Source of the DNA: Thermoplasmatota archaeon
GTDB taxonomy: Archaea; Thermoplasmatota; Thermoplasmata; Thermoplasmatales; Thermoplasmataceae
Length of the DNA stretch: 49,987 nt
Reading direction: 5' to 3'
Assembly (NCBI GenBank): GCA_023489425.1
Contig: JAMDCG010000050.1
Location: 1-49,987 of the forward strand
Made by a program: the position numbers and the translations under genes. The notes under the pieces are model-generated. The model made no database searches. It had not been told where the DNA came from and saw only the letters and a program-made list of their open reading frames with translations. This document shows positions 1-49,987 of the stretch, in pieces. Numbering within the stretch: position 1 is the first letter of the stretch; each line of letters begins with the position of its first letter.

Positions 1-2413
1 GATAAATCAAAAGATAGAGCTTCAAAGAAATAAAACTGAAGAATACAGGAAGGCAACCGATGAGTTAACAGTTATAGAAAAACAACTTAAAGAGAATTCC
101 ACTATTACGGAAAAAATAAGAAGAGAGGAGTCTGAGGAGTCAAAAAAATTCAAAGGGCTTGAGACAAAACTGGGTATTAAGGAAGAGAATCTTACCAATG
201 AAAAATACAGGTTATCGGAAACTCAGTGGCAGTTAAACCAGATCAAAAAGGATGAAGGTGGAAACAGATCTAAAAACGAATCCCTAAGCAAAAAATATTA
301 TGAACTTCAGTCCCAGATCAAAGAATTGGAGAGAGAAAGAACAGAAACAAGGTCTAAAATGGATAACCTTGGGAAGGAAGTTGAAAGAATGAGATCCGAA
401 ATGGGATCAAGGGGTTTTGCCAATAAGTCCATTTCCGCAATTATGGAAGCGAAGGCAAGAGGAGCTATTTCAGGAATTCACCGATCCATAGGAGAACTTA
501 TAAGTTATGACGAAAAGTATGCACTGGCTGTAGAGGCAGCAGCTGGAGGAAGACTGAACTCTATAGTAGTTGATAATGAGGATGTTGCACAGGATTGCAT
601 AGAATTATTAAGAGAAAAGAAACTGGGGCGAGTAACCTTCATTCCACTAAATAAGATCTTACCGGGGAGGCCAAGAGGGAAAGCACTCACTATTATTCAA
701 CAGGATCGAACGACCTCTCTATTGAGCCAGCAGGTCAAGTGTCAGGATGTTTATGCAAATGCAATCTGGTATACCTTTCAGGACACTGTTCTTGTGGATA
801 GTGCAGAAATTGCAAAGAAATATATGACAGGGGTCAGAATTGTTACTCTTGATGGTGACATATTTGAAGCTAGTGGTGCCATATCTGGCGGTTTCATGAA
901 TCGTAGCAGAACAACTTTTAACTTTTCTGAACTTGATAGCAAGGAAAAACTACTTGAAGATCTTAGAGAAAGATTTAACAGTCTTGATCATGACATTAGA
1001 AATTTAAGACAGGAATATGACGACATTTCGAAACAATTGATGGACATATCAAAGAGCGGTGGTGAGGGAAAAGGGAAGTCTGATTCGCTTGAAGCCCAGT
1101 TGAAAGAAAGCCAGAAGATCAGAGAATCACTTGAACTTGAAATTCAGACCCTTAAAATAGAACTGAAAAATAGTTCTGCTTCACTGGAAAAACTTCAGGA
1201 ACTCATAACAAAAGAGGAGGAGAAAAAAGCCTCTCTTGAGAAGAGAAAGAATGAACTGTATATGATCATAGGAGACAATAAGGAGGAAGGAAATGATCTA
1301 TCCGAGTTGCAAAGAGAACTTGAAAAAATCAGTAACGAACAGACCTCAACAATGTCAATTAAATCTAGCAATCAGACGACAATGAAGAAAATTTCAGAAC
1401 GAAAGTCGGAATTGATGATGGAAAACGATAATCTTATAAAAAATATAAATGCAGAAACCACAGAAAAGGATAGAATTGAAGAAGAAATCGCGAAATTCGG
1501 AAATGAAATAGGAAGACTTGAAGAGGAAGAGGAAAAGCTCAATGAAAATAACAGAAAAATTATTCAGGGATTGAAGGAAATTGAGCGGCAGCTATCAGAT
1601 ATCAGCCAGAAGAGTGCAGGATTGGAATCGGACATGAAGAACAATGAAAATGCTGTGCTTACCTCAAAGATAAAGATACAGAATTTCAATGAGAAGTTGT
1701 CAGCCCTTAAAGAAGAACTCAGGCAAAATGGGGGCAATGTAATTATTGATTATTCAAGTGCGCAGAAAGCAAATAGTGAAATTGCCATAAGAATGGCAAA
1801 ATTGCAGGAAATAGGTGCAGTCAATCAGCTAGCTGAGGAAGATCTCAAAAGGGATATGCAAAGAAAAGAAAACCTTGTTGAAAAAATAGATATTCTAAAA
1901 AGAGAGGTTGATTCCCTTATCAAATTAATGGCCGAACTTGAAGAAGTGAAGACAAGAGTACTTTTAGACCTCTATGGAAAGGTAAAGATTGAGATGAGGG
2001 AAATCTTCAAAAGGTTGACAAGAGGTGGTGACGTGGATATGTATCTTTCAGATGAATCTAATCCACTGGAATCCGAGTTATTGATCAAGGCAAAACCCAA
2101 AGGAACTACGTACACAAAGCTGCAATCTCTCAGCGGTGGAGAGAAGAGTCTTGTTGCACTCTCCTTTATCGTAGCGGTTCAGAGAATTAAACCCTCACCA
2201 ATTTATTTTCTGGATGAAATTGACATGTTCCTTGATGGAACAAACGCTGAGGCAATGGGTGAGTTGTTAAGGGAAAATTCAAATACTTCACAGATCATTA
2301 TGATATCGTTGAAAAATGCCATGAGTAAGTTTGCGAACTCTCTGTTTGGAGTAACCATGAACAAAGCAGCGGGCTGTACGGAAATTTTTTCGAAAAGCTT
2401 TGGAGGTGAATAG
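1..2413 (+). CDS. smc: Chromosome segregation ATPase SMC, 3' part (5' end outside window)
   Basis: SMC is the ATPase of the archaeal condensin; it works with the kleisin ScpA to organise and segregate the chromosome. The frame is already open at base 2, so the N-terminal Walker A head and the first coiled-coil arm begin upstream of the window. Visible in order: end of coiled coil 1; hinge domain (about 440-900 nt, with conserved GAISGIHRSIGELI and AVEAAAGGRLNSIVV segments and an AISGG motif); long Glu/Lys-rich coiled coil 2 (about 930-1970 nt); C-terminal head with the ABC signature LSGGEKSLVAL and Walker B IYFLDEID. The stop is immediately followed by the scpA ATG, so the two genes are surely cotranscribed and probably coupled. 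Head and hinge motifs leave little doubt about identity. Confidence 0.97.
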   Translation, partial: INQKIELQRNKTEEYRKATDELTVIEKQLKENSTITEKIRREESEESKKFKGLETKLGIKEENLTNEKYRLSETQWQLNQIKKDEGGNRSKNESLSKKYYELQSQIKELERERTETRSKMDNLGKEVERMRSEMGSRGFANKSISAIMEAKARGAISGIHRSIGELISYDEKYALAVEAAAGGRLNSIVVDNEDVAQDCIELLREKKLGRVTFIPLNKILPGRPRGKALTIIQQDRTTSLLSQQVKCQDVYANAIWYTFQDTVLVDSAEIAKKYMTGVRIVTLDGDIFEASGAISGGFMNRSRTTFNFSELDSKEKLLEDLRERFNSLDHDIRNLRQEYDDISKQLMDISKSGGEGKGKSDSLEAQLKESQKIRESLELEIQTLKIELKNSSASLEKLQELITKEEEKKASLEKRKNELYMIIGDNKEEGNDLSELQRELEKISNEQTSTMSIKSSNQTTMKKISERKSELMMENDNLIKNINAETTEKDRIEEEIAKFGNEIGRLEEEEEKLNENNRKIIQGLKEIERQLSDISQKSAGLESDMKNNENAVLTSKIKIQNFNEKLSALKEELRQNGGNVIIDYSSAQKANSEIAIRMAKLQEIGAVNQLAEEDLKRDMQRKENLVEKIDILKREVDSLIKLMAELEEVKTRVLLDLYGKVKIEMREIFKRLTRGGDVDMYLSDESNPLESELLIKAKPKGTTYTKLQSLSGGEKSLVALSFIVAVQRIKPSPIYFLDEIDMFLDGTNAEAMGELLRENSNTSQIIMISLKNAMSKFANSLFGVTMNKAAGCTEIFSKSFGGE

Positions 2414-3187
2414 ATGGAAGACACACAGCTTATGGATCTTAAAAGAACTATAATAGTTCAGGCAACAACCATTGGTATAGATACGAGGTTCTATGAAGAA
2501 CTGGACTTTAAGGATACAAAGGCGGAGACTAAGAATATAATAGAGATAATGGAAAGATGCATAGCCAGAGAGATAGACCCCTGGAGAGTTGATGTTGTTA
2601 ATTTTGCCCTAATAGTGAGGGAATTAACTAATGCTGGACTGATGTCCATAGCAGAGGCAGGGTATATAATATTCAGATCATGGGGGATAGTGTATGTACA
2701 GGCTAACGACCTGATAGAAAACTTCATTAGGAAGGAAACCGAGGAAACTGAAGACGAATTTAATGAGATTTCACAGGAAGTATATAATGACTCAGAAATA
2801 GAAGATAGGGAGTTTATAAGCCTGCATATGCCCGTTAAGCATCATGAGACTAGAAAGGTCATGCTTGTGGAACTTATTGAGGTTATGAGGAAGACTGAAC
2901 GGAGCAGGGAGAAAATTGTCAGAATGCCTCATATGGAGCAGAATGCAGAGGTTGAAGAGATATACGAGGTACTGAATTCAGGAGAACCTGAGAGAGATCT
3001 TGAATCAATCATGCAGAAGATTATGAGAACGAAAGAAAACTCCTTCTTTATGGAAGAGGTATGGGGTGAAACAAAGGAAGATAGAGTAAAGTTCTTTATA
3101 TACAGCATGTTTATCAGGAAGAATGGGTTTATCACACTGAAACAGGAGTGCTCATATGACAGAATCTGGATCGAGAAACAACCCTGA
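2414..3187 (+). CDS. scpA: Kleisin ScpA-like segregation/condensation protein
   Basis: ScpA is the kleisin that bridges the two heads of an SMC dimer. The 257-residue product has the ScpA signature near residue 50-90 (REIDPWRVDVVNFALIVREL, followed by an AEAGYIIF helix corresponding to the family's AGKLVLMAA region), then an acidic linker and a C-terminal winged-helix-like segment. Its ATG directly abuts the smc stop codon and its last 32 nt overlap the next gene, so it sits inside an smc operon. ScpB, which often follows scpA, is not visible; its position is taken by a nuclease-like gene. Identification rests on the N-terminal motif plus context. Confidence 0.88.
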   Translation: MEDTQLMDLKRTIIVQATTIGIDTRFYEELDFKDTKAETKNIIEIMERCIAREIDPWRVDVVNFALIVRELTNAGLMSIAEAGYIIFRSWGIVYVQANDLIENFIRKETEETEDEFNEISQEVYNDSEIEDREFISLHMPVKHHETRKVMLVELIEVMRKTERSREKIVRMPHMEQNAEVEEIYEVLNSGEPERDLESIMQKIMRTKENSFFMEEVWGETKEDRVKFFIYSMFIRKNGFITLKQECSYDRIWIEKQP

Positions 3188-3425
3188 TAATGGAGAAAGG
3201 ATCATCAGCGCATCAGAGCTTGCTGAGTTTGATTACTGCGCCCTTTCCTGGTATTACACCCGTGAAGGGTATAGAGTTCCTGCTGACAGGGTTGAAAGAA
3301 TGAATAGAGGTACAATAGCGCACGAGGAAGCAGAAACTGATCGTGAGAGGAATTCAAAACTTAGTGTAACACTTATAGTTGCCATATTGCTTGTTATTGT
3401 GTTCATGTTTATAGTGTTCATCTGA
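3156..3425 (+). CDS. N-terminal half of a split Cas4-like PD-(D/E)XK nuclease, membrane-anchored
   Basis: The 89-residue product carries the beginning of a Cas4/Dna2-like nuclease: an ASELAEFDYCALSWYY segment with the single N-terminal Cys of the usual 4Fe-4S cluster, and RGTIAHEEAE with the motif-I histidine. It ends in one hydrophobic helix (about residues 69-89) and then a TGA. The remaining nuclease motifs are in the next ORF, one frame over. The gene overlaps scpA by 32 nt. Dropping one base around ATC-TGA-A (3420-3426) would join both ORFs into one protein of about 262 residues with a two-helix membrane hairpin in the middle. It could be a true two-subunit arrangement, a frameshifted gene, a programmed frameshift, or a sequencing error. 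Confidence 0.72.
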   Translation: MTESGSRNNPDNGERIISASELAEFDYCALSWYYTREGYRVPADRVERMNRGTIAHEEAETDRERNSKLSVTLIVAILLVIVFMFIVFI

Positions 3426-3426
3426 A

Positions 3427-3945
3427 ATGTTGCTTCCTGTCTATTTTATTATCCCATTTATTGGCCTTCTGATAATACTTGTTTTTTATTTTGTCAGGGC
3501 AAAAAGGAGAATGGACTATTATGAAATGCCAAAGGGAAGATTTGTTTACGGAGACATGAAATCTGAAGGACAAATTCTAGTTTCTAAAAGGTATGGTCTG
3601 TCAGGTAAACCGGACAGAGTAATAGAAAACGGTGGACAGATAATTCCATACGAGTATAAGAGCAGCAATATAGGGGATCAGCCATGGGAACCACATATAA
3701 TTCAGATGGGAGTTTATTTCATAATACTCCAGGAACTCTATCCCGAACATATGATCCAGTACGGTGTTATAAAATACAGAAATAGGTCATTCTATGTAAA
3801 TAATAGTAGTGAATTGAAGGATAGGGTACTGGCGAGAGCTCAGCTTATAAGGAGAATGAGAGGCGTTCCAAACAGAAACCACGATAATCCTGGAAGATGC
3901 CTTAATTGCAAGTACAGGAGTATATGTAGAGAAAGATTAAGATAG
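3427..3945 (+). CDS. C-terminal half of a split Cas4-like PD-(D/E)XK nuclease, membrane-anchored
   Basis: This 172-residue ORF begins with a transmembrane helix (about residues 3-24), followed by the catalytic core of a Cas4/RecB-type nuclease: GKPDRVIE (motif II Asp), IIPYEYKSS (E-x-K), a helix with IIQMGVYF (the QxxxY-like motif III), and a C-terminal cluster CLNCKYRSIC that would supply the other three iron-sulfur cysteines. Its ATG is one base after the TGA of the upstream half, an arrangement suited to stop-restart translation. The complementary split of cysteines (one upstream, three here) and of active-site residues argues that both parts function as one nuclease, held at the membrane. 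Substrate is unknown; adjacency to smc-scpA suggests a chromosome-linked role (inference). Confidence 0.75.
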   Translation: MLLPVYFIIPFIGLLIILVFYFVRAKRRMDYYEMPKGRFVYGDMKSEGQILVSKRYGLSGKPDRVIENGGQIIPYEYKSSNIGDQPWEPHIIQMGVYFIILQELYPEHMIQYGVIKYRNRSFYVNNSSELKDRVLARAQLIRRMRGVPNRNHDNPGRCLNCKYRSICRERLR

Positions 3946-3964
3946 ATAATTTAATGCCCTTATA

Positions 3965-4951
3965 TTGTTAAATCTTGACAAATCCCTTTTTGAAGAAATA
4001 GTAACCGAGAGTGAGTTTGAAAGCCTCGAGAAAAACTGTAAAGGATACCATGGTGTGGAACCTTCAGGAATACCCCATATAGGACATATTCTGGTTATTG
4101 GTACCAGAATCAAGGCAATGATGAGAGCTGGTATCAGGATGCAGATATTACTGGCAGACTGGCATGCCATGGTAAATGATAAGCTGGGTGGCGATCTGGA
4201 ACGTATAAGGCAGAGTGGAGAGATTCTTAAAAAAGCATACGAAATTGAACTAGGAGATTTGAAACCAGAATTTATATGGGCATCGGATCTGATAGATAAG
4301 AGCAGCTACATGGAGGGTATAATTCGCACTGCTAAGCAAACAACTCTCTCAAGACTGAAACGAGCTCTTCCAATAATGGGAAGGGATGAATCTGACGCTG
4401 AATCAGATTTCAGCAAATATCTATATCCTGTAATGCAGGTAAATGATATTTTTGAATTAGATCTCGATGTTGCTTTGGGAGGCATGGATCAAAGGCACGC
4501 CCATATGCTGGCCAGGGATATTGCAGAAAAAATGAACAGAAAGAAGGTTGTTTCAATGCACTCTCCACTTCTGGGAAGCCTGAAGGGAACTGGAAGAATG
4601 GATAATTTCAAGAAGATGTCGAAAAGTGATCCTGACAGTGCCATCCTCATGACTGATTCAGAAGAAGACGTTAAAAGAAAAATAAAAAATTCATTTTGCC
4701 CCATGGGAATAGCTGAAGGAAATCCGGTAATGGATATCATGAAGATAATCATATTTCCTTCAATGAAAGAGGTAACAATACATAGACCTGAGAAAAAAGG
4801 GGGAGATATAACATTTACAGATTTCATTTCGCTTGAATCCACATATAAATCGGGAGCGATACACCCAATGGACCTTAAAGAATCCGTGACAGATAACCTG
4901 TCTAAAATGATGAAGCCCTTTGCAGTGTTGAGAGATTATTTAGAAAAATGA
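3965..4951 (+). CDS. tyrS: Tyrosyl-tRNA synthetase, archaeal type
   Basis: Class I aminoacyl-tRNA synthetase that charges tRNA-Tyr. The HIGH motif is PHIGH (about residues 37-41) and the KMSKS loop is FKKMSKSD (about residue 218). The segment LYPVMQVNDIFELDLDVALG, continued by GGMDQRHAHMLARD, is diagnostic for the archaeal/eukaryotic TyrRS rather than TrpRS. The length of 328 residues fits archaeal TyrRS, which lack the bacterial anticodon-binding S4 domain. The best start is TTG at 3965; the next in-frame ATG lies well inside the fold. It begins 20 nt after the nuclease-like gene. Its 3' end overlaps the convergent fen1 by 12 nt. Confidence 0.95.
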   Translation: MLNLDKSLFEEIVTESEFESLEKNCKGYHGVEPSGIPHIGHILVIGTRIKAMMRAGIRMQILLADWHAMVNDKLGGDLERIRQSGEILKKAYEIELGDLKPEFIWASDLIDKSSYMEGIIRTAKQTTLSRLKRALPIMGRDESDAESDFSKYLYPVMQVNDIFELDLDVALGGMDQRHAHMLARDIAEKMNRKKVVSMHSPLLGSLKGTGRMDNFKKMSKSDPDSAILMTDSEEDVKRKIKNSFCPMGIAEGNPVMDIMKIIIFPSMKEVTIHRPEKKGGDITFTDFISLESTYKSGAIHPMDLKESVTDNLSKMMKPFAVLRDYLEK

Positions 4952-5959
4952 ATCAAGACTGGATTGATTGCTCTTCTGAAGACTTACTTTTAGCTTATCT
5001 ATAAATGGCCTTACCCTGTTTTCTCCGAAGTTGTGAAGATCGCAAAGGAATGAATATATCTTTTCCTCCTCAGGTTTACCAAAGGTTACGTTAAAATCGT
5101 CTGTAACTTCAGGCTCAAGAAATAGCTTTCTTACATCTTCGTACTGGGGTATGCTGTATCCTTTCTCCCTGATTACTTCTTCGAGATTCCCGTATTTCTG
5201 GATCAGGTTCAGTGCTGTCTTTGATCCAACCCTTTCAACTCCACTGTTGAAATCTGTTCCAACCAATATGGCAATATCCACAAGCTGACTTCTTGTAATA
5301 TTCATATTTGATAGGTTTTCCTTTAGATCGATGTATTCAGGATCTACTGTTACGTAAATGTTTCTGCTTGAAACTCTTCTCTTACCATATATGGTGAAAT
5401 TTCTTAGAACTTCTCTTGCACCAAATAGTAGACAGTCATAATCCTGTGAGATAACTGCATTAACTTTTCCTGTGGAACTCATGTAAGAAGCCTGGCATTC
5501 ACCCTCAGAAGGAGCCTGTACATATGGCAATCCCATATAGGTAAGAAGCTGCTTACTTTCATCTATCATGTCCTTTGTAATATGATTTATCCTTCTCTTC
5601 ATTCTTGCAATTTTTTCCCTATCTGAAGTCATTATTGCCTTTTCCAGTTCTCTTTCTGAATTTTCCTTTATTGCCTTTCTTTCCTCAAGAGTCCTGAGTT
5701 TCATTGGAGAAGGTTTGCCATCAAAAACATATACAGGCTTCAGCCCCTCTTCCATAAGGGAAATTGTCCTGTAGAAAAGACCACTTAAATGAGAGGTAAC
5801 TCTTCCAGATGAATCCATAAGCGGTGTTCCGTCAGGTTGCCTTATGGCACTCAAAAACTGGTAAATTTGGTTATAGGCATCCACTGAAACAGTATTGTTT
5901 GAGAAATCCTTAATGTGAGTTTTGTGCTTTATCAGAATGGGCTCAAGATTAACTCCCAT
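4940..5959 (-). CDS. fen: Flap endonuclease 1 (FEN-1)
   Basis: Structure-specific 5' nuclease that removes RNA/DNA flaps during Okazaki-fragment maturation and repair. The start is set at the ATG giving MGVNLEPI, because FEN-1 proteins begin with Met-Gly at the active site; a longer in-frame ORF up to 6073 would add 38 residues and overlap radB. Visible features: N domain with VSVDAYNQIYQFLSAIR and VYVFDGKPSPMKLRTLEERKA; I domain with APSEGECQASYM and ISQDYDCLLFGA (acidic metal ligands); helix-hairpin region with ILVGTDFNSGVERVGSKTAL; and a C-terminal PCNA-interacting peptide QSSLDSFF (QxxLxxFF). It is the last gene of proS-HAD-radB-fen1, with a 55-nt gap to radB. Confidence 0.96.
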   Translation of the reverse strand: MGVNLEPILIKHKTHIKDFSNNTVSVDAYNQIYQFLSAIRQPDGTPLMDSSGRVTSHLSGLFYRTISLMEEGLKPVYVFDGKPSPMKLRTLEERKAIKENSERELEKAIMTSDREKIARMKRRINHITKDMIDESKQLLTYMGLPYVQAPSEGECQASYMSSTGKVNAVISQDYDCLLFGAREVLRNFTIYGKRRVSSRNIYVTVDPEYIDLKENLSNMNITRSQLVDIAILVGTDFNSGVERVGSKTALNLIQKYGNLEEVIREKGYSIPQYEDVRKLFLEPEVTDDFNVTFGKPEEEKIYSFLCDLHNFGENRVRPFIDKLKVSLQKSNQSSLDSFF

Positions 5960-6014
5960 ATACTTCCATATGTGTGCCAGTATGTAAATCTTTTTGAAAC
6001 CATCCAGACTAAAT

Positions 6015-6707
6015 TTATCCTTCTGTGCATGAAAGACCTGTGCTGTTGACAAATATTTCAACAGATTTACCATCCTGAATGGATCTATGTTTTACTATTT
6101 TCAACTCTCTCCCGGTTCCCCTTGTTCGTTTAATTGACAGTATGGTTTTTGAGAAATGGTTCAGTAAATAACCACCATAGGGAGTTATCTGGTTTTCCTC
6201 AACATCAAAATATATCTGATTTGTTATGAATACTGGAATTTTATACTTATTACATATGGTGTTTATGATTGATATATCTCTTGATAGACCCTGATTTTTA
6301 AGATTTTCATCTCTTTCGATTCTAAGCAGGGCAGTCATTGAATCAATCACAAGAAGTTTTACGTCTTTTGAATTCTGCATCATTCTCTCGGCCTTTATGA
6401 GACAGACCTCCTGCTCCCCTATGTTCTCGGGTGTAAACAGAATAAGATTGTTAGAATATTCCTGATTTCCCCCGCATATTTGCAGAAACCTGTTGCTTGA
6501 AAATCCCTCTGTATCAACATATATGACCCTTTCACCTCTGGACAGAGCAGAAACTGTGAGCTGAAGTGCCATGTTTGTCTTCCCGGAACCGCCCTCACCA
6601 TATATCTGTGTGATTACGCCAGGATCAATGCCTCCCTCAAGAAACTGATCAATGCACCCAATCCCAAAGGGAAGTTTCTCTTCCCTTCTTATTTCAGGTG
6701 ATTTCAT
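6015..6707 (-). CDS. radB: DNA repair and recombination protein RadB
   Basis: RadB is the archaeal RecA/RadA paralogue thought to assist RadA loading. The 230-residue protein is essentially the bare RecA core, as in known RadB: Walker A GEGGSGKTNMAL near residue 37, YVDTEGFS, Walker B KLLVIDSMTALL, and FITNQIYFDVEE followed by TPYGGYLLNHFSKTILSIKR (L2/C-terminal strand region). It lacks the N-terminal helix-hairpin-helix domain found in RadA. The gene overlaps the upstream HAD phosphatase gene by 14 nt, so it is probably translated by coupling, and it shares an operon with fen1, another replication/repair nuclease. Confidence 0.94.
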   Translation of the reverse strand: MKSPEIRREEKLPFGIGCIDQFLEGGIDPGVITQIYGEGGSGKTNMALQLTVSALSRGERVIYVDTEGFSSNRFLQICGGNQEYSNNLILFTPENIGEQEVCLIKAERMMQNSKDVKLLVIDSMTALLRIERDENLKNQGLSRDISIINTICNKYKIPVFITNQIYFDVEENQITPYGGYLLNHFSKTILSIKRTRGTGRELKIVKHRSIQDGKSVEIFVNSTGLSCTEG

Positions 6708-7389
6708 TTCTCTGATCCCTGATCCCTAGAATGAGATCAGCACATGATTGAAGATTATCTGTTTTCAGATCAAAACCCCTTGCGTTAATAAAACCAGGCT
6801 CATTATTCATGCTTATGGAATAGTCAGTAACCATAAACATCTTTTCATCATCTGGAGAGTCTCCTACTGAAATTGAGTAATCTGGTTTATATGTATTTAT
6901 CACGTTATTCACAACTATATCCTTCCTCTTCGGGTCAACCAGGGCTCTCCCATCGGGAAGAACCATTCCACCAAGCGATAAAATCACATTTGCATAAATA
7001 TCACTTATTCCTGTAAGTTTTCCAACCCTTTCTGCAAGCCACATTAATCCACCTGATACTATTACCAGGTGAAACCCCTCTGCGCTGAGTGTTTGAGTTG
7101 CCTCAACGGCTCCTGGAAACAATTCTATTTCATCAAGGATTTCCCTTATTTGGCTGACCTTTACCTCACCCATTTCCTGTATCCACAGATTAATATCCCG
7201 TCTCATAAATTCGTGGTAATCTATCTTTCCGGTCCTGAAAAGAGAATAGTTAAAATCATTATCAACCCCAAATTTTGAATGGACATAGTTCCAGCTACTT
7301 TTCTCTACTGTGAGAACCCCATCCATATCAAAAAAAACAATTGGAGTATGCTCAGTATGGCCTAGAGAAGAGGGCAGTTCTCCCTTCAT
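6694..7389 (-). CDS. HAD-superfamily phosphatase, SerB-like
   Basis: Haloacid-dehalogenase-type hydrolase, probably a phosphomonoesterase. Motif I is VFFDMDGVLT (nucleophile Asp and acid/base Asp), motif II is HLVIVSGG, the motif III lysine is within DPKRKDIV, and motif IV is SVGDSPDDEKMF. The helical cap between motifs I and II (about residues 30-95) makes it similar to phosphoserine phosphatases, but the substrate cannot be read from sequence. The start was placed at the ATG preceded by GAGG at 9 nt; an upstream in-frame ATG at 7422 is also possible. Either start overlaps the end of proS (38 or 71 nt). Transcribed between proS and radB. Confidence 0.85.
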   Translation of the reverse strand: MKGELPSSLGHTEHTPIVFFDMDGVLTVEKSSWNYVHSKFGVDNDFNYSLFRTGKIDYHEFMRRDINLWIQEMGEVKVSQIREILDEIELFPGAVEATQTLSAEGFHLVIVSGGLMWLAERVGKLTGISDIYANVILSLGGMVLPDGRALVDPKRKDIVVNNVINTYKPDYSISVGDSPDDEKMFMVTDYSISMNNEPGFINARGFDLKTDNLQSCADLILGIRDQRNEIT

Positions 7390-8737
7390 TTCCACAAACC
7401 TCACATTTACCTTTTGACCCATAATTCAGTATATGTCCCATCATATCTAGCTCAGTTTTTGCCTCTATGGACCTGGCACATTTTTCATTATCACATAGAA
7501 TAAAAGTCTTAATGCTTGATTCCTGTCCGCTAGTTTTAATCCCTTCTATTCCATCTGAGAGGATCTTCCGGGCTTTGTTAAGAAGATCACTTTCTACCTC
7601 ATCCAGCAAATTTTTTATCTGCGATATATCATCTTTATTCAGCTTTATCCTCCCTTTTCTTGTTCTTAAGGATATGGTAATTGAATTAGATTCTGCCTCT
7701 CTTTTACCTATTTCTATTCTTAAAGGGACACCTTTCATTTCCCACTGGTTGAATTTATAACCGGGAGTATAGTTGTCGTTTTTATCTACTAATACCCTAA
7801 ATCCACTATTCCTAACTAAGTTTTCAATTTCACTTACAAAAGATTCAAAATTTGAATCTGCAGAGGTAATTGGAACAATCACTACCTGCGTAGGAGCCAC
7901 GAATGGTGGAAGAATTAGTCCCTTATCGTCACCGTGAATCCCTATTAACGCAGCTATCAATCTTTCACTCATACCGAATGTTGTCTGATTTACATATTCA
8001 CTGGTTCCATCCTCCTTTGCAAATTTCACATCATAATTCTTAGAGAAATTACTACCGTATTCATGAATTGTTCCAATCTGAAGCGTTCTGCCTGAAGGCA
8101 TAAGCGTATCAAATGCAATGGTGTAAACAGCACCTGGAAACTTATCCCACTCAGGTCTCTTTACCTCCATATAAGGAAGGCAGAGTTTCTTTGTGAAATA
8201 GTCCCACTCTCTCCTGTAAAGGTTCATCTGTTCCTCTGCATCTTTGTATGAATCATGGGCAGTATGGCATTCTATGAAGTGAATATCCCTTGATCTTATA
8301 AACGGCCTGGTATGTTTTGTTTCATAACGATATACCTGAACAATCTGGAAGATTCTCTTTGGTAGATCAGCATGATCCCGTATCCACAGTTTTAGCATCG
8401 GATAAATTGCAGCCTCACTTGTGGGTCTCATGGCCAGATCTTCTTCCAGAGATTCCCTTCCGCCCCTTGTGATCCAGAATAGTTCTTTTTCAAAGCCCTT
8501 TATGTGTTCGAATTCAATTTCAAACATTGGTCTTGAGATTAATGAAGGAAACATCACTTCCTCATACTCATCTTCATAGAACTTAGTCCTGATCATTTCA
8601 TCAGTGTTTTTCATGAGGCTATATCCATAAGGCATCCAAACATTCATTCCCTTAACAGGGTATCTCTTATCGGTGAGCTGGGAAATGTCTATTATTTCAT
8701 TGTACCATTCACTGAAATCTTCCTTTTTATGCTCCAT
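7352..8737 (-). CDS. proS: Prolyl-tRNA synthetase, archaeal/eukaryotic type
   Basis: Class II synthetase that charges tRNA-Pro. Seen: motif 1 region VMFPSLISRPMFE, motif 2 with RYETKHTRPFIRSRDIHFIE, motif 3 region GMSERLIAALIGIHGDD, the anticodon-binding domain beginning LPPFVAPTQVVIVPI, and a C-terminal domain with CDNEKCARS and CEVCG, the zinc-type cysteines of this subclass. At 461 residues without the bacterial editing insertion it fits the archaeal ProRS group. It is the first gene of a four-gene minus-strand operon; a TATA-like AT block (TTAAATAA on the minus strand, near 8757-8766) lies about 26 nt upstream of the ATG, suggesting a leaderless mRNA. Confidence 0.96.
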   Translation of the reverse strand: MEHKKEDFSEWYNEIIDISQLTDKRYPVKGMNVWMPYGYSLMKNTDEMIRTKFYEDEYEEVMFPSLISRPMFEIEFEHIKGFEKELFWITRGGRESLEEDLAMRPTSEAAIYPMLKLWIRDHADLPKRIFQIVQVYRYETKHTRPFIRSRDIHFIECHTAHDSYKDAEEQMNLYRREWDYFTKKLCLPYMEVKRPEWDKFPGAVYTIAFDTLMPSGRTLQIGTIHEYGSNFSKNYDVKFAKEDGTSEYVNQTTFGMSERLIAALIGIHGDDKGLILPPFVAPTQVVIVPITSADSNFESFVSEIENLVRNSGFRVLVDKNDNYTPGYKFNQWEMKGVPLRIEIGKREAESNSITISLRTRKGRIKLNKDDISQIKNLLDEVESDLLNKARKILSDGIEGIKTSGQESSIKTFILCDNEKCARSIEAKTELDMMGHILNYGSKGKCEVCGNEGRTALFSRPY

Positions 8738-8981
8738 TCCCTTGTAAATAAATTCGTCATTATTTAACTATTGCAAGTCGCTAAGATAGAGTTGGTTATT
8801 TTGCTTGAAGACTATTACTCTGAGTTTTGTATAGATCTTAGATCTGATATCTTTAATACAATACTCAACAGATTACACTATAATTAACAGCACTAATTCA
8901 TTAATGATACTAGGTGTTGCTAATAAAAGCACATAATGATAAGTTAAAAGGAGTAATTGTTTATTAACAGAACAACAATTA

Positions 8982-10184
8982 GTGATAATGAACTTAAAAG
9001 ATATAACTGATGAAAAAGAGTTTATAATTGAACTTGCAAAAAGAATTATACCAGTAAAATCTATAAGTCCGGCCTCTGGTGGACAGGGAGAATCGCAGAG
9101 GGCAGATCTTCTAGTTAGTATATTGAAGGAACTTGGGTATGAAGATTCAGTACGGTATGATGTTGAAGATAAGATGGGATTTAAGAGATCCAGTGTAATA
9201 GAGAAAGTTGGAAATTTTGATCGTACTCTCTGGCTTGTCTCCCATATAGATACTGTACCGGATGGTGACCCGAATTTATGGACAAGACCACCATTTCAGG
9301 CAACAGTTGAAGGCAACAGAATATATGGTCGCGGTACGTCTGATGATGGACAGGCAGTTTTCCTTTCTCTTCTACTTCTTAAGAAGCTTGATAAATCCAA
9401 ACTTAAAATGAATTTAGGCCTTGCGTTTGTTGCAGACGAAGAGGTTGGGAGTGTGTACGGGATACAGTACCTACTTGATAAGAATATTTTCAAGAAGGAT
9501 GACCTGATAATAGTCCCTGATGCGGGTTCAATGGACGGAATGGAACTGGAGATTGCCGAAAAAAGCATTGTTTGGATAAAATTCACAGTTAATGGTAGGC
9601 AGTACCATGCAAGTATGCCAAGCAACGCCATAAGCGCTGCAAGAGATGGAATGGAATTCATGCTATCAGTAGATAAGATGCTCCATTCAAAATATACCGA
9701 TAAGGATGATACTTTTAACTTTCCCTATTCAACGTTTGAACCGACCAAGCACGAAAAGAATGTGGACAATATAAACACGATTCCGGGAAAAGAAGTATTT
9801 TACATGGATTGCAGGATACTACCTAACTATGATGTGGATAGTGTAGTGGATGATATTTCAAGAGAGATTTCTGAATTCGAAAGAACACATAAGTCAAAGA
9901 TTAAGATGGAGTTTGTACAGAGAGAACAGGCACCTGTACCCACTTCCAGGGATTCGGAAGTCGTTACAAGATTGGTGAAGGCGTTATCAAGCAGAGGCGG
10001 AGAGCCAAAGGTTGTTGGTATTGGGGGAGGCACATGCGCAGCTTTCTTCAGAAGACTTGGTTATGATGCAGTTGTGTGGAGCACGACCGTCCCTGATGTT
10101 GCTCATCAGGTTGATGAATATGTTATAATTGATCAGATATTACAGGATAGGGAAACAATTGAGAAATTGGTTTATTCTGAATAA
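8982..10184 (+). CDS. M20-family metallopeptidase / ArgE-DapE-type deacylase
   Basis: Zinc-dependent amidohydrolase of the M20 family (succinyl-diaminopimelate desuccinylase, acetylornithine deacetylase, carboxypeptidase). Metal and catalytic positions are all present: LVSHIDTVPDGD (His, Asp), YGRGTSDDGQA (bridging Asp), FVADEEVGS (catalytic Glu and metal Glu), VPDAGSMDG (Asp) and DVAHQVDEY (terminal His). The dimerisation 'lid' (about residues 185-300) contains VNGRQYHASMPSNA. The annotated start is GTG at 8982; ATG at 8988 is equally possible. Monocistronic: divergent from proS and convergent with nadM. The substrate, whether peptide or amino-acid acyl group, is undetermined. Confidence 0.88.
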   Translation: MIMNLKDITDEKEFIIELAKRIIPVKSISPASGGQGESQRADLLVSILKELGYEDSVRYDVEDKMGFKRSSVIEKVGNFDRTLWLVSHIDTVPDGDPNLWTRPPFQATVEGNRIYGRGTSDDGQAVFLSLLLLKKLDKSKLKMNLGLAFVADEEVGSVYGIQYLLDKNIFKKDDLIIVPDAGSMDGMELEIAEKSIVWIKFTVNGRQYHASMPSNAISAARDGMEFMLSVDKMLHSKYTDKDDTFNFPYSTFEPTKHEKNVDNINTIPGKEVFYMDCRILPNYDVDSVVDDISREISEFERTHKSKIKMEFVQREQAPVPTSRDSEVVTRLVKALSSRGGEPKVVGIGGGTCAAFFRRLGYDAVVWSTTVPDVAHQVDEYVIIDQILQDRETIEKLVYSE

Positions 10185-10198
10185 TTTCTTTTTTCACC

Positions 10199-10714
10199 CT
10201 AGAGATCATCTGACTCTGAAAGTGCTCTTAGCCTTCCAACACCATCAATTTCCCTGATTATTTCCGAAACTGTTTCAGGAACATCCCTTTCCCAGTTCTC
10301 TCCCCTTATCATTCTATCTCTTATCCTGGTACCTGACCATTCCACCCTGTTTATGAGTTCCATTGATTTTACATTGTATTTTTTCTCGTAGAACAGTCTT
10401 TTTACCAGAGGATTATTTGTATATACACTTGAGAAATGTGGGGTTAGTGATTCTACATGTGCGACCCAGAGCGGGTTAGAATTTACATCCTCTATTGGGA
10501 TTATATAGAAGTTAAAGATCTTCCTGCTTTCCAGAGTGTTTGAGATCATCAGATGCCTTTCTCCTGCTGTGAACGGGTTTTGAAGGGTGTGTGAATACTG
10601 TGCACTTCCTATTCCAATAATCACAGATTCATGATCTTTCAGAATCTCCTGTATTACTTCCAGATGACCGAGATGAAATGGCTGAAACCTTCCAACAATG
10701 AATGCTCTTGACAT
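10199..10714 (-). CDS. nadM: Nicotinamide-nucleotide adenylyltransferase, archaeal NadM type
   Basis: Transfers AMP from ATP to NMN, the last step of NAD synthesis. The N-terminus reads AFIVGRFQPFHLGHLEVI, which contains the nucleotidyltransferase HxGH motif, and the C-terminal ATP-binding loop is EWSGTRIRDRMIRG. The roughly 171-residue length is normal for archaeal NadM. The ATG at 10714 is preferred because GGAG lies 8 nt ahead; a GTG at 10723 overlaps the stop of the upstream gene by 4 nt and is an alternative coupled start. It is third in an operon behind an aminotransferase and an anchored coiled-coil protein. Confidence 0.94.
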   Translation of the reverse strand: MSRAFIVGRFQPFHLGHLEVIQEILKDHESVIIGIGSAQYSHTLQNPFTAGERHLMISNTLESRKIFNFYIIPIEDVNSNPLWVAHVESLTPHFSSVYTNNPLVKRLFYEKKYNVKSMELINRVEWSGTRIRDRMIRGENWERDVPETVSEIIREIDGVGRLRALSESDDL

Positions 10715-10719
10715 TTCTT

Positions 10720-11703
10720 TCACTCCAGCATTTTACACTGTATCATGTTATCTTCCTCAAATATGAACCAGTTTAATAATTTCTTTATATTTTTAATAAT
10801 GTCGTCTATTTCACTTTTTAACTCTTTCTGTCTTTGAGTCTCCTTGCATATGGAGTAATTCTTCGTATCAAGAATTTCCCTGAACATTGACTGAAATGCC
10901 ATTACTTCAGACGTTTTTCCATGTATAAATTCTTCGTTGTTTACCAGAAGTGTTGATGATCTCCCAAGTTTTTTCTCCTTTTTTCCATCCTCTAGAAGAA
11001 ATTGAATCTCTGGTTCATTAAAGAAAAGATTATTCAGGATATGAAGCACTGGTTTCGCTGCGTAGTATGTTTCTCCACTATTGTTGATATCAGGTTGATC
11101 TAATCGCCGATACTCTGTCCTGCCAAAAATTTTATCCAGTATACCTTTTATGGACTCGACCTTCTGATGAGAATATTTCGCAGTGAGTTCAACATATTTA
11201 CCCCACATTTCGTAAAGATTTCCCTGATCCGGCGGAATATGATTTCTAACAAGATCATTCCATAGTGGTTTTTCATCGATCAGTGGTATTGGTGCATAGG
11301 TATCTGAAAAAGATTGAAATTTTGTTGGGGGAATAATGCTTTCCATCATGTCCTTTGAAACTTTTCTCAGAGTTGAATAGTGTTTTTCCATTTTTTCCAT
11401 TAGTAACTCATTCTTTCTGATTTCGTTTGTGAGTCTCTCCATATCCTTATCTATTTCTAGCTTTACTTCTTCTCTGGTGTGTTCTTTCTCTATTTCATCA
11501 TCCTCTTCTATCTCATCATCAGGAGATATGGTAAAATCTTCTTCGAAGTCATTGACAGTTGTCTTATAGTTTTCAATATCTTCCTCATATTTTTGGCTAA
11601 ATAGCCTAATTGCTCTAAAATTGAAAAACGTTAAAAATAAACTGATTCCCAAAATAACAAGAACAGTGATAAGTAGTGGAACAATTAAGAAACTCAAACC
11701 CAT
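10720..11703 (-). CDS. Uncharacterised membrane-anchored acidic coiled-coil protein
   Basis: Not recognised as a known family. The 327-residue product has one N-terminal transmembrane helix (about residues 4-27), then a very acidic segment (ISPDDEIEEDDEIEKE, around residues 57-72), a charged coiled coil (about 75-115), and a mixed alpha-helical remainder of about 200 residues with a conserved-looking segment around WNDLVRNHIPPDQGNLYEMW. There is no signal-cleavage site or enzymatic motif that I can see, so the bulk is probably cytoplasmic. The ATG follows the aminotransferase stop directly (TAA-ATG), and the stop touches nadM, so it is certainly co-expressed with both. Function unknown. Confidence 0.75.
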   Translation of the reverse strand: MGLSFLIVPLLITVLVILGISLFLTFFNFRAIRLFSQKYEEDIENYKTTVNDFEEDFTISPDDEIEEDDEIEKEHTREEVKLEIDKDMERLTNEIRKNELLMEKMEKHYSTLRKVSKDMMESIIPPTKFQSFSDTYAPIPLIDEKPLWNDLVRNHIPPDQGNLYEMWGKYVELTAKYSHQKVESIKGILDKIFGRTEYRRLDQPDINNSGETYYAAKPVLHILNNLFFNEPEIQFLLEDGKKEKKLGRSSTLLVNNEEFIHGKTSEVMAFQSMFREILDTKNYSICKETQRQKELKSEIDDIIKNIKKLLNWFIFEEDNMIQCKMLE

Positions 11704-12876
11704 TTAAATCTTACTCTGCTCGTCCATAAAGCTCGCCAGCAATGCGATTCCTTCCTTCAGTTTATCTTCGGATAACGCGTAGGAAATTCTGAAATGACCC
11801 TCTCCTTGTTTTCCAAATGCCGACCCCGGAGTGAGTAGTAGACCCTTAGAATCAAGGATCTTCTTACAGAATTCGACAGATGATATATTTAAGTCATATG
11901 ATGGAAATACGTAAAAAGCTCCCTCTGGTTTTATGAGATTCAGACCTTTAATGTCCCTAATCATATTGTAAACCAGTTCTCTTCTCTTTCTGAAAACCTC
12001 CTTCATGGCTTTAGGGCTCTCATCATCATCCAACGCATAAATGGCGGCCATTTGGGAGATAGAGGGTGCGCAAGTTATGGTCTGCTGCTGCAACTTATCT
12101 ACAGCACCAATAAATTCTCTGGATGAAGCGAGATATCCTATCCGCCATCCTGTCATTGCATAACTTTTAGAGAAACCACTGATTAGTATGGTATGGTTCA
12201 TTTCTGGATCCATTTCTACTATATCCTGAATTTTTCCATCAAACACAAGTTCTTCATAAATCTGATCCTGAATAAAGTAGATTTCTTCATCTATGCACAG
12301 CTTTTGTAGTGCCTTGATTTCGTCGGTCGAAAAAACTTTTCCCGTTGGATTTGCAGGATTTGATATGATTATGCCCCTCGTTCTGGGTGTTATTGAATTT
12401 TCAATGCGTTCAAGGTTAAGTGAAAAATCATCATTGGTTGGAACTTCCACTGGTTTTACACCGTAAATCCTGCATATTTCAGGATAGGAAAGAAAATATG
12501 GCTCCGGTATGATGATTTCATCTCCCTCATCTGCGATGGCCATTACTGCTAGATTAATAGCAAATTTTGTTGGAGTTACAATTATATTATCTGCATTCAG
12601 GCTGTGAATATTATTATTGATCTTCTTAGATATCTTAGTTCTCAATTCCACATATCCCTTTGACGGAGTGTAATGAGTGAATCCCTCCTTTGCCTTTTCA
12701 AATGCATAGTTTATCTCTCCAGCAGGCGTCGTAAAATCCGGTTCTCCTACCCCGAAATTTATAATTTTTCTTCCTTCGGCAGTCATCTTGGCCGCCTTTG
12801 CAGAAGTGGATACAGTGGCAGATTCAGAGACATTAATTACTCTCTTTGATAACACAAAGTTTAATCGCAATTCCAT
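11704..12876 (-). CDS. Class I/II aminotransferase (aspartate aminotransferase family)
   Basis: PLP-dependent aminotransferase of the AspC/AAT-I-gamma type common in archaea. The PLP lysine is in SGFSKSYAMTGWRIGYLA; IIISNPANPTGKVFS and the cofactor Tyr/Asp region IYFIQDQIYEELVF are intact; the carboxylate-binding Arg is in HFRISYALS. The length of 390 residues is normal. It heads the operon aminotransferase - coiled-coil membrane protein - nadM and lies 101 nt from an Lrp/AsnC-type regulator transcribed in the same direction upstream, a plausible amino-acid-responsive controller (inference). Substrate preference (Asp, aromatic or branched) cannot be assigned. Confidence 0.92.
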   Translation of the reverse strand: MELRLNFVLSKRVINVSESATVSTSAKAAKMTAEGRKIINFGVGEPDFTTPAGEINYAFEKAKEGFTHYTPSKGYVELRTKISKKINNNIHSLNADNIIVTPTKFAINLAVMAIADEGDEIIIPEPYFLSYPEICRIYGVKPVEVPTNDDFSLNLERIENSITPRTRGIIISNPANPTGKVFSTDEIKALQKLCIDEEIYFIQDQIYEELVFDGKIQDIVEMDPEMNHTILISGFSKSYAMTGWRIGYLASSREFIGAVDKLQQQTITCAPSISQMAAIYALDDDESPKAMKEVFRKRRELVYNMIRDIKGLNLIKPEGAFYVFPSYDLNISSVEFCKKILDSKGLLLTPGSAFGKQGEGHFRISYALSEDKLKEGIALLASFMDEQSKI

Positions 12877-12976
12877 AATTAACTTTTATTGATTTTCCAA
12901 ACCCATTCTGTTACTTGGGAATGTTTTGATAAAAACTACTTTTATGACTGGTTGAAGTTGTGATCTTAGATATTAT

Positions 12977-13753
12977 TTAGTGAATGAACTCATAGTCATA
13001 TATAACCATCACTTCACTTTTTTTCTCAGCTTCCCTTGAACTGTTTATCAGGGCCCTCGCGCTAACCATATTTTCTGCAAAGCATATAAAAACCCCCGTG
13101 TTGTTATCCGTTATCTTGAAAATTGTCACATCTTCCAGAATGTGTTCAATCTTTTCCTGATCTGTTGTGAAGATACTGAAAATGACAACATCTGTCTTTG
13201 AAAGATCGATCTTTGCCATTACTGCAACAAGATGGCTTTTTCTGAGGAAATTGTATCTTCTCTTTATTCTTATTACCGGCATATCTAGGGCTTTGGCAAT
13301 CTCTGATATTTTTGCGCGTGGTGTCTTCTTAAGCTGATCAATAATTTGAAAATCTATATTTTTTGAGTTTCCAGAATATGAATTAATTTCTGGTCTGTAT
13401 TTCATTACTGGCTGTCCTAACTTTAATGATGCATCTTCTATTTTCTTTTCTACCTCATCAACTGTATCTCCGTCAAAACCATAGAGTGTTATTTTTTCAA
13501 GACATTTTAATCTTGTAAAGTAGCCGGTGTCAATTTCCTTATCTGATACATACGCAGCAAATGCCTCCACTTTTCCAAGTATTTTAGAATTTATATGGAC
13601 TATAAATCCAACAATTATTCCATCCTCAATCATCTTTGTCATTCTGTAATTCAGAGTTTGCGCTGAGATACCTATCTCCTTCGCTATCTGCCTTTGTGGC
13701 GTCCTGCCATCTTTCAAGAGACTGAAAAGAATTTTTTTATCAACTGTATCCAT
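12977..13753 (-). CDS. Lrp/AsnC-type transcriptional regulator with duplicated modules
   Basis: The 258-residue protein contains two Lrp-like halves. The first begins with the canonical winged helix DTVDKKILFSLLKDGRTPQR followed by QIAKEIGISAQTLNYRMTKM, then an alpha/beta region (about residues 50-115). The second begins near residue 130 with FQIIDQLKKTPRAKISEIAK followed by ALDMPVIRIKRRYNFL, then another alpha/beta ligand-type domain. Such two-HTH Lrp proteins are a known archaeal format. It is divergent from the MMPL transporter and upstream of the aminotransferase operon. A 5-5-5 dyad AACAA-N5-TTGTT at 13817-13831, between it and the transporter gene, is a possible operator. Confidence 0.82.
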   Translation of the reverse strand: MDTVDKKILFSLLKDGRTPQRQIAKEIGISAQTLNYRMTKMIEDGIIVGFIVHINSKILGKVEAFAAYVSDKEIDTGYFTRLKCLEKITLYGFDGDTVDEVEKKIEDASLKLGQPVMKYRPEINSYSGNSKNIDFQIIDQLKKTPRAKISEIAKALDMPVIRIKRRYNFLRKSHLVAVMAKIDLSKTDVVIFSIFTTDQEKIEHILEDVTIFKITDNNTGVFICFAENMVSARALINSSREAEKKSEVMVIYDYEFIH

Positions 13754-13816
13754 GATTATTCAAGTAATTCTAACTATTATTAAAAATTGACGTTAATTAA
13801 TTTTTTTGTGAAAATA

Positions 13817-13831
13817 AACAATAATTTTGTT
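13817..13831. promoter_or_regulatory. Possible Lrp-type operator between divergent genes
   Basis: AACAA-TAATT-TTGTT is a 15-bp dyad with 5-bp arms in the 154-nt region between the Lrp-like regulator and the MMPL transporter. Its length and AT-rich centre are in the range of Lrp-family sites. Being AT-rich, it may be chance. Confidence 0.22.
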
Positions 13832-13907
13832 AGCTTACCAATATTAATTTATCAAAAGTTAAAAAAAATTTAACCAATTTTAAATTACCCATACATAATG
13901 AATTGCT

Positions 13908-16529
13908 GTGATTAATGCAAAAAGTTTGCTATCGAAAAAAAATGTTGTGATCATAGTATGGATAATTGTTCTTCTACTTGCAATACCTGCAGTCCTTCAC
14001 TATAGTTCATACCTCAACTATGCTAACTCCACATCAACAAATAGCAGTTCAGAATCTGCTCAGGCACAAAAACTAGTCTCACAAATAGAGAAAACACATC
14101 AGTCATTAACCATTGTTATAAATGGAAATCCAATTTACAATTCTACACTTGCCAGAAGTACATTTGAATTAGAAAGAATGGTAAGAAATTCGGATAATAA
14201 TGTGTATCAAACAACCGACCCATATACTGATTATTCAAATTATATAGACAATACTACAGTAAAGACCTTTGGTAGTGAGATAATGCAAACTTATTTGAGT
14301 GTCAGAACCAACAGTTCTATGATTTACAAATTTTCCTATAATTTCTATATTAATTGGAAAATATCAGGTTTTAATGAAAATAGTATTCAGCAAGCGGCAA
14401 ATTCCAGTGGATACAATGGTTCAAACTATGAAAAAACTTTCATTTCAAATGTTAAATCTTCCTTTAATAAATATTCTGGAAATGGAGAGGAAATTGTGGC
14501 GAATTCCATAATCTGTGATGCTAAGAACTCATCTTTTAACCTGTTGCCGGTTACATCCTACATATTAAAGAATGTAAACTTCTATGCCTACGGTAATTCG
14601 ACTTCACTGAGTGAGGCTACTGCATACTATATTAGTAATTTAACGGGTTTTCATATTACATGGAATCTAGTATATTCTGTTATAAATTTTAGTAATCCCG
14701 GGAATGGTTATGTAACAAATTTTGCATTGCTGGATGCTCCAGGGTTTCTAGTTAACCAGACAGTTAGTCCAAACCATAAAATATTCATTGTATCAGTCGA
14801 ATTCAATACTCCTTCGGGATACGAATTCAAAAATGGCTCCTCTCCTGCACAGGAATTCTATCCAACCCTGAGCAAATATTCTGCCAGTTTGTTTGGGAAA
14901 GATGCCATAGTAACAGGAAATGGAGCAATTGCCTATCAAACAGCTCAGGTTACTGCCAAGTCTGGATTTGCCTTCGGTCTCATTTTCATATTTCTGCTAA
15001 TTGCAATTTTCATAACCCTTGTTTCATACTGGGCTTCTATTCTTGGACTTATATTTGTAGGTATTTCACTTTTGCTAGGTTATGTTTCAGTTTACATAAC
15101 AGGATTTCTGATAGGAAATGTTAGTTTTATTGTAAATTACACACTGACAGCAGTAATTCTTGGAGTTTCAACAGATTATCTCGTATTCCTTATAGCAAGA
15201 TACAGGCAGGAGTTAAGGGAAGGGAGGGAGTATGAGGAAGCCCTAGATATAGCCATAAACAGGGCTGGAAAAGCTGTAATTATTAGCGGTATAACAGTAG
15301 CAGTAACCCTGTTGACTTTCTCACTTGTTCCATCTTTCTTTGACTGGGGAGTCGTTCTGTTTCAGGCAATTATATATACAGTAATACTTCAGACTACATT
15401 GCTTCCAGTTGCAATGAAACTTCTGTCAAAGAGACTTATAATGAAGTTGGGTTCAAAACCACTGGAGGAAAATCATCACAGAAGATCTGTATTTTATAAG
15501 ACAACCTCATTTTCTTCAAGTAAGAAGTTTGCAGTGGCTGCAGTAATTATAATTCTTGGTGCCGCCGGTGGTTATTTCTTCTTTACTGCACCAACAACGT
15601 ACAACTTTAATACAGGTCTCCCTCAATCTTTGAGTTCTGTTCATGGCCTAAATGAAATTGAAGATAATTTTGGAGATGGAGTGATATTCCCTACATACAT
15701 TATCTACAAGAGCAATTTTAATAGTGAGAATCTTACTCATGTGCAGATCAATACACTTGAGAAAACAGCCAAAAAAATTTTATCATACAAAGGTGTTAGT
15801 TCCGTGGATGGCCCTTATGTCAGTGGAATGAAAATTACAAATAATTCCATATCAAGTTCATTTGCAATTGACAATGGTAAATATTATCTTTTTATAGTCT
15901 CCCTAAGTAATTCGCCCTATTCAAGTCAATCGATATCAACAGTGAGTTCTATGAGAGCCAACGACTCTTTTATTGTAGGTGGCATTACTTCCTCTGTAAT
16001 TGATCAGCAATCAACCAATGTTAAAACTTATGGTGAACTTGAGATATTTATAGTGGTTGCTATTTTCCTGATATTACTTGCATCCTTCAGGAAGTTGAGA
16101 TACCCAATCATTTCAATAACAGGAACATTCTTCAGTATATCCTGGAGCACGTTTATTCTCTACCTCATATCAAACTATTTACTGCATATACAGCTAATAT
16201 ATCTAATCCCAATAATTCTCTTCATAATTCTCTTTAGTCTTGGAAATGACTACACAGTATTCATTAGTTCAAGGATTATAGAAGAGGTTAAAAAAGAAAA
16301 CTTCGAGGAGGGTTTGAGAAAGGGAATGGTTGGAAGTGCAAAAACAGTTACATCCCTTGGGTTAATTCTTGCAATCTCGCTTGGATCACTGGCATTTATT
16401 CCGGTTGCATTCCTGGAAGAATTGGGTCTTGCCTTTGTAATATCACTTGTTATAGATACATTTGTCATTAGAACATTCTACTTCCCATCTATGCTTTCAA
16501 TCTTTCACAGGAATGGAGAAAAACAATAA
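13908..16529 (+). CDS. MMPL/RND-family membrane transporter
   Basis: Large polytopic protein of the MMPL/HpnN branch of the RND superfamily. It shows the duplicated plan: TM1 (about residues 13-31), a large exterior domain rich in N-x-S/T sequons (about 32-350), a TM bundle (about 352-510) with the diagnostic LGVSTDYLVFLIARYR (Asp423), then TM7 (near 543-560), a second exterior domain, and a second bundle with the matching LGNDYTVFISSRIIEE. The start is GTG at 13908, since a TGA lies three codons upstream in frame. Such proteins export lipids or hydrophobic compounds or act as secretion partners (family knowledge); the cargo here is unknown. A PP2C gene follows after 32 nt. Confidence 0.9.
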   Translation: MINAKSLLSKKNVVIIVWIIVLLLAIPAVLHYSSYLNYANSTSTNSSSESAQAQKLVSQIEKTHQSLTIVINGNPIYNSTLARSTFELERMVRNSDNNVYQTTDPYTDYSNYIDNTTVKTFGSEIMQTYLSVRTNSSMIYKFSYNFYINWKISGFNENSIQQAANSSGYNGSNYEKTFISNVKSSFNKYSGNGEEIVANSIICDAKNSSFNLLPVTSYILKNVNFYAYGNSTSLSEATAYYISNLTGFHITWNLVYSVINFSNPGNGYVTNFALLDAPGFLVNQTVSPNHKIFIVSVEFNTPSGYEFKNGSSPAQEFYPTLSKYSASLFGKDAIVTGNGAIAYQTAQVTAKSGFAFGLIFIFLLIAIFITLVSYWASILGLIFVGISLLLGYVSVYITGFLIGNVSFIVNYTLTAVILGVSTDYLVFLIARYRQELREGREYEEALDIAINRAGKAVIISGITVAVTLLTFSLVPSFFDWGVVLFQAIIYTVILQTTLLPVAMKLLSKRLIMKLGSKPLEENHHRRSVFYKTTSFSSSKKFAVAAVIIILGAAGGYFFFTAPTTYNFNTGLPQSLSSVHGLNEIEDNFGDGVIFPTYIIYKSNFNSENLTHVQINTLEKTAKKILSYKGVSSVDGPYVSGMKITNNSISSSFAIDNGKYYLFIVSLSNSPYSSQSISTVSSMRANDSFIVGGITSSVIDQQSTNVKTYGELEIFIVVAIFLILLASFRKLRYPIISITGTFFSISWSTFILYLISNYLLHIQLIYLIPIILFIILFSLGNDYTVFISSRIIEEVKKENFEEGLRKGMVGSAKTVTSLGLILAISLGSLAFIPVAFLEELGLAFVISLVIDTFVIRTFYFPSMLSIFHRNGEKQ

Positions 16530-16561
16530 AGATTTATTATTTATATCAGTATTATTTCAAA

Positions 16562-17287
16562 GTGATATTCAAAAACAACTTTTTTACGGTTCAATATTCA
16601 ATAGATTCTGACACAGGGCTCATAAGAAATAATAATGAAGACAGTGCAAGAATTGAATCTTTTACTGGGCACAATAAAAAAGAATTTTTGATAGCCGCCC
16701 TGGCTGATGGCGTTGGTGGCATGTCTGATGGAGAAATTGCAAGCAGGGACTCTGTTAATATTTTTATGGAGACAATGATGATTGAAATAAATTCGGAGAC
16801 ATTTAGCTCAAAATCTATTTCTTCAATCGAAAAGTGCATGCTGGAAGCAAATGATTATGTGCTATCAAGAAACAAAAAGAAGAAAAGTTCTGAATATATG
16901 GCCAGCACTCTTTCCACTTTCGTTCTCGATGAACAAAATATTACCTTTGCAAATTCCGGAGATAGTGAGTTAATGCTTTTTGATGAAAAACTAAGGATAC
17001 TCAGTGAGGTGCATCGGGAACCTTTTACTGGTTATTTAACATCCTGTATAGGTGTTGACAACATCCCTGTAATACATGCAGGTTCAATTAAACTTCATAA
17101 AAATGATATATTACTTCTCAGTTCAGATGGGCTGACAGATATGGTATCGGATGAGCTCATATCAAATATCTTAAGCAATAGGCAAAAGACAACTGATCAG
17201 CTTATTTCTGACCTTAAAGAAGCAGCTTTTAACAATGGCGGTAGGGATAATATCACCATAATCCTGTGTAAGATAGAAGATGCATGA
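16562..17287 (+). CDS. PP2C-family serine/threonine phosphatase
   Basis: Metal-dependent PPM phosphatase. All signature motifs are intact: NNNEDSARI (first metal Asp), ALADGVGGMSDGE (second metal Asp), ANSGDSELML, LLLSSDGLTDMVSD, and GGRDNITIIL (terminal metal Asp). No membrane segment or extra domain is present, so it is a free-standing cytoplasmic enzyme of 241 residues. The start is GTG at 16562. The gap to the MMPL transporter is 32 nt, so the two are likely cotranscribed. No kinase is adjacent here; the only kinase visible in the window is at about 42-43 kb, where a more divergent PP2C occurs. Confidence 0.9.
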   Translation: MIFKNNFFTVQYSIDSDTGLIRNNNEDSARIESFTGHNKKEFLIAALADGVGGMSDGEIASRDSVNIFMETMMIEINSETFSSKSISSIEKCMLEANDYVLSRNKKKKSSEYMASTLSTFVLDEQNITFANSGDSELMLFDEKLRILSEVHREPFTGYLTSCIGVDNIPVIHAGSIKLHKNDILLLSSDGLTDMVSDELISNILSNRQKTTDQLISDLKEAAFNNGGRDNITIILCKIEDA

Positions 17288-17381
17288 ATATTACGTTACC
17301 ATAAAATTCTGGGTTGCTAAATGAAAATAAAACCCATACTGCAGAAATGAAATTTAATAATTCGATCGGTATTACAGTGGC

Positions 17382-17843
17382 ATGGTTATAAGCTTTGAAA
17401 AGCAGATAGAAGATATAGATTCTTTAAGAATAAAGACTGCTAGAGATATGCTTAATCAGTTTTGCAAATATATTTCTGAAAATAATCCTAAATACAACTG
17501 GGTTGGAGTGTATGTACTGAGAAAAAATAAGCTGATACTAGAAAGCTATGTTGGAAAACCAACAATTCATGAAGAAATATCCATAGGAGAAGGGCTTTGC
17601 AGTCAGGCCATTGTTCAGAATAACATTGTAAACGAGCCTGACGTAACTTCAAATTCTAAATACCTTGCCTGTTCAGTTGAAACTAAATCTGAGCTTGTTG
17701 TTCCAGTGAGAGCCAATGGCTCACCAGTTGGGGAAATTGATATTGATTCAGATAGTCCCAGAGCATTCACTAAGGAAGATGAGAAATTTGTTTCGCAACT
17801 TACAGAGCTAATATCAAATCAGGTAAAGATTCTTTCAGATTAA
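17382..17843 (+). CDS. GAF-domain protein, probable free methionine-(R)-sulfoxide reductase
   Basis: The 153-residue protein is a single GAF domain matching the fRMsr (YebR-like) pattern: YNWVGVYVL, GKPTIHEEISIGEGLCSQAI, EPDVTSNSKYLACSVETKSE followed by LVVPV, and EIDIDSDSPRAFTKEDE. Cys73 (GLC) and Cys97 (LAC) match the two conserved redox cysteines of fRMsr enzymes, which reduce free methionine-R-sulfoxide; a third family cysteine between them is absent, as in many members. The ATG starts right behind a short AT-rich spacer after the PP2C gene; the next gene begins one base after the stop. Sensor-only GAF function is the alternative. Confidence 0.78.
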   Translation: MVISFEKQIEDIDSLRIKTARDMLNQFCKYISENNPKYNWVGVYVLRKNKLILESYVGKPTIHEEISIGEGLCSQAIVQNNIVNEPDVTSNSKYLACSVETKSELVVPVRANGSPVGEIDIDSDSPRAFTKEDEKFVSQLTELISNQVKILSD

Positions 17844-17844
17844 A

Positions 17845-19029
17845 ATGGTTTCCAGATTAAATAGAGAGCAATACAGAGCATTATCGGAACTATCTCTGGT
17901 GCAGTTTTTAAGATTGACAGGGATCTTCTTCGTTATTCCATTAATTGGGGTATATGCATCAAAATTTACACAAAATGGTATACTTATAGGACTTGCTCTT
18001 GCATCTTATGAAATATCCATGGCAGTGATGCAAATTCCAAGTGGATACTTATCAAGAATTATAGGACGGAAGAATTACATATATTTAGGATTATCTCTGT
18101 TTATTCTCGGGAACATATTGAGTTATGCTGGAAATAATATATGGCTTCTTATAACTGGTAGATTTATCGCTGGGCTTGGGGCAATAAGTACCCCAATTAC
18201 ATCTATGGCCATTGACTCTGTTCCTGAAGACAGAAGGAATACTGCAATGGCCATAACGGGAATAGGAATAGGATTTGCTTTCATGGGAGGAATTGGTTTC
18301 TCACCACTAATTGCCACGTTTATAGGGGTAAGAAATTTCTTCCTGATCTCTGCAATTTTAGGGATAGGGGCAATTTTTATTATAACCAGAATCAAAGAGA
18401 CAAAACACACAGTAAATCAAAAGCATATGAATGAAACTATACTTAAACACAAAGATTATCTCATATATACTGGTGCATTTCTGGTTTCTTCGGCTAGCTT
18501 CATGATATTTTTATCTGTTCAAATTTATGCTGTTCCCTATTTTGGTTTATTTCAGTATGGACTCATTCTATTTCTTAGCGTTCTTATTTCAGGCATAATA
18601 GCAGTAACAATTTCGGAGGGTGTTTATAGAATTAGAAAATTCAATGTAATTGGCCTATCCTCAGTTCTTATTTTTGTTGGAATAACCACAGTCTATTTAG
18701 GACTCATTTTTCACCTGAATTATATACTTTATATGATAGCCTTAATACCATTTTTCACGGGTTTTTCCATATATGAAATTGTTATAATTCCTCTCCTGGC
18801 AGGGGTCCTGAGCAATAGAGAAAGAAATCTATCCTTTGGGATATTTTATGCATTTCAGTATTCTGGAAATGGAATTGGAGCAATTCTTGAGGGTGCCCTC
18901 CTGCTATTTCTTAGAGGAAATTATTTGCTCCCGGTATCGTTTACTACTGTAATTATAATAGGAACTGTTGCTGGATTGTTTTTTGTCATTGCCAGTTCAG
19001 GAGTTTATAAAATTGATAAGGCTCTCTGA
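17845..19029 (+). CDS. Major facilitator superfamily transporter
   Basis: The 394-residue protein has about 12 hydrophobic helices and the MFS motif A-like loop between TM2 and TM3 (SGYLSRIIGRKNYIYLGL), followed by TGRFIAGLGAISTPITSMAI, which resembles drug-efflux members of the family. The cytoplasmic central loop (about residues 183-205, KETKHTVNQKH) divides two six-helix halves. The ATG begins one base after the GAF gene stop, so the two are cotranscribed. The 3' end overlaps a convergent histidine-phosphatase gene by 33 nt. The substrate is unknown; context with the MMPL pump suggests export (inference). Confidence 0.88.
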   Translation: MVSRLNREQYRALSELSLVQFLRLTGIFFVIPLIGVYASKFTQNGILIGLALASYEISMAVMQIPSGYLSRIIGRKNYIYLGLSLFILGNILSYAGNNIWLLITGRFIAGLGAISTPITSMAIDSVPEDRRNTAMAITGIGIGFAFMGGIGFSPLIATFIGVRNFFLISAILGIGAIFIITRIKETKHTVNQKHMNETILKHKDYLIYTGAFLVSSASFMIFLSVQIYAVPYFGLFQYGLILFLSVLISGIIAVTISEGVYRIRKFNVIGLSSVLIFVGITTVYLGLIFHLNYILYMIALIPFFTGFSIYEIVIIPLLAGVLSNRERNLSFGIFYAFQYSGNGIGAILEGALLLFLRGNYLLPVSFTTVIIIGTVAGLFFVIASSGVYKIDKAL

Positions 19030-19596
19030 AATATGATGAGAACCTATTGACAGAATCTTATTTTCCACCACGTCTATTACTGAAATTGATGAATTCTCTA
19101 TCTGGATTCCGCCAGAATCTTCTTCCTCCAGCCCCATAATATTACATATCAATGCCTTGATTGGCAATGCATGAGAGAAATAGATGTTGATCCCAGGATA
19201 TTTCTTTATGGCTTCCATCATTCTCTTACCATTATCTTCAAAAGCTTCAATTCCGAACTCCCTCTTATGAAACTTAGGAAATTCGCTAAAGCTAATATTG
19301 TTGTATTTCCCAAATCTTGTTTCTGTAAGAAGATCATCCCTTATTACATCCATTTCCAGACCCATACTCTTCATTACGTTGAGACCAGTTTGAACTGCTC
19401 TAATGATTGGGCTTGATATAAATAAATTAACACTACTGGAGATTGGCTCAAGCAATTTTCCAGTTTTTACTGCCTGTTTAACCCCCAATTCGGTAAGGGG
19501 GAATCCATCTATATCCTCCGATACAATCTTTCTAACATTTGCCAGGCTCTCTCCATGCCTGACCAGTATGGCGATGTTTTTTCTATTTTTAATCAT
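18997..19596 (-). CDS. Histidine phosphatase family protein
   Basis: Phosphoglycerate-mutase-like phosphatase of about 199 residues. The phosphohistidine motif is ILVRHGESLANVRK near residue 12; the second Arg/Glu region is LFISSPIIRAVQTG; the second catalytic His is in NIYFSHALPIKAL. No cap large enough for acid-phosphatase-type members is present. The biological substrate cannot be inferred. It stands alone on the minus strand and its 3' end lies inside the end of the MFS gene (33-nt overlap). A second family member is at 27936-28478. Confidence 0.85.
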   Translation of the reverse strand: MIKNRKNIAILVRHGESLANVRKIVSEDIDGFPLTELGVKQAVKTGKLLEPISSSVNLFISSPIIRAVQTGLNVMKSMGLEMDVIRDDLLTETRFGKYNNISFSEFPKFHKREFGIEAFEDNGKRMMEAIKKYPGINIYFSHALPIKALICNIMGLEEEDSGGIQIENSSISVIDVVENKILSIGSHHISESLINFINS

Positions 19597-19838
19597 GCAA
19601 TTTATTCCTCCATATTACATACTGTTCATAATTCTAACCTGGCATTAAATATGCTCGATCTGGAAAAACTTAGTTATAACATCAAAGTCCGTTACCTCTA
19701 ATTGAGGAAAGATTCAAAACCAGAGGAAAATAATTATAGAATTCTAGAAAGAATCATAATAGGCTTTGCATGAAAAAATCATGTTTTTAATCTGTAAAAA
19801 TACATTAATAATAATAATCTTTGATTGATGTGGTTAAC

Positions 19839-21845
19839 ATGAGTAGTAGTACCATGAATCATCTGAAAAATGAAGAAAGCCCTTATCTTATTCAACATGC
19901 ATCAAACCCAGTTGACTGGTACCCTTGGTCGAAGAAAGCTTTCGAAAAGGCCAAAAAAGATAATAAACTCATCTTCCTAAGCATAGGCTACTCCACCTGT
20001 CACTGGTGTCATGTGATGGAAAAAGAAAGCTTCAGCAGAGATGATGTCGCAAAGGTAATGAATGAAAAATATGTAAGTATCAAAGTTGATCGGGAGGAGA
20101 TGCCAGATGTTGATGCTTATTTCATAGATTTTGCAAACAGAGTCGCGGGTAATGCTGGATGGCCACTGAATATAATTCTTACTCCAGACCTGAAGCCGGT
20201 CTTTCCATTCACATATATTCCAAGAGAGTCAAGGTATGGGTCCATAGGAATAATAGAACTTCTGAACAGTATTCATGAATTATGGACTAATAGCCCTGAG
20301 GAAATATTTAGAAAGGTAGAGGAGAATGAAAAATTAACAGTAAACAAAATTCCAAAGGCCACTAATTATAAAAATGAAAATCTGGAAACTTTAGCTTACA
20401 ATCAGCTTAAAAGCTCATTTGACAGGAGTTATGGTGGATTTGGTAGAAACATGAAATTTCCATCATCACATATAATGTCTTTCCTCTCTAACTATTACAA
20501 TATATACAAAGCAAATGAAGCCCTTGAAATGGCAGAAACAACTGCAGCAGCCATAAGAATGGGTGGAATCTATGACCATGTGGGAAATGGTATCCATAGG
20601 TATGCCACTGATTTTGGATGGAAGATCCCACACTTTGAAAAGATGCTCTATGATCAGGCAAATTTTATAATGGCATTATCTAAACTATACACCGCAACGT
20701 CAAAGAAGCAATATATAGATATAATAAATGAAGAGATGGAGTTCCTCAGGGACAAAATGTTATCTCCAGAGGGTGGCTATTATAGTGCCATAGATGCTGA
20801 TAGTGAAGGGGTAGAGGGGAAATACTACCTCTGGACCTCCGGAGAATTAATGAGATTGCTGGGAGAAGACTACACTAAATTTGCATCAACCTTCAATGTA
20901 CGTGAAGATGGTAACTACATTGAAGAGCCAAAAGGAATGTCCAATGGAAAAAATATTCTGTACATTGAGAATGAAAAGAATTATACTGACAGATTCAATA
21001 AAAGTGGATTCTTCTGGCTGGATGAAGTGATAAAACAGAGTCTTGGTAAACTGAAGAATGCAAGGGAGAGACGGGTTCCACCTCAAACAGATACAAAGAT
21101 TTGTGGAGACATTAATGGATTCCTTCTATATTCCCTAAGCGAAGCATTTTCTTCAACCAACGATAAACGATTTTTAAAATACGCAGAGGACCTATACAAT
21201 TTTCTCTCAAATAAATATGTCAAGAATGGTAGATGTGTTCATTTGATTTATCCAAGCGGGAAAACTATTTCTGGTTATCTATCAGATTACGCATTCCTTT
21301 CAATGGGCTTCTTTAAATTCGGATTTTCTACTGCAAACAATCAGGCAATTGATAATGCAAAAGAGATCGCTGACCAGTTATACCTTAAACTAAATGCTGA
21401 GCGGGATACCATAATGAATGAAAACAGAAGTGCGTTCATTGGTACCCTGAATTCTCAGGAAGACTCTTCCATTCCATCCCAGTTTGCTGTTTATGAGAGA
21501 ACACAGCTCTATGCAAATATGGCAGGCCAGTACAATGAATTGATAAATTTATCTACATCTGAAACTGTGGAGAATATAACAAAATACCCATCATATTTCA
21601 CATTCAGAATGGAAACCGAAATGGAAAGAAAGAATTCTATTCTCCTTAAAGGAAATTACAATGAAATAGATGATTTGATTAAAATGCGTGAAAACCTTGC
21701 CGAAAAAGGCTACTCCAGTGTTTACTTTGAACGTGATGATTCTTTGAAATCAAATACATACTCATTATGCAACTCAACAGCCTGTGTTCTTAATGGTGTT
21801 AGCTTTGATAGTATACTGAACTATTTGAAGTCACAGAAAAAATGA
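19839..21845 (+). CDS. YyaL/SSP411-type thioredoxin-fold protein (DUF255)
   Basis: Two-part protein: an N-terminal thioredoxin-like DUF255 domain ([20 protein letters not shown], then [14 protein letters not shown] with a CxxC, and [13 protein letters not shown]), and a C-terminal (alpha/alpha)6-barrel-type region resembling N-acylglucosamine epimerase/glycosidase folds ([45 protein letters not shown]). It is full-length for the family at about 668 residues. The molecular function of this widespread family is unsettled. The first ATG with context is 19839; a TTG at 19821 and an ATG at 19854 are alternatives. It is monocistronic, and its stop is 3 nt from that of a convergent pilin gene. Confidence 0.9.
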
Positions 21846-21848
21846 TCT

Positions 21849-22298
21849 TCACACCGGAGTTACAGTTGCAAATACGGAACTCGCGTATATCAGTTCTACC
21901 TCGGTAATCGTATTATATTTTCCCTCGATGGTGAGTTCAATATTATTAAGCGGAGAAAATGTTGTTGTGGTTGTATATATAGTTATATTACCGTGGGTGC
22001 CAGGCGCAAGTGAACCATCATATATTACCCTGGAACCGTCAAATATCTCTACAAATATTTTCGATAGTGATGGGGAAGTACTTGTAGACGAGATATTAAG
22101 ATAATAAGAATTCGTTTTTGTATTGTTTATTACACCGCTAAGACTCAGTGAAGAATCTATATCCTCTATGTGGGAGGAATTTGTAAATGTTGAAAGTATT
22201 GAGATCAGGGTCGCAGCTAAAACGACAGTTATGGCTATAAGCAATATTGTAGCAATAATTGGAGAAACTGCCCTATCTTCAGTTATAACTTCCTTCAT
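21849..22298 (-). CDS. Archaeal type IV pilin-like protein
   Basis: The N-terminus TEDRAVSPIIATILLIAITV followed by VLAATL is the archaeal pilin signature (Pilin_N type): a short charged leader, a prepilin-peptidase site before AVSP, then one hydrophobic assembly helix. The rest (about residues 40-149) is a small Ser/Thr/Asn-rich, beta-type exterior domain with N-x-S/T sequons. It would be processed by an archaeal prepilin peptidase and assembled into a pilus or surface fibre. No pilus ATPase or platform gene is nearby, so it probably uses machinery encoded elsewhere. Transcribed away from the homogentisate operon. Confidence 0.86.
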   Translation of the reverse strand: MKEVITEDRAVSPIIATILLIAITVVLAATLISILSTFTNSSHIEDIDSSLSLSGVINNTKTNSYYLNISSTSTSPSLSKIFVEIFDGSRVIYDGSLAPGTHGNITIYTTTTTFSPLNNIELTIEGKYNTITEVELIYASSVFATVTPV

Positions 22299-22496
22299 TT
22301 GTTACACTTAAATTTTATCTGTATTAAAATGTTTTGATTATTGGAAGTGTTTCATGCTACTTTATCTTTTTTTGGAGTTACGTCACCTGACAAAAGTAAT
22401 GAGTTACCATTTAAATTATATTACCTTAATTAAAATTTATATAAAAACTTCGAGTTGTGTGAGAATGAGTAACAGGCGTATTCAGAGAATATATGC

Positions 22497-22512
22497 TATG
22501 AAAATATTCATA
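22497..22512. promoter_or_regulatory. Palindrome in the hppD promoter region, candidate operator
   Basis: TATGAA-AATA-TTCATA is a perfect 6-bp inverted repeat with a 4-nt centre, 24 nt ahead of the hppD ATG. A TATA-like stretch (ATTTATATAAAA, near 22435-22446) is further upstream, and GAATATATG just before the dyad could be a second one. A regulator bound here could block initiation of the tyrosine-degradation operon. In AT-rich DNA such dyads also arise by chance. Confidence 0.3.
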
Positions 22513-22535
22513 TACTCTCCTTGTTATTATCTGAT

Positions 22536-23621
22536 ATGACACAAAAGGCTCTGGATAGGGTTGACTATGTTGAATTTTATGTGGGATCTGCAAAACAATG
22601 GGCGTATTATCACAAGTTTGGACTGGGTTTTAACATTATAGGTTATAGTGGACCAGAGACGGGGGTGAGGGATAAAGTATCTTACCTTATGGAGCAGGGA
22701 AGGGTGAAAGTAATGGTCACAAATTCACTTCATCCTGATTCTGTTATATCAAACCACGTTAAATTACATGGTGACGGTGTGAAAGATATAGCCATCAGAG
22801 TAAACAGCCTCGATGATGCCCTTAATGACTTACGAGAAAGAAAAGTTGTAAAATATGAGAAAGCGGAGGATATTAAAACAGAAAACGGTACTGTTCATAA
22901 GGCCAGGGCATTTACCTACGGAGAAACTGTTCACTCCCTTATAGATTATGGTGAATTTGAATCAAAGTTACCGCCAAATTTTGAACCTGTGGAAATGATT
23001 GAAACAAAGGGAAGTGGAATTACGAGATTTGATCACATAGTTGGAAATGTAGAGGATAAGAAAATGGATAGCTGGGTAGATTACTACGTTGATGGAATGG
23101 GATTCGAACCACTTATAAGTTTTGATGATAAGGATATAAGTACAGAGTTTACCGCCCTCAGATCAAAAGTTGTTCAGTATAACAACAGGAAGATAGTTTT
23201 TCCGATAAATGAACCTGCCCCAGGAAAGAAGAAATCACAGATACAGGAATATCTTGACTATTATCATATGCCAGGTGTACAGCATATAGCTCTTCATACC
23301 GATGATATTATTGGAACCGTATCCAAAATGAAGAATGATGGAATACAGTTCCAATCGGCCCCGGATTCTTATTATGATGAGTTGGCACAGAGAGTTGGCA
23401 AAATAGATGAAGATATAGCCACACTGAAGTCTCTCAATATTCTGGTTGATCGGGATGATGATGGTTATCTTCTTCAGATTTTCACAAAACCCACCGGTGA
23501 TAGGCCCACATTCTTCTATGAGATTATCCAGAGAAAAGGTGCGACGTCTTTTGGAAAGGGTAATTTCAAGGCACTTTTTGAGTCCATAGAAAAAGATCAG
23601 GCCAGAAGGGGAAATCTTTAA
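22536..23621 (+). CDS. hppD: 4-Hydroxyphenylpyruvate dioxygenase
   Basis: Fe(II) enzyme of the vicinal-oxygen-chelate fold that turns 4-hydroxyphenylpyruvate into homogentisate using O2. The iron triad is visible: His167 in RFDHIVGN, His250 in GVQHIALHT, and Glu329 in FFYEIIQRKG. The C-terminal gate-helix region GNFKALFESIEKDQARRGNL is also typical. The start is taken at ATG 22536 (MTQKALDRV); the TTG at 22521 would only add MLLSD. The next gene begins 4 nt after the stop, and the FAH-family and homogentisate dioxygenase genes follow, giving strong pathway support. It implies aerobic tyrosine/phenylalanine catabolism. Confidence 0.96.
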   Translation: MTQKALDRVDYVEFYVGSAKQWAYYHKFGLGFNIIGYSGPETGVRDKVSYLMEQGRVKVMVTNSLHPDSVISNHVKLHGDGVKDIAIRVNSLDDALNDLRERKVVKYEKAEDIKTENGTVHKARAFTYGETVHSLIDYGEFESKLPPNFEPVEMIETKGSGITRFDHIVGNVEDKKMDSWVDYYVDGMGFEPLISFDDKDISTEFTALRSKVVQYNNRKIVFPINEPAPGKKKSQIQEYLDYYHMPGVQHIALHTDDIIGTVSKMKNDGIQFQSAPDSYYDELAQRVGKIDEDIATLKSLNILVDRDDDGYLLQIFTKPTGDRPTFFYEIIQRKGATSFGKGNFKALFESIEKDQARRGNL

Positions 23622-23625
23622 TTAG

Positions 23626-24507
23626 ATGAGTATGAAGATAGGTAGAATCTCTTACCATGGAACGGATTCGTATGCTGTTTTTATGGGAAATGACACTTAT
23701 TTAATATCTGATTATCTTTATAAGAATAACCTGTCCATATTTGATTTAAACAACAAGACCTTGCTGGACAATATTTCAGAATTTCAATTAGTAAATGAAA
23801 GTTACAATTTGCTGATTCCATTGAAAGATGTTAATCAGGTAAGAGATTTCTATACGTTTGAAGAACATGTAAGAAATTCCAGAAAAAATAGAGGTTTGGA
23901 AATGAATCCTTTGTGGTACCAGATTCCTATATATTATTATACTAACAAGGATGCTTTGAGACCTAGTGGTGAAAAAATAGCGAAGCCCTCTTTTACCAGT
24001 GAACTGGATCTAGAAATTGAAATTGGAATAATAATTGGAAAGGATGGGAGGAATATAGAAAAGAATAGGGCTCTGGAATATGTCTATGGATTGACGCTAA
24101 TGAATGATTGGAGTGCAAGAGACCTATGGAGGAAAGAGGCAGCCCTTAATCTTGGGCCTTCTAAATCCAAGGATTTTGCAACAAGCATAGGTCCATACAT
24201 AACCACAACAGATGAGCTAGCAAAAAAATGGAATGGAAAAACATTCGATATAGACGTGGGTTCCAGCGTAAATGGTGTACCGTTTTCGAGATCTAATATG
24301 AAGGACATGTACTTCAGTATAGGTCAAATGATTGAGTACTGCTCGATGGATAGCCGCCTGAAAAAAGGTGATATTTTAATGACAGGCACTATGGCCGGTG
24401 GATGCCTTTTTGAGAAGAATGACCCTGAAACAAGATGGTTGCAGGCAGGTGATATTGTGGAAATAAGATCAGAAACTTTAGGAATTTTAAAAAATGAGGT
24501 GAGTTGA
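23626..24507 (+). CDS. Fumarylacetoacetate hydrolase family protein
   Basis: The FAH C-terminal catalytic fold is recognisable: IAKPSFTSELDLEIEIGIII (metal-binding Glu residues), GLTLMNDWSARDLWRKEA (metal Asp), KSKDFATSIGPYI, and GDILMTGTMAGGCLFEKN. The 293-residue length with a short N-terminal domain is like prokaryotic FAH/acylpyruvate hydrolases. Located between hppD and the homogentisate dioxygenase gene, it very likely cleaves fumarylacetoacetate or maleylacetoacetate to acetoacetate and a C4 diacid. The exact isomer is open because no maleylacetoacetate isomerase gene is present in the cluster. Spacing: 4 nt after hppD, and 1 nt before the next gene. Confidence 0.9.
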   Translation: MSMKIGRISYHGTDSYAVFMGNDTYLISDYLYKNNLSIFDLNNKTLLDNISEFQLVNESYNLLIPLKDVNQVRDFYTFEEHVRNSRKNRGLEMNPLWYQIPIYYYTNKDALRPSGEKIAKPSFTSELDLEIEIGIIIGKDGRNIEKNRALEYVYGLTLMNDWSARDLWRKEAALNLGPSKSKDFATSIGPYITTTDELAKKWNGKTFDIDVGSSVNGVPFSRSNMKDMYFSIGQMIEYCSMDSRLKKGDILMTGTMAGGCLFEKNDPETRWLQAGDIVEIRSETLGILKNEVS

Positions 24508-24508
24508 A

Positions 24509-25651
24509 ATGGTATTTTATGTAAAACAGGGAGTTATGCCTGAAAGCAGGCACACATACGAAGATAGGAATAAATTGAGAAGAGAAGAGTTGTTTGGTGA
24601 GGAGAGTTTCGATGGACCGTATAGCCTCCTTTACCACATAAACGAGCCTACTAGAGTGAAGAAATTCATTAGCAAGGAAATTCAGAAAGAGACACTTGAT
24701 GATTCCCCGTATTCACACAGACATCTAAAAACATCTGATATTCCAAGAAATGGTACGATTATAGATGGAAAAGTAACCATTCTAATGAATGACCGGATCA
24801 AGGTTCAGATATTAAAACCTGAAAAGAATACCATGGACTTTTACAGGAATGGAATATATGATATGCTTCTATTTGTGCATAATGGAAAGGGAAAATTAAT
24901 ATCAGTACTGGGAGATATTGAATTTGGACCGAGAGATTATATTTACATACCTAAGGGGCTTACATTCAGAATAGAATGTTCAAAAGAATCCTATTTTCTC
25001 ATATTCCAGTCTAAGGATGATATAACCCTTCCCAGGAGATATCTAAACCTTTATGGTCAGATAAAGGAGGGATCGCCATACTATACAAGAAACATAAGGG
25101 TACCAATACTTCAGAAACCAAAGGACGAAACTGGAAATTATCAGGTTTTTGTTGAACTTGATAACAACATGGTTATTGAAGAGAGGGATTATAATCCTCT
25201 TGATGTGGAAGGCTGGGATGGCTATCTCTACCCATATGCTATAAATACAGATATAATGGCACCCATAGTTGGCAAGATCCATATGCCCCCACCTGTTCAT
25301 GAAACATTTTCTTCTAGGTCAATGATGGTAGGCACATTTCTACCCAGAAAATTTGACTTCAATTCAAAAAGCATACCTATTTCATATTACCACAATAATA
25401 TAGATGTGGACGAATTCCTTTTCTATTCTTCAGGAAACTTCATGAGCAGGAAAGGAATAGAGCCCGGTTCTGTTACCCTTCATGTAAGAGGAATAATTCA
25501 CGGTCCACAACCAGGAGCCGTGGAGAATGCCATTGGCAAGGAGGGAACTGATGAGGTTGCAGTAATGATTGAAACTTATGATCACCTATTCCTTACAAAG
25601 AAGGGAAAAGAAATTGAAGATCCAGACTATTCAAAATCGTGGTTTCAGTGA
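24509..25651 (+). CDS. hmgA: Homogentisate 1,2-dioxygenase
   Basis: Cupin-fold Fe(II) ring-cleavage enzyme that converts homogentisate to maleylacetoacetate. Iron ligands are seen in SYYHNNIDVDEFLFYSSGNF (His295, Glu302) and GIIHGPQPGA (His331, in the HGP motif). The N-terminal cupin half contains the GDIEFGPRDYIYIPKGLTFR segment typical of the family. Its 380 residues are shorter than the roughly 440 of the human enzyme but normal for the prokaryotic form. The start is ATG, one base after the FAH stop. Its TGA is overlapped by the GTG of the following dehydrogenase (GTGA), implying coupled translation. Confidence 0.94.
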   Translation: MVFYVKQGVMPESRHTYEDRNKLRREELFGEESFDGPYSLLYHINEPTRVKKFISKEIQKETLDDSPYSHRHLKTSDIPRNGTIIDGKVTILMNDRIKVQILKPEKNTMDFYRNGIYDMLLFVHNGKGKLISVLGDIEFGPRDYIYIPKGLTFRIECSKESYFLIFQSKDDITLPRRYLNLYGQIKEGSPYYTRNIRVPILQKPKDETGNYQVFVELDNNMVIEERDYNPLDVEGWDGYLYPYAINTDIMAPIVGKIHMPPPVHETFSSRSMMVGTFLPRKFDFNSKSIPISYYHNNIDVDEFLFYSSGNFMSRKGIEPGSVTLHVRGIIHGPQPGAVENAIGKEGTDEVAVMIETYDHLFLTKKGKEIEDPDYSKSWFQ

Positions 25652-26688
25652 AAGAAGAATTTAATTATGTTCCAATCAACAGGGTAACATATGGAAAGGG
25701 CTCTGTTTCAAACATAAATTCTATTCTAACCCAGACAAGGAAGAAGAGACTGTTAATAATAACTGGTAACTCAGTTTCAAAAACAAAAAGTTTCAATAAA
25801 ATCCTAAATATTCTTGGAACAGACTATTTCATCATGAACCAGATAACACAGCATTCTCCAATGGAGGAAATAGAACATGCTGTGGAAGTTTACAGAAACA
25901 ATCACTGTGATTCAATACTTTCGATTGGCGGTGGAAGCGTTACTGACGCTGCAAAGGTGGTAAAGTACTATTATGATATTGAAACACTGCATATTGCAGT
26001 TCCAACAACATTATCTGCATCTGAATTTTCACACATCGCAGGATATACCATAGGAGGAGAAAAGGATGGGATCAGAGATAAGAAGATCACTCCTCAGGAA
26101 GTAATACTTGATCCAGAAATAACGGTTGAAACCCCTGAAAGACTCTGGAGATCTACAGGCATAAGATCTTTGGATCACTGCGTTGAAAGTATTATCCATC
26201 CAAATCTTCTGGAAATTTCTAGAACCGCTGCATTAAAGGGTATACGACTGCTATTTGATAATCTTGAATCTGACGATCTGGAGTCCAGATTGAAGTGTCA
26301 GATAGCATCCTGGTACTCCTACTGGCAGGTCTATGACTCTCCTATGGGAATAAGCCATAACATAGGCAAAGTTGTAGGATCAAGATTTGAGATTCCTCAT
26401 GGAATTACATCCTGCATAACACTACCAGCTGTTATGAAACATTATTCCACACTGTTTCCAGAGGCGATGAGAGAGATTGCAGCAACAATTTCTGGAAAAA
26501 ATGTCAGTGATGAGGATCCTGAAAACGCTTATTTCCTGGTAAAAGAATTTATAGCATCCCTTGGATTTAGTGAAAGTCTTTCCAAATATGGTGTTGAAGA
26601 AAAGGATGCAGATGAAATATACTCTAAATTGAAGAATAGGGAACCCTGGCATCTTGAACTGATCAGGGAACTGATCAGAGAAACTTGA
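25648..26688 (+). CDS. Iron-containing alcohol dehydrogenase, maleylacetate-reductase-like
   Basis: Group III dehydrogenase fold: NAD-binding ILSIGGGSVTDAAKVV, then AVPTTLSASEFSHIAGYTIG, a pattern close to maleylacetate reductases, whose PTT-SGSE-T segment differs from classical Fe-ADHs. Further: STGIRSLDHCVESIIHP, and SHNIGKVVGSRFEIPHGITS with candidate metal histidines. The start is GTG 25648, which overlaps the hmgA stop as GTGA; an upstream GTG at 25639 is possible. Coupling to homogentisate dioxygenase makes a role in the fate of a ring-cleavage product likely, but the substrate is inferred, not shown. The 3' end overlaps the convergent PPC-domain gene by 14 nt. Confidence 0.85.
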   Translation: MKEEFNYVPINRVTYGKGSVSNINSILTQTRKKRLLIITGNSVSKTKSFNKILNILGTDYFIMNQITQHSPMEEIEHAVEVYRNNHCDSILSIGGGSVTDAAKVVKYYYDIETLHIAVPTTLSASEFSHIAGYTIGGEKDGIRDKKITPQEVILDPEITVETPERLWRSTGIRSLDHCVESIIHPNLLEISRTAALKGIRLLFDNLESDDLESRLKCQIASWYSYWQVYDSPMGISHNIGKVVGSRFEIPHGITSCITLPAVMKHYSTLFPEAMREIAATISGKNVSDEDPENAYFLVKEFIASLGFSESLSKYGVEEKDADEIYSKLKNREPWHLELIRELIRET

Positions 26689-27091
26689 GTTCTCTCATAC
26701 CACTGCTTTCCTTTAACTCCCTGGTCATTTTTATTGACTCTGAGGAAAATAGTAATATTTCCATTAGAGGTTTTGCTTTCCCACTGAAAAGATGCCCACC
26801 GTAAGTAACATGATCAGGTCCCGCTGCGTTGATATGGATGTGCATCTTTGGGTCTCCCTCGGTTATGCTTCCAGAAAATGATGTGATTTCCATTGGCGGA
26901 CTGAATATTTCTCTCTCATAGGTTTTTCCTCTCAGATAACCAATCTCAAGCTCAACTCCAGCTCCTATTCCTGAAACTATAAAACCGTTCTTTATATTTT
27001 CTTCAACCAGAACCTTTTCCAGTGATTTTATTATATCCTCCCCTTCATCTAGCTTCACCATAACGAAGTTTCCGTCTTTTCTGTGTTGCAT
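26675..27091 (-). CDS. PPC-domain protein (DUF296)
   Basis: Small single-domain protein matching the plant-and-prokaryote-conserved (PPC/DUF296) fold: FVMVKLDEGEDIIKSLEKVL, IVSGIGAGVELEIGYL, and the metal-site-like region PKMHIHINAAGPDHVTYGGH followed by LFSGK. The start was moved to the ATG giving MQHRKDGN, which matches the normal N-terminus of the family; the longer ORF to 27199 adds 36 residues of non-family, Asn/Phe-rich sequence. Prokaryotic PPC proteins are trimers of unclear function. Convergent with the MAR-like dehydrogenase (14-nt overlap). Confidence 0.84.
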   Translation of the reverse strand: MQHRKDGNFVMVKLDEGEDIIKSLEKVLVEENIKNGFIVSGIGAGVELEIGYLRGKTYEREIFSPPMEITSFSGSITEGDPKMHIHINAAGPDHVTYGGHLFSGKAKPLMEILLFSSESIKMTRELKESSGMRELKFL

Positions 27092-27490
27092 ATTGTAGTA
27101 TGTTTTACAAATATTAAATCTATTGTGGAAATTTAGACAATTTTTCCCCAAATTATTCCAGAAATAGAAAGCCATAATGCAAAATGAATTCCACCTCATA
27201 ATTTATTCCAACGCATTTTTGTAAATCTCAAAACTTAACAGAGTCCAGCGTTACTTTCAGAAATTTGTATTTTTAGGTCAAAACTCTCTATATCATTTTT
27301 GCGACTTAGACTGAATTTGAGTGTGACAGTATTTGTTGATTAATTTAAGATTTAGTTTAATCTAGTATCTCATCTTGTTGTTGGTTTGAAAAAATAAAAT
27401 GATTTTTTTTATCTTTGCTTAAGAAATAAATTCTAAATATTTAGATTAAAAAATTATAATAGGCTAGACATGATTTAGATCTGATTTAAA
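27092..27490. other. AT-rich intergenic region between divergent genes
   Basis: About 400 nt without a convincing gene on either strand. It carries the divergent promoters of the PPC-domain gene and the small membrane protein gene. A TATA-like block AAATTATAAT (27451-27460) lies about 35 nt before the ATG at 27491. GATTAA and TTAATC arms around 27340-27362 form a weak inverted repeat. I see no tRNA-like or structured RNA signal. Confidence 0.5.
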
Positions 27491-27928
27491 ATGGATACAA
27501 CGTTCAGGGCACTCGCTGAAGTACACGGAGTTATTGGAGTCCTGTGGATAATTATGATATTCTGGTTTTATACGGCAGTTTCAGCATATTTATCTTCTCC
27601 CTCTGAAGAAAGGGCTGGTAGATTGATGGTTTCCGGTAATGTTTCAAGAATGATGGGTGGTCTTGCCATATTATTAGGTATTATAGTGGCTGCCCTGACT
27701 GGATATTTGCATGCTTCTTTTAGCTTTAATTCTACAGGTGGTATACTGCTTTCCATTGGCATCCTTTTTGCCATCGTATCATATGTGATATTCGGTGAGG
27801 GATTTGCGATGAGACTTGCGAAGCATATTAATCCAGAAAAGGGAAAGGATCTTAAGAAATACGTGACTCTGGAACTTACTTTTGCAGTTTTAACACTTAT
27901 ATTCATGGCACTTGGTGCCATTTATTAA
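27491..27928 (+). CDS. Small integral membrane protein, function unknown
   Basis: The 145-residue product has four hydrophobic helices (about residues 10-30, 54-72, 80-101 and 123-144) with short charged loops. His12 near the start of the first helix, His75 in the loop after the second, and a Gly-rich second helix are reminiscent of small haem/quinone-type membrane proteins, but no family can be named with confidence. It has its own upstream TATA-like element and ends 7 nt from the convergent histidine-phosphatase gene. Function unknown. Confidence 0.7.
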   Translation: MDTTFRALAEVHGVIGVLWIIMIFWFYTAVSAYLSSPSEERAGRLMVSGNVSRMMGGLAILLGIIVAALTGYLHASFSFNSTGGILLSIGILFAIVSYVIFGEGFAMRLAKHINPEKGKDLKKYVTLELTFAVLTLIFMALGAIY

Positions 27929-27935
27929 AGTAATG

Positions 27936-28478
27936 TTAAACTACTACCTCAATAATTTCGCAATTTCCAATCTTTCTCTTTCTAAAATCTTCTCCGGTAA
28001 TGATTTCGATCATTATTCCTATGGTCACCCCGTGTGAGACCACAACCGTATTTTTATAATCACTTTTTCTAAGATCGTTTATAAATTGGCTGGCTCTATC
28101 AAACTGACTCTTGAGTGGTTCCATTCCATCTACAGGTAGATCTTTGCCTATTATATCTAGAAGATTAATGTTCATCGATAATAACTGTGATACTTCCAAC
28201 GATGTTTTACCTTCTATCTTCCCCAGTCTTCTTTCACGTAGTCTTGGATCTCGTATTATATTCTTTAATCCTGTCCTAGCACTAATGAATTGTGCGGTTT
28301 CATATGCCCTTTTGAGATCACTTGAATATATGGCATCTATGGGCTTATTTTCAAACTGCGATGAAGCATCTAAAGCTTGTTTTTTACCTTCTTCCGACAG
28401 ACCAATGTCAAAACTCCCCTGCCATCTTCCCTCCCGGTTCCACTCTGTTTCACCGTGTCTTACAAAATAGACTTTCAT
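27936..28478 (-). CDS. Histidine phosphatase family protein (GpmB/CobC-like)
   Basis: The 180-residue protein begins with the phosphohistidine motif VYFVRHGETEWNREGRWQGS, which is the classical form in phosphoglycerate mutase-like and alpha-ribazole phosphatase-like enzymes. AIYSSDLKRAYETAQFI, RERRLGKIEGKTSLE and VVVSHGVTIGIMIE supply the other active-site residues (Arg, Glu, second His). The substrate is not predictable; small cobC/gpmB-like members act on many phosphomonoesters. Monocistronic, facing the small membrane protein gene. Confidence 0.9.
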   Translation of the reverse strand: MKVYFVRHGETEWNREGRWQGSFDIGLSEEGKKQALDASSQFENKPIDAIYSSDLKRAYETAQFISARTGLKNIIRDPRLRERRLGKIEGKTSLEVSQLLSMNINLLDIIGKDLPVDGMEPLKSQFDRASQFINDLRKSDYKNTVVVSHGVTIGIMIEIITGEDFRKRKIGNCEIIEVVV

Positions 28479-28579
28479 CTTCTACACTGGAAAAGACCTC
28501 AATATAATTTAATGTTTTTCGCCTTTTGTAAAAGAACATAAATTACAAAACCTCAGTTATGGACAAAATATTCTTAAAA

Positions 28580-28615
28580 AAATAAAGATTGAGATTTCCC
28601 AGATTATCTTTATTT
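28580..28615 (-). terminator. Stem-loop with T-run after the diiron-protein gene
   Basis: AAATAAAGAT (28580-28589) and ATCTTTATTT (28606-28615) are perfect 10-bp inverted arms with a 16-nt loop. On the minus strand the hairpin begins directly at the stop codon of the preceding gene and is followed by a run of T (complement of the A-run at 28576-28582). This is the form of an intrinsic-type terminator or 3'-end processing signal. Archaea mainly need the U-run, so the stem may be for mRNA stability. Confidence 0.5.
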
Positions 28616-29313
28616 CAGTGTTTATCCGAAAGTCCTAGCCAGAAATTCTTTTCCAGATCAAGTATTCCTTTTGCTCCCTTGAAAAATTTCTCCCTTGCAT
28701 CTGGATCACTCTTGTGAGTTCCAAGAACATCTTCCATTGCCTCTTCGTGGTGTTCTTCAAGTTCTCTGTGAAATGTGAAGTACTCTATGTCAACACCCTT
28801 GAATTCAGGATGTTTCTGCGTGAAGATTTTGAAACCTGAAAGTATTTTGTCCCACATTGGAATAGCCATATTTTCAAGACCAAATTCTGCTCCAAGTGCT
28901 TCATAGTAATCTGATGAAAAATAGTTTCTCATACCGTCTAGCCAAGCCTTTGTTGTTGGTAGTTGCTTAGCCTTAACAAGGGATGTGGGTTCCATATTGA
29001 GACTTCTAAGGTACTTTCTGTATAAAAGTTCATGTCTCTTGGTTGGATCCATATCACCGAGTTCTGAAACGAGAATAGTTGTAAGGTTAGCAGCATCTGA
29101 CTCATCTGGAGTGTTAACCAGCAAGGTTGAGAGAATTGCTGGCCACTCCCTGGTAAAGTGGAAGAATTCCACAGAAAAACGTTTAAATTCTTCTACACTA
29201 ATATCACCTTTTGCAAATCTGTTTATGAACTCATTGTCTATGGCGCTATGCTTTTTTACAAACTCATATGTCTTCTTATAGAAGTTATTTTCATTTACCT
29301 CTTCAGATATCAT
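28615..29313 (-). CDS. Haem-oxygenase-like diiron (HDO) family protein
   Basis: All-helical protein of about 232 residues resembling the iron-containing redox enzyme family (CADD/PqqC/TenA-like fold). Six candidate metal ligands are in the usual order: Glu84 and His94 (VSELGDMDPTKRHELLY), Glu143 (LGAEFGLENMAIP), and His182, Glu186, His189 (HRELEEHHEEA). HDO members include oxygenases, desaturases, N-oxygenases and the para-aminobenzoate synthase CADD; which applies here is unknown. The start is ATG 29313, since the upstream TTG 29328 is weak. It is followed by a hairpin with a T-run. No obvious pathway partners are adjacent. Confidence 0.78.
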   Translation of the reverse strand: MISEEVNENNFYKKTYEFVKKHSAIDNEFINRFAKGDISVEEFKRFSVEFFHFTREWPAILSTLLVNTPDESDAANLTTILVSELGDMDPTKRHELLYRKYLRSLNMEPTSLVKAKQLPTTKAWLDGMRNYFSSDYYEALGAEFGLENMAIPMWDKILSGFKIFTQKHPEFKGVDIEYFTFHRELEEHHEEAMEDVLGTHKSDPDAREKFFKGAKGILDLEKNFWLGLSDKH

Positions 29314-29387
29314 AATTTTACATGTCAAATGCCTTATAAATATATTTCTGACCTTAATAAGGTCAATTATCTATTAATTATACTAAA

Positions 29388-31292
29388 TTATTTATATAAA
29401 TCAAATATTGTAATACTTTCATTCCTAAAATTAAAGGATTCAGCATAATGTGCTTTATCCCATAAATTGTTTATTTCCTCAATACTAAGAAAGTAATCCG
29501 ATTTTCTCCTCATTTCATTCATGCAGATCTCGATAAAAGATGACCCCATGACAGACTGTTCCACGAAGGTCCTGTAATTTTCAAGTTTATCTATTGAAAA
29601 TCTTACCAGTTTTCCACCTACAACTAAGTACAGAATACCATTTCTTTCCTCACATATTAGAATGTTCCTGTAATCATAATATGATCCAGACCCTTTCATT
29701 TTCAGATTTTCAAGACTATTTCGCATGGAGTCTCTGTTGCAAAATTTTTCATATAGTATTCTGCCCATATTTCTCCCACATAGAAAAATCAATTTTAAAG
29801 AACTGTAATTTACGGCTTTTTCAACTACCCTTGAAAACTTCCCCACATCTGAAACTTCAATTTCGACAACAACAGGCCGGTTGTTGTAATAAAATAAAAT
29901 ATCTGGTCTTAGACTGTTAAGTTTTCTTTCTCTTTCTGGAAATATATCTCTACTTTCAAGGAACCGCAGCATAAATGTTGATAAATAAGTATGATCAGGC
30001 AGAGTTAAAATCTCTGACATTGGCTCCTCATCTGTATCGTTACCATACAGATCTAAACTTTCCCCTACTCTAGATTCGACTTCAATTTTGTTTACCTTTG
30101 TATCAATTAAGTAAGGGATAAAACTATCCACTTCTATTCCACTTTTCGAAAGGAAATTAAAGTGTGTTACATTATGTGGTGTTCCGAGCAGTATAGATTT
30201 TAATGCTTCAGTCTTCTTCTTTCTGTTTGTAATAACGTTAGTGATTTCCATAGCGTCCCTTTCAGATACATTGAATGAGTAAATCGAACCACAGTTTGAA
30301 AGGAGAGACCCCTTTGTATATCGATCGTACTGATCCAGATACTGAGAAGCTACGGTAAGGTAGGTGTTAAATTTTCTTCCCTCACTTAGAATCTCAGACA
30401 GCACGCTAGAATTCAGATTCTGCGCCTCGTCTGCTACAATCATTGTTTGTGGAGTTATTCCTTCTTTAAGGATTTCTGTCCAGATTCTGTTTAGTATTAG
30501 TGAAGAAATTATTTTGCCTTGAGTTGTAGAAAATCTTGTCTTTGACACGTCTATTACAACTACTTTATCACCTTCAGTCAGTTCCTTTATAATATCTACG
30601 CTTTCATTTCTTGACGAAACCAGTGATTTTATCTTAGGATCACTTAAAATTGGATATAACTTATTTATTGAACTGGAGCTATATTCTATCCATGACTGCC
30701 ATTTTGATATAAGATTTTCTATCACTTTTCTGCTTTCCTTGGTGCAACTGGCAGAAAGCGATTTCATCATCTCCTTTGAAAGAAGTGTGTCCATGAAGTC
30801 ACTTAAGGTTGCTTCTGGCTCTCTTAGTAATATTTCCCTCAGTACTGAAGTGAATATGGTTTGTAATCTCGGTCCCCATGTTCCTCCTGAGAGTGAAGAT
30901 TCTCTGGAGAATATTTCCTGTATAAGGTAGAATGATACAGAAGATTGGGAGGCACCTTTTAATATATTCATTTTCACAACACTTTTACCATCTGGTGAAC
31001 TCCCAAGATAGATCAGTTTCTTGTTATCTATCATTGTAATAATATGGTCTGAAAGTGAACCGTGAAAGTCTATTACGATCATATTTGAACTCTCTACTTT
31101 AAGAATATTCTTGCAAAGATTTAATAGAAGATTGGATTTTCCAGTTCCGGTTCTACCCGTGATTAGTGTGTGGAACATCAGAGATCGGGCATTAATTAAA
31201 TATGGATAACCTGAAGCTCCATTCCCAATCTCTATACCTTCTCCCTGAATTCTCTTCCCAGAGGAGATACCAATATCATATCTGAAAGGCAT
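29388..31292 (-). CDS. VirD4/HerA-like DNA-pump ATPase fused to a nuclease-like domain
   Basis: The 634-residue protein has an FtsK/HerA-superfamily ATPase domain: Walker A TLITGRTGTGKSNLL (residues about 42-56), MIVIDFHGSLSDH, Walker B TMIVADEAQNLNSSVLSEI (about 283-301), and the sensor-like YLTVASQYLDQYD (about 311-323), closest in plan to VirD4/TraD/TraG-type DNA-translocation ATPases. The C-terminal part (about 455-560) resembles restriction-endonuclease-like folds: LRPDILFYYNNRPVVVEIEV (Asp464, Glu477-x-Glu479) then GKFSRVVEKAVNYSSLKLIF. The lysine of a classical ExK is missing, though Lys485 could stand in. It starts 3 nt after the stop of an uncharacterised upstream gene, so the two form an operon. 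No conjugation genes are nearby. Confidence 0.82.
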   Translation of the reverse strand: MPFRYDIGISSGKRIQGEGIEIGNGASGYPYLINARSLMFHTLITGRTGTGKSNLLLNLCKNILKVESSNMIVIDFHGSLSDHIITMIDNKKLIYLGSSPDGKSVVKMNILKGASQSSVSFYLIQEIFSRESSLSGGTWGPRLQTIFTSVLREILLREPEATLSDFMDTLLSKEMMKSLSASCTKESRKVIENLISKWQSWIEYSSSSINKLYPILSDPKIKSLVSSRNESVDIIKELTEGDKVVVIDVSKTRFSTTQGKIISSLILNRIWTEILKEGITPQTMIVADEAQNLNSSVLSEILSEGRKFNTYLTVASQYLDQYDRYTKGSLLSNCGSIYSFNVSERDAMEITNVITNRKKKTEALKSILLGTPHNVTHFNFLSKSGIEVDSFIPYLIDTKVNKIEVESRVGESLDLYGNDTDEEPMSEILTLPDHTYLSTFMLRFLESRDIFPERERKLNSLRPDILFYYNNRPVVVEIEVSDVGKFSRVVEKAVNYSSLKLIFLCGRNMGRILYEKFCNRDSMRNSLENLKMKGSGSYYDYRNILICEERNGILYLVVGGKLVRFSIDKLENYRTFVEQSVMGSSFIEICMNEMRRKSDYFLSIEEINNLWDKAHYAESFNFRNESITIFDLYK

Positions 31293-31295
31293 TGA

Positions 31296-32180
31296 TCACG
31301 GTAAAAATGGGCTGAAATTTAAATTTTCCATATGTGAAAAAAAATTCTGACAGTTCTTTTCAAATTCTTTCATTCTGGGAACTGTAACTGTATAAACGAA
31401 TTTCTCATCTTCGTTCTGAAAAAGATAAGGTCCTATGTCAGAAATAGCCCCATAGAAAGAATTATCCTTGGTTTTCATTAGTTTAAAAATATTTCCACCT
31501 CTTGAAAATCTGTACCTTAAATTTTTAATGCCACTATTCTTCCTGGAAACATCAACCCACATAAATTCGTTCAATCTATTTTTAAAGATTGTGATTTTAT
31601 GAAGGTGTTGGAATTCTCCAGTGGAATCAGGAAAGTAATTCCATAGTCCCTCTCCCCATAGTTTTTTCCAGGAGAGCCTTCCGATTCTCTCGTTTTCAAA
31701 CCACTGAAAATTTGAATGATAATTACAAAGGAATGAACTGTCTATAAAGTTTATTGCTCCGACTGAATGAGTCCTTATATCTCTAATCACATTCAGAGCT
31801 GCATCTTCCATTCCTTCTTCGTACCTGAATTCAAGCATAGTTCCATTAAAGAAAGCAGTTGATGATGATCGGCCTAAATAATCTGGTCCGGAAAAAATTA
31901 CACTTTTTTCACCGTTTATGTCCATTATTTGTACTGTCTCCTTTCCATAATATTCAACAGAACTCTTCATATGGTTTTTTGGAAACCCATAATAGAACCA
32001 GTCCATGAATGATTCCTTGATTGAGATTCTTTCTCTGTCTGATCCAACTTCAATCCTGACTGAAATAGGTTCATTATATGAAAATCTGATAGATGATTTA
32101 ATTTCTTCATTTTCAGGAATGAATATGGGGAATGGAATTTTAGCCTGAAACAGCTCTTCCTTGCTTTCCTCGAATATCAT
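31296..32180 (-). CDS. Uncharacterised protein, operon partner of the DNA-pump ATPase
   Basis: No family recognised. The 294-residue product has no signal peptide or membrane helix; it is rich in aromatic residues and predicted beta segments (for example IFIPENEEIKSSIRFSYNEP, MLEFRYEEGMEDAALNVIRD, LHKITIFKNRLNEFMWVDV). No catalytic motif is evident. Only 3 nt separate its stop from the ATG of the ATPase-nuclease gene, so it is likely a stoichiometric partner, perhaps a substrate-recognition or regulatory subunit (inference). An AT-rich promoter region of about 24 nt separates it from the FAH-family gene upstream, so it may be cotranscribed with that gene too. Confidence 0.65.
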   Translation of the reverse strand: MIFEESKEELFQAKIPFPIFIPENEEIKSSIRFSYNEPISVRIEVGSDRERISIKESFMDWFYYGFPKNHMKSSVEYYGKETVQIMDINGEKSVIFSGPDYLGRSSSTAFFNGTMLEFRYEEGMEDAALNVIRDIRTHSVGAINFIDSSFLCNYHSNFQWFENERIGRLSWKKLWGEGLWNYFPDSTGEFQHLHKITIFKNRLNEFMWVDVSRKNSGIKNLRYRFSRGGNIFKLMKTKDNSFYGAISDIGPYLFQNEDEKFVYTVTVPRMKEFEKNCQNFFSHMENLNFSPFLP

Positions 32181-32204
32181 TTAAATGATAAATATACAAA
32201 AATC

Positions 32205-33017
32205 TTATCCAACAACATTTTCAAGTTTGCCAATTTTTTCTGATTCTATCCTTATCATATCCCCTTTCCCAAGATATGGGTATTTACCTGATGCTGCAAC
32301 ACCAGCTGGTGTACCGCTGAGAATCATGTCTCCAGGTTCCAGTGTTATATTTTTGCTTATATAAGATACCATATCTGCAAATGAGAATATCATGTCTTTT
32401 GTGTTACCATCCTGACGAATTTCACCATTCACAAAAGTCTTAATTGAAAATTCTTCTTCTTTTCCTATAAACACAGTTTTGCTTACAGGAAGAAAAGTGT
32501 CTGCGGCTTTTCCCATTATCCAGTTCTTTCCTAAATTGGGTGAAAATTGATTTTGATAATCTCTTGCACTTACGTCGTTCACTACCGCAAAACCAACTAT
32601 GGAATTCTGAGCCTCACTCCTTGAAGCTTTTGACGTCTTTTTTCCTACTATTGCTGCTATTTCTCCCTCATAATCCAGCTGTTTTATACCTTCATGTTTT
32701 AATATTTTTCCATTAAATGGTATTAATGAATTGGAGAATTTTGGAAAAAAATATGGAAATTCAGGGCTTTTCTGTTCAGTTTCAGCGGAATGATTTTTGA
32801 AATTCAAAGCAGGACAAAGAATTTTGCCAGGATTAACTGGAATGACACTCGTATAACTTTTTGTATCACCCTGCACAAATTCTGCAGAATTTATATTTTC
32901 ACTTAATTCCTTGTAGAATTTATTTAGATTTGAAATCTTTTTTCCCTTCTTAACAGAGCCATTTTCGTAAGCAATTGGAAAAAGATTACCATTTTCAGAA
33001 ACTATTTCAATTTGCAT
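32205..33017 (-). CDS. Second fumarylacetoacetate hydrolase family protein
   Basis: The 270-residue product has the FAHD1/acylpyruvate hydrolase type of FAH fold: ILCPALNFKNHSAE, IKQLDYEGEIAAIVGKKTSK (metal Glu residues), GFAVVNDVSARDYQNQ (metal Asp), NWIMGKAADTFLPVS, and MILSGTPAGVAASGKYPYL. It is more canonical in this core than the paralogue at 23626-24507, which differs in loop sequence, so the two are not recent duplicates. Possible activities are acylpyruvate hydrolysis, oxaloacetate decarboxylation or 2-hydroxyhepta-2,4-diene-1,7-dioate isomerisation. It is 9 kb away from the homogentisate operon. Confidence 0.9.
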   Translation of the reverse strand: MQIEIVSENGNLFPIAYENGSVKKGKKISNLNKFYKELSENINSAEFVQGDTKSYTSVIPVNPGKILCPALNFKNHSAETEQKSPEFPYFFPKFSNSLIPFNGKILKHEGIKQLDYEGEIAAIVGKKTSKASRSEAQNSIVGFAVVNDVSARDYQNQFSPNLGKNWIMGKAADTFLPVSKTVFIGKEEEFSIKTFVNGEIRQDGNTKDMIFSFADMVSYISKNITLEPGDMILSGTPAGVAASGKYPYLGKGDMIRIESEKIGKLENVVG

Positions 33018-33105
33018 AGGCTTTAATTTGAACTTAATATTTACGCATTTCTAATTGTAACATCATATGATAAATGCTTAATTCGTTTTAAACAGACTAT
33101 GTACA

Positions 33106-34545
33106 TTATCTGTGTGTGTCTTTGTTCGCTATATAATTTCCATATATTGAATAATTAGTGGAAAACCACATAATTGGAAGGCTTATTCCCAATAGCACAA
33201 GACCAAATATGAGTTGACTCGTTATGCTGAAAGCTGGCCAAATCTGGCTTGAAGTAATAACAGTATAATAAAGTACTATTACAAAAACTACTGGAAACAT
33301 CCCAGTTATGTATTCATATATTATGGATCTCCCTATTTTATTAATTGGTGTTAGCATTAATGATAATAGAATACCGGAAAGCACTGAAAACAGGCCCATG
33401 ATTGAAAAGATTAACCCGTTCTTCACTGCAACATCAAGAACTGCTGGAACATACCATACAACCATGAAAAAGATTGTGAGAAGAGCCAAAACAACATACA
33501 ACACTTTTGATATACCAATACTAATCCTGATTTCACTAAATAGACGGGTGAATATTAAGGATGAAACCGCAAATAGACCGAGATTAGTTCCAAAATAGAA
33601 AAGGAGGTTTCTTTGCAACCCAAAATAGACACCAAAGGTTATCAGTATTGGACTTAGAATCATTATCAGGAGGGCTATGAATAATAAGCCTTTTCTCTTT
33701 TTCTTTGAATTCCAAAGTTTGCCAAATATTCCATATCTTTCCCTTTGGACAAAATGAAGATACAGGAATGTTCCTATTGAAAGAATGAGACTTTCTGTTA
33801 TTATGGGCAGTGATATTATGCCGAGAATTTCAGCACCAATGGCTGGGATTATGGATGTGACGGTTTCACATTGGCACGAAAATACAGAGAAGCTCATGGA
33901 TGTTAAATTGAGTAAGTTGCTTTTCCCCTGATTTTTGACTTTTGATATTTGAATTATTTTTCTTGCATTTTCAAGAAGCAGGAACCCCAAAATTAGTATT
34001 ATGATCATATACTGAAAACTGAAGGAAAACACGAAATACCTCATTCCAGCTATCACAACCCCATTGCTGAAGAAAAATGGAACCCCTTTAACATTAATAT
34101 CATCACCTATGTTAAAAATCAAAACCTGAGATAATCTCTCAAATGAAATCACCCTGAGAAGGGATGAAAGAAGAAGCATTAGAAAACCATAAATTATGTA
34201 AACTAAATGATATTTCTTCATTCTGTCATTATCCATAATGTACCTTATGGAAAATATGAGTGCGATTATTTGAAGAGCAAGGGCAGGAAAATAGTTGAAA
34301 TCCATTAAAATGGTTAAAAATGTGGATAGAATGAAAATACTTATAGGATAAAACTTTAAAATGCTTATTTTTCTATATGAAATATATTCCAATAGTGGCA
34401 TTAATACTATCAATCCTATGATTGAATAGAATAAGTAATATATCTGTCCGGAGAAAATGAATATGCCTTCAATTATCTCTATTATAATTGAGAGAAAATA
34501 AATGACGCTCAGTAACAAAAGATATACTAGTCGATGCACCTGCAC
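33106..34545 (-). CDS. Polytopic membrane protein with an intramembrane CxCE motif, function unknown
   Basis: The 479-residue protein contains about 12-13 hydrophobic helices over its whole length, with basic loops (KNQGKSN near 205; KKKRKG near 285) placing these on the cytoplasmic side. A striking SFSVFSCQCETVTSIIPAIG segment (Cys224, Cys226, Glu227) is set in a helix-loop context and could bind a metal or form a disulfide. Another polar element is NIGDDINVKGVPFFFSNG in the exterior loop near 145-162. I do not recognise the family. It stands alone, 88 nt from the FAH-family gene. Confidence 0.72.
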   Translation of the reverse strand: MQVHRLVYLLLLSVIYFLSIIIEIIEGIFIFSGQIYYLFYSIIGLIVLMPLLEYISYRKISILKFYPISIFILSTFLTILMDFNYFPALALQIIALIFSIRYIMDNDRMKKYHLVYIIYGFLMLLLSSLLRVISFERLSQVLIFNIGDDINVKGVPFFFSNGVVIAGMRYFVFSFSFQYMIIILILGFLLLENARKIIQISKVKNQGKSNLLNLTSMSFSVFSCQCETVTSIIPAIGAEILGIISLPIITESLILSIGTFLYLHFVQRERYGIFGKLWNSKKKRKGLLFIALLIMILSPILITFGVYFGLQRNLLFYFGTNLGLFAVSSLIFTRLFSEIRISIGISKVLYVVLALLTIFFMVVWYVPAVLDVAVKNGLIFSIMGLFSVLSGILLSLMLTPINKIGRSIIYEYITGMFPVVFVIVLYYTVITSSQIWPAFSITSQLIFGLVLLGISLPIMWFSTNYSIYGNYIANKDTHR

Positions 34546-34588
34546 TGTATTACTTCGATTAGTTTATCTTTTTCATCAATTTGTTATT

Positions 34589-35113
34589 TTATGATACTAT
34601 TCTTAAGTAATATCCAGCCACGGTCATTATAACTCCCAGTATAACCAGAGAAATAAACCAGTTTGATGCTTTTCCTCCAGAACTTTTCCCTAGAAATATC
34701 CCCATTATACCTAATGCCAGATATGAGAAAGTTAAAGAATAAATCCCTTCTCTATGCAGTAATGAATAACTTACTATTGGAATTGCCGCTCCAACAAACC
34801 CCATGATAAACGATAATGAACCACCCTTGAATGCATCACTTAGATTTCTTCTCATTACAGATGTTTTGCTCTGACCTGGATTTGATGATGGTTTCAGTAA
34901 ATGAGCTATCCTGTATTCTCCCTGCCTGAGTCTTCCATATTCTGCAACGAAGAAGCTTGCCGCTCCGACAACCGCTGACCCTAAACTGATCCTTAGGGCT
35001 GCCTCTAGCATGATGTTAGATTTGCTTATTATTGCATTACTTGTTATCATCAGCGATGTGATTAGTCCGTCTATTGCTCCTATGCTTAGAGCAAAAGAGT
35101 CATCTTCGTTCAC
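34589..35113 (-). CDS. VIT1/CCC1-family transporter-like membrane protein
   Basis: The 174-residue protein starts with the family pattern FALSIGAIDGLITSLMI (the G-x-x-DGL element), continues with LRISLGSAVVGAASFFVAEY followed by GRLRQGEYRIAHLL, then three C-terminal helices with GGSLSFIMGFVGAAIPIVSY and a Gly-rich turn KSSGGKASNW. VIT1/Ccc1 proteins export Fe2+ or Mn2+ from the cytoplasm into vacuoles or outside; shorter archaeal members are known but poorly studied. Its ATG overlaps the stop of the DUF211 gene (ATGA), so the two are translationally coupled. Confidence 0.8.
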   Translation of the reverse strand: MNEDDSFALSIGAIDGLITSLMITSNAIISKSNIMLEAALRISLGSAVVGAASFFVAEYGRLRQGEYRIAHLLKPSSNPGQSKTSVMRRNLSDAFKGGSLSFIMGFVGAAIPIVSYSLLHREGIYSLTFSYLALGIMGIFLGKSSGGKASNWFISLVILGVIMTVAGYYLRIVS

Positions 35114-35394
35114 TCATCACGCCTTATATTTTCAATTAGTTTACTGCCTACTGCTATTTCATCTATTGAATGAACTACAGCTCCAACTTCTTCAATACCC
35201 TTTAGAACCTGTTCATAATTTATATTATTCCCTTCTATGGTAATATTAACACCCATGGTCTCTATGTCCATATCAGTAACGATAATATTTACTCCTTCTA
35301 CACCCTTCACCGAACTAATTATCTCTGAAAGTTCCATTAATGTTGGCCTGTTTATCCCCTTGCCAACATCGAGAATTAATCTCCTTATGTTCAT
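35110..35394 (-). CDS. DUF211 family protein
   Basis: The small archaeal-specific DUF211 protein (94 residues) is recognised from MNIRRLILDVGKGINRPTLM, GVEGVNIIVTDMDIETMGVN and the closing GAVVHSIDEIAVGSKLI. The fold is ferredoxin-like and assembles as oligomers in known structures; its role is not established. It precedes and overlaps the VIT1-like gene by 4 nt, which supports a joint role, perhaps as a metal- or nucleotide-responsive partner of the transporter (inference). Confidence 0.88.
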   Translation of the reverse strand: MNIRRLILDVGKGINRPTLMELSEIISSVKGVEGVNIIVTDMDIETMGVNITIEGNNINYEQVLKGIEEVGAVVHSIDEIAVGSKLIENIRRDE

Positions 35395-35523
35395 CTTTTA
35401 CTACACCTATTAAGATCAAGAGGTAATGAACTTAACAAAATAAATATGTTCCTATCCATTTATAATTAAATCGTTCAATTTGTAAAAGTTAAATAGATTA
35501 ATAGTAATCATTAAAAGATAAAG

Positions 35524-35619
35524 TTGGAAAACAGAAAGAGACAAATGCTCATATTCATGATGGTGCTTGTTGGGATGTCCGCACTAATGTTCTACGTTTC
35601 CTATCTGAATAATATCTAG
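35524..35619 (+). CDS. Putative 31-residue single-helix membrane peptide
   Basis: A TTG-initiated ORF encodes MENRKRQMLIFMMVLVGMSA, then LMFYVSYLNNI: a basic N-terminus followed by one hydrophobic helix. That is the typical make-up of small archaeal membrane proteins and unlikely in random AT-rich sequence. It ends 10 nt before the CinA-like gene and may be its operon leader gene. The alternative start is the ATG at residue 8. Evidence is limited to composition and placement. Confidence 0.42.
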   Translation: MENRKRQMLIFMMVLVGMSALMFYVSYLNNI

Positions 35620-35629
35620 AAGTGAGAGT

Positions 35630-36403
35630 ATGAATATAGCTGTTATTTCCATTGGAAATGAAGTTGTTAAGGGAAGAACGGTTGATTCTAATTCAGCAGA
35701 AATATCCTCATTTCTCACATCAAACGGGTTCAATGTAGCTTATCACATTGCGTGTAAGGATGAAACAGATGAAATATGCAAATCATTGAAGTTTTTATTA
35801 GATGAAGTTGATGTTATTATAACAACTGGCGGACTTGGGCCAACTATGGATGATATTTCTATTGAATCTATCAGTAAATGCCTCAGATTACCATTAGAAA
35901 TGAATCCTCATGCAGTGGATATTTTAAAGACAAAATATCTATCTCTAAAACTAGAATTGACAGAAGAGAGATTAAAAATGGCGAAAATGCCACTGGGTGC
36001 AGAAATAATAGAAAATAAAGGCGGTACCGCACCTGGCATGTTTCTCAAATATGATGGAAAAATAATATTTTCTGTTCCAGGCGTGCCGAGGGAGATGAGA
36101 TCTATGTTACCACAAATCCTTCTAAATATGGGCGTGTCTAAAAAAGCTTACATGAGCAAAGAAATAAGGGTAAATGGGATAATGGAAAGTGCCATTGCTC
36201 CACTGATAAAAGAAGTATTTGACGTTATGAACAATGGAATAAATATTAAATCCCATCCAGAATCCTTTGAATTTAATAATCCAGTTCTAATAATTGAATT
36301 CTACGGATATGGAGATAGTCAGGACGATATTGAAAATAGAATAAATTCTACATATAAAGAATTCAGTCAGAGAGTTAAAAATAAATTCAGCTTATCCATA
36401 TGA
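35630..36403 (+). CDS. CinA-like molybdopterin-binding-domain protein
   Basis: The MoaB/MoeA-type domain of CinA is complete: AVISIGNEVVKGRTVDSNSA at the N-terminus, DVIITTGGLGPTMDDISIES, and GGTAPGMFLKYDGKIIFSVP with GVPREM. In CinA this domain is linked to ADP-ribose/NMN-related hydrolase chemistry. The separate C-terminal PncC-type deamidase domain is absent; residues about 170-257 are the linker domain, as in other archaeal stand-alone forms. AGTGAGAG before the ATG may serve as ribosome-binding sequence. It is followed after 3 nt by a 58-codon gene. Confidence 0.9.
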   Translation: MNIAVISIGNEVVKGRTVDSNSAEISSFLTSNGFNVAYHIACKDETDEICKSLKFLLDEVDVIITTGGLGPTMDDISIESISKCLRLPLEMNPHAVDILKTKYLSLKLELTEERLKMAKMPLGAEIIENKGGTAPGMFLKYDGKIIFSVPGVPREMRSMLPQILLNMGVSKKAYMSKEIRVNGIMESAIAPLIKEVFDVMNNGINIKSHPESFEFNNPVLIIEFYGYGDSQDDIENRINSTYKEFSQRVKNKFSLSI

Positions 36404-36406
36404 GGC

Positions 36407-36583
36407 ATGATAAAAATGAGAGAGCTTGAGAAATTCGAAATTAGTGTTCTGAATTTATGCAAGGATGATAAACTGAGGGAAAAATTGAGAAATAAAATGC
36501 TTAAGAGTAAGCAACCTACTGACCCATTCCAACTTAAGAAAATTGAGAATAAGATAGAAAAGGCCAATAAGAAAATCTCTTAG
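36407..36583 (+). CDS. Small charged helical protein (58 residues), function unknown
   Basis: An uninterrupted ATG ORF, MIKMRELEKFEISVLNLCKD followed by a Lys-rich helical tail ending KIEKANKKIS, begins 3 nt after the CinA-like stop. Alternating charged and hydrophobic residues with a Pro-Thr-Asp-Pro turn (about residue 37-40) suggest two helices. The single Cys18 and lack of other motifs give no function. Operon position and coding-like composition support it as a real gene. It overlaps the end of the convergent SIS gene by 4 nt. Confidence 0.55.
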   Translation: MIKMRELEKFEISVLNLCKDDKLREKLRNKMLKSKQPTDPFQLKKIENKIEKANKKIS

Positions 36584-37608
36584 TGCTGGCCGGCTGGAAA
36601 TATTTCCATATCAAAATCATAATAGTCTTTTTCGTCGAATCTAAGTATATCTGGATTGATTCCAAGTTTAACTGCAAGATGGTAGGCAAGGAAATAGGTA
36701 TAAGTTATTGCCTGTATAGGTAATTCAAAGCTATTTCTGACATCAAGTTCTATTTCAAAGTCTCCTGGGCCACCAATGCCTATAGATTTCGCTCCAACAT
36801 ATTTTATTCCTCTGTTTATTTGTTCTACCCTTGATGTATCTTCGCGGTTGCATATGTTAATAAGCAGAGTATCTTTATTTGTAACAGATGTGCAACCGTG
36901 GTTATATTCTTCCAGTTCTATGCCTTCACTATGTATGTGTGTTGCCTCCTTTAGTTTTTGAGCAGTTTCCCGTGCGGCTATAAAATTGTTCCCCGCCCCT
37001 AGCACAAAAATATTTTTGACCTTTCCGATTTCCTTAACAATCGAGTTCATCTCAATATCTGCCCTCATAAGATTCTTATCTATCATGGAAATAAACCCTT
37101 CATAGTCATACTTTGATTTTTCATACTTATTGGCGATTATAAGAGACGCTAAAGAGTTATCAAAAAATGCCTTTGTGTTACATAGAGATTTATCCTTTTC
37201 CTGAATAACTATACTCTTGCTGGATATTTGCGCCAGTGAAGAATTTTGATCATGAGTCACACCGACACTGAATTTTTCTGGATATTTTCTTATTGACTGG
37301 ACAGTTGAATACGTTTTACCGGTATGTGAGAATGCAACAATATTATTTCCAGGCGTTTTGTAATTTTCAAGTTCATATGACTGTATATGATTCCATGGTT
37401 TATTTTCATCAGAAATAGACTGAAACCCAAGAACTCCTGCATGATATGATGTTCCGTTTCCTGTTACAGTTACAGAACCGCGTCTGAAATCAATTTCTTC
37501 ATCAATCACATTTTTTAGAGTAGTTTTTAGAGCTTTTGGAGTCTCCTTGAGCATTTCATACATTAAGTAAGGGTGCTTTGTTCTAACCTCTGGAATATCA
37601 TCCGTCAT
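36580..37608 (-). CDS. SIS-domain protein, GlmS-isomerase-like
   Basis: Two tandem SIS sugar-phosphate domains are visible: the first with VTVTGNGTSYHAGVLGFQSI and NIVAFSHTGKTYSTVQSIRK, the second with NIFVLGAGNNFIAARETAQK followed by LKEATHIHSEGIELEEYNHG and the C-terminal FDEKDYYDFDMEIFPAG. This is the arrangement of the isomerase half of glucosamine-6-phosphate synthase, without a glutaminase domain. The protein may be a deaminase/isomerase of an amino sugar or fructosamine phosphate. The start is ATG 37608 (MTDDIPEVR); the upstream TTG 37623 is less likely. The KTKHPYLMYEML-type N-terminus (RTKHPYLMYEMLKETP) matches the family. Confidence 0.85.
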   Translation of the reverse strand: MTDDIPEVRTKHPYLMYEMLKETPKALKTTLKNVIDEEIDFRRGSVTVTGNGTSYHAGVLGFQSISDENKPWNHIQSYELENYKTPGNNIVAFSHTGKTYSTVQSIRKYPEKFSVGVTHDQNSSLAQISSKSIVIQEKDKSLCNTKAFFDNSLASLIIANKYEKSKYDYEGFISMIDKNLMRADIEMNSIVKEIGKVKNIFVLGAGNNFIAARETAQKLKEATHIHSEGIELEEYNHGCTSVTNKDTLLINICNREDTSRVEQINRGIKYVGAKSIGIGGPGDFEIELDVRNSFELPIQAITYTYFLAYHLAVKLGINPDILRFDEKDYYDFDMEIFPAGQH

Positions 37609-37709
37609 ATTTCTTTTATTCAATCACAACATAATAAATTTTGGAAAAAAAGTTTTTACGCATTGCTCTTTCTTAAGAAATGTATATCTAATATGAAAAA
37701 TTAAAAAAA

Positions 37710-37717
37710 TTTAAAAA
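37710..37717 (+). promoter_or_regulatory. TATA box, leaderless-type promoter
   Basis: TTTAAAAA in an A-rich block ends about 20 nt before the ATG at 37738 (centre about 25 nt upstream). This spacing is typical of archaeal genes whose transcripts begin at or next to the start codon. Confidence 0.45.
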
Positions 37718-37737
37718 CCATATAGGGATTTAAATAT

Positions 37738-38091
37738 ATGCAAGAGCCGACTAAGATAGAAGGTGATTTTGGAAATATCATTGAATATTTTGTGAGGATG
37801 CTTGCAATACAGAAACGAAGAAATTTTCCCCTTCATAACTTTTCCTTTGAATACATTTCCCACACATATGTTAAAAATGCAGATAATAACGAAGAAATAG
37901 AAAGTATTGATTTCCCGGACAAGGAGAATGTAGACAGAGTTACCCGTTTGCTCTTTACGGTAAAAGGTGAGAATCTTTCGTTTGATTTTGAAGTGAGATG
38001 GACAGAACTAGTTGCAAATTTTAAAGATGGGGAGATAGATTTAGAAAGTTTTACAGAGCTTATAGATCAATCAACTTTCAGATTTTTCTGA
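37738..38091 (+). CDS. Hypothetical protein, 117 residues
   Basis: No family recognised. The protein is acidic, soluble and apparently alpha/beta, with segments such as NIIEYFVRMLAIQKRRNFPL, VTRLLFTVKGENLSFDFEVR and WTELVANFKDGEID. There are no cysteines or catalytic motifs. It has its own TATA-like element, and the stop is followed by a 60-nt spacer with a further promoter, so it is probably monocistronic. It opens the stretch of small membrane, glycosyltransferase and TerY-P-like genes. Confidence 0.6.
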   Translation: MQEPTKIEGDFGNIIEYFVRMLAIQKRRNFPLHNFSFEYISHTYVKNADNNEEIESIDFPDKENVDRVTRLLFTVKGENLSFDFEVRWTELVANFKDGEIDLESFTELIDQSTFRFF

Positions 38092-38127
38092 AAATTTCAT
38101 AATTTTTAGCCATATTCTAATAAAAAA

Positions 38128-38135
38128 TTTTATAC
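38128..38135 (+). promoter_or_regulatory. TATA box, leaderless-type promoter
   Basis: TTTTATAC-like sequence within AAATTTTATACC is centred about 24 nt before the ATG at 38155, matching the leaderless promoter spacing seen for several genes here. Confidence 0.45.
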
Positions 38136-38154
38136 CGGATAACTATAATATTCC

Positions 38155-38721
38155 ATGGCTCAGGTCAGGCTTAAGGGTAGATTGGATTCCTTTTATAAGT
38201 TGAGAAATGTAGTGATTCTGTCATTTATTATTACTTTTTTTCTGACAACCAATATAGGAAAGATATATATTCCAACAGATACTCTTTTAACCTCGAAGAT
38301 TGCTTCTTTCTATTCCAGTTCGTCGATCCTAACTTTTTATGGGACAATTATGGGTCTTATGATGGCTGCTTACACTGTGATGATCTCAATGATCCCGATC
38401 TTTCATCCAGAAAGCCTTAAGCAACCAATATTTGGTCAGATCAACAGATTATTTGTTTTTACCATAATGATAGGTCTTATCTCGATGTTGATGAATTTTG
38501 CCAGCTCAGTTGTTGTCTATCATACCTCTTATTATATTATATTCCTAGAGATTTTTCTTTTCATTTCCCTGATCACGGGAATAATCTTTTCTGTTCTCTC
38601 TCTTTCTGATATATTTAATATATTGAGGGGAAAAAGGATCGGGAAGGAATCTGAACCTATGAGAGGGACTAGAGGAAGCAGAACTGTTCCCATTAGTGAG
38701 ATAGATGATTCAAGACATTGA
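38155..38721 (+). CDS. Four-helix membrane protein upstream of a glycosyltransferase
   Basis: The 188-residue product has about four transmembrane helices (residues about 20-36, 58-80, 99-121 and 125-150), starts with a basic cytoplasmic segment (MAQVRLKGRLDSFYKLRN), and ends in a polar Arg/Ser-rich tail. No known family. It overlaps the glycosyltransferase gene by 17 nt and shares its promoter, so it probably acts with it at the membrane, perhaps as a scaffold or lipid-handling partner (inference). Confidence 0.7.
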   Translation: MAQVRLKGRLDSFYKLRNVVILSFIITFFLTTNIGKIYIPTDTLLTSKIASFYSSSSILTFYGTIMGLMMAAYTVMISMIPIFHPESLKQPIFGQINRLFVFTIMIGLISMLMNFASSVVVYHTSYYIIFLEIFLFISLITGIIFSVLSLSDIFNILRGKRIGKESEPMRGTRGSRTVPISEIDDSRH

Positions 38722-39796
38722 AATTATAAAAATACTCTGGGCATTCATCATATTGGTACTTATAGTATTTCTATCCCTAAGGATATATCTTGTTGTGTGG
38801 TGGAAAAGACAAAGTTCCAGTCAGAAGAATATAGCTTTAAAAAAGGTTACCGTTATATTTCCGTGCAAGGGCGTCGATCTTAATTTTGAAAAAAATTTAG
38901 ATGCAATAAAACATCAAACAGTCGAACAGTATAATATTGTTGCTGTTGTTGATCATTTAGATGATCCTGCGGTTCAGATACTGAAAAAACATGACATGGA
39001 AATTCTAGTTTCAGATGGCGGTCACAGCGGGAGTGGAAAAGTTGGTGCTATAGCAACTGCACTCAAAAAATATCAGGAAAGTGATTACTTTGCTATTTTG
39101 GATTCAGATACACTTGTTAAACCCAACTGGCTGCAAAGTCTTTTAGGTCCTCTTGCGGACAAAAATATAGGTGCAAGCACAACTTATCCCTATTATGATC
39201 CTGCTGACAGAGGAAATATATGGGACTATATTAAAAAAACATGGGGATACCTTGGAATAAACATGATGGAGTTCAGATTGACAAGATTTGTTTGGGGAGG
39301 ATCGGTCGCCTTCAGGAATGATTTAATTTTTCCAGATAATTTTGAAAAGTTTGCTAATTCCATTTCAGATGATTCCACAATTACATCCATTTGCAAGGAA
39401 AGAAATCTCAAGATTGCTTATGCTCATAATACTAGACCAGTTGTATACACTAGAGAGGATAGAAAAACCTTCATGGAATGGTCCAATAGGCAAATTGCCA
39501 TAAGCATATCTCACAGTAAGAACGCATTCTATGCAGGAATTGGGATTTATGGTATAGTAATATTATATGTAATTGCCTTAATCCCACTATCCATTTTTGT
39601 CTGGAACTTATTCCTTCTCGGATACATTCCATGGGGAATGGCAATTGCCATTAACGTTTCTAGAGAGAAGCAGAACATAATGATGGTTACAATAGCGTCA
39701 ATAGTGTTACCATTTATCTATTTCATCAATATGATTACTGGAGTTAGATCAACCCATATTGAATGGAGAGGAAAGAAGTATGAATTAAAAAAATGA
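38705..39796 (+). CDS. Membrane glycosyltransferase, GT2/GT21-like
   Basis: A family-2 type glycosyltransferase with one N-terminal membrane helix (about residues 8-30) and two or three C-terminal helices (about 275-345). The catalytic domain has VTVIFPCKGVDLNFEKNLDA, the sugar-nucleotide region SGSGKVGAIATALKKYQ (like the SGKV element of ceramide glucosyltransferases), the DSDT (DxD-type) motif at ILDSDTLVKPNW, the acceptor-base region ISDDSTITSICKERN, and EWSNRQIAIS in place of the QxxRW motif. It probably glycosylates a membrane lipid or lipid carrier; donor and acceptor unknown. Confidence 0.85.
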   Translation: MIQDIEIIKILWAFIILVLIVFLSLRIYLVVWWKRQSSSQKNIALKKVTVIFPCKGVDLNFEKNLDAIKHQTVEQYNIVAVVDHLDDPAVQILKKHDMEILVSDGGHSGSGKVGAIATALKKYQESDYFAILDSDTLVKPNWLQSLLGPLADKNIGASTTYPYYDPADRGNIWDYIKKTWGYLGINMMEFRLTRFVWGGSVAFRNDLIFPDNFEKFANSISDDSTITSICKERNLKIAYAHNTRPVVYTREDRKTFMEWSNRQIAISISHSKNAFYAGIGIYGIVILYVIALIPLSIFVWNLFLLGYIPWGMAIAINVSREKQNIMMVTIASIVLPFIYFINMITGVRSTHIEWRGKKYELKK

Positions 39797-39829
39797 TATA
39801 TTTTAATAGCTTAAAATTATCAATCTACC

Positions 39830-40162
39830 ATGGCATCATTTAAGCTTTATTATAAAATAGGGATAATAGGAGCTCTCATAAACATAGTTCTAGCATTGAT
39901 TCTGTTTGTGCTGCATGACATTACAAGCTATATTTCATTCTTTGGAAAGGTGAGTGCAGGGGCTGCTGTAGTTGATAACTTACTCTTCAGTGTTATTGGA
40001 ATAATAGGCGTCGAACTTAGCAGAAGAAAGAAAGAAATTGGTCTAACAACTATGGCTGTAATTTCCGTTGCAGGAATAATAGCATATCCCGGAATTTTCA
40101 TTATAGGTTATATAGTAATTCTAGTAGCAGTGTTTCTTGGATTATTTGAAAAGAAGCATTGA
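39830..40162 (+). CDS. Small membrane protein, function unknown
   Basis: The 110-residue hydrophobic protein has about four helices (residues about 7-27, 43-62, 72-88 and 90-105) separated by short basic loops (SRRKKEIG) and a C-terminal FEKKH tail. The Gly/Ile-rich pattern is reminiscent of small DUF4064-type membrane proteins, but the assignment is not secure. A TATA-like CTTAAAATTA stands about 17-25 nt before the ATG. It lies between the glycosyltransferase and the vWA gene. Confidence 0.62.
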   Translation: MASFKLYYKIGIIGALINIVLALILFVLHDITSYISFFGKVSAGAAVVDNLLFSVIGIIGVELSRRKKEIGLTTMAVISVAGIIAYPGIFIIGYIVILVAVFLGLFEKKH

Positions 40163-40166
40163 TAAA

Positions 40167-40174
40167 TTTTATAT
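40167..40174 (+). promoter_or_regulatory. TATA box of the vWA-PP2C operon
   Basis: TTTTATAT within AAATTTTATATTTAATG is centred about 26 nt before the ATG at 40196, which fits a leaderless transcript starting at the vWA gene. GGAATGAAAG downstream is not needed as a Shine-Dalgarno sequence. Confidence 0.5.
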
Positions 40175-40195
40175 TTAATGAAGGAATGAAAGTAA

Positions 40196-41017
40196 ATGAC
40201 ATATGACGCAGAAATAAGCAGAAGAAATCCTGGGCTCTTCATTTTTCTCCTAGATCAGTCAAGATCTATGAGTAGAAAGATTGCAGGAGGACAGAGATCA
40301 AAAGCCCAAGAGGCCTCAGATGCAATTAACAGGCAGTTGAATGAGGTTATAAGTAGATGTACAAAGTCAGATGGCATAAGACCTTATTTTGATGTTGGAG
40401 TAATTGGTTACGGATTCAAGAGTGGAGATGCACGGGGCTTGATTGGAGATAGTCCTGTATCAATTTCAGAACTTGAGAGTCATATTTTGAAAATGGAGAA
40501 ACATTCTGAGGAAATAGATGGTGAAACAATTGAAACGGAGTTTCCAGTTTGGTTTGAACCTGTCGCATCATACGATACTCCCATGGTAAAAGCTCTAACA
40601 ATTGCTAAGGAATGGACAGAGAAGTGGATTGGAGAGCATGGGAATTCTTTTCCCCCGGTTATCATAAATATTAGTGATGGTGGGGCAACGGATGGGAATC
40701 CATCTGACATTGCTGAAGAGATAATGAACATGGAAACTTCTGATGGGAAGGTTCTATTGTGGAACTGCCATCTCTCCGAAAAGGATGAAAAACCAATAAG
40801 TTTTCCAAAGGATGAAACAGAAATACCTGAGGATAAGAACGCAAGAACAATGTTTTCAATGACAAGCGTTGTTCCAGAGCCAATGGTTGCCATAGCAAAG
40901 GAGGAATTCTCAAACGTTGAAAGTGGTTCCAAAGCATATGTTTTTAACGCAAATCTTGAAGAATTGATAAAGCTTCTGGACATTGGAACAAGAGTGGTAT
41001 ATAACAAGGTAGAATGA
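40196..41017 (+). CDS. TerY-like von Willebrand factor A domain protein
   Basis: The 273-residue protein is a single vWA domain. The metal-ion-dependent adhesion site is complete: FIFLLDQSRSMS (Asp20-x-Ser22-x-Ser24), a Thr in ASYDTPMVKALTIA, and Asp in IINISDGGATDG. TerY-type vWA proteins present partner proteins in Ter stress systems. Its stop overlaps the start of a PP2C-type gene (ATGA), and a protein kinase gene follows convergently. The vWA-PP2C-kinase set is the known TerY-P triad composition. It is cytoplasmic, with no signal peptide. Confidence 0.88.
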   Translation: MTYDAEISRRNPGLFIFLLDQSRSMSRKIAGGQRSKAQEASDAINRQLNEVISRCTKSDGIRPYFDVGVIGYGFKSGDARGLIGDSPVSISELESHILKMEKHSEEIDGETIETEFPVWFEPVASYDTPMVKALTIAKEWTEKWIGEHGNSFPPVIINISDGGATDGNPSDIAEEIMNMETSDGKVLLWNCHLSEKDEKPISFPKDETEIPEDKNARTMFSMTSVVPEPMVAIAKEEFSNVESGSKAYVFNANLEELIKLLDIGTRVVYNKVE

Positions 41018-41730
41018 TGGAGGTTCACTCCTTTAATTTTTCTAAATCTGGAAACAATCCTGAGGAGACAGAGGATTCCCTGAGTATAAATCTTGAAAAA
41101 CTAAAGTTCGCCATAGCTGATGGTGCAAGTGATTCTATATTTTCAGGACAGTGGGCTTTTGCCCTGACAAACGAGTTCGTTAATAACAATGGGGATGAGA
41201 AAATAAAAAACGACATAGGGCAATTTATTCAAGATTCCAGAAAGATGTGGTATGAGAGCATAAACTGGAAAGGACTTAAATGGAATGTTAAAAACAAGGC
41301 TGTTCGAGGAGCCTATTCAACTTTTTTGGGTATTAGTACAGAATTTGGTTCTATGGAAAGCTTAATTGTTCATGCTATAGGAGATTCATGTATTTTCATC
41401 TTTGATGAGGGCAAGATGAAAAGTTTTCCACTTAATTCCCCAGATCAATTTGGTATTCACCCAAGTCTCGTCTGGTCTGGATATGGTTTCCCCCTAAACA
41501 ATAAACCCTTTGAACAGAAATTAAATATTAAGCAGGAGAAATTTAAGATTATTAAAGGAAATGAGATAATACTCGCGACTGATGCCATGTCAAAATTTAT
41601 AATGGAGGCAGGCGAAGATAGTTTCGGACTATTATGGGATCATTATAATGACAGAACTTTTTTTGATGATATGAGAAACGAAAATACCATAAAAAATGAT
41701 GACCTTTCAGCCATACTTATCTCATTCTGA
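41014..41730 (+). CDS. Divergent PP2C-like phosphatase of the TerY-P-like triad
   Basis: PPM-fold protein of 238 residues, more divergent than the one at 16562-17287 but with all metal positions retained: EETEDSLSIN, FAIADGASDSIFSGQWA, VHAIGDSCIFIFDEG, EIILATDAMSKFIME, and KNDDLSAILISF. The start overlaps the vWA stop by 4 nt, so translation is coupled. It likely reverses phosphorylation by the kinase encoded opposite; the two genes overlap by 14 nt tail to tail. Target proteins unknown. Confidence 0.85.
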   Translation: MMEVHSFNFSKSGNNPEETEDSLSINLEKLKFAIADGASDSIFSGQWAFALTNEFVNNNGDEKIKNDIGQFIQDSRKMWYESINWKGLKWNVKNKAVRGAYSTFLGISTEFGSMESLIVHAIGDSCIFIFDEGKMKSFPLNSPDQFGIHPSLVWSGYGFPLNNKPFEQKLNIKQEKFKIIKGNEIILATDAMSKFIMEAGEDSFGLLWDHYNDRTFFDDMRNENTIKNDDLSAILISF

Positions 41731-43102
41731 GAAGAGTGGAAGGATCAAAACCTGACCAGTCTGGAGGCTGCCCCAGGTATTCATTTATTAGTTTTACCAG
41801 CTTCTTTAATTTTGGACTTTCAGATTGAACGTCCCTTAACGCTTTTGAGCGATCTGGAGATTCGAAATCAGTAATATCAAAGAGAAGCTTATCGGGGTCG
41901 TCCCCATTATATTTCCATAACTTCGGATTTTTTGAAAGTGCGATCAATGAGGTATATATTATGAGTATAGAGAAATTATCAAGTCTTTCTCCGTAGTATT
42001 TGCCCCTCCTTGGATGCTGGAATGATTCATGTCCAAGCTCTTCTGAACCAAGTTTTTTAAGGGCTGGAACAAACATTCCGTCATAGTCAATAAGTTTTAC
42101 ATTATTACCTGTATCTATCAATATATTATCACACGAGAGGTCACCGTGTGCTATGAAATTGTTCTGCATTTCCGTGATACAGTTTACGAGATTGTTTCCG
42201 ATTGCCTTAAATGTTTCATGGTTCGCTAAATTCTCTTTTATAAAAGTATGAAGAGTTTTTCCTTCGATCCACTTCATAGTCACCGCTGGAAAATACTCCT
42301 TCGGTCGTTGTGTCACCCTTAATGCATCCTGGTAGAACTTAAAATCAAGAAGGAATGAAATTTGTGAATCATTTATTTTTTTGGAAACTTCATAATATCT
42401 GAGTTGAATATTTGGACTTCCTCTTGTGAAGCATTTCAGTGCAAAGTCTCCAGCATTACTCCTGTATTTGAAGACCACACCAAAATTACCTGCTCCCTGA
42501 ATAATACTTGAATACTTCACATTCTGGTTTTTCTCAAATGTTATTCCTTTAAGTTCATCATAATTTTTAGATAAAGAAAAGTTTGGGTTCTGCAAAGACT
42601 GAGCATACTGTGATGAGGTTGGCCAGGATCTTTTCACAGGTGTGAATATAGATCCCGTAGACATAGACGATAGGGTCTTTTCCTTAACTACATTATTTAT
42701 GGATTGATTTTCTTCAGGAGCATGACTTTCTTCTATACCTATTATTCTCATATTTTCTTTTAGTTTTTCCATATCAATGTCCATTCGAGTGAATTTACCA
42801 TCTTTGGCAATCGAATAAAAGGAGAAACTATACTTTTTCTCATTGTCCAGTCTGTATGATAATCTGAATTCGTCTCTAATTTTTTTGAGTTTTACTACTC
42901 TATCCCGAAGTTTATAATCCCTTATTGTGACCTCCATGCTCTTAATATATTTTCTATGCTTCGGAGTTACAAAGACATTAAGGGTACCGTCATCCTTGTT
43001 ATATTCCACTTCACGAATTTCTATTGATGGTTCATAGGATTCATATTTCTTGATCCTTATGTTGTGAATCCTTTCTCTAATTCCTTTCCTCGATTCGACC
43101 AT
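41717..43102 (-). CDS. Serine/threonine protein kinase-like protein of the TerY-P-like triad
   Basis: The 461-residue protein has an N-terminal beta-rich region (about 1-125), a Ser/Pro-rich linker, then a kinase domain: Gly-rich loop GAGNFGVVF (203-211), ATP-binding Lys223 (FALKCF), catalytic loop HGDLSCDNILI (Asp321), metal Asp339 in LIDYDGMF replacing DFG, and EELGHESFQHPRRG in the activation segment. The catalytic loop and DYDG form are those of bacterial/archaeal kinases linked to TerY-P systems. The C-terminal PPDWSGFDPSTLL is a short conserved-looking tail. All catalytic residues are present, so activity is likely. Convergent with the PP2C gene. Confidence 0.86.
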   Translation of the reverse strand: MVESRKGIRERIHNIRIKKYESYEPSIEIREVEYNKDDGTLNVFVTPKHRKYIKSMEVTIRDYKLRDRVVKLKKIRDEFRLSYRLDNEKKYSFSFYSIAKDGKFTRMDIDMEKLKENMRIIGIEESHAPEENQSINNVVKEKTLSSMSTGSIFTPVKRSWPTSSQYAQSLQNPNFSLSKNYDELKGITFEKNQNVKYSSIIQGAGNFGVVFKYRSNAGDFALKCFTRGSPNIQLRYYEVSKKINDSQISFLLDFKFYQDALRVTQRPKEYFPAVTMKWIEGKTLHTFIKENLANHETFKAIGNNLVNCITEMQNNFIAHGDLSCDNILIDTGNNVKLIDYDGMFVPALKKLGSEELGHESFQHPRRGKYYGERLDNFSILIIYTSLIALSKNPKLWKYNGDDPDKLLFDITDFESPDRSKALRDVQSESPKLKKLVKLINEYLGQPPDWSGFDPSTLLRMR

Positions 43103-43489
43103 TGTTCCACCAATTAATAGATAAAACTATTACTGGAAAATCTCTGGTTAACCGAATGATTTGTTTGGTAAAACATACAGATCGAATATGGCCTTTTGAC
43201 TAATTTCTCCTTATTTTTTCCACTCAAAAATTTAGAGAATTCTAACTTCATTAAATTCTTATATTCTCGATCTTAATTAATCTTTACAACGAATTAGATG
43301 TAAAATGCGAAAATGAATATCATAAAAGGTTTAATTTATAACTTTTGAATCAACTCATGATGCGTAATTGAACGTGTTAAAGTATCTGATTAATTAAGCT
43401 CTGTACTTGTTTCTAAATCAGAAATTATAGTGGATAATGAAGGGATATTACAGGCAAAAACCTTAATGTTATTCTTACTATCATGAAAT
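43103..43489. other. AT-rich intergenic region between kinase and helicase-nuclease genes
   Basis: About 390 nt with no convincing gene. It holds the divergent promoters of the kinase gene (minus) and the helicase-nuclease gene (plus). TTAATTTATAAC near 43331-43342 is a TATA-like element, but it is about 155 nt before the helicase ATG; a weaker AT block (CCTTAATGTTATTC, about 43461-43474) is closer. I found no tRNA or clear repeats. Confidence 0.45.
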
Positions 43490-46186
43490 ATGATGAGCAA
43501 ATCACGGATACTTGTTTCTGCAAATCCTGGGTCTGGTAAGACTGAAGACCTTTCAAATCAGGTTTCAAAACTTCTTCAAGAAGGAGTAGATTCAGATAAT
43601 ATTTTATGCCTCACGTTCACAAATAAGGCAAGAGATGAGATGGAAAGAAGGATTATAATTAAGATGAAGGATACAAAGTATAAGGTGCCGGACATTCATA
43701 CATTCCATAGCCTATCTCAAAGTATAATAAATCATAGAATGGAAGGTGGGGACTTGATACCTGAAAGATTCCTCAGATATCAGATATTAAAATCTCTTGA
43801 AACAAGACAGATAATGAATTATGATGGAGAAGTTTTATCGAAAGATTATCCGGCAATAGTAAACGTAGGTCAAATTGTGAATGCGATAAAGTTCCTCAAA
43901 AGTTTTGCTATTTTACCAGATAAAGTCCATATAGAGGAACTTAAGAAAAATGTAAGGATGGAGTATAACAATGGTAATGGAGTGAATGGTTACACTCTGG
44001 AAGAAATGGAAATCTTATGTGAGGGATTTCTAGATATATTCCGTGACTACGAATCTTCAAAGAATTTATCTCAGATGGATTATAACGATATTCTCTTAAG
44101 AGCTGTAAATTATTCCAAGGCCCACTTCAATAAATATCAGTATGTTTTTGTTGACGAAGTTCAGGATATGAGTGAAATAGAATATGAACTGGTAAAGCAG
44201 GTTGGGGAGAATGTGTATGCTGTTGGAGACATGAAACAGGCAATTTTCGGTTTCCAGGGTGGTAACATTCGTGCTTTAAGAGATATGATGTCCGGGAAAG
44301 ATTTTGAAAAAAGGGTCATAGATGGAACCAGAAGATTGCCAAAAAATGTTGTTGAATATTGCATTAACTTCTACAGAACTCACGAACCAGAAGAACTGTC
44401 ACCTGAGCTGGACCATTTCAGGAGCATGAATGAAAAGGATGGGGTGGTTACACTTATCAGGCTGAAAGATAAGGGTGAATTGATAGATGCAGTAACAGAA
44501 ATTCTGAATAAGCAGAATAATGATGAATCCGTAGGTATTATTGTTAGAACTAATGAACAGGCAAATGATCTTTCAGATTCTCTCACATTAAAGAATATTT
44601 CACATCAAAAGATTTCTGGTACGAAAGGTGAGAAGCTGTGGAGAGAGGAAATTTCAAAATTCATCGGTGGGATTTACGGAACCTCTGACAGCATAATTGG
44701 AATGATCTATTCAATTTACTCCAGGATACCATTATACGATGGTATTCAGATAGCAGAGAGAATGAGATTTGAAAACGATCTGAAGAAGGTTCTTCCCAGA
44801 GAGTTGATAGATATAAGGGAAAAATATGGAAATCATAAGAATCAACTTCTTCAGCTATTCAATGATTATATAATTCCAAATTCTATTGCTCTGGGCGAAT
44901 CAGCCTTTGAGGCTGCCAAGGATGTATTTGACTCTCTTCCCATGTTCCTTGATAGATTCGGAACAGGAGAAGAATACTCCCTCGCCAGTCTCCAGAAGTA
45001 TATACTTCAGGAGAATTCAAGGGATAGTGTTGATGAGATCTCAGAGAAGGTCTGTATAATTACCGTACATAAGGCAAAGGGGCTTGAATTTGATCACGTT
45101 ATATACATTCCAAAATACACAGAGAAGAAGAATATAAGTGCCATTGATCTTATCGTAGATTCCATACTGAAAAGCAATAATCTGAGTTACAGTAGGGATG
45201 AAAGAATAAAGGAGGAAAACAGGATAGATTTTGTTGCACTTACTAGAACAAAGAATTCTCTTGATATTATAACTGAGAAAAAATCTTCAACGAGATATGA
45301 TTTAGAACCATGCAAAAAAATTGACTTTACAACTAAGATAGTAAATAATGAATTTGTAAGTATGAAGGATATTTCCGATAGAGAAAAATTGAAGCTTAAT
45401 TTCAAACCATGGATAAGGGATTATTTGAAAAAGAAAATGGAAAAATTGAATAACCTGAGTTTTACCATGCTCGAGAGGGTCAAGGAACTGGATAAATTTG
45501 TTGAGTCATATGTGCTAGGAATACAGACTAAATCTTCAGCCTTAACCTTTGGAAGTGATATTCACAGCTACATAGAAAATTATATAAAAAGTCATGAGAC
45601 ACCACCAATTATGAATGACGAAAAGCTTACCAGAACGTGGAGCAATTTCATTTCCTATGATAAATACGTAAGGGAAATACAGAAGGGTAAATGGTTAGGA
45701 TCTGAAATGAAATTCAAGCAAAAGGTTAGTAACGTTTTCCCGGATATTATGACAAATATTACTGTTGAGGGCAGGATCGATGGATTGTATAAGTACATTG
45801 AAGGAAATACAGAGAAAACAGTTATTGTGGACTTTAAAACTTCCAAAAAAGTTAACAGGGACTATGTGAACCAGCTATCACTTTACGCAAAGCTATTTTC
45901 TCTTGAAAATAAAATAGATATGGAACAGATAGAGTCAGAAATTGCATATTTGAGTCTGAGAGATACCAAGGTGAATATAAACAGGATAGAAAAAAGATGG
46001 GATAGAATCGATCCAACCATTGAGATGAGAGCATTAGAAGATGTAAAGAAGACCGTTGAAAAATTTGTTAATTATAAATTGTCGGTCGATTCAATGATTC
46101 GAGACATCCTTAGTGTAAGGAACACCGAATCTAATGTTTTCATTGAATTTCAGAAGATGCTAAAGATGGAAATGGAAAACAGTTGA
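43490..46186 (+). CDS. UvrD/PcrA-like SF1 helicase fused to a RecB-type nuclease
   Basis: The 898-residue protein has an SF1A helicase core: Walker A ANPGSGKTED (residues 11-20), CLTFTNKARDEMERR (motif Ia), VFVDEVQDMSEIEY (motif II), AVGDMKQAIFGFQGG (III), DGTRRLPKNVVEY (IV), ITVHKAKGLEFDHVIYIP (V), and RIDFVALTRTKNSLDI (VI). The N-terminal Q motif is lacking. The C-terminal part (about residues 685-830) is a RecB-type PD-(D/E)XK nuclease: GSDIHSYIENY, a Glu in GSEMKFKQ, VEGRIDGLYK, VIVDFKTSKK, and NQLSLYAKLF. There is no iron-sulfur cysteine cluster. This AddA-like plan suits DNA-end processing in repair or defence. It begins 387 nt from the kinase gene. Confidence 0.92.
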   Translation: MMSKSRILVSANPGSGKTEDLSNQVSKLLQEGVDSDNILCLTFTNKARDEMERRIIIKMKDTKYKVPDIHTFHSLSQSIINHRMEGGDLIPERFLRYQILKSLETRQIMNYDGEVLSKDYPAIVNVGQIVNAIKFLKSFAILPDKVHIEELKKNVRMEYNNGNGVNGYTLEEMEILCEGFLDIFRDYESSKNLSQMDYNDILLRAVNYSKAHFNKYQYVFVDEVQDMSEIEYELVKQVGENVYAVGDMKQAIFGFQGGNIRALRDMMSGKDFEKRVIDGTRRLPKNVVEYCINFYRTHEPEELSPELDHFRSMNEKDGVVTLIRLKDKGELIDAVTEILNKQNNDESVGIIVRTNEQANDLSDSLTLKNISHQKISGTKGEKLWREEISKFIGGIYGTSDSIIGMIYSIYSRIPLYDGIQIAERMRFENDLKKVLPRELIDIREKYGNHKNQLLQLFNDYIIPNSIALGESAFEAAKDVFDSLPMFLDRFGTGEEYSLASLQKYILQENSRDSVDEISEKVCIITVHKAKGLEFDHVIYIPKYTEKKNISAIDLIVDSILKSNNLSYSRDERIKEENRIDFVALTRTKNSLDIITEKKSSTRYDLEPCKKIDFTTKIVNNEFVSMKDISDREKLKLNFKPWIRDYLKKKMEKLNNLSFTMLERVKELDKFVESYVLGIQTKSSALTFGSDIHSYIENYIKSHETPPIMNDEKLTRTWSNFISYDKYVREIQKGKWLGSEMKFKQKVSNVFPDIMTNITVEGRIDGLYKYIEGNTEKTVIVDFKTSKKVNRDYVNQLSLYAKLFSLENKIDMEQIESEIAYLSLRDTKVNINRIEKRWDRIDPTIEMRALEDVKKTVEKFVNYKLSVDSMIRDILSVRNTESNVFIEFQKMLKMEMENS

Positions 46187-46236
46187 GTATAAATAAACTC
46201 ACCTGCCTGATAGCTTCCCCTTAATTTTTGACTGAT

Positions 46237-47250
46237 TTAGAACTTTATAAATACCCTGCCAACATTTTTCTTCTCTTTTATCCTTTCATATGCTTCATTG
46301 ATCTGGTCTATTGAAATCTCTTCTGAAACCACAGCTTTGATCTTTTTCTTAGCCGACATTTCAAGTGCATCCATTATATCCTTTCTTGTTGACGATATAT
46401 TACCGGAAATTGTGTTTCCTTTCAGTATAAGCACTCCAAGCTGTAGCGGTGGTGAGGATGGTTTCAGATTGCCGACAACGACCATTTTGCCTCCAAATCC
46501 AAGTGATCTGAATGCTTCGTTGAATGTTGCATCTCCAGTGTTCTCCAGGGATATATTGGCCCCATCGGCCCATATTTCCTTTACTTTCTTATTGAACTCC
46601 CCCTCTGAAGATATGACGTGATCTGCACCTAGCTTGTAAAGAGAGTCAACTTTCCATTGCGAACTTGTAACCGCAGTAACTTCTGCTCCAAATGCCTTTG
46701 CTATCTGGATGGCGTGTGTCCCCACTCCACCTCCTGCTCCAGTTATTACGACTCTGCTCCCTTCTGTTATTCCACCAACCCTCTTCAGGGCATTTACAAG
46801 CATTCCTGTTACGCAAGCTGAAATTGCTGCCAGTTCTGAAGTTACCTCTTTGGGAACCTTTACTAGACTTCTCTGATTTAACCTAACATATTTTGAGTAT
46901 GCACCATCTATGTTCTCTCCAAGTGTCTTCTTATTTGTGCACAGATTCTCGTTTCCAGAAACACAGTTATAACAGTGACCACAGGGAACATAAATCAGAC
47001 TTGTGACCCTGTCACCAACCTGAAAATATTCCACACCTGAACCAACTTTCTCGATTATTCCTGAAACTTCATGACCTGGAACTATAGGAGTGTGAAGCCT
47101 GGGAAAGAACCCATCCCGGGTTAGAATATCCCTGTAGCAAATACCAGTCAGATCCTGTCTCAGAACTACTTCGTTTGCACCAGGCTCTGGCGTACCCCTT
47201 TCCTCGATATCCAAATTTTGGCCTACCTTATTGACTACTGCTACTTTCAT
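46237..47250 (-). CDS. Zinc-dependent MDR dehydrogenase, acryloyl-CoA-reductase-like
   Basis: Medium-chain dehydrogenase of 337 residues. Catalytic zinc ligands are in GICYRDILTRDGF (Cys) and PGHEVSG (His-Glu); the structural zinc site is CGHCYNCVSGNENLC; the NADPH-binding fold has GAGGGVGTHAIQIAKAFGAE. The combination CYRDILTRDGFFPRLHTPIV and the ACVTGMLVNALKRVGGI turn resembles the archaeal acryloyl-CoA reductase group rather than ordinary ethanol dehydrogenases (family pattern from memory). The substrate is therefore uncertain; an enoyl-CoA-type or aldehyde substrate is possible. Divergent from the ThiF-like gene. Confidence 0.88.
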   Translation of the reverse strand: MKVAVVNKVGQNLDIEERGTPEPGANEVVLRQDLTGICYRDILTRDGFFPRLHTPIVPGHEVSGIIEKVGSGVEYFQVGDRVTSLIYVPCGHCYNCVSGNENLCTNKKTLGENIDGAYSKYVRLNQRSLVKVPKEVTSELAAISACVTGMLVNALKRVGGITEGSRVVITGAGGGVGTHAIQIAKAFGAEVTAVTSSQWKVDSLYKLGADHVISSEGEFNKKVKEIWADGANISLENTGDATFNEAFRSLGFGGKMVVVGNLKPSSPPLQLGVLILKGNTISGNISSTRKDIMDALEMSAKKKIKAVVSEEISIDQINEAYERIKEKKNVGRVFIKF

Positions 47251-47298
47251 TGTTGCATTAGAAATAATCTATATTTATTACTTTTCTATGTTCTTTAA

Positions 47299-48015
47299 GT
47301 GAAAGAAATCTTAAATGGTGTCAATATTTCTATAATAGGGCTTGGGGGTAATGGACAGCTTGCATCTACGCTGTTATCATCTTTAGGTGCACAGATAAGA
47401 CTGATTGATGGTGACACTGTTGAACAATCAAACCTGCAACGACAGCCCCTCTTTGATGAGGATGATTTAGGTATGAATAAAGCAGAAACCGTATACAATA
47501 AAATCAAAAATCGTTCAATCAATAAGAAGTTAAGCTTTGTTAGAGAATATGTAGATTCATCAAATATTAATGCCATACTTGGAAATAGTGACCTGATCTT
47601 TGAAGCTACCGACTCATTTCTGACCAGAGAATTGATAAATGAATATGCCGTGATGAAGAAAATTCCATGGATAATGACCAATAGTTATGGATATTTTGGC
47701 GAATTCATGCTCATTGTGCCGGATGAGACTGCCTGCCTTAATTGCCTTACAGGTGGAAAGAGAATGATTCCTCTAAACTGCCATGCGGACCAGATTTCTC
47801 CTCCAGTTCCAAGTACAGTATCAGTTATGGGAACCTCTTTACTGTTACGATATTTTCAGGATCGTATTAAGGATGAAAACTTCTATTTCTATTCTGCCAC
47901 ACTGATGGAATTGCAAAAAATAAAGGTAAACAAAGTGAAAGAATGCAGAGTTTGCTCAGAGTTAATCTTTGAAAAATTGAATGATACTAAATTTCTTGGC
48001 AGGCAGATATTCTGA
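47299..48015 (+). CDS. E1-like activating enzyme (ThiF/MoeB/HesA family), orphan
   Basis: Rossmann-type adenylating protein of 238 residues: ISIIGLGGNGQLASTLLSSL (nucleotide loop), LIDGDTVEQSNLQRQPLFDE with the Asp/Asn/Arg/Gln ligands, and DLGMNKAETV. The zinc cysteines are CLNC and CRVC; a further Cys lies in LNCHADQISPPVPSTVSVMG, where related enzymes carry a sulfur- or thioester-forming cysteine. Archaeal homologues activate MoaD/ThiS/SAMP small proteins for cofactor synthesis or protein conjugation. No ubiquitin-like partner gene is visible nearby. The start is GTG 47299; no ATG fits the fold. Confidence 0.88.
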   Translation: MKEILNGVNISIIGLGGNGQLASTLLSSLGAQIRLIDGDTVEQSNLQRQPLFDEDDLGMNKAETVYNKIKNRSINKKLSFVREYVDSSNINAILGNSDLIFEATDSFLTRELINEYAVMKKIPWIMTNSYGYFGEFMLIVPDETACLNCLTGGKRMIPLNCHADQISPPVPSTVSVMGTSLLLRYFQDRIKDENFYFYSATLMELQKIKVNKVKECRVCSELIFEKLNDTKFLGRQIF

Positions 48016-48018
48016 TGT

Positions 48019-48714
48019 TCAATTTTTACCCATGAATTGCGCTAAATTTAATTTTACACCAAGAAAATCAAAGAATACAGAACTTAGATTTCCCAGTAAG
48101 TTTGAGTTATCTAGAACCCCTGAAAGAGAAAGATTGCCACTTACGTTGCCTGATTGACTGACGAAGGAAAGATTGCCGAGAAAATTTTCTCCCATATACA
48201 TTCCTACTTTGATAACTGATATCCCAATTGGAATCATATCGTTGATGAATAAAGTATAGGTGTTATTATTTGAACTCTTAACGAGGGAAACGTTTGTGAA
48301 AAGGAACGGTAACTGAGTGCTGATATTCCTGGAAAGGGTTGCAACTCCTACGCCATTTAGAAACTCTGATATAACTGCGTTGGCATAATAGATAATAGAA
48401 TCTGTTGGCCATCCTTTAGCGGTAAGGGAGGTAATGTTTATGGGAACGTTGAAAAATGAATTTGAACTGCTATAGGGGTTTATTGTGAGATTGTTGTTGA
48501 ATATTGAAACTGTTGAGGGAAGAGCATTTGTGTTCCTGGCTGAAACGTCCATGCTTGCTGTCAATTTTCCGTTTGTCATCTCAAGTTTGACAAATGAAAG
48601 TTCTATGTCTTTCAAATCATTTTCAGCAGATACATATATGCTAGACGCTGAAACAATAAGAAAAACACATATGATCGAAAAGGCAGCGATGAATATCAGC
48701 TTAGTTAGTTTCAT
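48019..48714 (-). CDS. Secreted or membrane-anchored exterior protein, function unknown
   Basis: The N-terminus MKLTKLIFIAAFSIICVFLI followed by VSASSIYVSA is a signal peptide or signal anchor. The mature part (about 200 residues) is Ser/Asn/Thr-rich, beta-type, with about ten N-x-S/T sequons (for example NNNLTINP, GNVSGNLSLSG), typical for glycosylated surface proteins. No lipobox or C-terminal anchor is clear. The family is not recognised; the LEMTNGKLTASMDVSARN segment resembles late-embryogenesis-abundant/WHy-like beta repeats only loosely. It is monocistronic. Confidence 0.68.
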   Translation of the reverse strand: MKLTKLIFIAAFSIICVFLIVSASSIYVSAENDLKDIELSFVKLEMTNGKLTASMDVSARNTNALPSTVSIFNNNLTINPYSSSNSFFNVPINITSLTAKGWPTDSIIYYANAVISEFLNGVGVATLSRNISTQLPFLFTNVSLVKSSNNNTYTLFINDMIPIGISVIKVGMYMGENFLGNLSFVSQSGNVSGNLSLSGVLDNSNLLGNLSSVFFDFLGVKLNLAQFMGKN

Positions 48715-48936
48715 TTATTTGGTTGGTAATATGATTGTAACTAGATAAATCTTATTGTTTTTACTCTTCCACGAAATGTAAACCTACTTAAAAGGTGAAT
48801 CTGACTCATACTAAAAAGTAACTCTTATAGGGAAATTTCTCTAAAAGAATGTTTATGCATAGAAATTCTAATAGTGTGGAAGGTTTTTTCAATTTATTTT
48901 TTTAATATTATAATAAGCTTAAAACTTTCAAAATGT

Positions 48937-48957
48937 TTTATATATCGTAAATCGATA
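48937..48957 (+). promoter_or_regulatory. TATA box overlapping a palindromic operator of the PadR gene
   Basis: TTTATATA (48937-48944) is centred about 29 nt before the padR ATG. It overlaps the perfect dyad TATCG-TAAAT-CGATA (48943-48957). ATCGAT-containing palindromes are typical of PadR-family operators. Binding here would block TBP and polymerase access, consistent with autorepression of the PadR-ABC operon. Confidence 0.5.
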
Positions 48958-48968
48958 CTGATAAAGAC

Positions 48969-49382
48969 ATGAAAGGTGGAATGTTAAATTACTGGATAAT
49001 GAGGAATATTTCGGAGGGCCCTTTGAAGGGTGCTGATATTATTAAAGAAATGTCCAGAAAATCAAATGGAAGATGGCGACCAAGTCCTGGTAGCGTATAT
49101 CCCGCCCTATCACATATGGAAGAAAAAGGCTTCGTGAAAAGGGACAATGATGGAAGATACAGCATTACCGAAGAAGGAAGGAATGAGATGAAGAAGTACG
49201 ATGACATGGTAAAAAATCTCATAGGCACAGAAAATGTAAATGATATTCTGGAAGAGACAACTGCAAACTTAACATATATTATTGAAACTTTTGATTATTC
49301 CCATTTTGATCCTTCAAAAATTAATGATATGAAAACTAAGTTAATGGCTGTTCTTGAAAAAATAAAGGAGAGTGAAAAATGA
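48969..49382 (+). CDS. PadR-family transcriptional regulator
   Basis: The winged-helix signature of PadR is plain: ISEGPLKGADIIKEM, then WRPSPGSVYPALSHMEEKGF and VKRDNDGRYSITEEGRNEM. The C-terminal 60 residues form the dimerisation helix, with VNDILEETTANLTYIIETF. The 137 residues are of PadR subfamily-s2-like length. It has a palindrome over its own TATA box. The stop is directly followed by the ATG of a DrrA-type ATPase, so it is likely a repressor of a multidrug ABC exporter that responds to a hydrophobic ligand (family knowledge and inference). Confidence 0.92.
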   Translation: MKGGMLNYWIMRNISEGPLKGADIIKEMSRKSNGRWRPSPGSVYPALSHMEEKGFVKRDNDGRYSITEEGRNEMKKYDDMVKNLIGTENVNDILEETTANLTYIIETFDYSHFDPSKINDMKTKLMAVLEKIKESEK

Positions 49383-49987
49383 ATGAAATCCATAATTGAA
49401 ACTCATAACCTGAGCAAAATATATAATGGGAAAATCAAGGCTGTTGATGACTTGAACATTGAGATTGGAGATGGGGAAATATATGGTCTTCTTGGACCAA
49501 ATGGAGCAGGAAAAACAACGACAATCAATATGCTTACAACGAGGATTTCCTGCACAAAAGGAACTGCCATAGTGGCAGGGTATGATATAAGGAAAGACTC
49601 CCTTATGGTAAGAAAGACTATTGGTGTCGTTCCACAGGACCTTACTGCAGATGAAGACCTAACAGGAAGAGAAAATTTAGTGATGGTTTCTCAGTTTTAT
49701 GATGTACCCAAAGAAGAATATGAAGAACGAATTCCAAAACTACTTGAACTTGTTGATATGACAGAAGCCGCAAATAGGTATGTTAGAACCTACTCCGGAG
49801 GAATGAGGAAGAGGCTGGAACTCATAGTAGGGCTTGTTCATAACCCAAAGATACTGTTTCTCGACGAACCAACACTGGGTCTTGATATCCAGACAAGGAC
49901 ACAGATGTGGGATTATGTAAGGCAAATTCAGAAAGAAATGGACGTAACCATAATTCTTACATCTCACTATCTGGAGGAAATTGATGC
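49383..49987 (+). CDS. DrrA-type ABC transporter ATP-binding protein, 5' part
   Basis: The frame is open to the window edge, so the 3' end is missing. The first 201 codons give an ATP-binding cassette: Walker A GLLGPNGAGKTTTINMLT (about residues 34-51), Q-loop IGVVPQDLTADEDLTG, the signature TYSGGMRKRLELIVGL, Walker B ILFLDEPTLGLDIQTR and H-loop TSHYLEEID. The LSGG position reads YSGGM, as in DrrA/daunorubicin-resistance-type ATPases. It directly follows the PadR gene without a gap; a membrane permease gene is expected downstream. Confidence 0.94.
   Translation, partial: MKSIIETHNLSKIYNGKIKAVDDLNIEIGDGEIYGLLGPNGAGKTTTINMLTTRISCTKGTAIVAGYDIRKDSLMVRKTIGVVPQDLTADEDLTGRENLVMVSQFYDVPKEEYEERIPKLLELVDMTEAANRYVRTYSGGMRKRLELIVGLVHNPKILFLDEPTLGLDIQTRTQMWDYVRQIQKEMDVTIILTSHYLEEID

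Follow-up and report, generated by a model that had tools for sequence, protein, structure and literature searches.

A TerY-P-like three-gene set with an exchangeable kinase front-end in Thermoplasmata

Genes and features of the locus

The window, i.e. the whole stretch of 49,987 nucleotides analyzed here from a Thermoplasmatota archaeon, encodes a TerY-like vWA protein, a PP2C-type phosphatase, a protein kinase and a helicase-nuclease (Table 1), and all four ORFs were present at the coordinates given in the first-pass annotation. The sequence ATGA at 41014-41017 is common to the TerY stop and the PP2C start. The PP2C and kinase genes are convergent with a 3' overlap of 14 bp (41717-41730), and 387 bp separate the divergent kinase and helicase genes.

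Table 1. Positions of the triad genes, their domains and the neighbouring genes in the window.
Feature	Position	Strand	Description	Evidence
c9, upstream neighbour of the triad	39830..40162	+	small hydrophobic ORF	"hydrophobic" from reading the sequence
TerY-like vWA protein	40196..41017	+	273 aa, complete MIDAS	PADLOC TerY E 5e-76
PP2C-type phosphatase	41014..41730	+	238 aa	PADLOC PP2C E 2e-25
Protein kinase	41717..43102	-	461 aa	Pkinase E 3e-11; PADLOC STK_OB E 2e-61
Kinase catalytic domain, residues 160-461	41720..42625	-	C-terminal, nothing beyond	alignment of 19 family kinases
Kinase N-terminal accessory domain, residues 27-121	42740..43024	-	Ig/FN3-like beta sandwich	
UvrD/PcrA-type SF1 helicase with C-terminal PD-(D/E)XK nuclease	43490..46186	+	898 aa	UvrD-helicase E 1e-36; PDDEXK_1 E 4e-7

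Pfam matches above the cut-off were obtained for Pkinase, UvrD-helicase, UvrD_C and PDDEXK_1. The VWA_2 match on TerY fell below the cut-off, the PP2C had no Pfam match at E 1, and c9 had none above the cut-off. The match of the window kinase to the PADLOC STK_OB profile spans positions 2-274 of 562, which is the kinase part only; the predicted structure of the kinase has a mean pLDDT of 89.5. The residues that we take to be catalytic, from general knowledge of these folds, are invariant in the alignments: D20, S22, S24, T128 and D161 of the TerY MIDAS (18/18 rows), D21, D124, D190, D229 and D230 of PP2C (20/20), K223, H319, D321, N326 and D339 of the kinase (19/19), and, in the helicase-nuclease, G14, G16, K17 and T18 of Walker A together with H692, D764, D781, K783, Q795 and Y799 of the nuclease (20/20 each). 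The profile matches, the invariant residues and the gene arrangement thus bore out the first-pass description of a TerY-like vWA protein with a complete MIDAS, a PP2C-type phosphatase joined to it by ATGA, a tail-to-tail kinase with full catalytic residues and a helicase-nuclease divergent from the kinase. As judged from the sequences, the first three form a core TerY-P triad, that is, a TerY-like vWA protein with MIDAS, a PP2C and a Ser/Thr kinase encoded together.

Kinase architecture in archaeal and bacterial loci

The kinase gene is convergent in every one of the 40 Thermoplasmata loci in which the kinase was matched in full, and in all 40 matches the kinase domain is C-terminal, with neither an OB fold nor a zinc ribbon. 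In 39 of them it is preceded by an extension of 100 aa or more, the remaining one lying at a contig edge, and in none is it followed by one of 60 aa or more. In the bacterial comparison, in contrast, the kinase ORFs are co-directional (27/27), the kinase domain lies near the N-terminus in 26 of the 27, a long N-terminal region occurs in one, and 19 carry a C-terminal extension. The STK_OB profile covers a Pseudomonas kinase over positions 1-554 of 562, whereas archaeal kinases are covered over the kinase part only. The earlier designation as a classical TerY-P triad therefore holds for the composition (three proteins with intact active sites) but not for the kinase architecture or for the bacterial gene order, i.e. 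TerY, PP2C and kinase co-directional, a descriptive criterion of our own and not one taken from a paper.

Two known systems were compared with the archaeal triad. The STK_OB TerY-P (PDLC02222-02224 in PADLOC) is described in the consulted passages of PMC11090510, citing Gao et al. 2020, as a stand-alone anti-phage system. It has the same three proteins, the same kinase-domain family and the same order of TerY followed by PP2C, and the window TerY is 43% identical to that of Pseudomonas entomophila. However, the archaeal kinase gene is inverted and convergent, its kinase domain is C-terminal, and it carries a genus-specific N-terminal domain instead of an OB fold at the C-terminus. According to the same passages, triads with a zinc-ribbon kinase occur in CoCoNuT and other DNA/RNA-processing islands. 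These are likewise made up of vWA, PP2C and Ser/Thr kinase and in some cases adjoin helicases and nucleases, but the archaeal kinase has no C-terminal extension able to hold a zinc ribbon, and the archaeal triad has neither a helicase partner conserved across genera nor TerD, which was absent from all 18 family genomes searched. The window kinase ends with its kinase domain, and thus belongs to neither the OB-fold nor the zinc-ribbon type.

The N-termini of 41 archaeal kinases fall into six BLAST groups. The region varies by genus, being an Ig/FN3-like sandwich in the window genus and PH-like or transmembrane elsewhere; 2-6 transmembrane segments were predicted in 11 of the 41. The PH-family matches are weak (E 0.0045-0.23, all below cut-offs) and were found in two of the five proteins scanned in the PH-like group, from loci L110 and L122. 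No relation between the sandwich and the PH-like N-terminus was detected by hhalign (0.4%). A reading of the sandwich as a C2 domain was rejected: the first five Foldseek matches were full-length PKC, but with rmsd above 16 Å, and the domain folded alone gave CBM/FN3/Ig-like structure matches. No function follows from the sandwich fold, and we do not claim sugar binding. An amphipathic membrane helix in the window genus was likewise rejected, with 841 of 1000 shuffles reaching the window value; across the 11 kinases analyzed, at least 95 of 1000 shuffles reached the observed value.

The neighbouring helicase-nuclease and the distribution of the triad

The helicase-nuclease had been annotated as apparently of AddA type. 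It resembles RecB/AddA-like enzymes in combining a UvrD/PcrA helicase with a PD-(D/E)XK nuclease, both with conserved motifs. The assignment to the curated family, on the other hand, did not stand: the listed RecB/AddA NCBIfam models score far below their cut-offs, the best (PRK13909) reaching 117.9 bits where 650 are required, and no AddB partner was identified, with PDDEXK_1 matches listed in 6 genomes.

The gene is family-wide, being present in 42 of the 44 same-family genomes of the class survey, 12 of which lack TerY. Overall, TerY is missing from 15 of the 45 genomes that carry the helicase, and the helicase from 12 of the 42 that carry TerY. In the window genus the helicase is a neighbour of the triad in all eight genomes with both, and in seven of them it is divergent from the kinase over 91-387 bp; in other genera, TerY and the helicase lie within 5 kb in none of the 27 genomes with both. 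In all three genomes of the closest (sister) genus, the helicase directly follows c9 with no triad between (gaps of 86, 87 and 68 bp in G014, G308 and G277, respectively), so that c9 marks the site occupied by the triad in the window; two of the three have the triad elsewhere, and in the remaining one it was not found. Given this block without the triad, the adjacency is most simply explained by one event, the triad having been relocated on the stem lineage of the window genus, and the helicase-nuclease is probably a neighbour and not a part of the triad system.

Two further observations on the gene pair were set aside. TerY and helicase distance matrices are correlated (r 0.859 over 17 genomes, reached by 0 of 2000 permutations), but this falls to r -0.03 when the 9 genomes outside the window genus are taken alone, so the apparent co-evolution signal is the genus itself. 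Both genes are absent from G005, G009, G010 and G012 (72-85% complete); relatives of a glycosyltransferase in three of these four genomes of the genus sit in other surroundings, and the joint absence is therefore uninformative.

In most genera the triad is present either throughout or not at all (g6 5/5, g26 3/3, g27 3/3, g29 4/4, g10 0/7, g28 0/3), with exceptions in g1 (5/6, and 8/12 in the first genome set) and g3 (2/3). TerY is absent from four members of the window genus, all of them incomplete genomes, and the position of the triad is stable within this genus. A mobile element was rejected as an explanation: none of 65 pattern matches in viral contigs was confirmed as a relative, phage records contained no confirmed relative, and 2 of 72,556 plasmid records, both cyanobacterial, contained one.

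A proposed phosphorylation switch and its alternatives

We hold with about even confidence that the triad is a TerY-P-like phosphorylation switch, fixed in the chromosome of Thermoplasmata, with exchangeable input domains, and a new TerY-P variant. The sequences themselves show the components with intact active sites, a kinase gene convergent with the other two, N-termini that differ between genera and no linkage to the helicase outside one genus. The N-terminal input or tethering domain of the kinase would take the place of the OB fold or zinc ribbon found C-terminally in bacterial TerY-P; it may sense or dock a stress-related ligand or the membrane and thereby set kinase activity. The kinase would phosphorylate TerY or a TerY-bound client, PP2C would reverse this, and the metal site of TerY could make binding phosphorylation- or metal-dependent. 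The kinase is presumably its own transcription unit, so that kinase and TerY-PP2C could be dosed separately. The helicase-nuclease would be a separate DNA-processing enzyme of the family, brought beside the triad by the relocation proposed above. In passages of PMC7285479, the vWA protein CSP5_0782, which by gene order appears to be this TerY, was detected and was 1.21-fold up in cold shock; CSP5_0779 to 0781 (PP2C, kinase and helicase by gene order) are absent from its main text.

Several points speak against such a switch. The change in cold shock is small, and STK_OB TerY-P, the nearest relatives to have been tested, are anti-phage systems; stable inheritance is compatible with defence, the PH assignment is weak, the membrane-helix test in the window genus was negative, and four incomplete genomes of that genus lack TerY. 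A stand-alone antiviral system, with the N-terminal domain as infection sensor and the helicase irrelevant, is a rather unlikely reading. The profile similarity to the PADLOC TerY-P set is strong, swapped sensor domains are in keeping with an arms race, and bacterial TerY-P confers protection against Autographiviridae, most cells surviving, and against T7-like phages (excerpts of PMC10889362 and PMC7699616, respectively). Against this stand the mostly all-or-none presence by genus and the stable position in the window genus, unlike patchy islands, the kinase without an OB fold, and the single-component PADLOC matches that were all that 10 neighbouring window proteins gave.

The first-pass annotation had proposed a defence unit in which phosphorylation by the triad controls the helicase-nuclease. 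The constant, mostly divergent adjacency within the window genus favours this, as do a UvrD-PDDEXK gene that also adjoins the kinase of a Pontibacter TerY-P locus and two g27 genomes with the helicase ~7 and ~10 kb from the kinase. Yet flanking genes are largely conserved likewise, ~3 kb is inserted between triad and helicase in G008, and the missing linkage outside one genus, the frequent occurrence of each gene alone and the sister-genus sites without the triad leave the proposed module unsupported and very improbable. Outside the window genus, this is the outcome that the first-pass annotation had itself named as refuting the association. Moreover, that TerY-P can lie beside genes for DNA processing is, as a general idea, already in print, in passages citing Anantharaman et al. 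2012. A role in DNA-damage signalling, with the triad tuning repair generally and nearby repair genes (the helicase-nuclease in the window, Nre with a radical-SAM gene in other genera) reflecting it, is also improbable, if somewhat less so. By raw count, 8 of 47 archaeal loci have Nre and the radical-SAM gene close to the triad, with two orientations represented, and Nre in L122 was confirmed by Pfam; but the two genes were not seen in the other 39 loci (some too short to show them), and the other neighbours, by reading their sequences, appear metabolic.

Returning to the phosphorylation switch, we suggest tentatively, as a possible if doubtful extension, that Thermoplasmata either remodelled the anti-phage TerY-P switch or retained a sibling of it, giving a resident, receptor-kinase-like signalling system of acidophilic archaea, in which a constant triad is joined to different front-end sensors (transmembrane, PH-like or Ig-like), possibly reporting on the membrane or envelope.

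It is important to mention that nothing like this triad is named in the consulted parts of PMC1262709, PMC7159879 and PMC5155288, and that the literature searched contained no paper with both TerY and Thermoplasmata. Adjacency within one genus should not be read as function. To our knowledge, few complete Ser/Thr phosphorylation switches have been worked out in archaea, and we know of no answer to what feeds into bacterial TerY-P. The three-gene set of this acid-loving archaeon is related to a bacterial anti-phage system and is rebuilt with an exchangeable kinase front-end. It offers a compact combination of kinase, phosphatase and metal-binding adaptor whose input domains differ across many genera, and the input of TerY-P could therefore be tested by domain swaps.

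Integrity and setting of the triad genes

The window is part of a Thermoplasmata chromosome. The nearest genome compared was G001, with 90% of the window's sampled words in common, and a Cuniculiplasma sp. contig (L093) falls within the window's genus. The four ORFs of the triad and the helicase lie where the first-pass annotation had placed them, and the coupling of TerY to PP2C that it proposed was also found, the two genes overlapping by ATGA. At their 3' ends, the PP2C and kinase genes share 14 bp; the kinase and helicase genes are divergent, with 387 bp between them. PADLOC assigns TerY, PP2C and STK_OB to the triad proteins. The complete MIDAS of TerY and the full catalytic residues of the kinase, both read earlier from the window, were confirmed in alignments of relatives (invariant in 18/18 aligned relatives and 19/19 rows, respectively); the PP2C active-site residues and the helicase and nuclease motifs were each invariant in 20/20 rows. 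By these residue-conservation tests, the genes of the triad and the helicase look intact. Ten neighbouring window proteins compared with PADLOC gave nothing past HerA/mad8/AbiO-type ATPase and E1-like matches.

Coordinates of the triad, the helicase and other features observed in the window and in related loci
Feature	Sequence	Position	Strand	Remark
FEN1/XPG-type nuclease gene and Rad51/RadB-like gene	window	4940-6707		ends overlapping
HerA-like ATPase gene	window	29388-31292
c9, small ORF	window	39830-40162	+	precedes TerY
TerY (vWA)	window	40196-41017	+
PP2C	window	41014-41730	+
Kinase	window	41717-43102	-
UvrD/PcrA-type helicase with PD-(D/E)XK nuclease	window	43490-46186	+
ThiF/E1-like protein	window	47299-48015		PADLOC matches to E1-E2 systems
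Kinase-helicase interval of G008	L064	10246-13295		about 3 kb inserted relative to close relative G007
TerY-P triad and UvrD-PDDEXK gene, Pontibacter	L170	5971-12819		kinase with TPR repeats; helicase gene convergent to kinase, cut by end of locus
Nre DNA-repair gene and radical-SAM gene	L122	9072-11230		near triad

Linkage between the triad and the helicase

The helicase had been proposed as the partner of the triad in a phosphorylation-gated defence module. In a first set of 41 genomes, in which a helicase was counted when full-length or cut by a contig end and five weak or partial matches were left out, TerY was found in 19 genomes, the helicase in 20 and both in 17. The triad and the helicase adjoin in all eight genomes of the window's genus that have both, G008 with its insert of about 3 kb included, and are non-neighbouring in all nine such genomes of other genera. 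When 300 genomes from across the class were surveyed (E 1e-20), 42 had TerY, 45 the helicase and 30 both; the helicase occurred without TerY in 15 genomes, and TerY without the helicase in 12 (G024, seven of family f14, and four of family f15 that hold only distant TerY). Family f1 has the helicase in 42 of its 44 genomes and TerY in 31. With both sets joined, TerY and the helicase were within 5 kb in 0 of 27 other-genus genomes with both, genes on different contigs being counted as not adjacent whatever their distance to the contig ends. In two genomes of genus g27 (G152 and G239), roughly 7 and 10 kb, respectively, separate the helicase from the kinase; the third has the helicase on a different contig.

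The closest genus, g3, suggests how the adjacency arose. There the genes c6, GT and c9, which lead into TerY in the window, run straight into the helicase, with c9-to-helicase gaps of 86, 87 and 68 bp in G014, G308 and G277 (the helicase gene of G277 runs past the contig end). The triad of G014 and G277 is on a different contig, beside a gene pair that, as read from sequence, resembles acyl-CoA dehydrogenases; a search for TerY in G308 (83% complete) found none. In G019 and G022, too, genes of this dehydrogenase-type cluster are found near the triad. Most simply, the triad would have been relocated once to the front of the helicase, on the stem of the window's genus. As the rest of the block is also largely kept in the genus, the adjacency conserved there adds little. 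The proposed partnership is not borne out: no linkage within 5 kb was seen beyond one genus, and the adjacency probably arose by accident, through a single relocation. A functional link would be a less likely reading, its sole independent hint being the single Pontibacter locus, where a UvrD-PDDEXK gene is convergent to a TPR-type TerY-P kinase.

Several further observations were made around these genes. Both ends of the G008 kinase-helicase interval are similar to the ends of the 111 bp found in G007. Searches of three members of the window's genus, G005, G009 and G012 (L184, L182 and L183), found no TerY and no helicase, and the surroundings of their nearest glycosyltransferase relative did not show the gene block that lies upstream in the window. 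By plain count, the Nre and radical-SAM genes are near the triad, in two orientations, in eight archaeal loci (L122, L113, L118, L124, L125, L129, L130 and L135).

Kinase architecture and class of the locus

A scan with the TerY alignment, using one genome per species, kept 80 of 84 loci (47 Thermoplasmata and 33 bacterial). A full kinase match was present in 40 of the 47 archaeal loci, the remaining seven being cut, broken or unmatched over the domain. The kinase gene is convergent with TerY-PP2C in all 40; the protein is extended N-terminally by at least 100 aa in 39 (the exception, L103, is cut by the contig end), and C-terminally by at least 60 aa in none. Among 27 bacterial kinase ORFs, from 25 of the 33 bacterial loci, all 27 are co-directional; a long N-terminal extension occurs in one and a C-terminal extension in 19. 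The accessory domain is at opposite ends, and the kinase gene on opposite strands, in archaea and bacteria. The STK_OB profile matched a Pseudomonas control kinase over nearly its entire length, whereas it matched the archaeal kinases over the kinase domain only. Where both genes were called, the archaeal PP2C and kinase 3' ends range from a 17 bp overlap to 12 bp apart, leaving out one fragment of L134. In L100 (Thermogymnomonas acidicola) and L134 (UBA582), the kinase frame appears broken, by decay or assembly error.

The locus is TerY-P by composition. Its kinase matches neither of the published fusion types, OB and zinc ribbon, and we filed the locus as a TerY-P variant distinct from both; statements on the TerY-P literature rest on parts of PMC11090510, PMC4978471, PMC7699616 and PMC10889362. 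The open-licence literature searched held no paper naming TerY and Thermoplasmata together, and none combining TerY-P, zinc ribbon, kinase and membrane, papers that print TerY-P otherwise escaping such a search.

Predicted mechanism, expression and distribution

In PMC11090510, the CoCoNuT authors describe TerY-P as a hypothesised metal-sensing phosphorylation switch; to them, the fusions to OB and zinc-ribbon domains hint at binding of nucleic acids. The C-terminal OB/zinc-ribbon end is missing here, and its absence speaks for input of a different kind. The sequences show an intact kinase, phosphatase and metal-site adaptor that are kept together, and a kinase N-terminus that varies between genera. 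Input would enter through this N-terminal domain, the kinase would phosphorylate TerY or a client bound by TerY, and PP2C would undo the phosphorylation. Predictions place the input region in the membrane in several genera; for the window's genus, a test for an amphipathic membrane helix in the kinases was negative and did not show membrane contact.

In the cold-shock proteome of Cuniculiplasma divulgatum (PMC7285479), the vWA protein CSP5_0782 was 1.21-fold up, a small change. For the acryloyl-CoA reductase-type dehydrogenase CSP5_0778, the paper's text gives a 1.5-fold rise at one point and a rise of 25% at another; it names a gamma-glutamyltranspeptidase CSP5_0736. The gene order in G001 is dehydrogenase, helicase, kinase, PP2C, TerY, with the gamma-glutamyltranspeptidase gene 48.5 kb before TerY, roughly the spacing of 46 genes. 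The single VWA_2 match in G001 is at 716 kb, away from TerY, at a threshold that TerY itself does not reach and at which other vWA genes may be missed too. From this gene order, the spacing and the lone match elsewhere, CSP5_0782 is most likely the TerY of this triad.

Within a genus, TerY is nearly always either present throughout or missing altogether. Among the 300 genomes surveyed, it was found in g6 (5/5), g26 (3/3), g27 (3/3), g29 (4/4), g12, g11 and g14 (2/2 each), and was absent from g10 (0/7) and g28 (0/3); the exceptions were the window's genus g1 (5/6) and g3 (2/3). In the first set, 8 of 12 g1 genomes had TerY, the four without it being 72-85% complete. A relative was confirmed in none of the viral contigs and phage records, and in 2 of 72,556 plasmid records. 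Though its function is not proven thereby, the triad looks more like a resident system than a travelling defence cassette.
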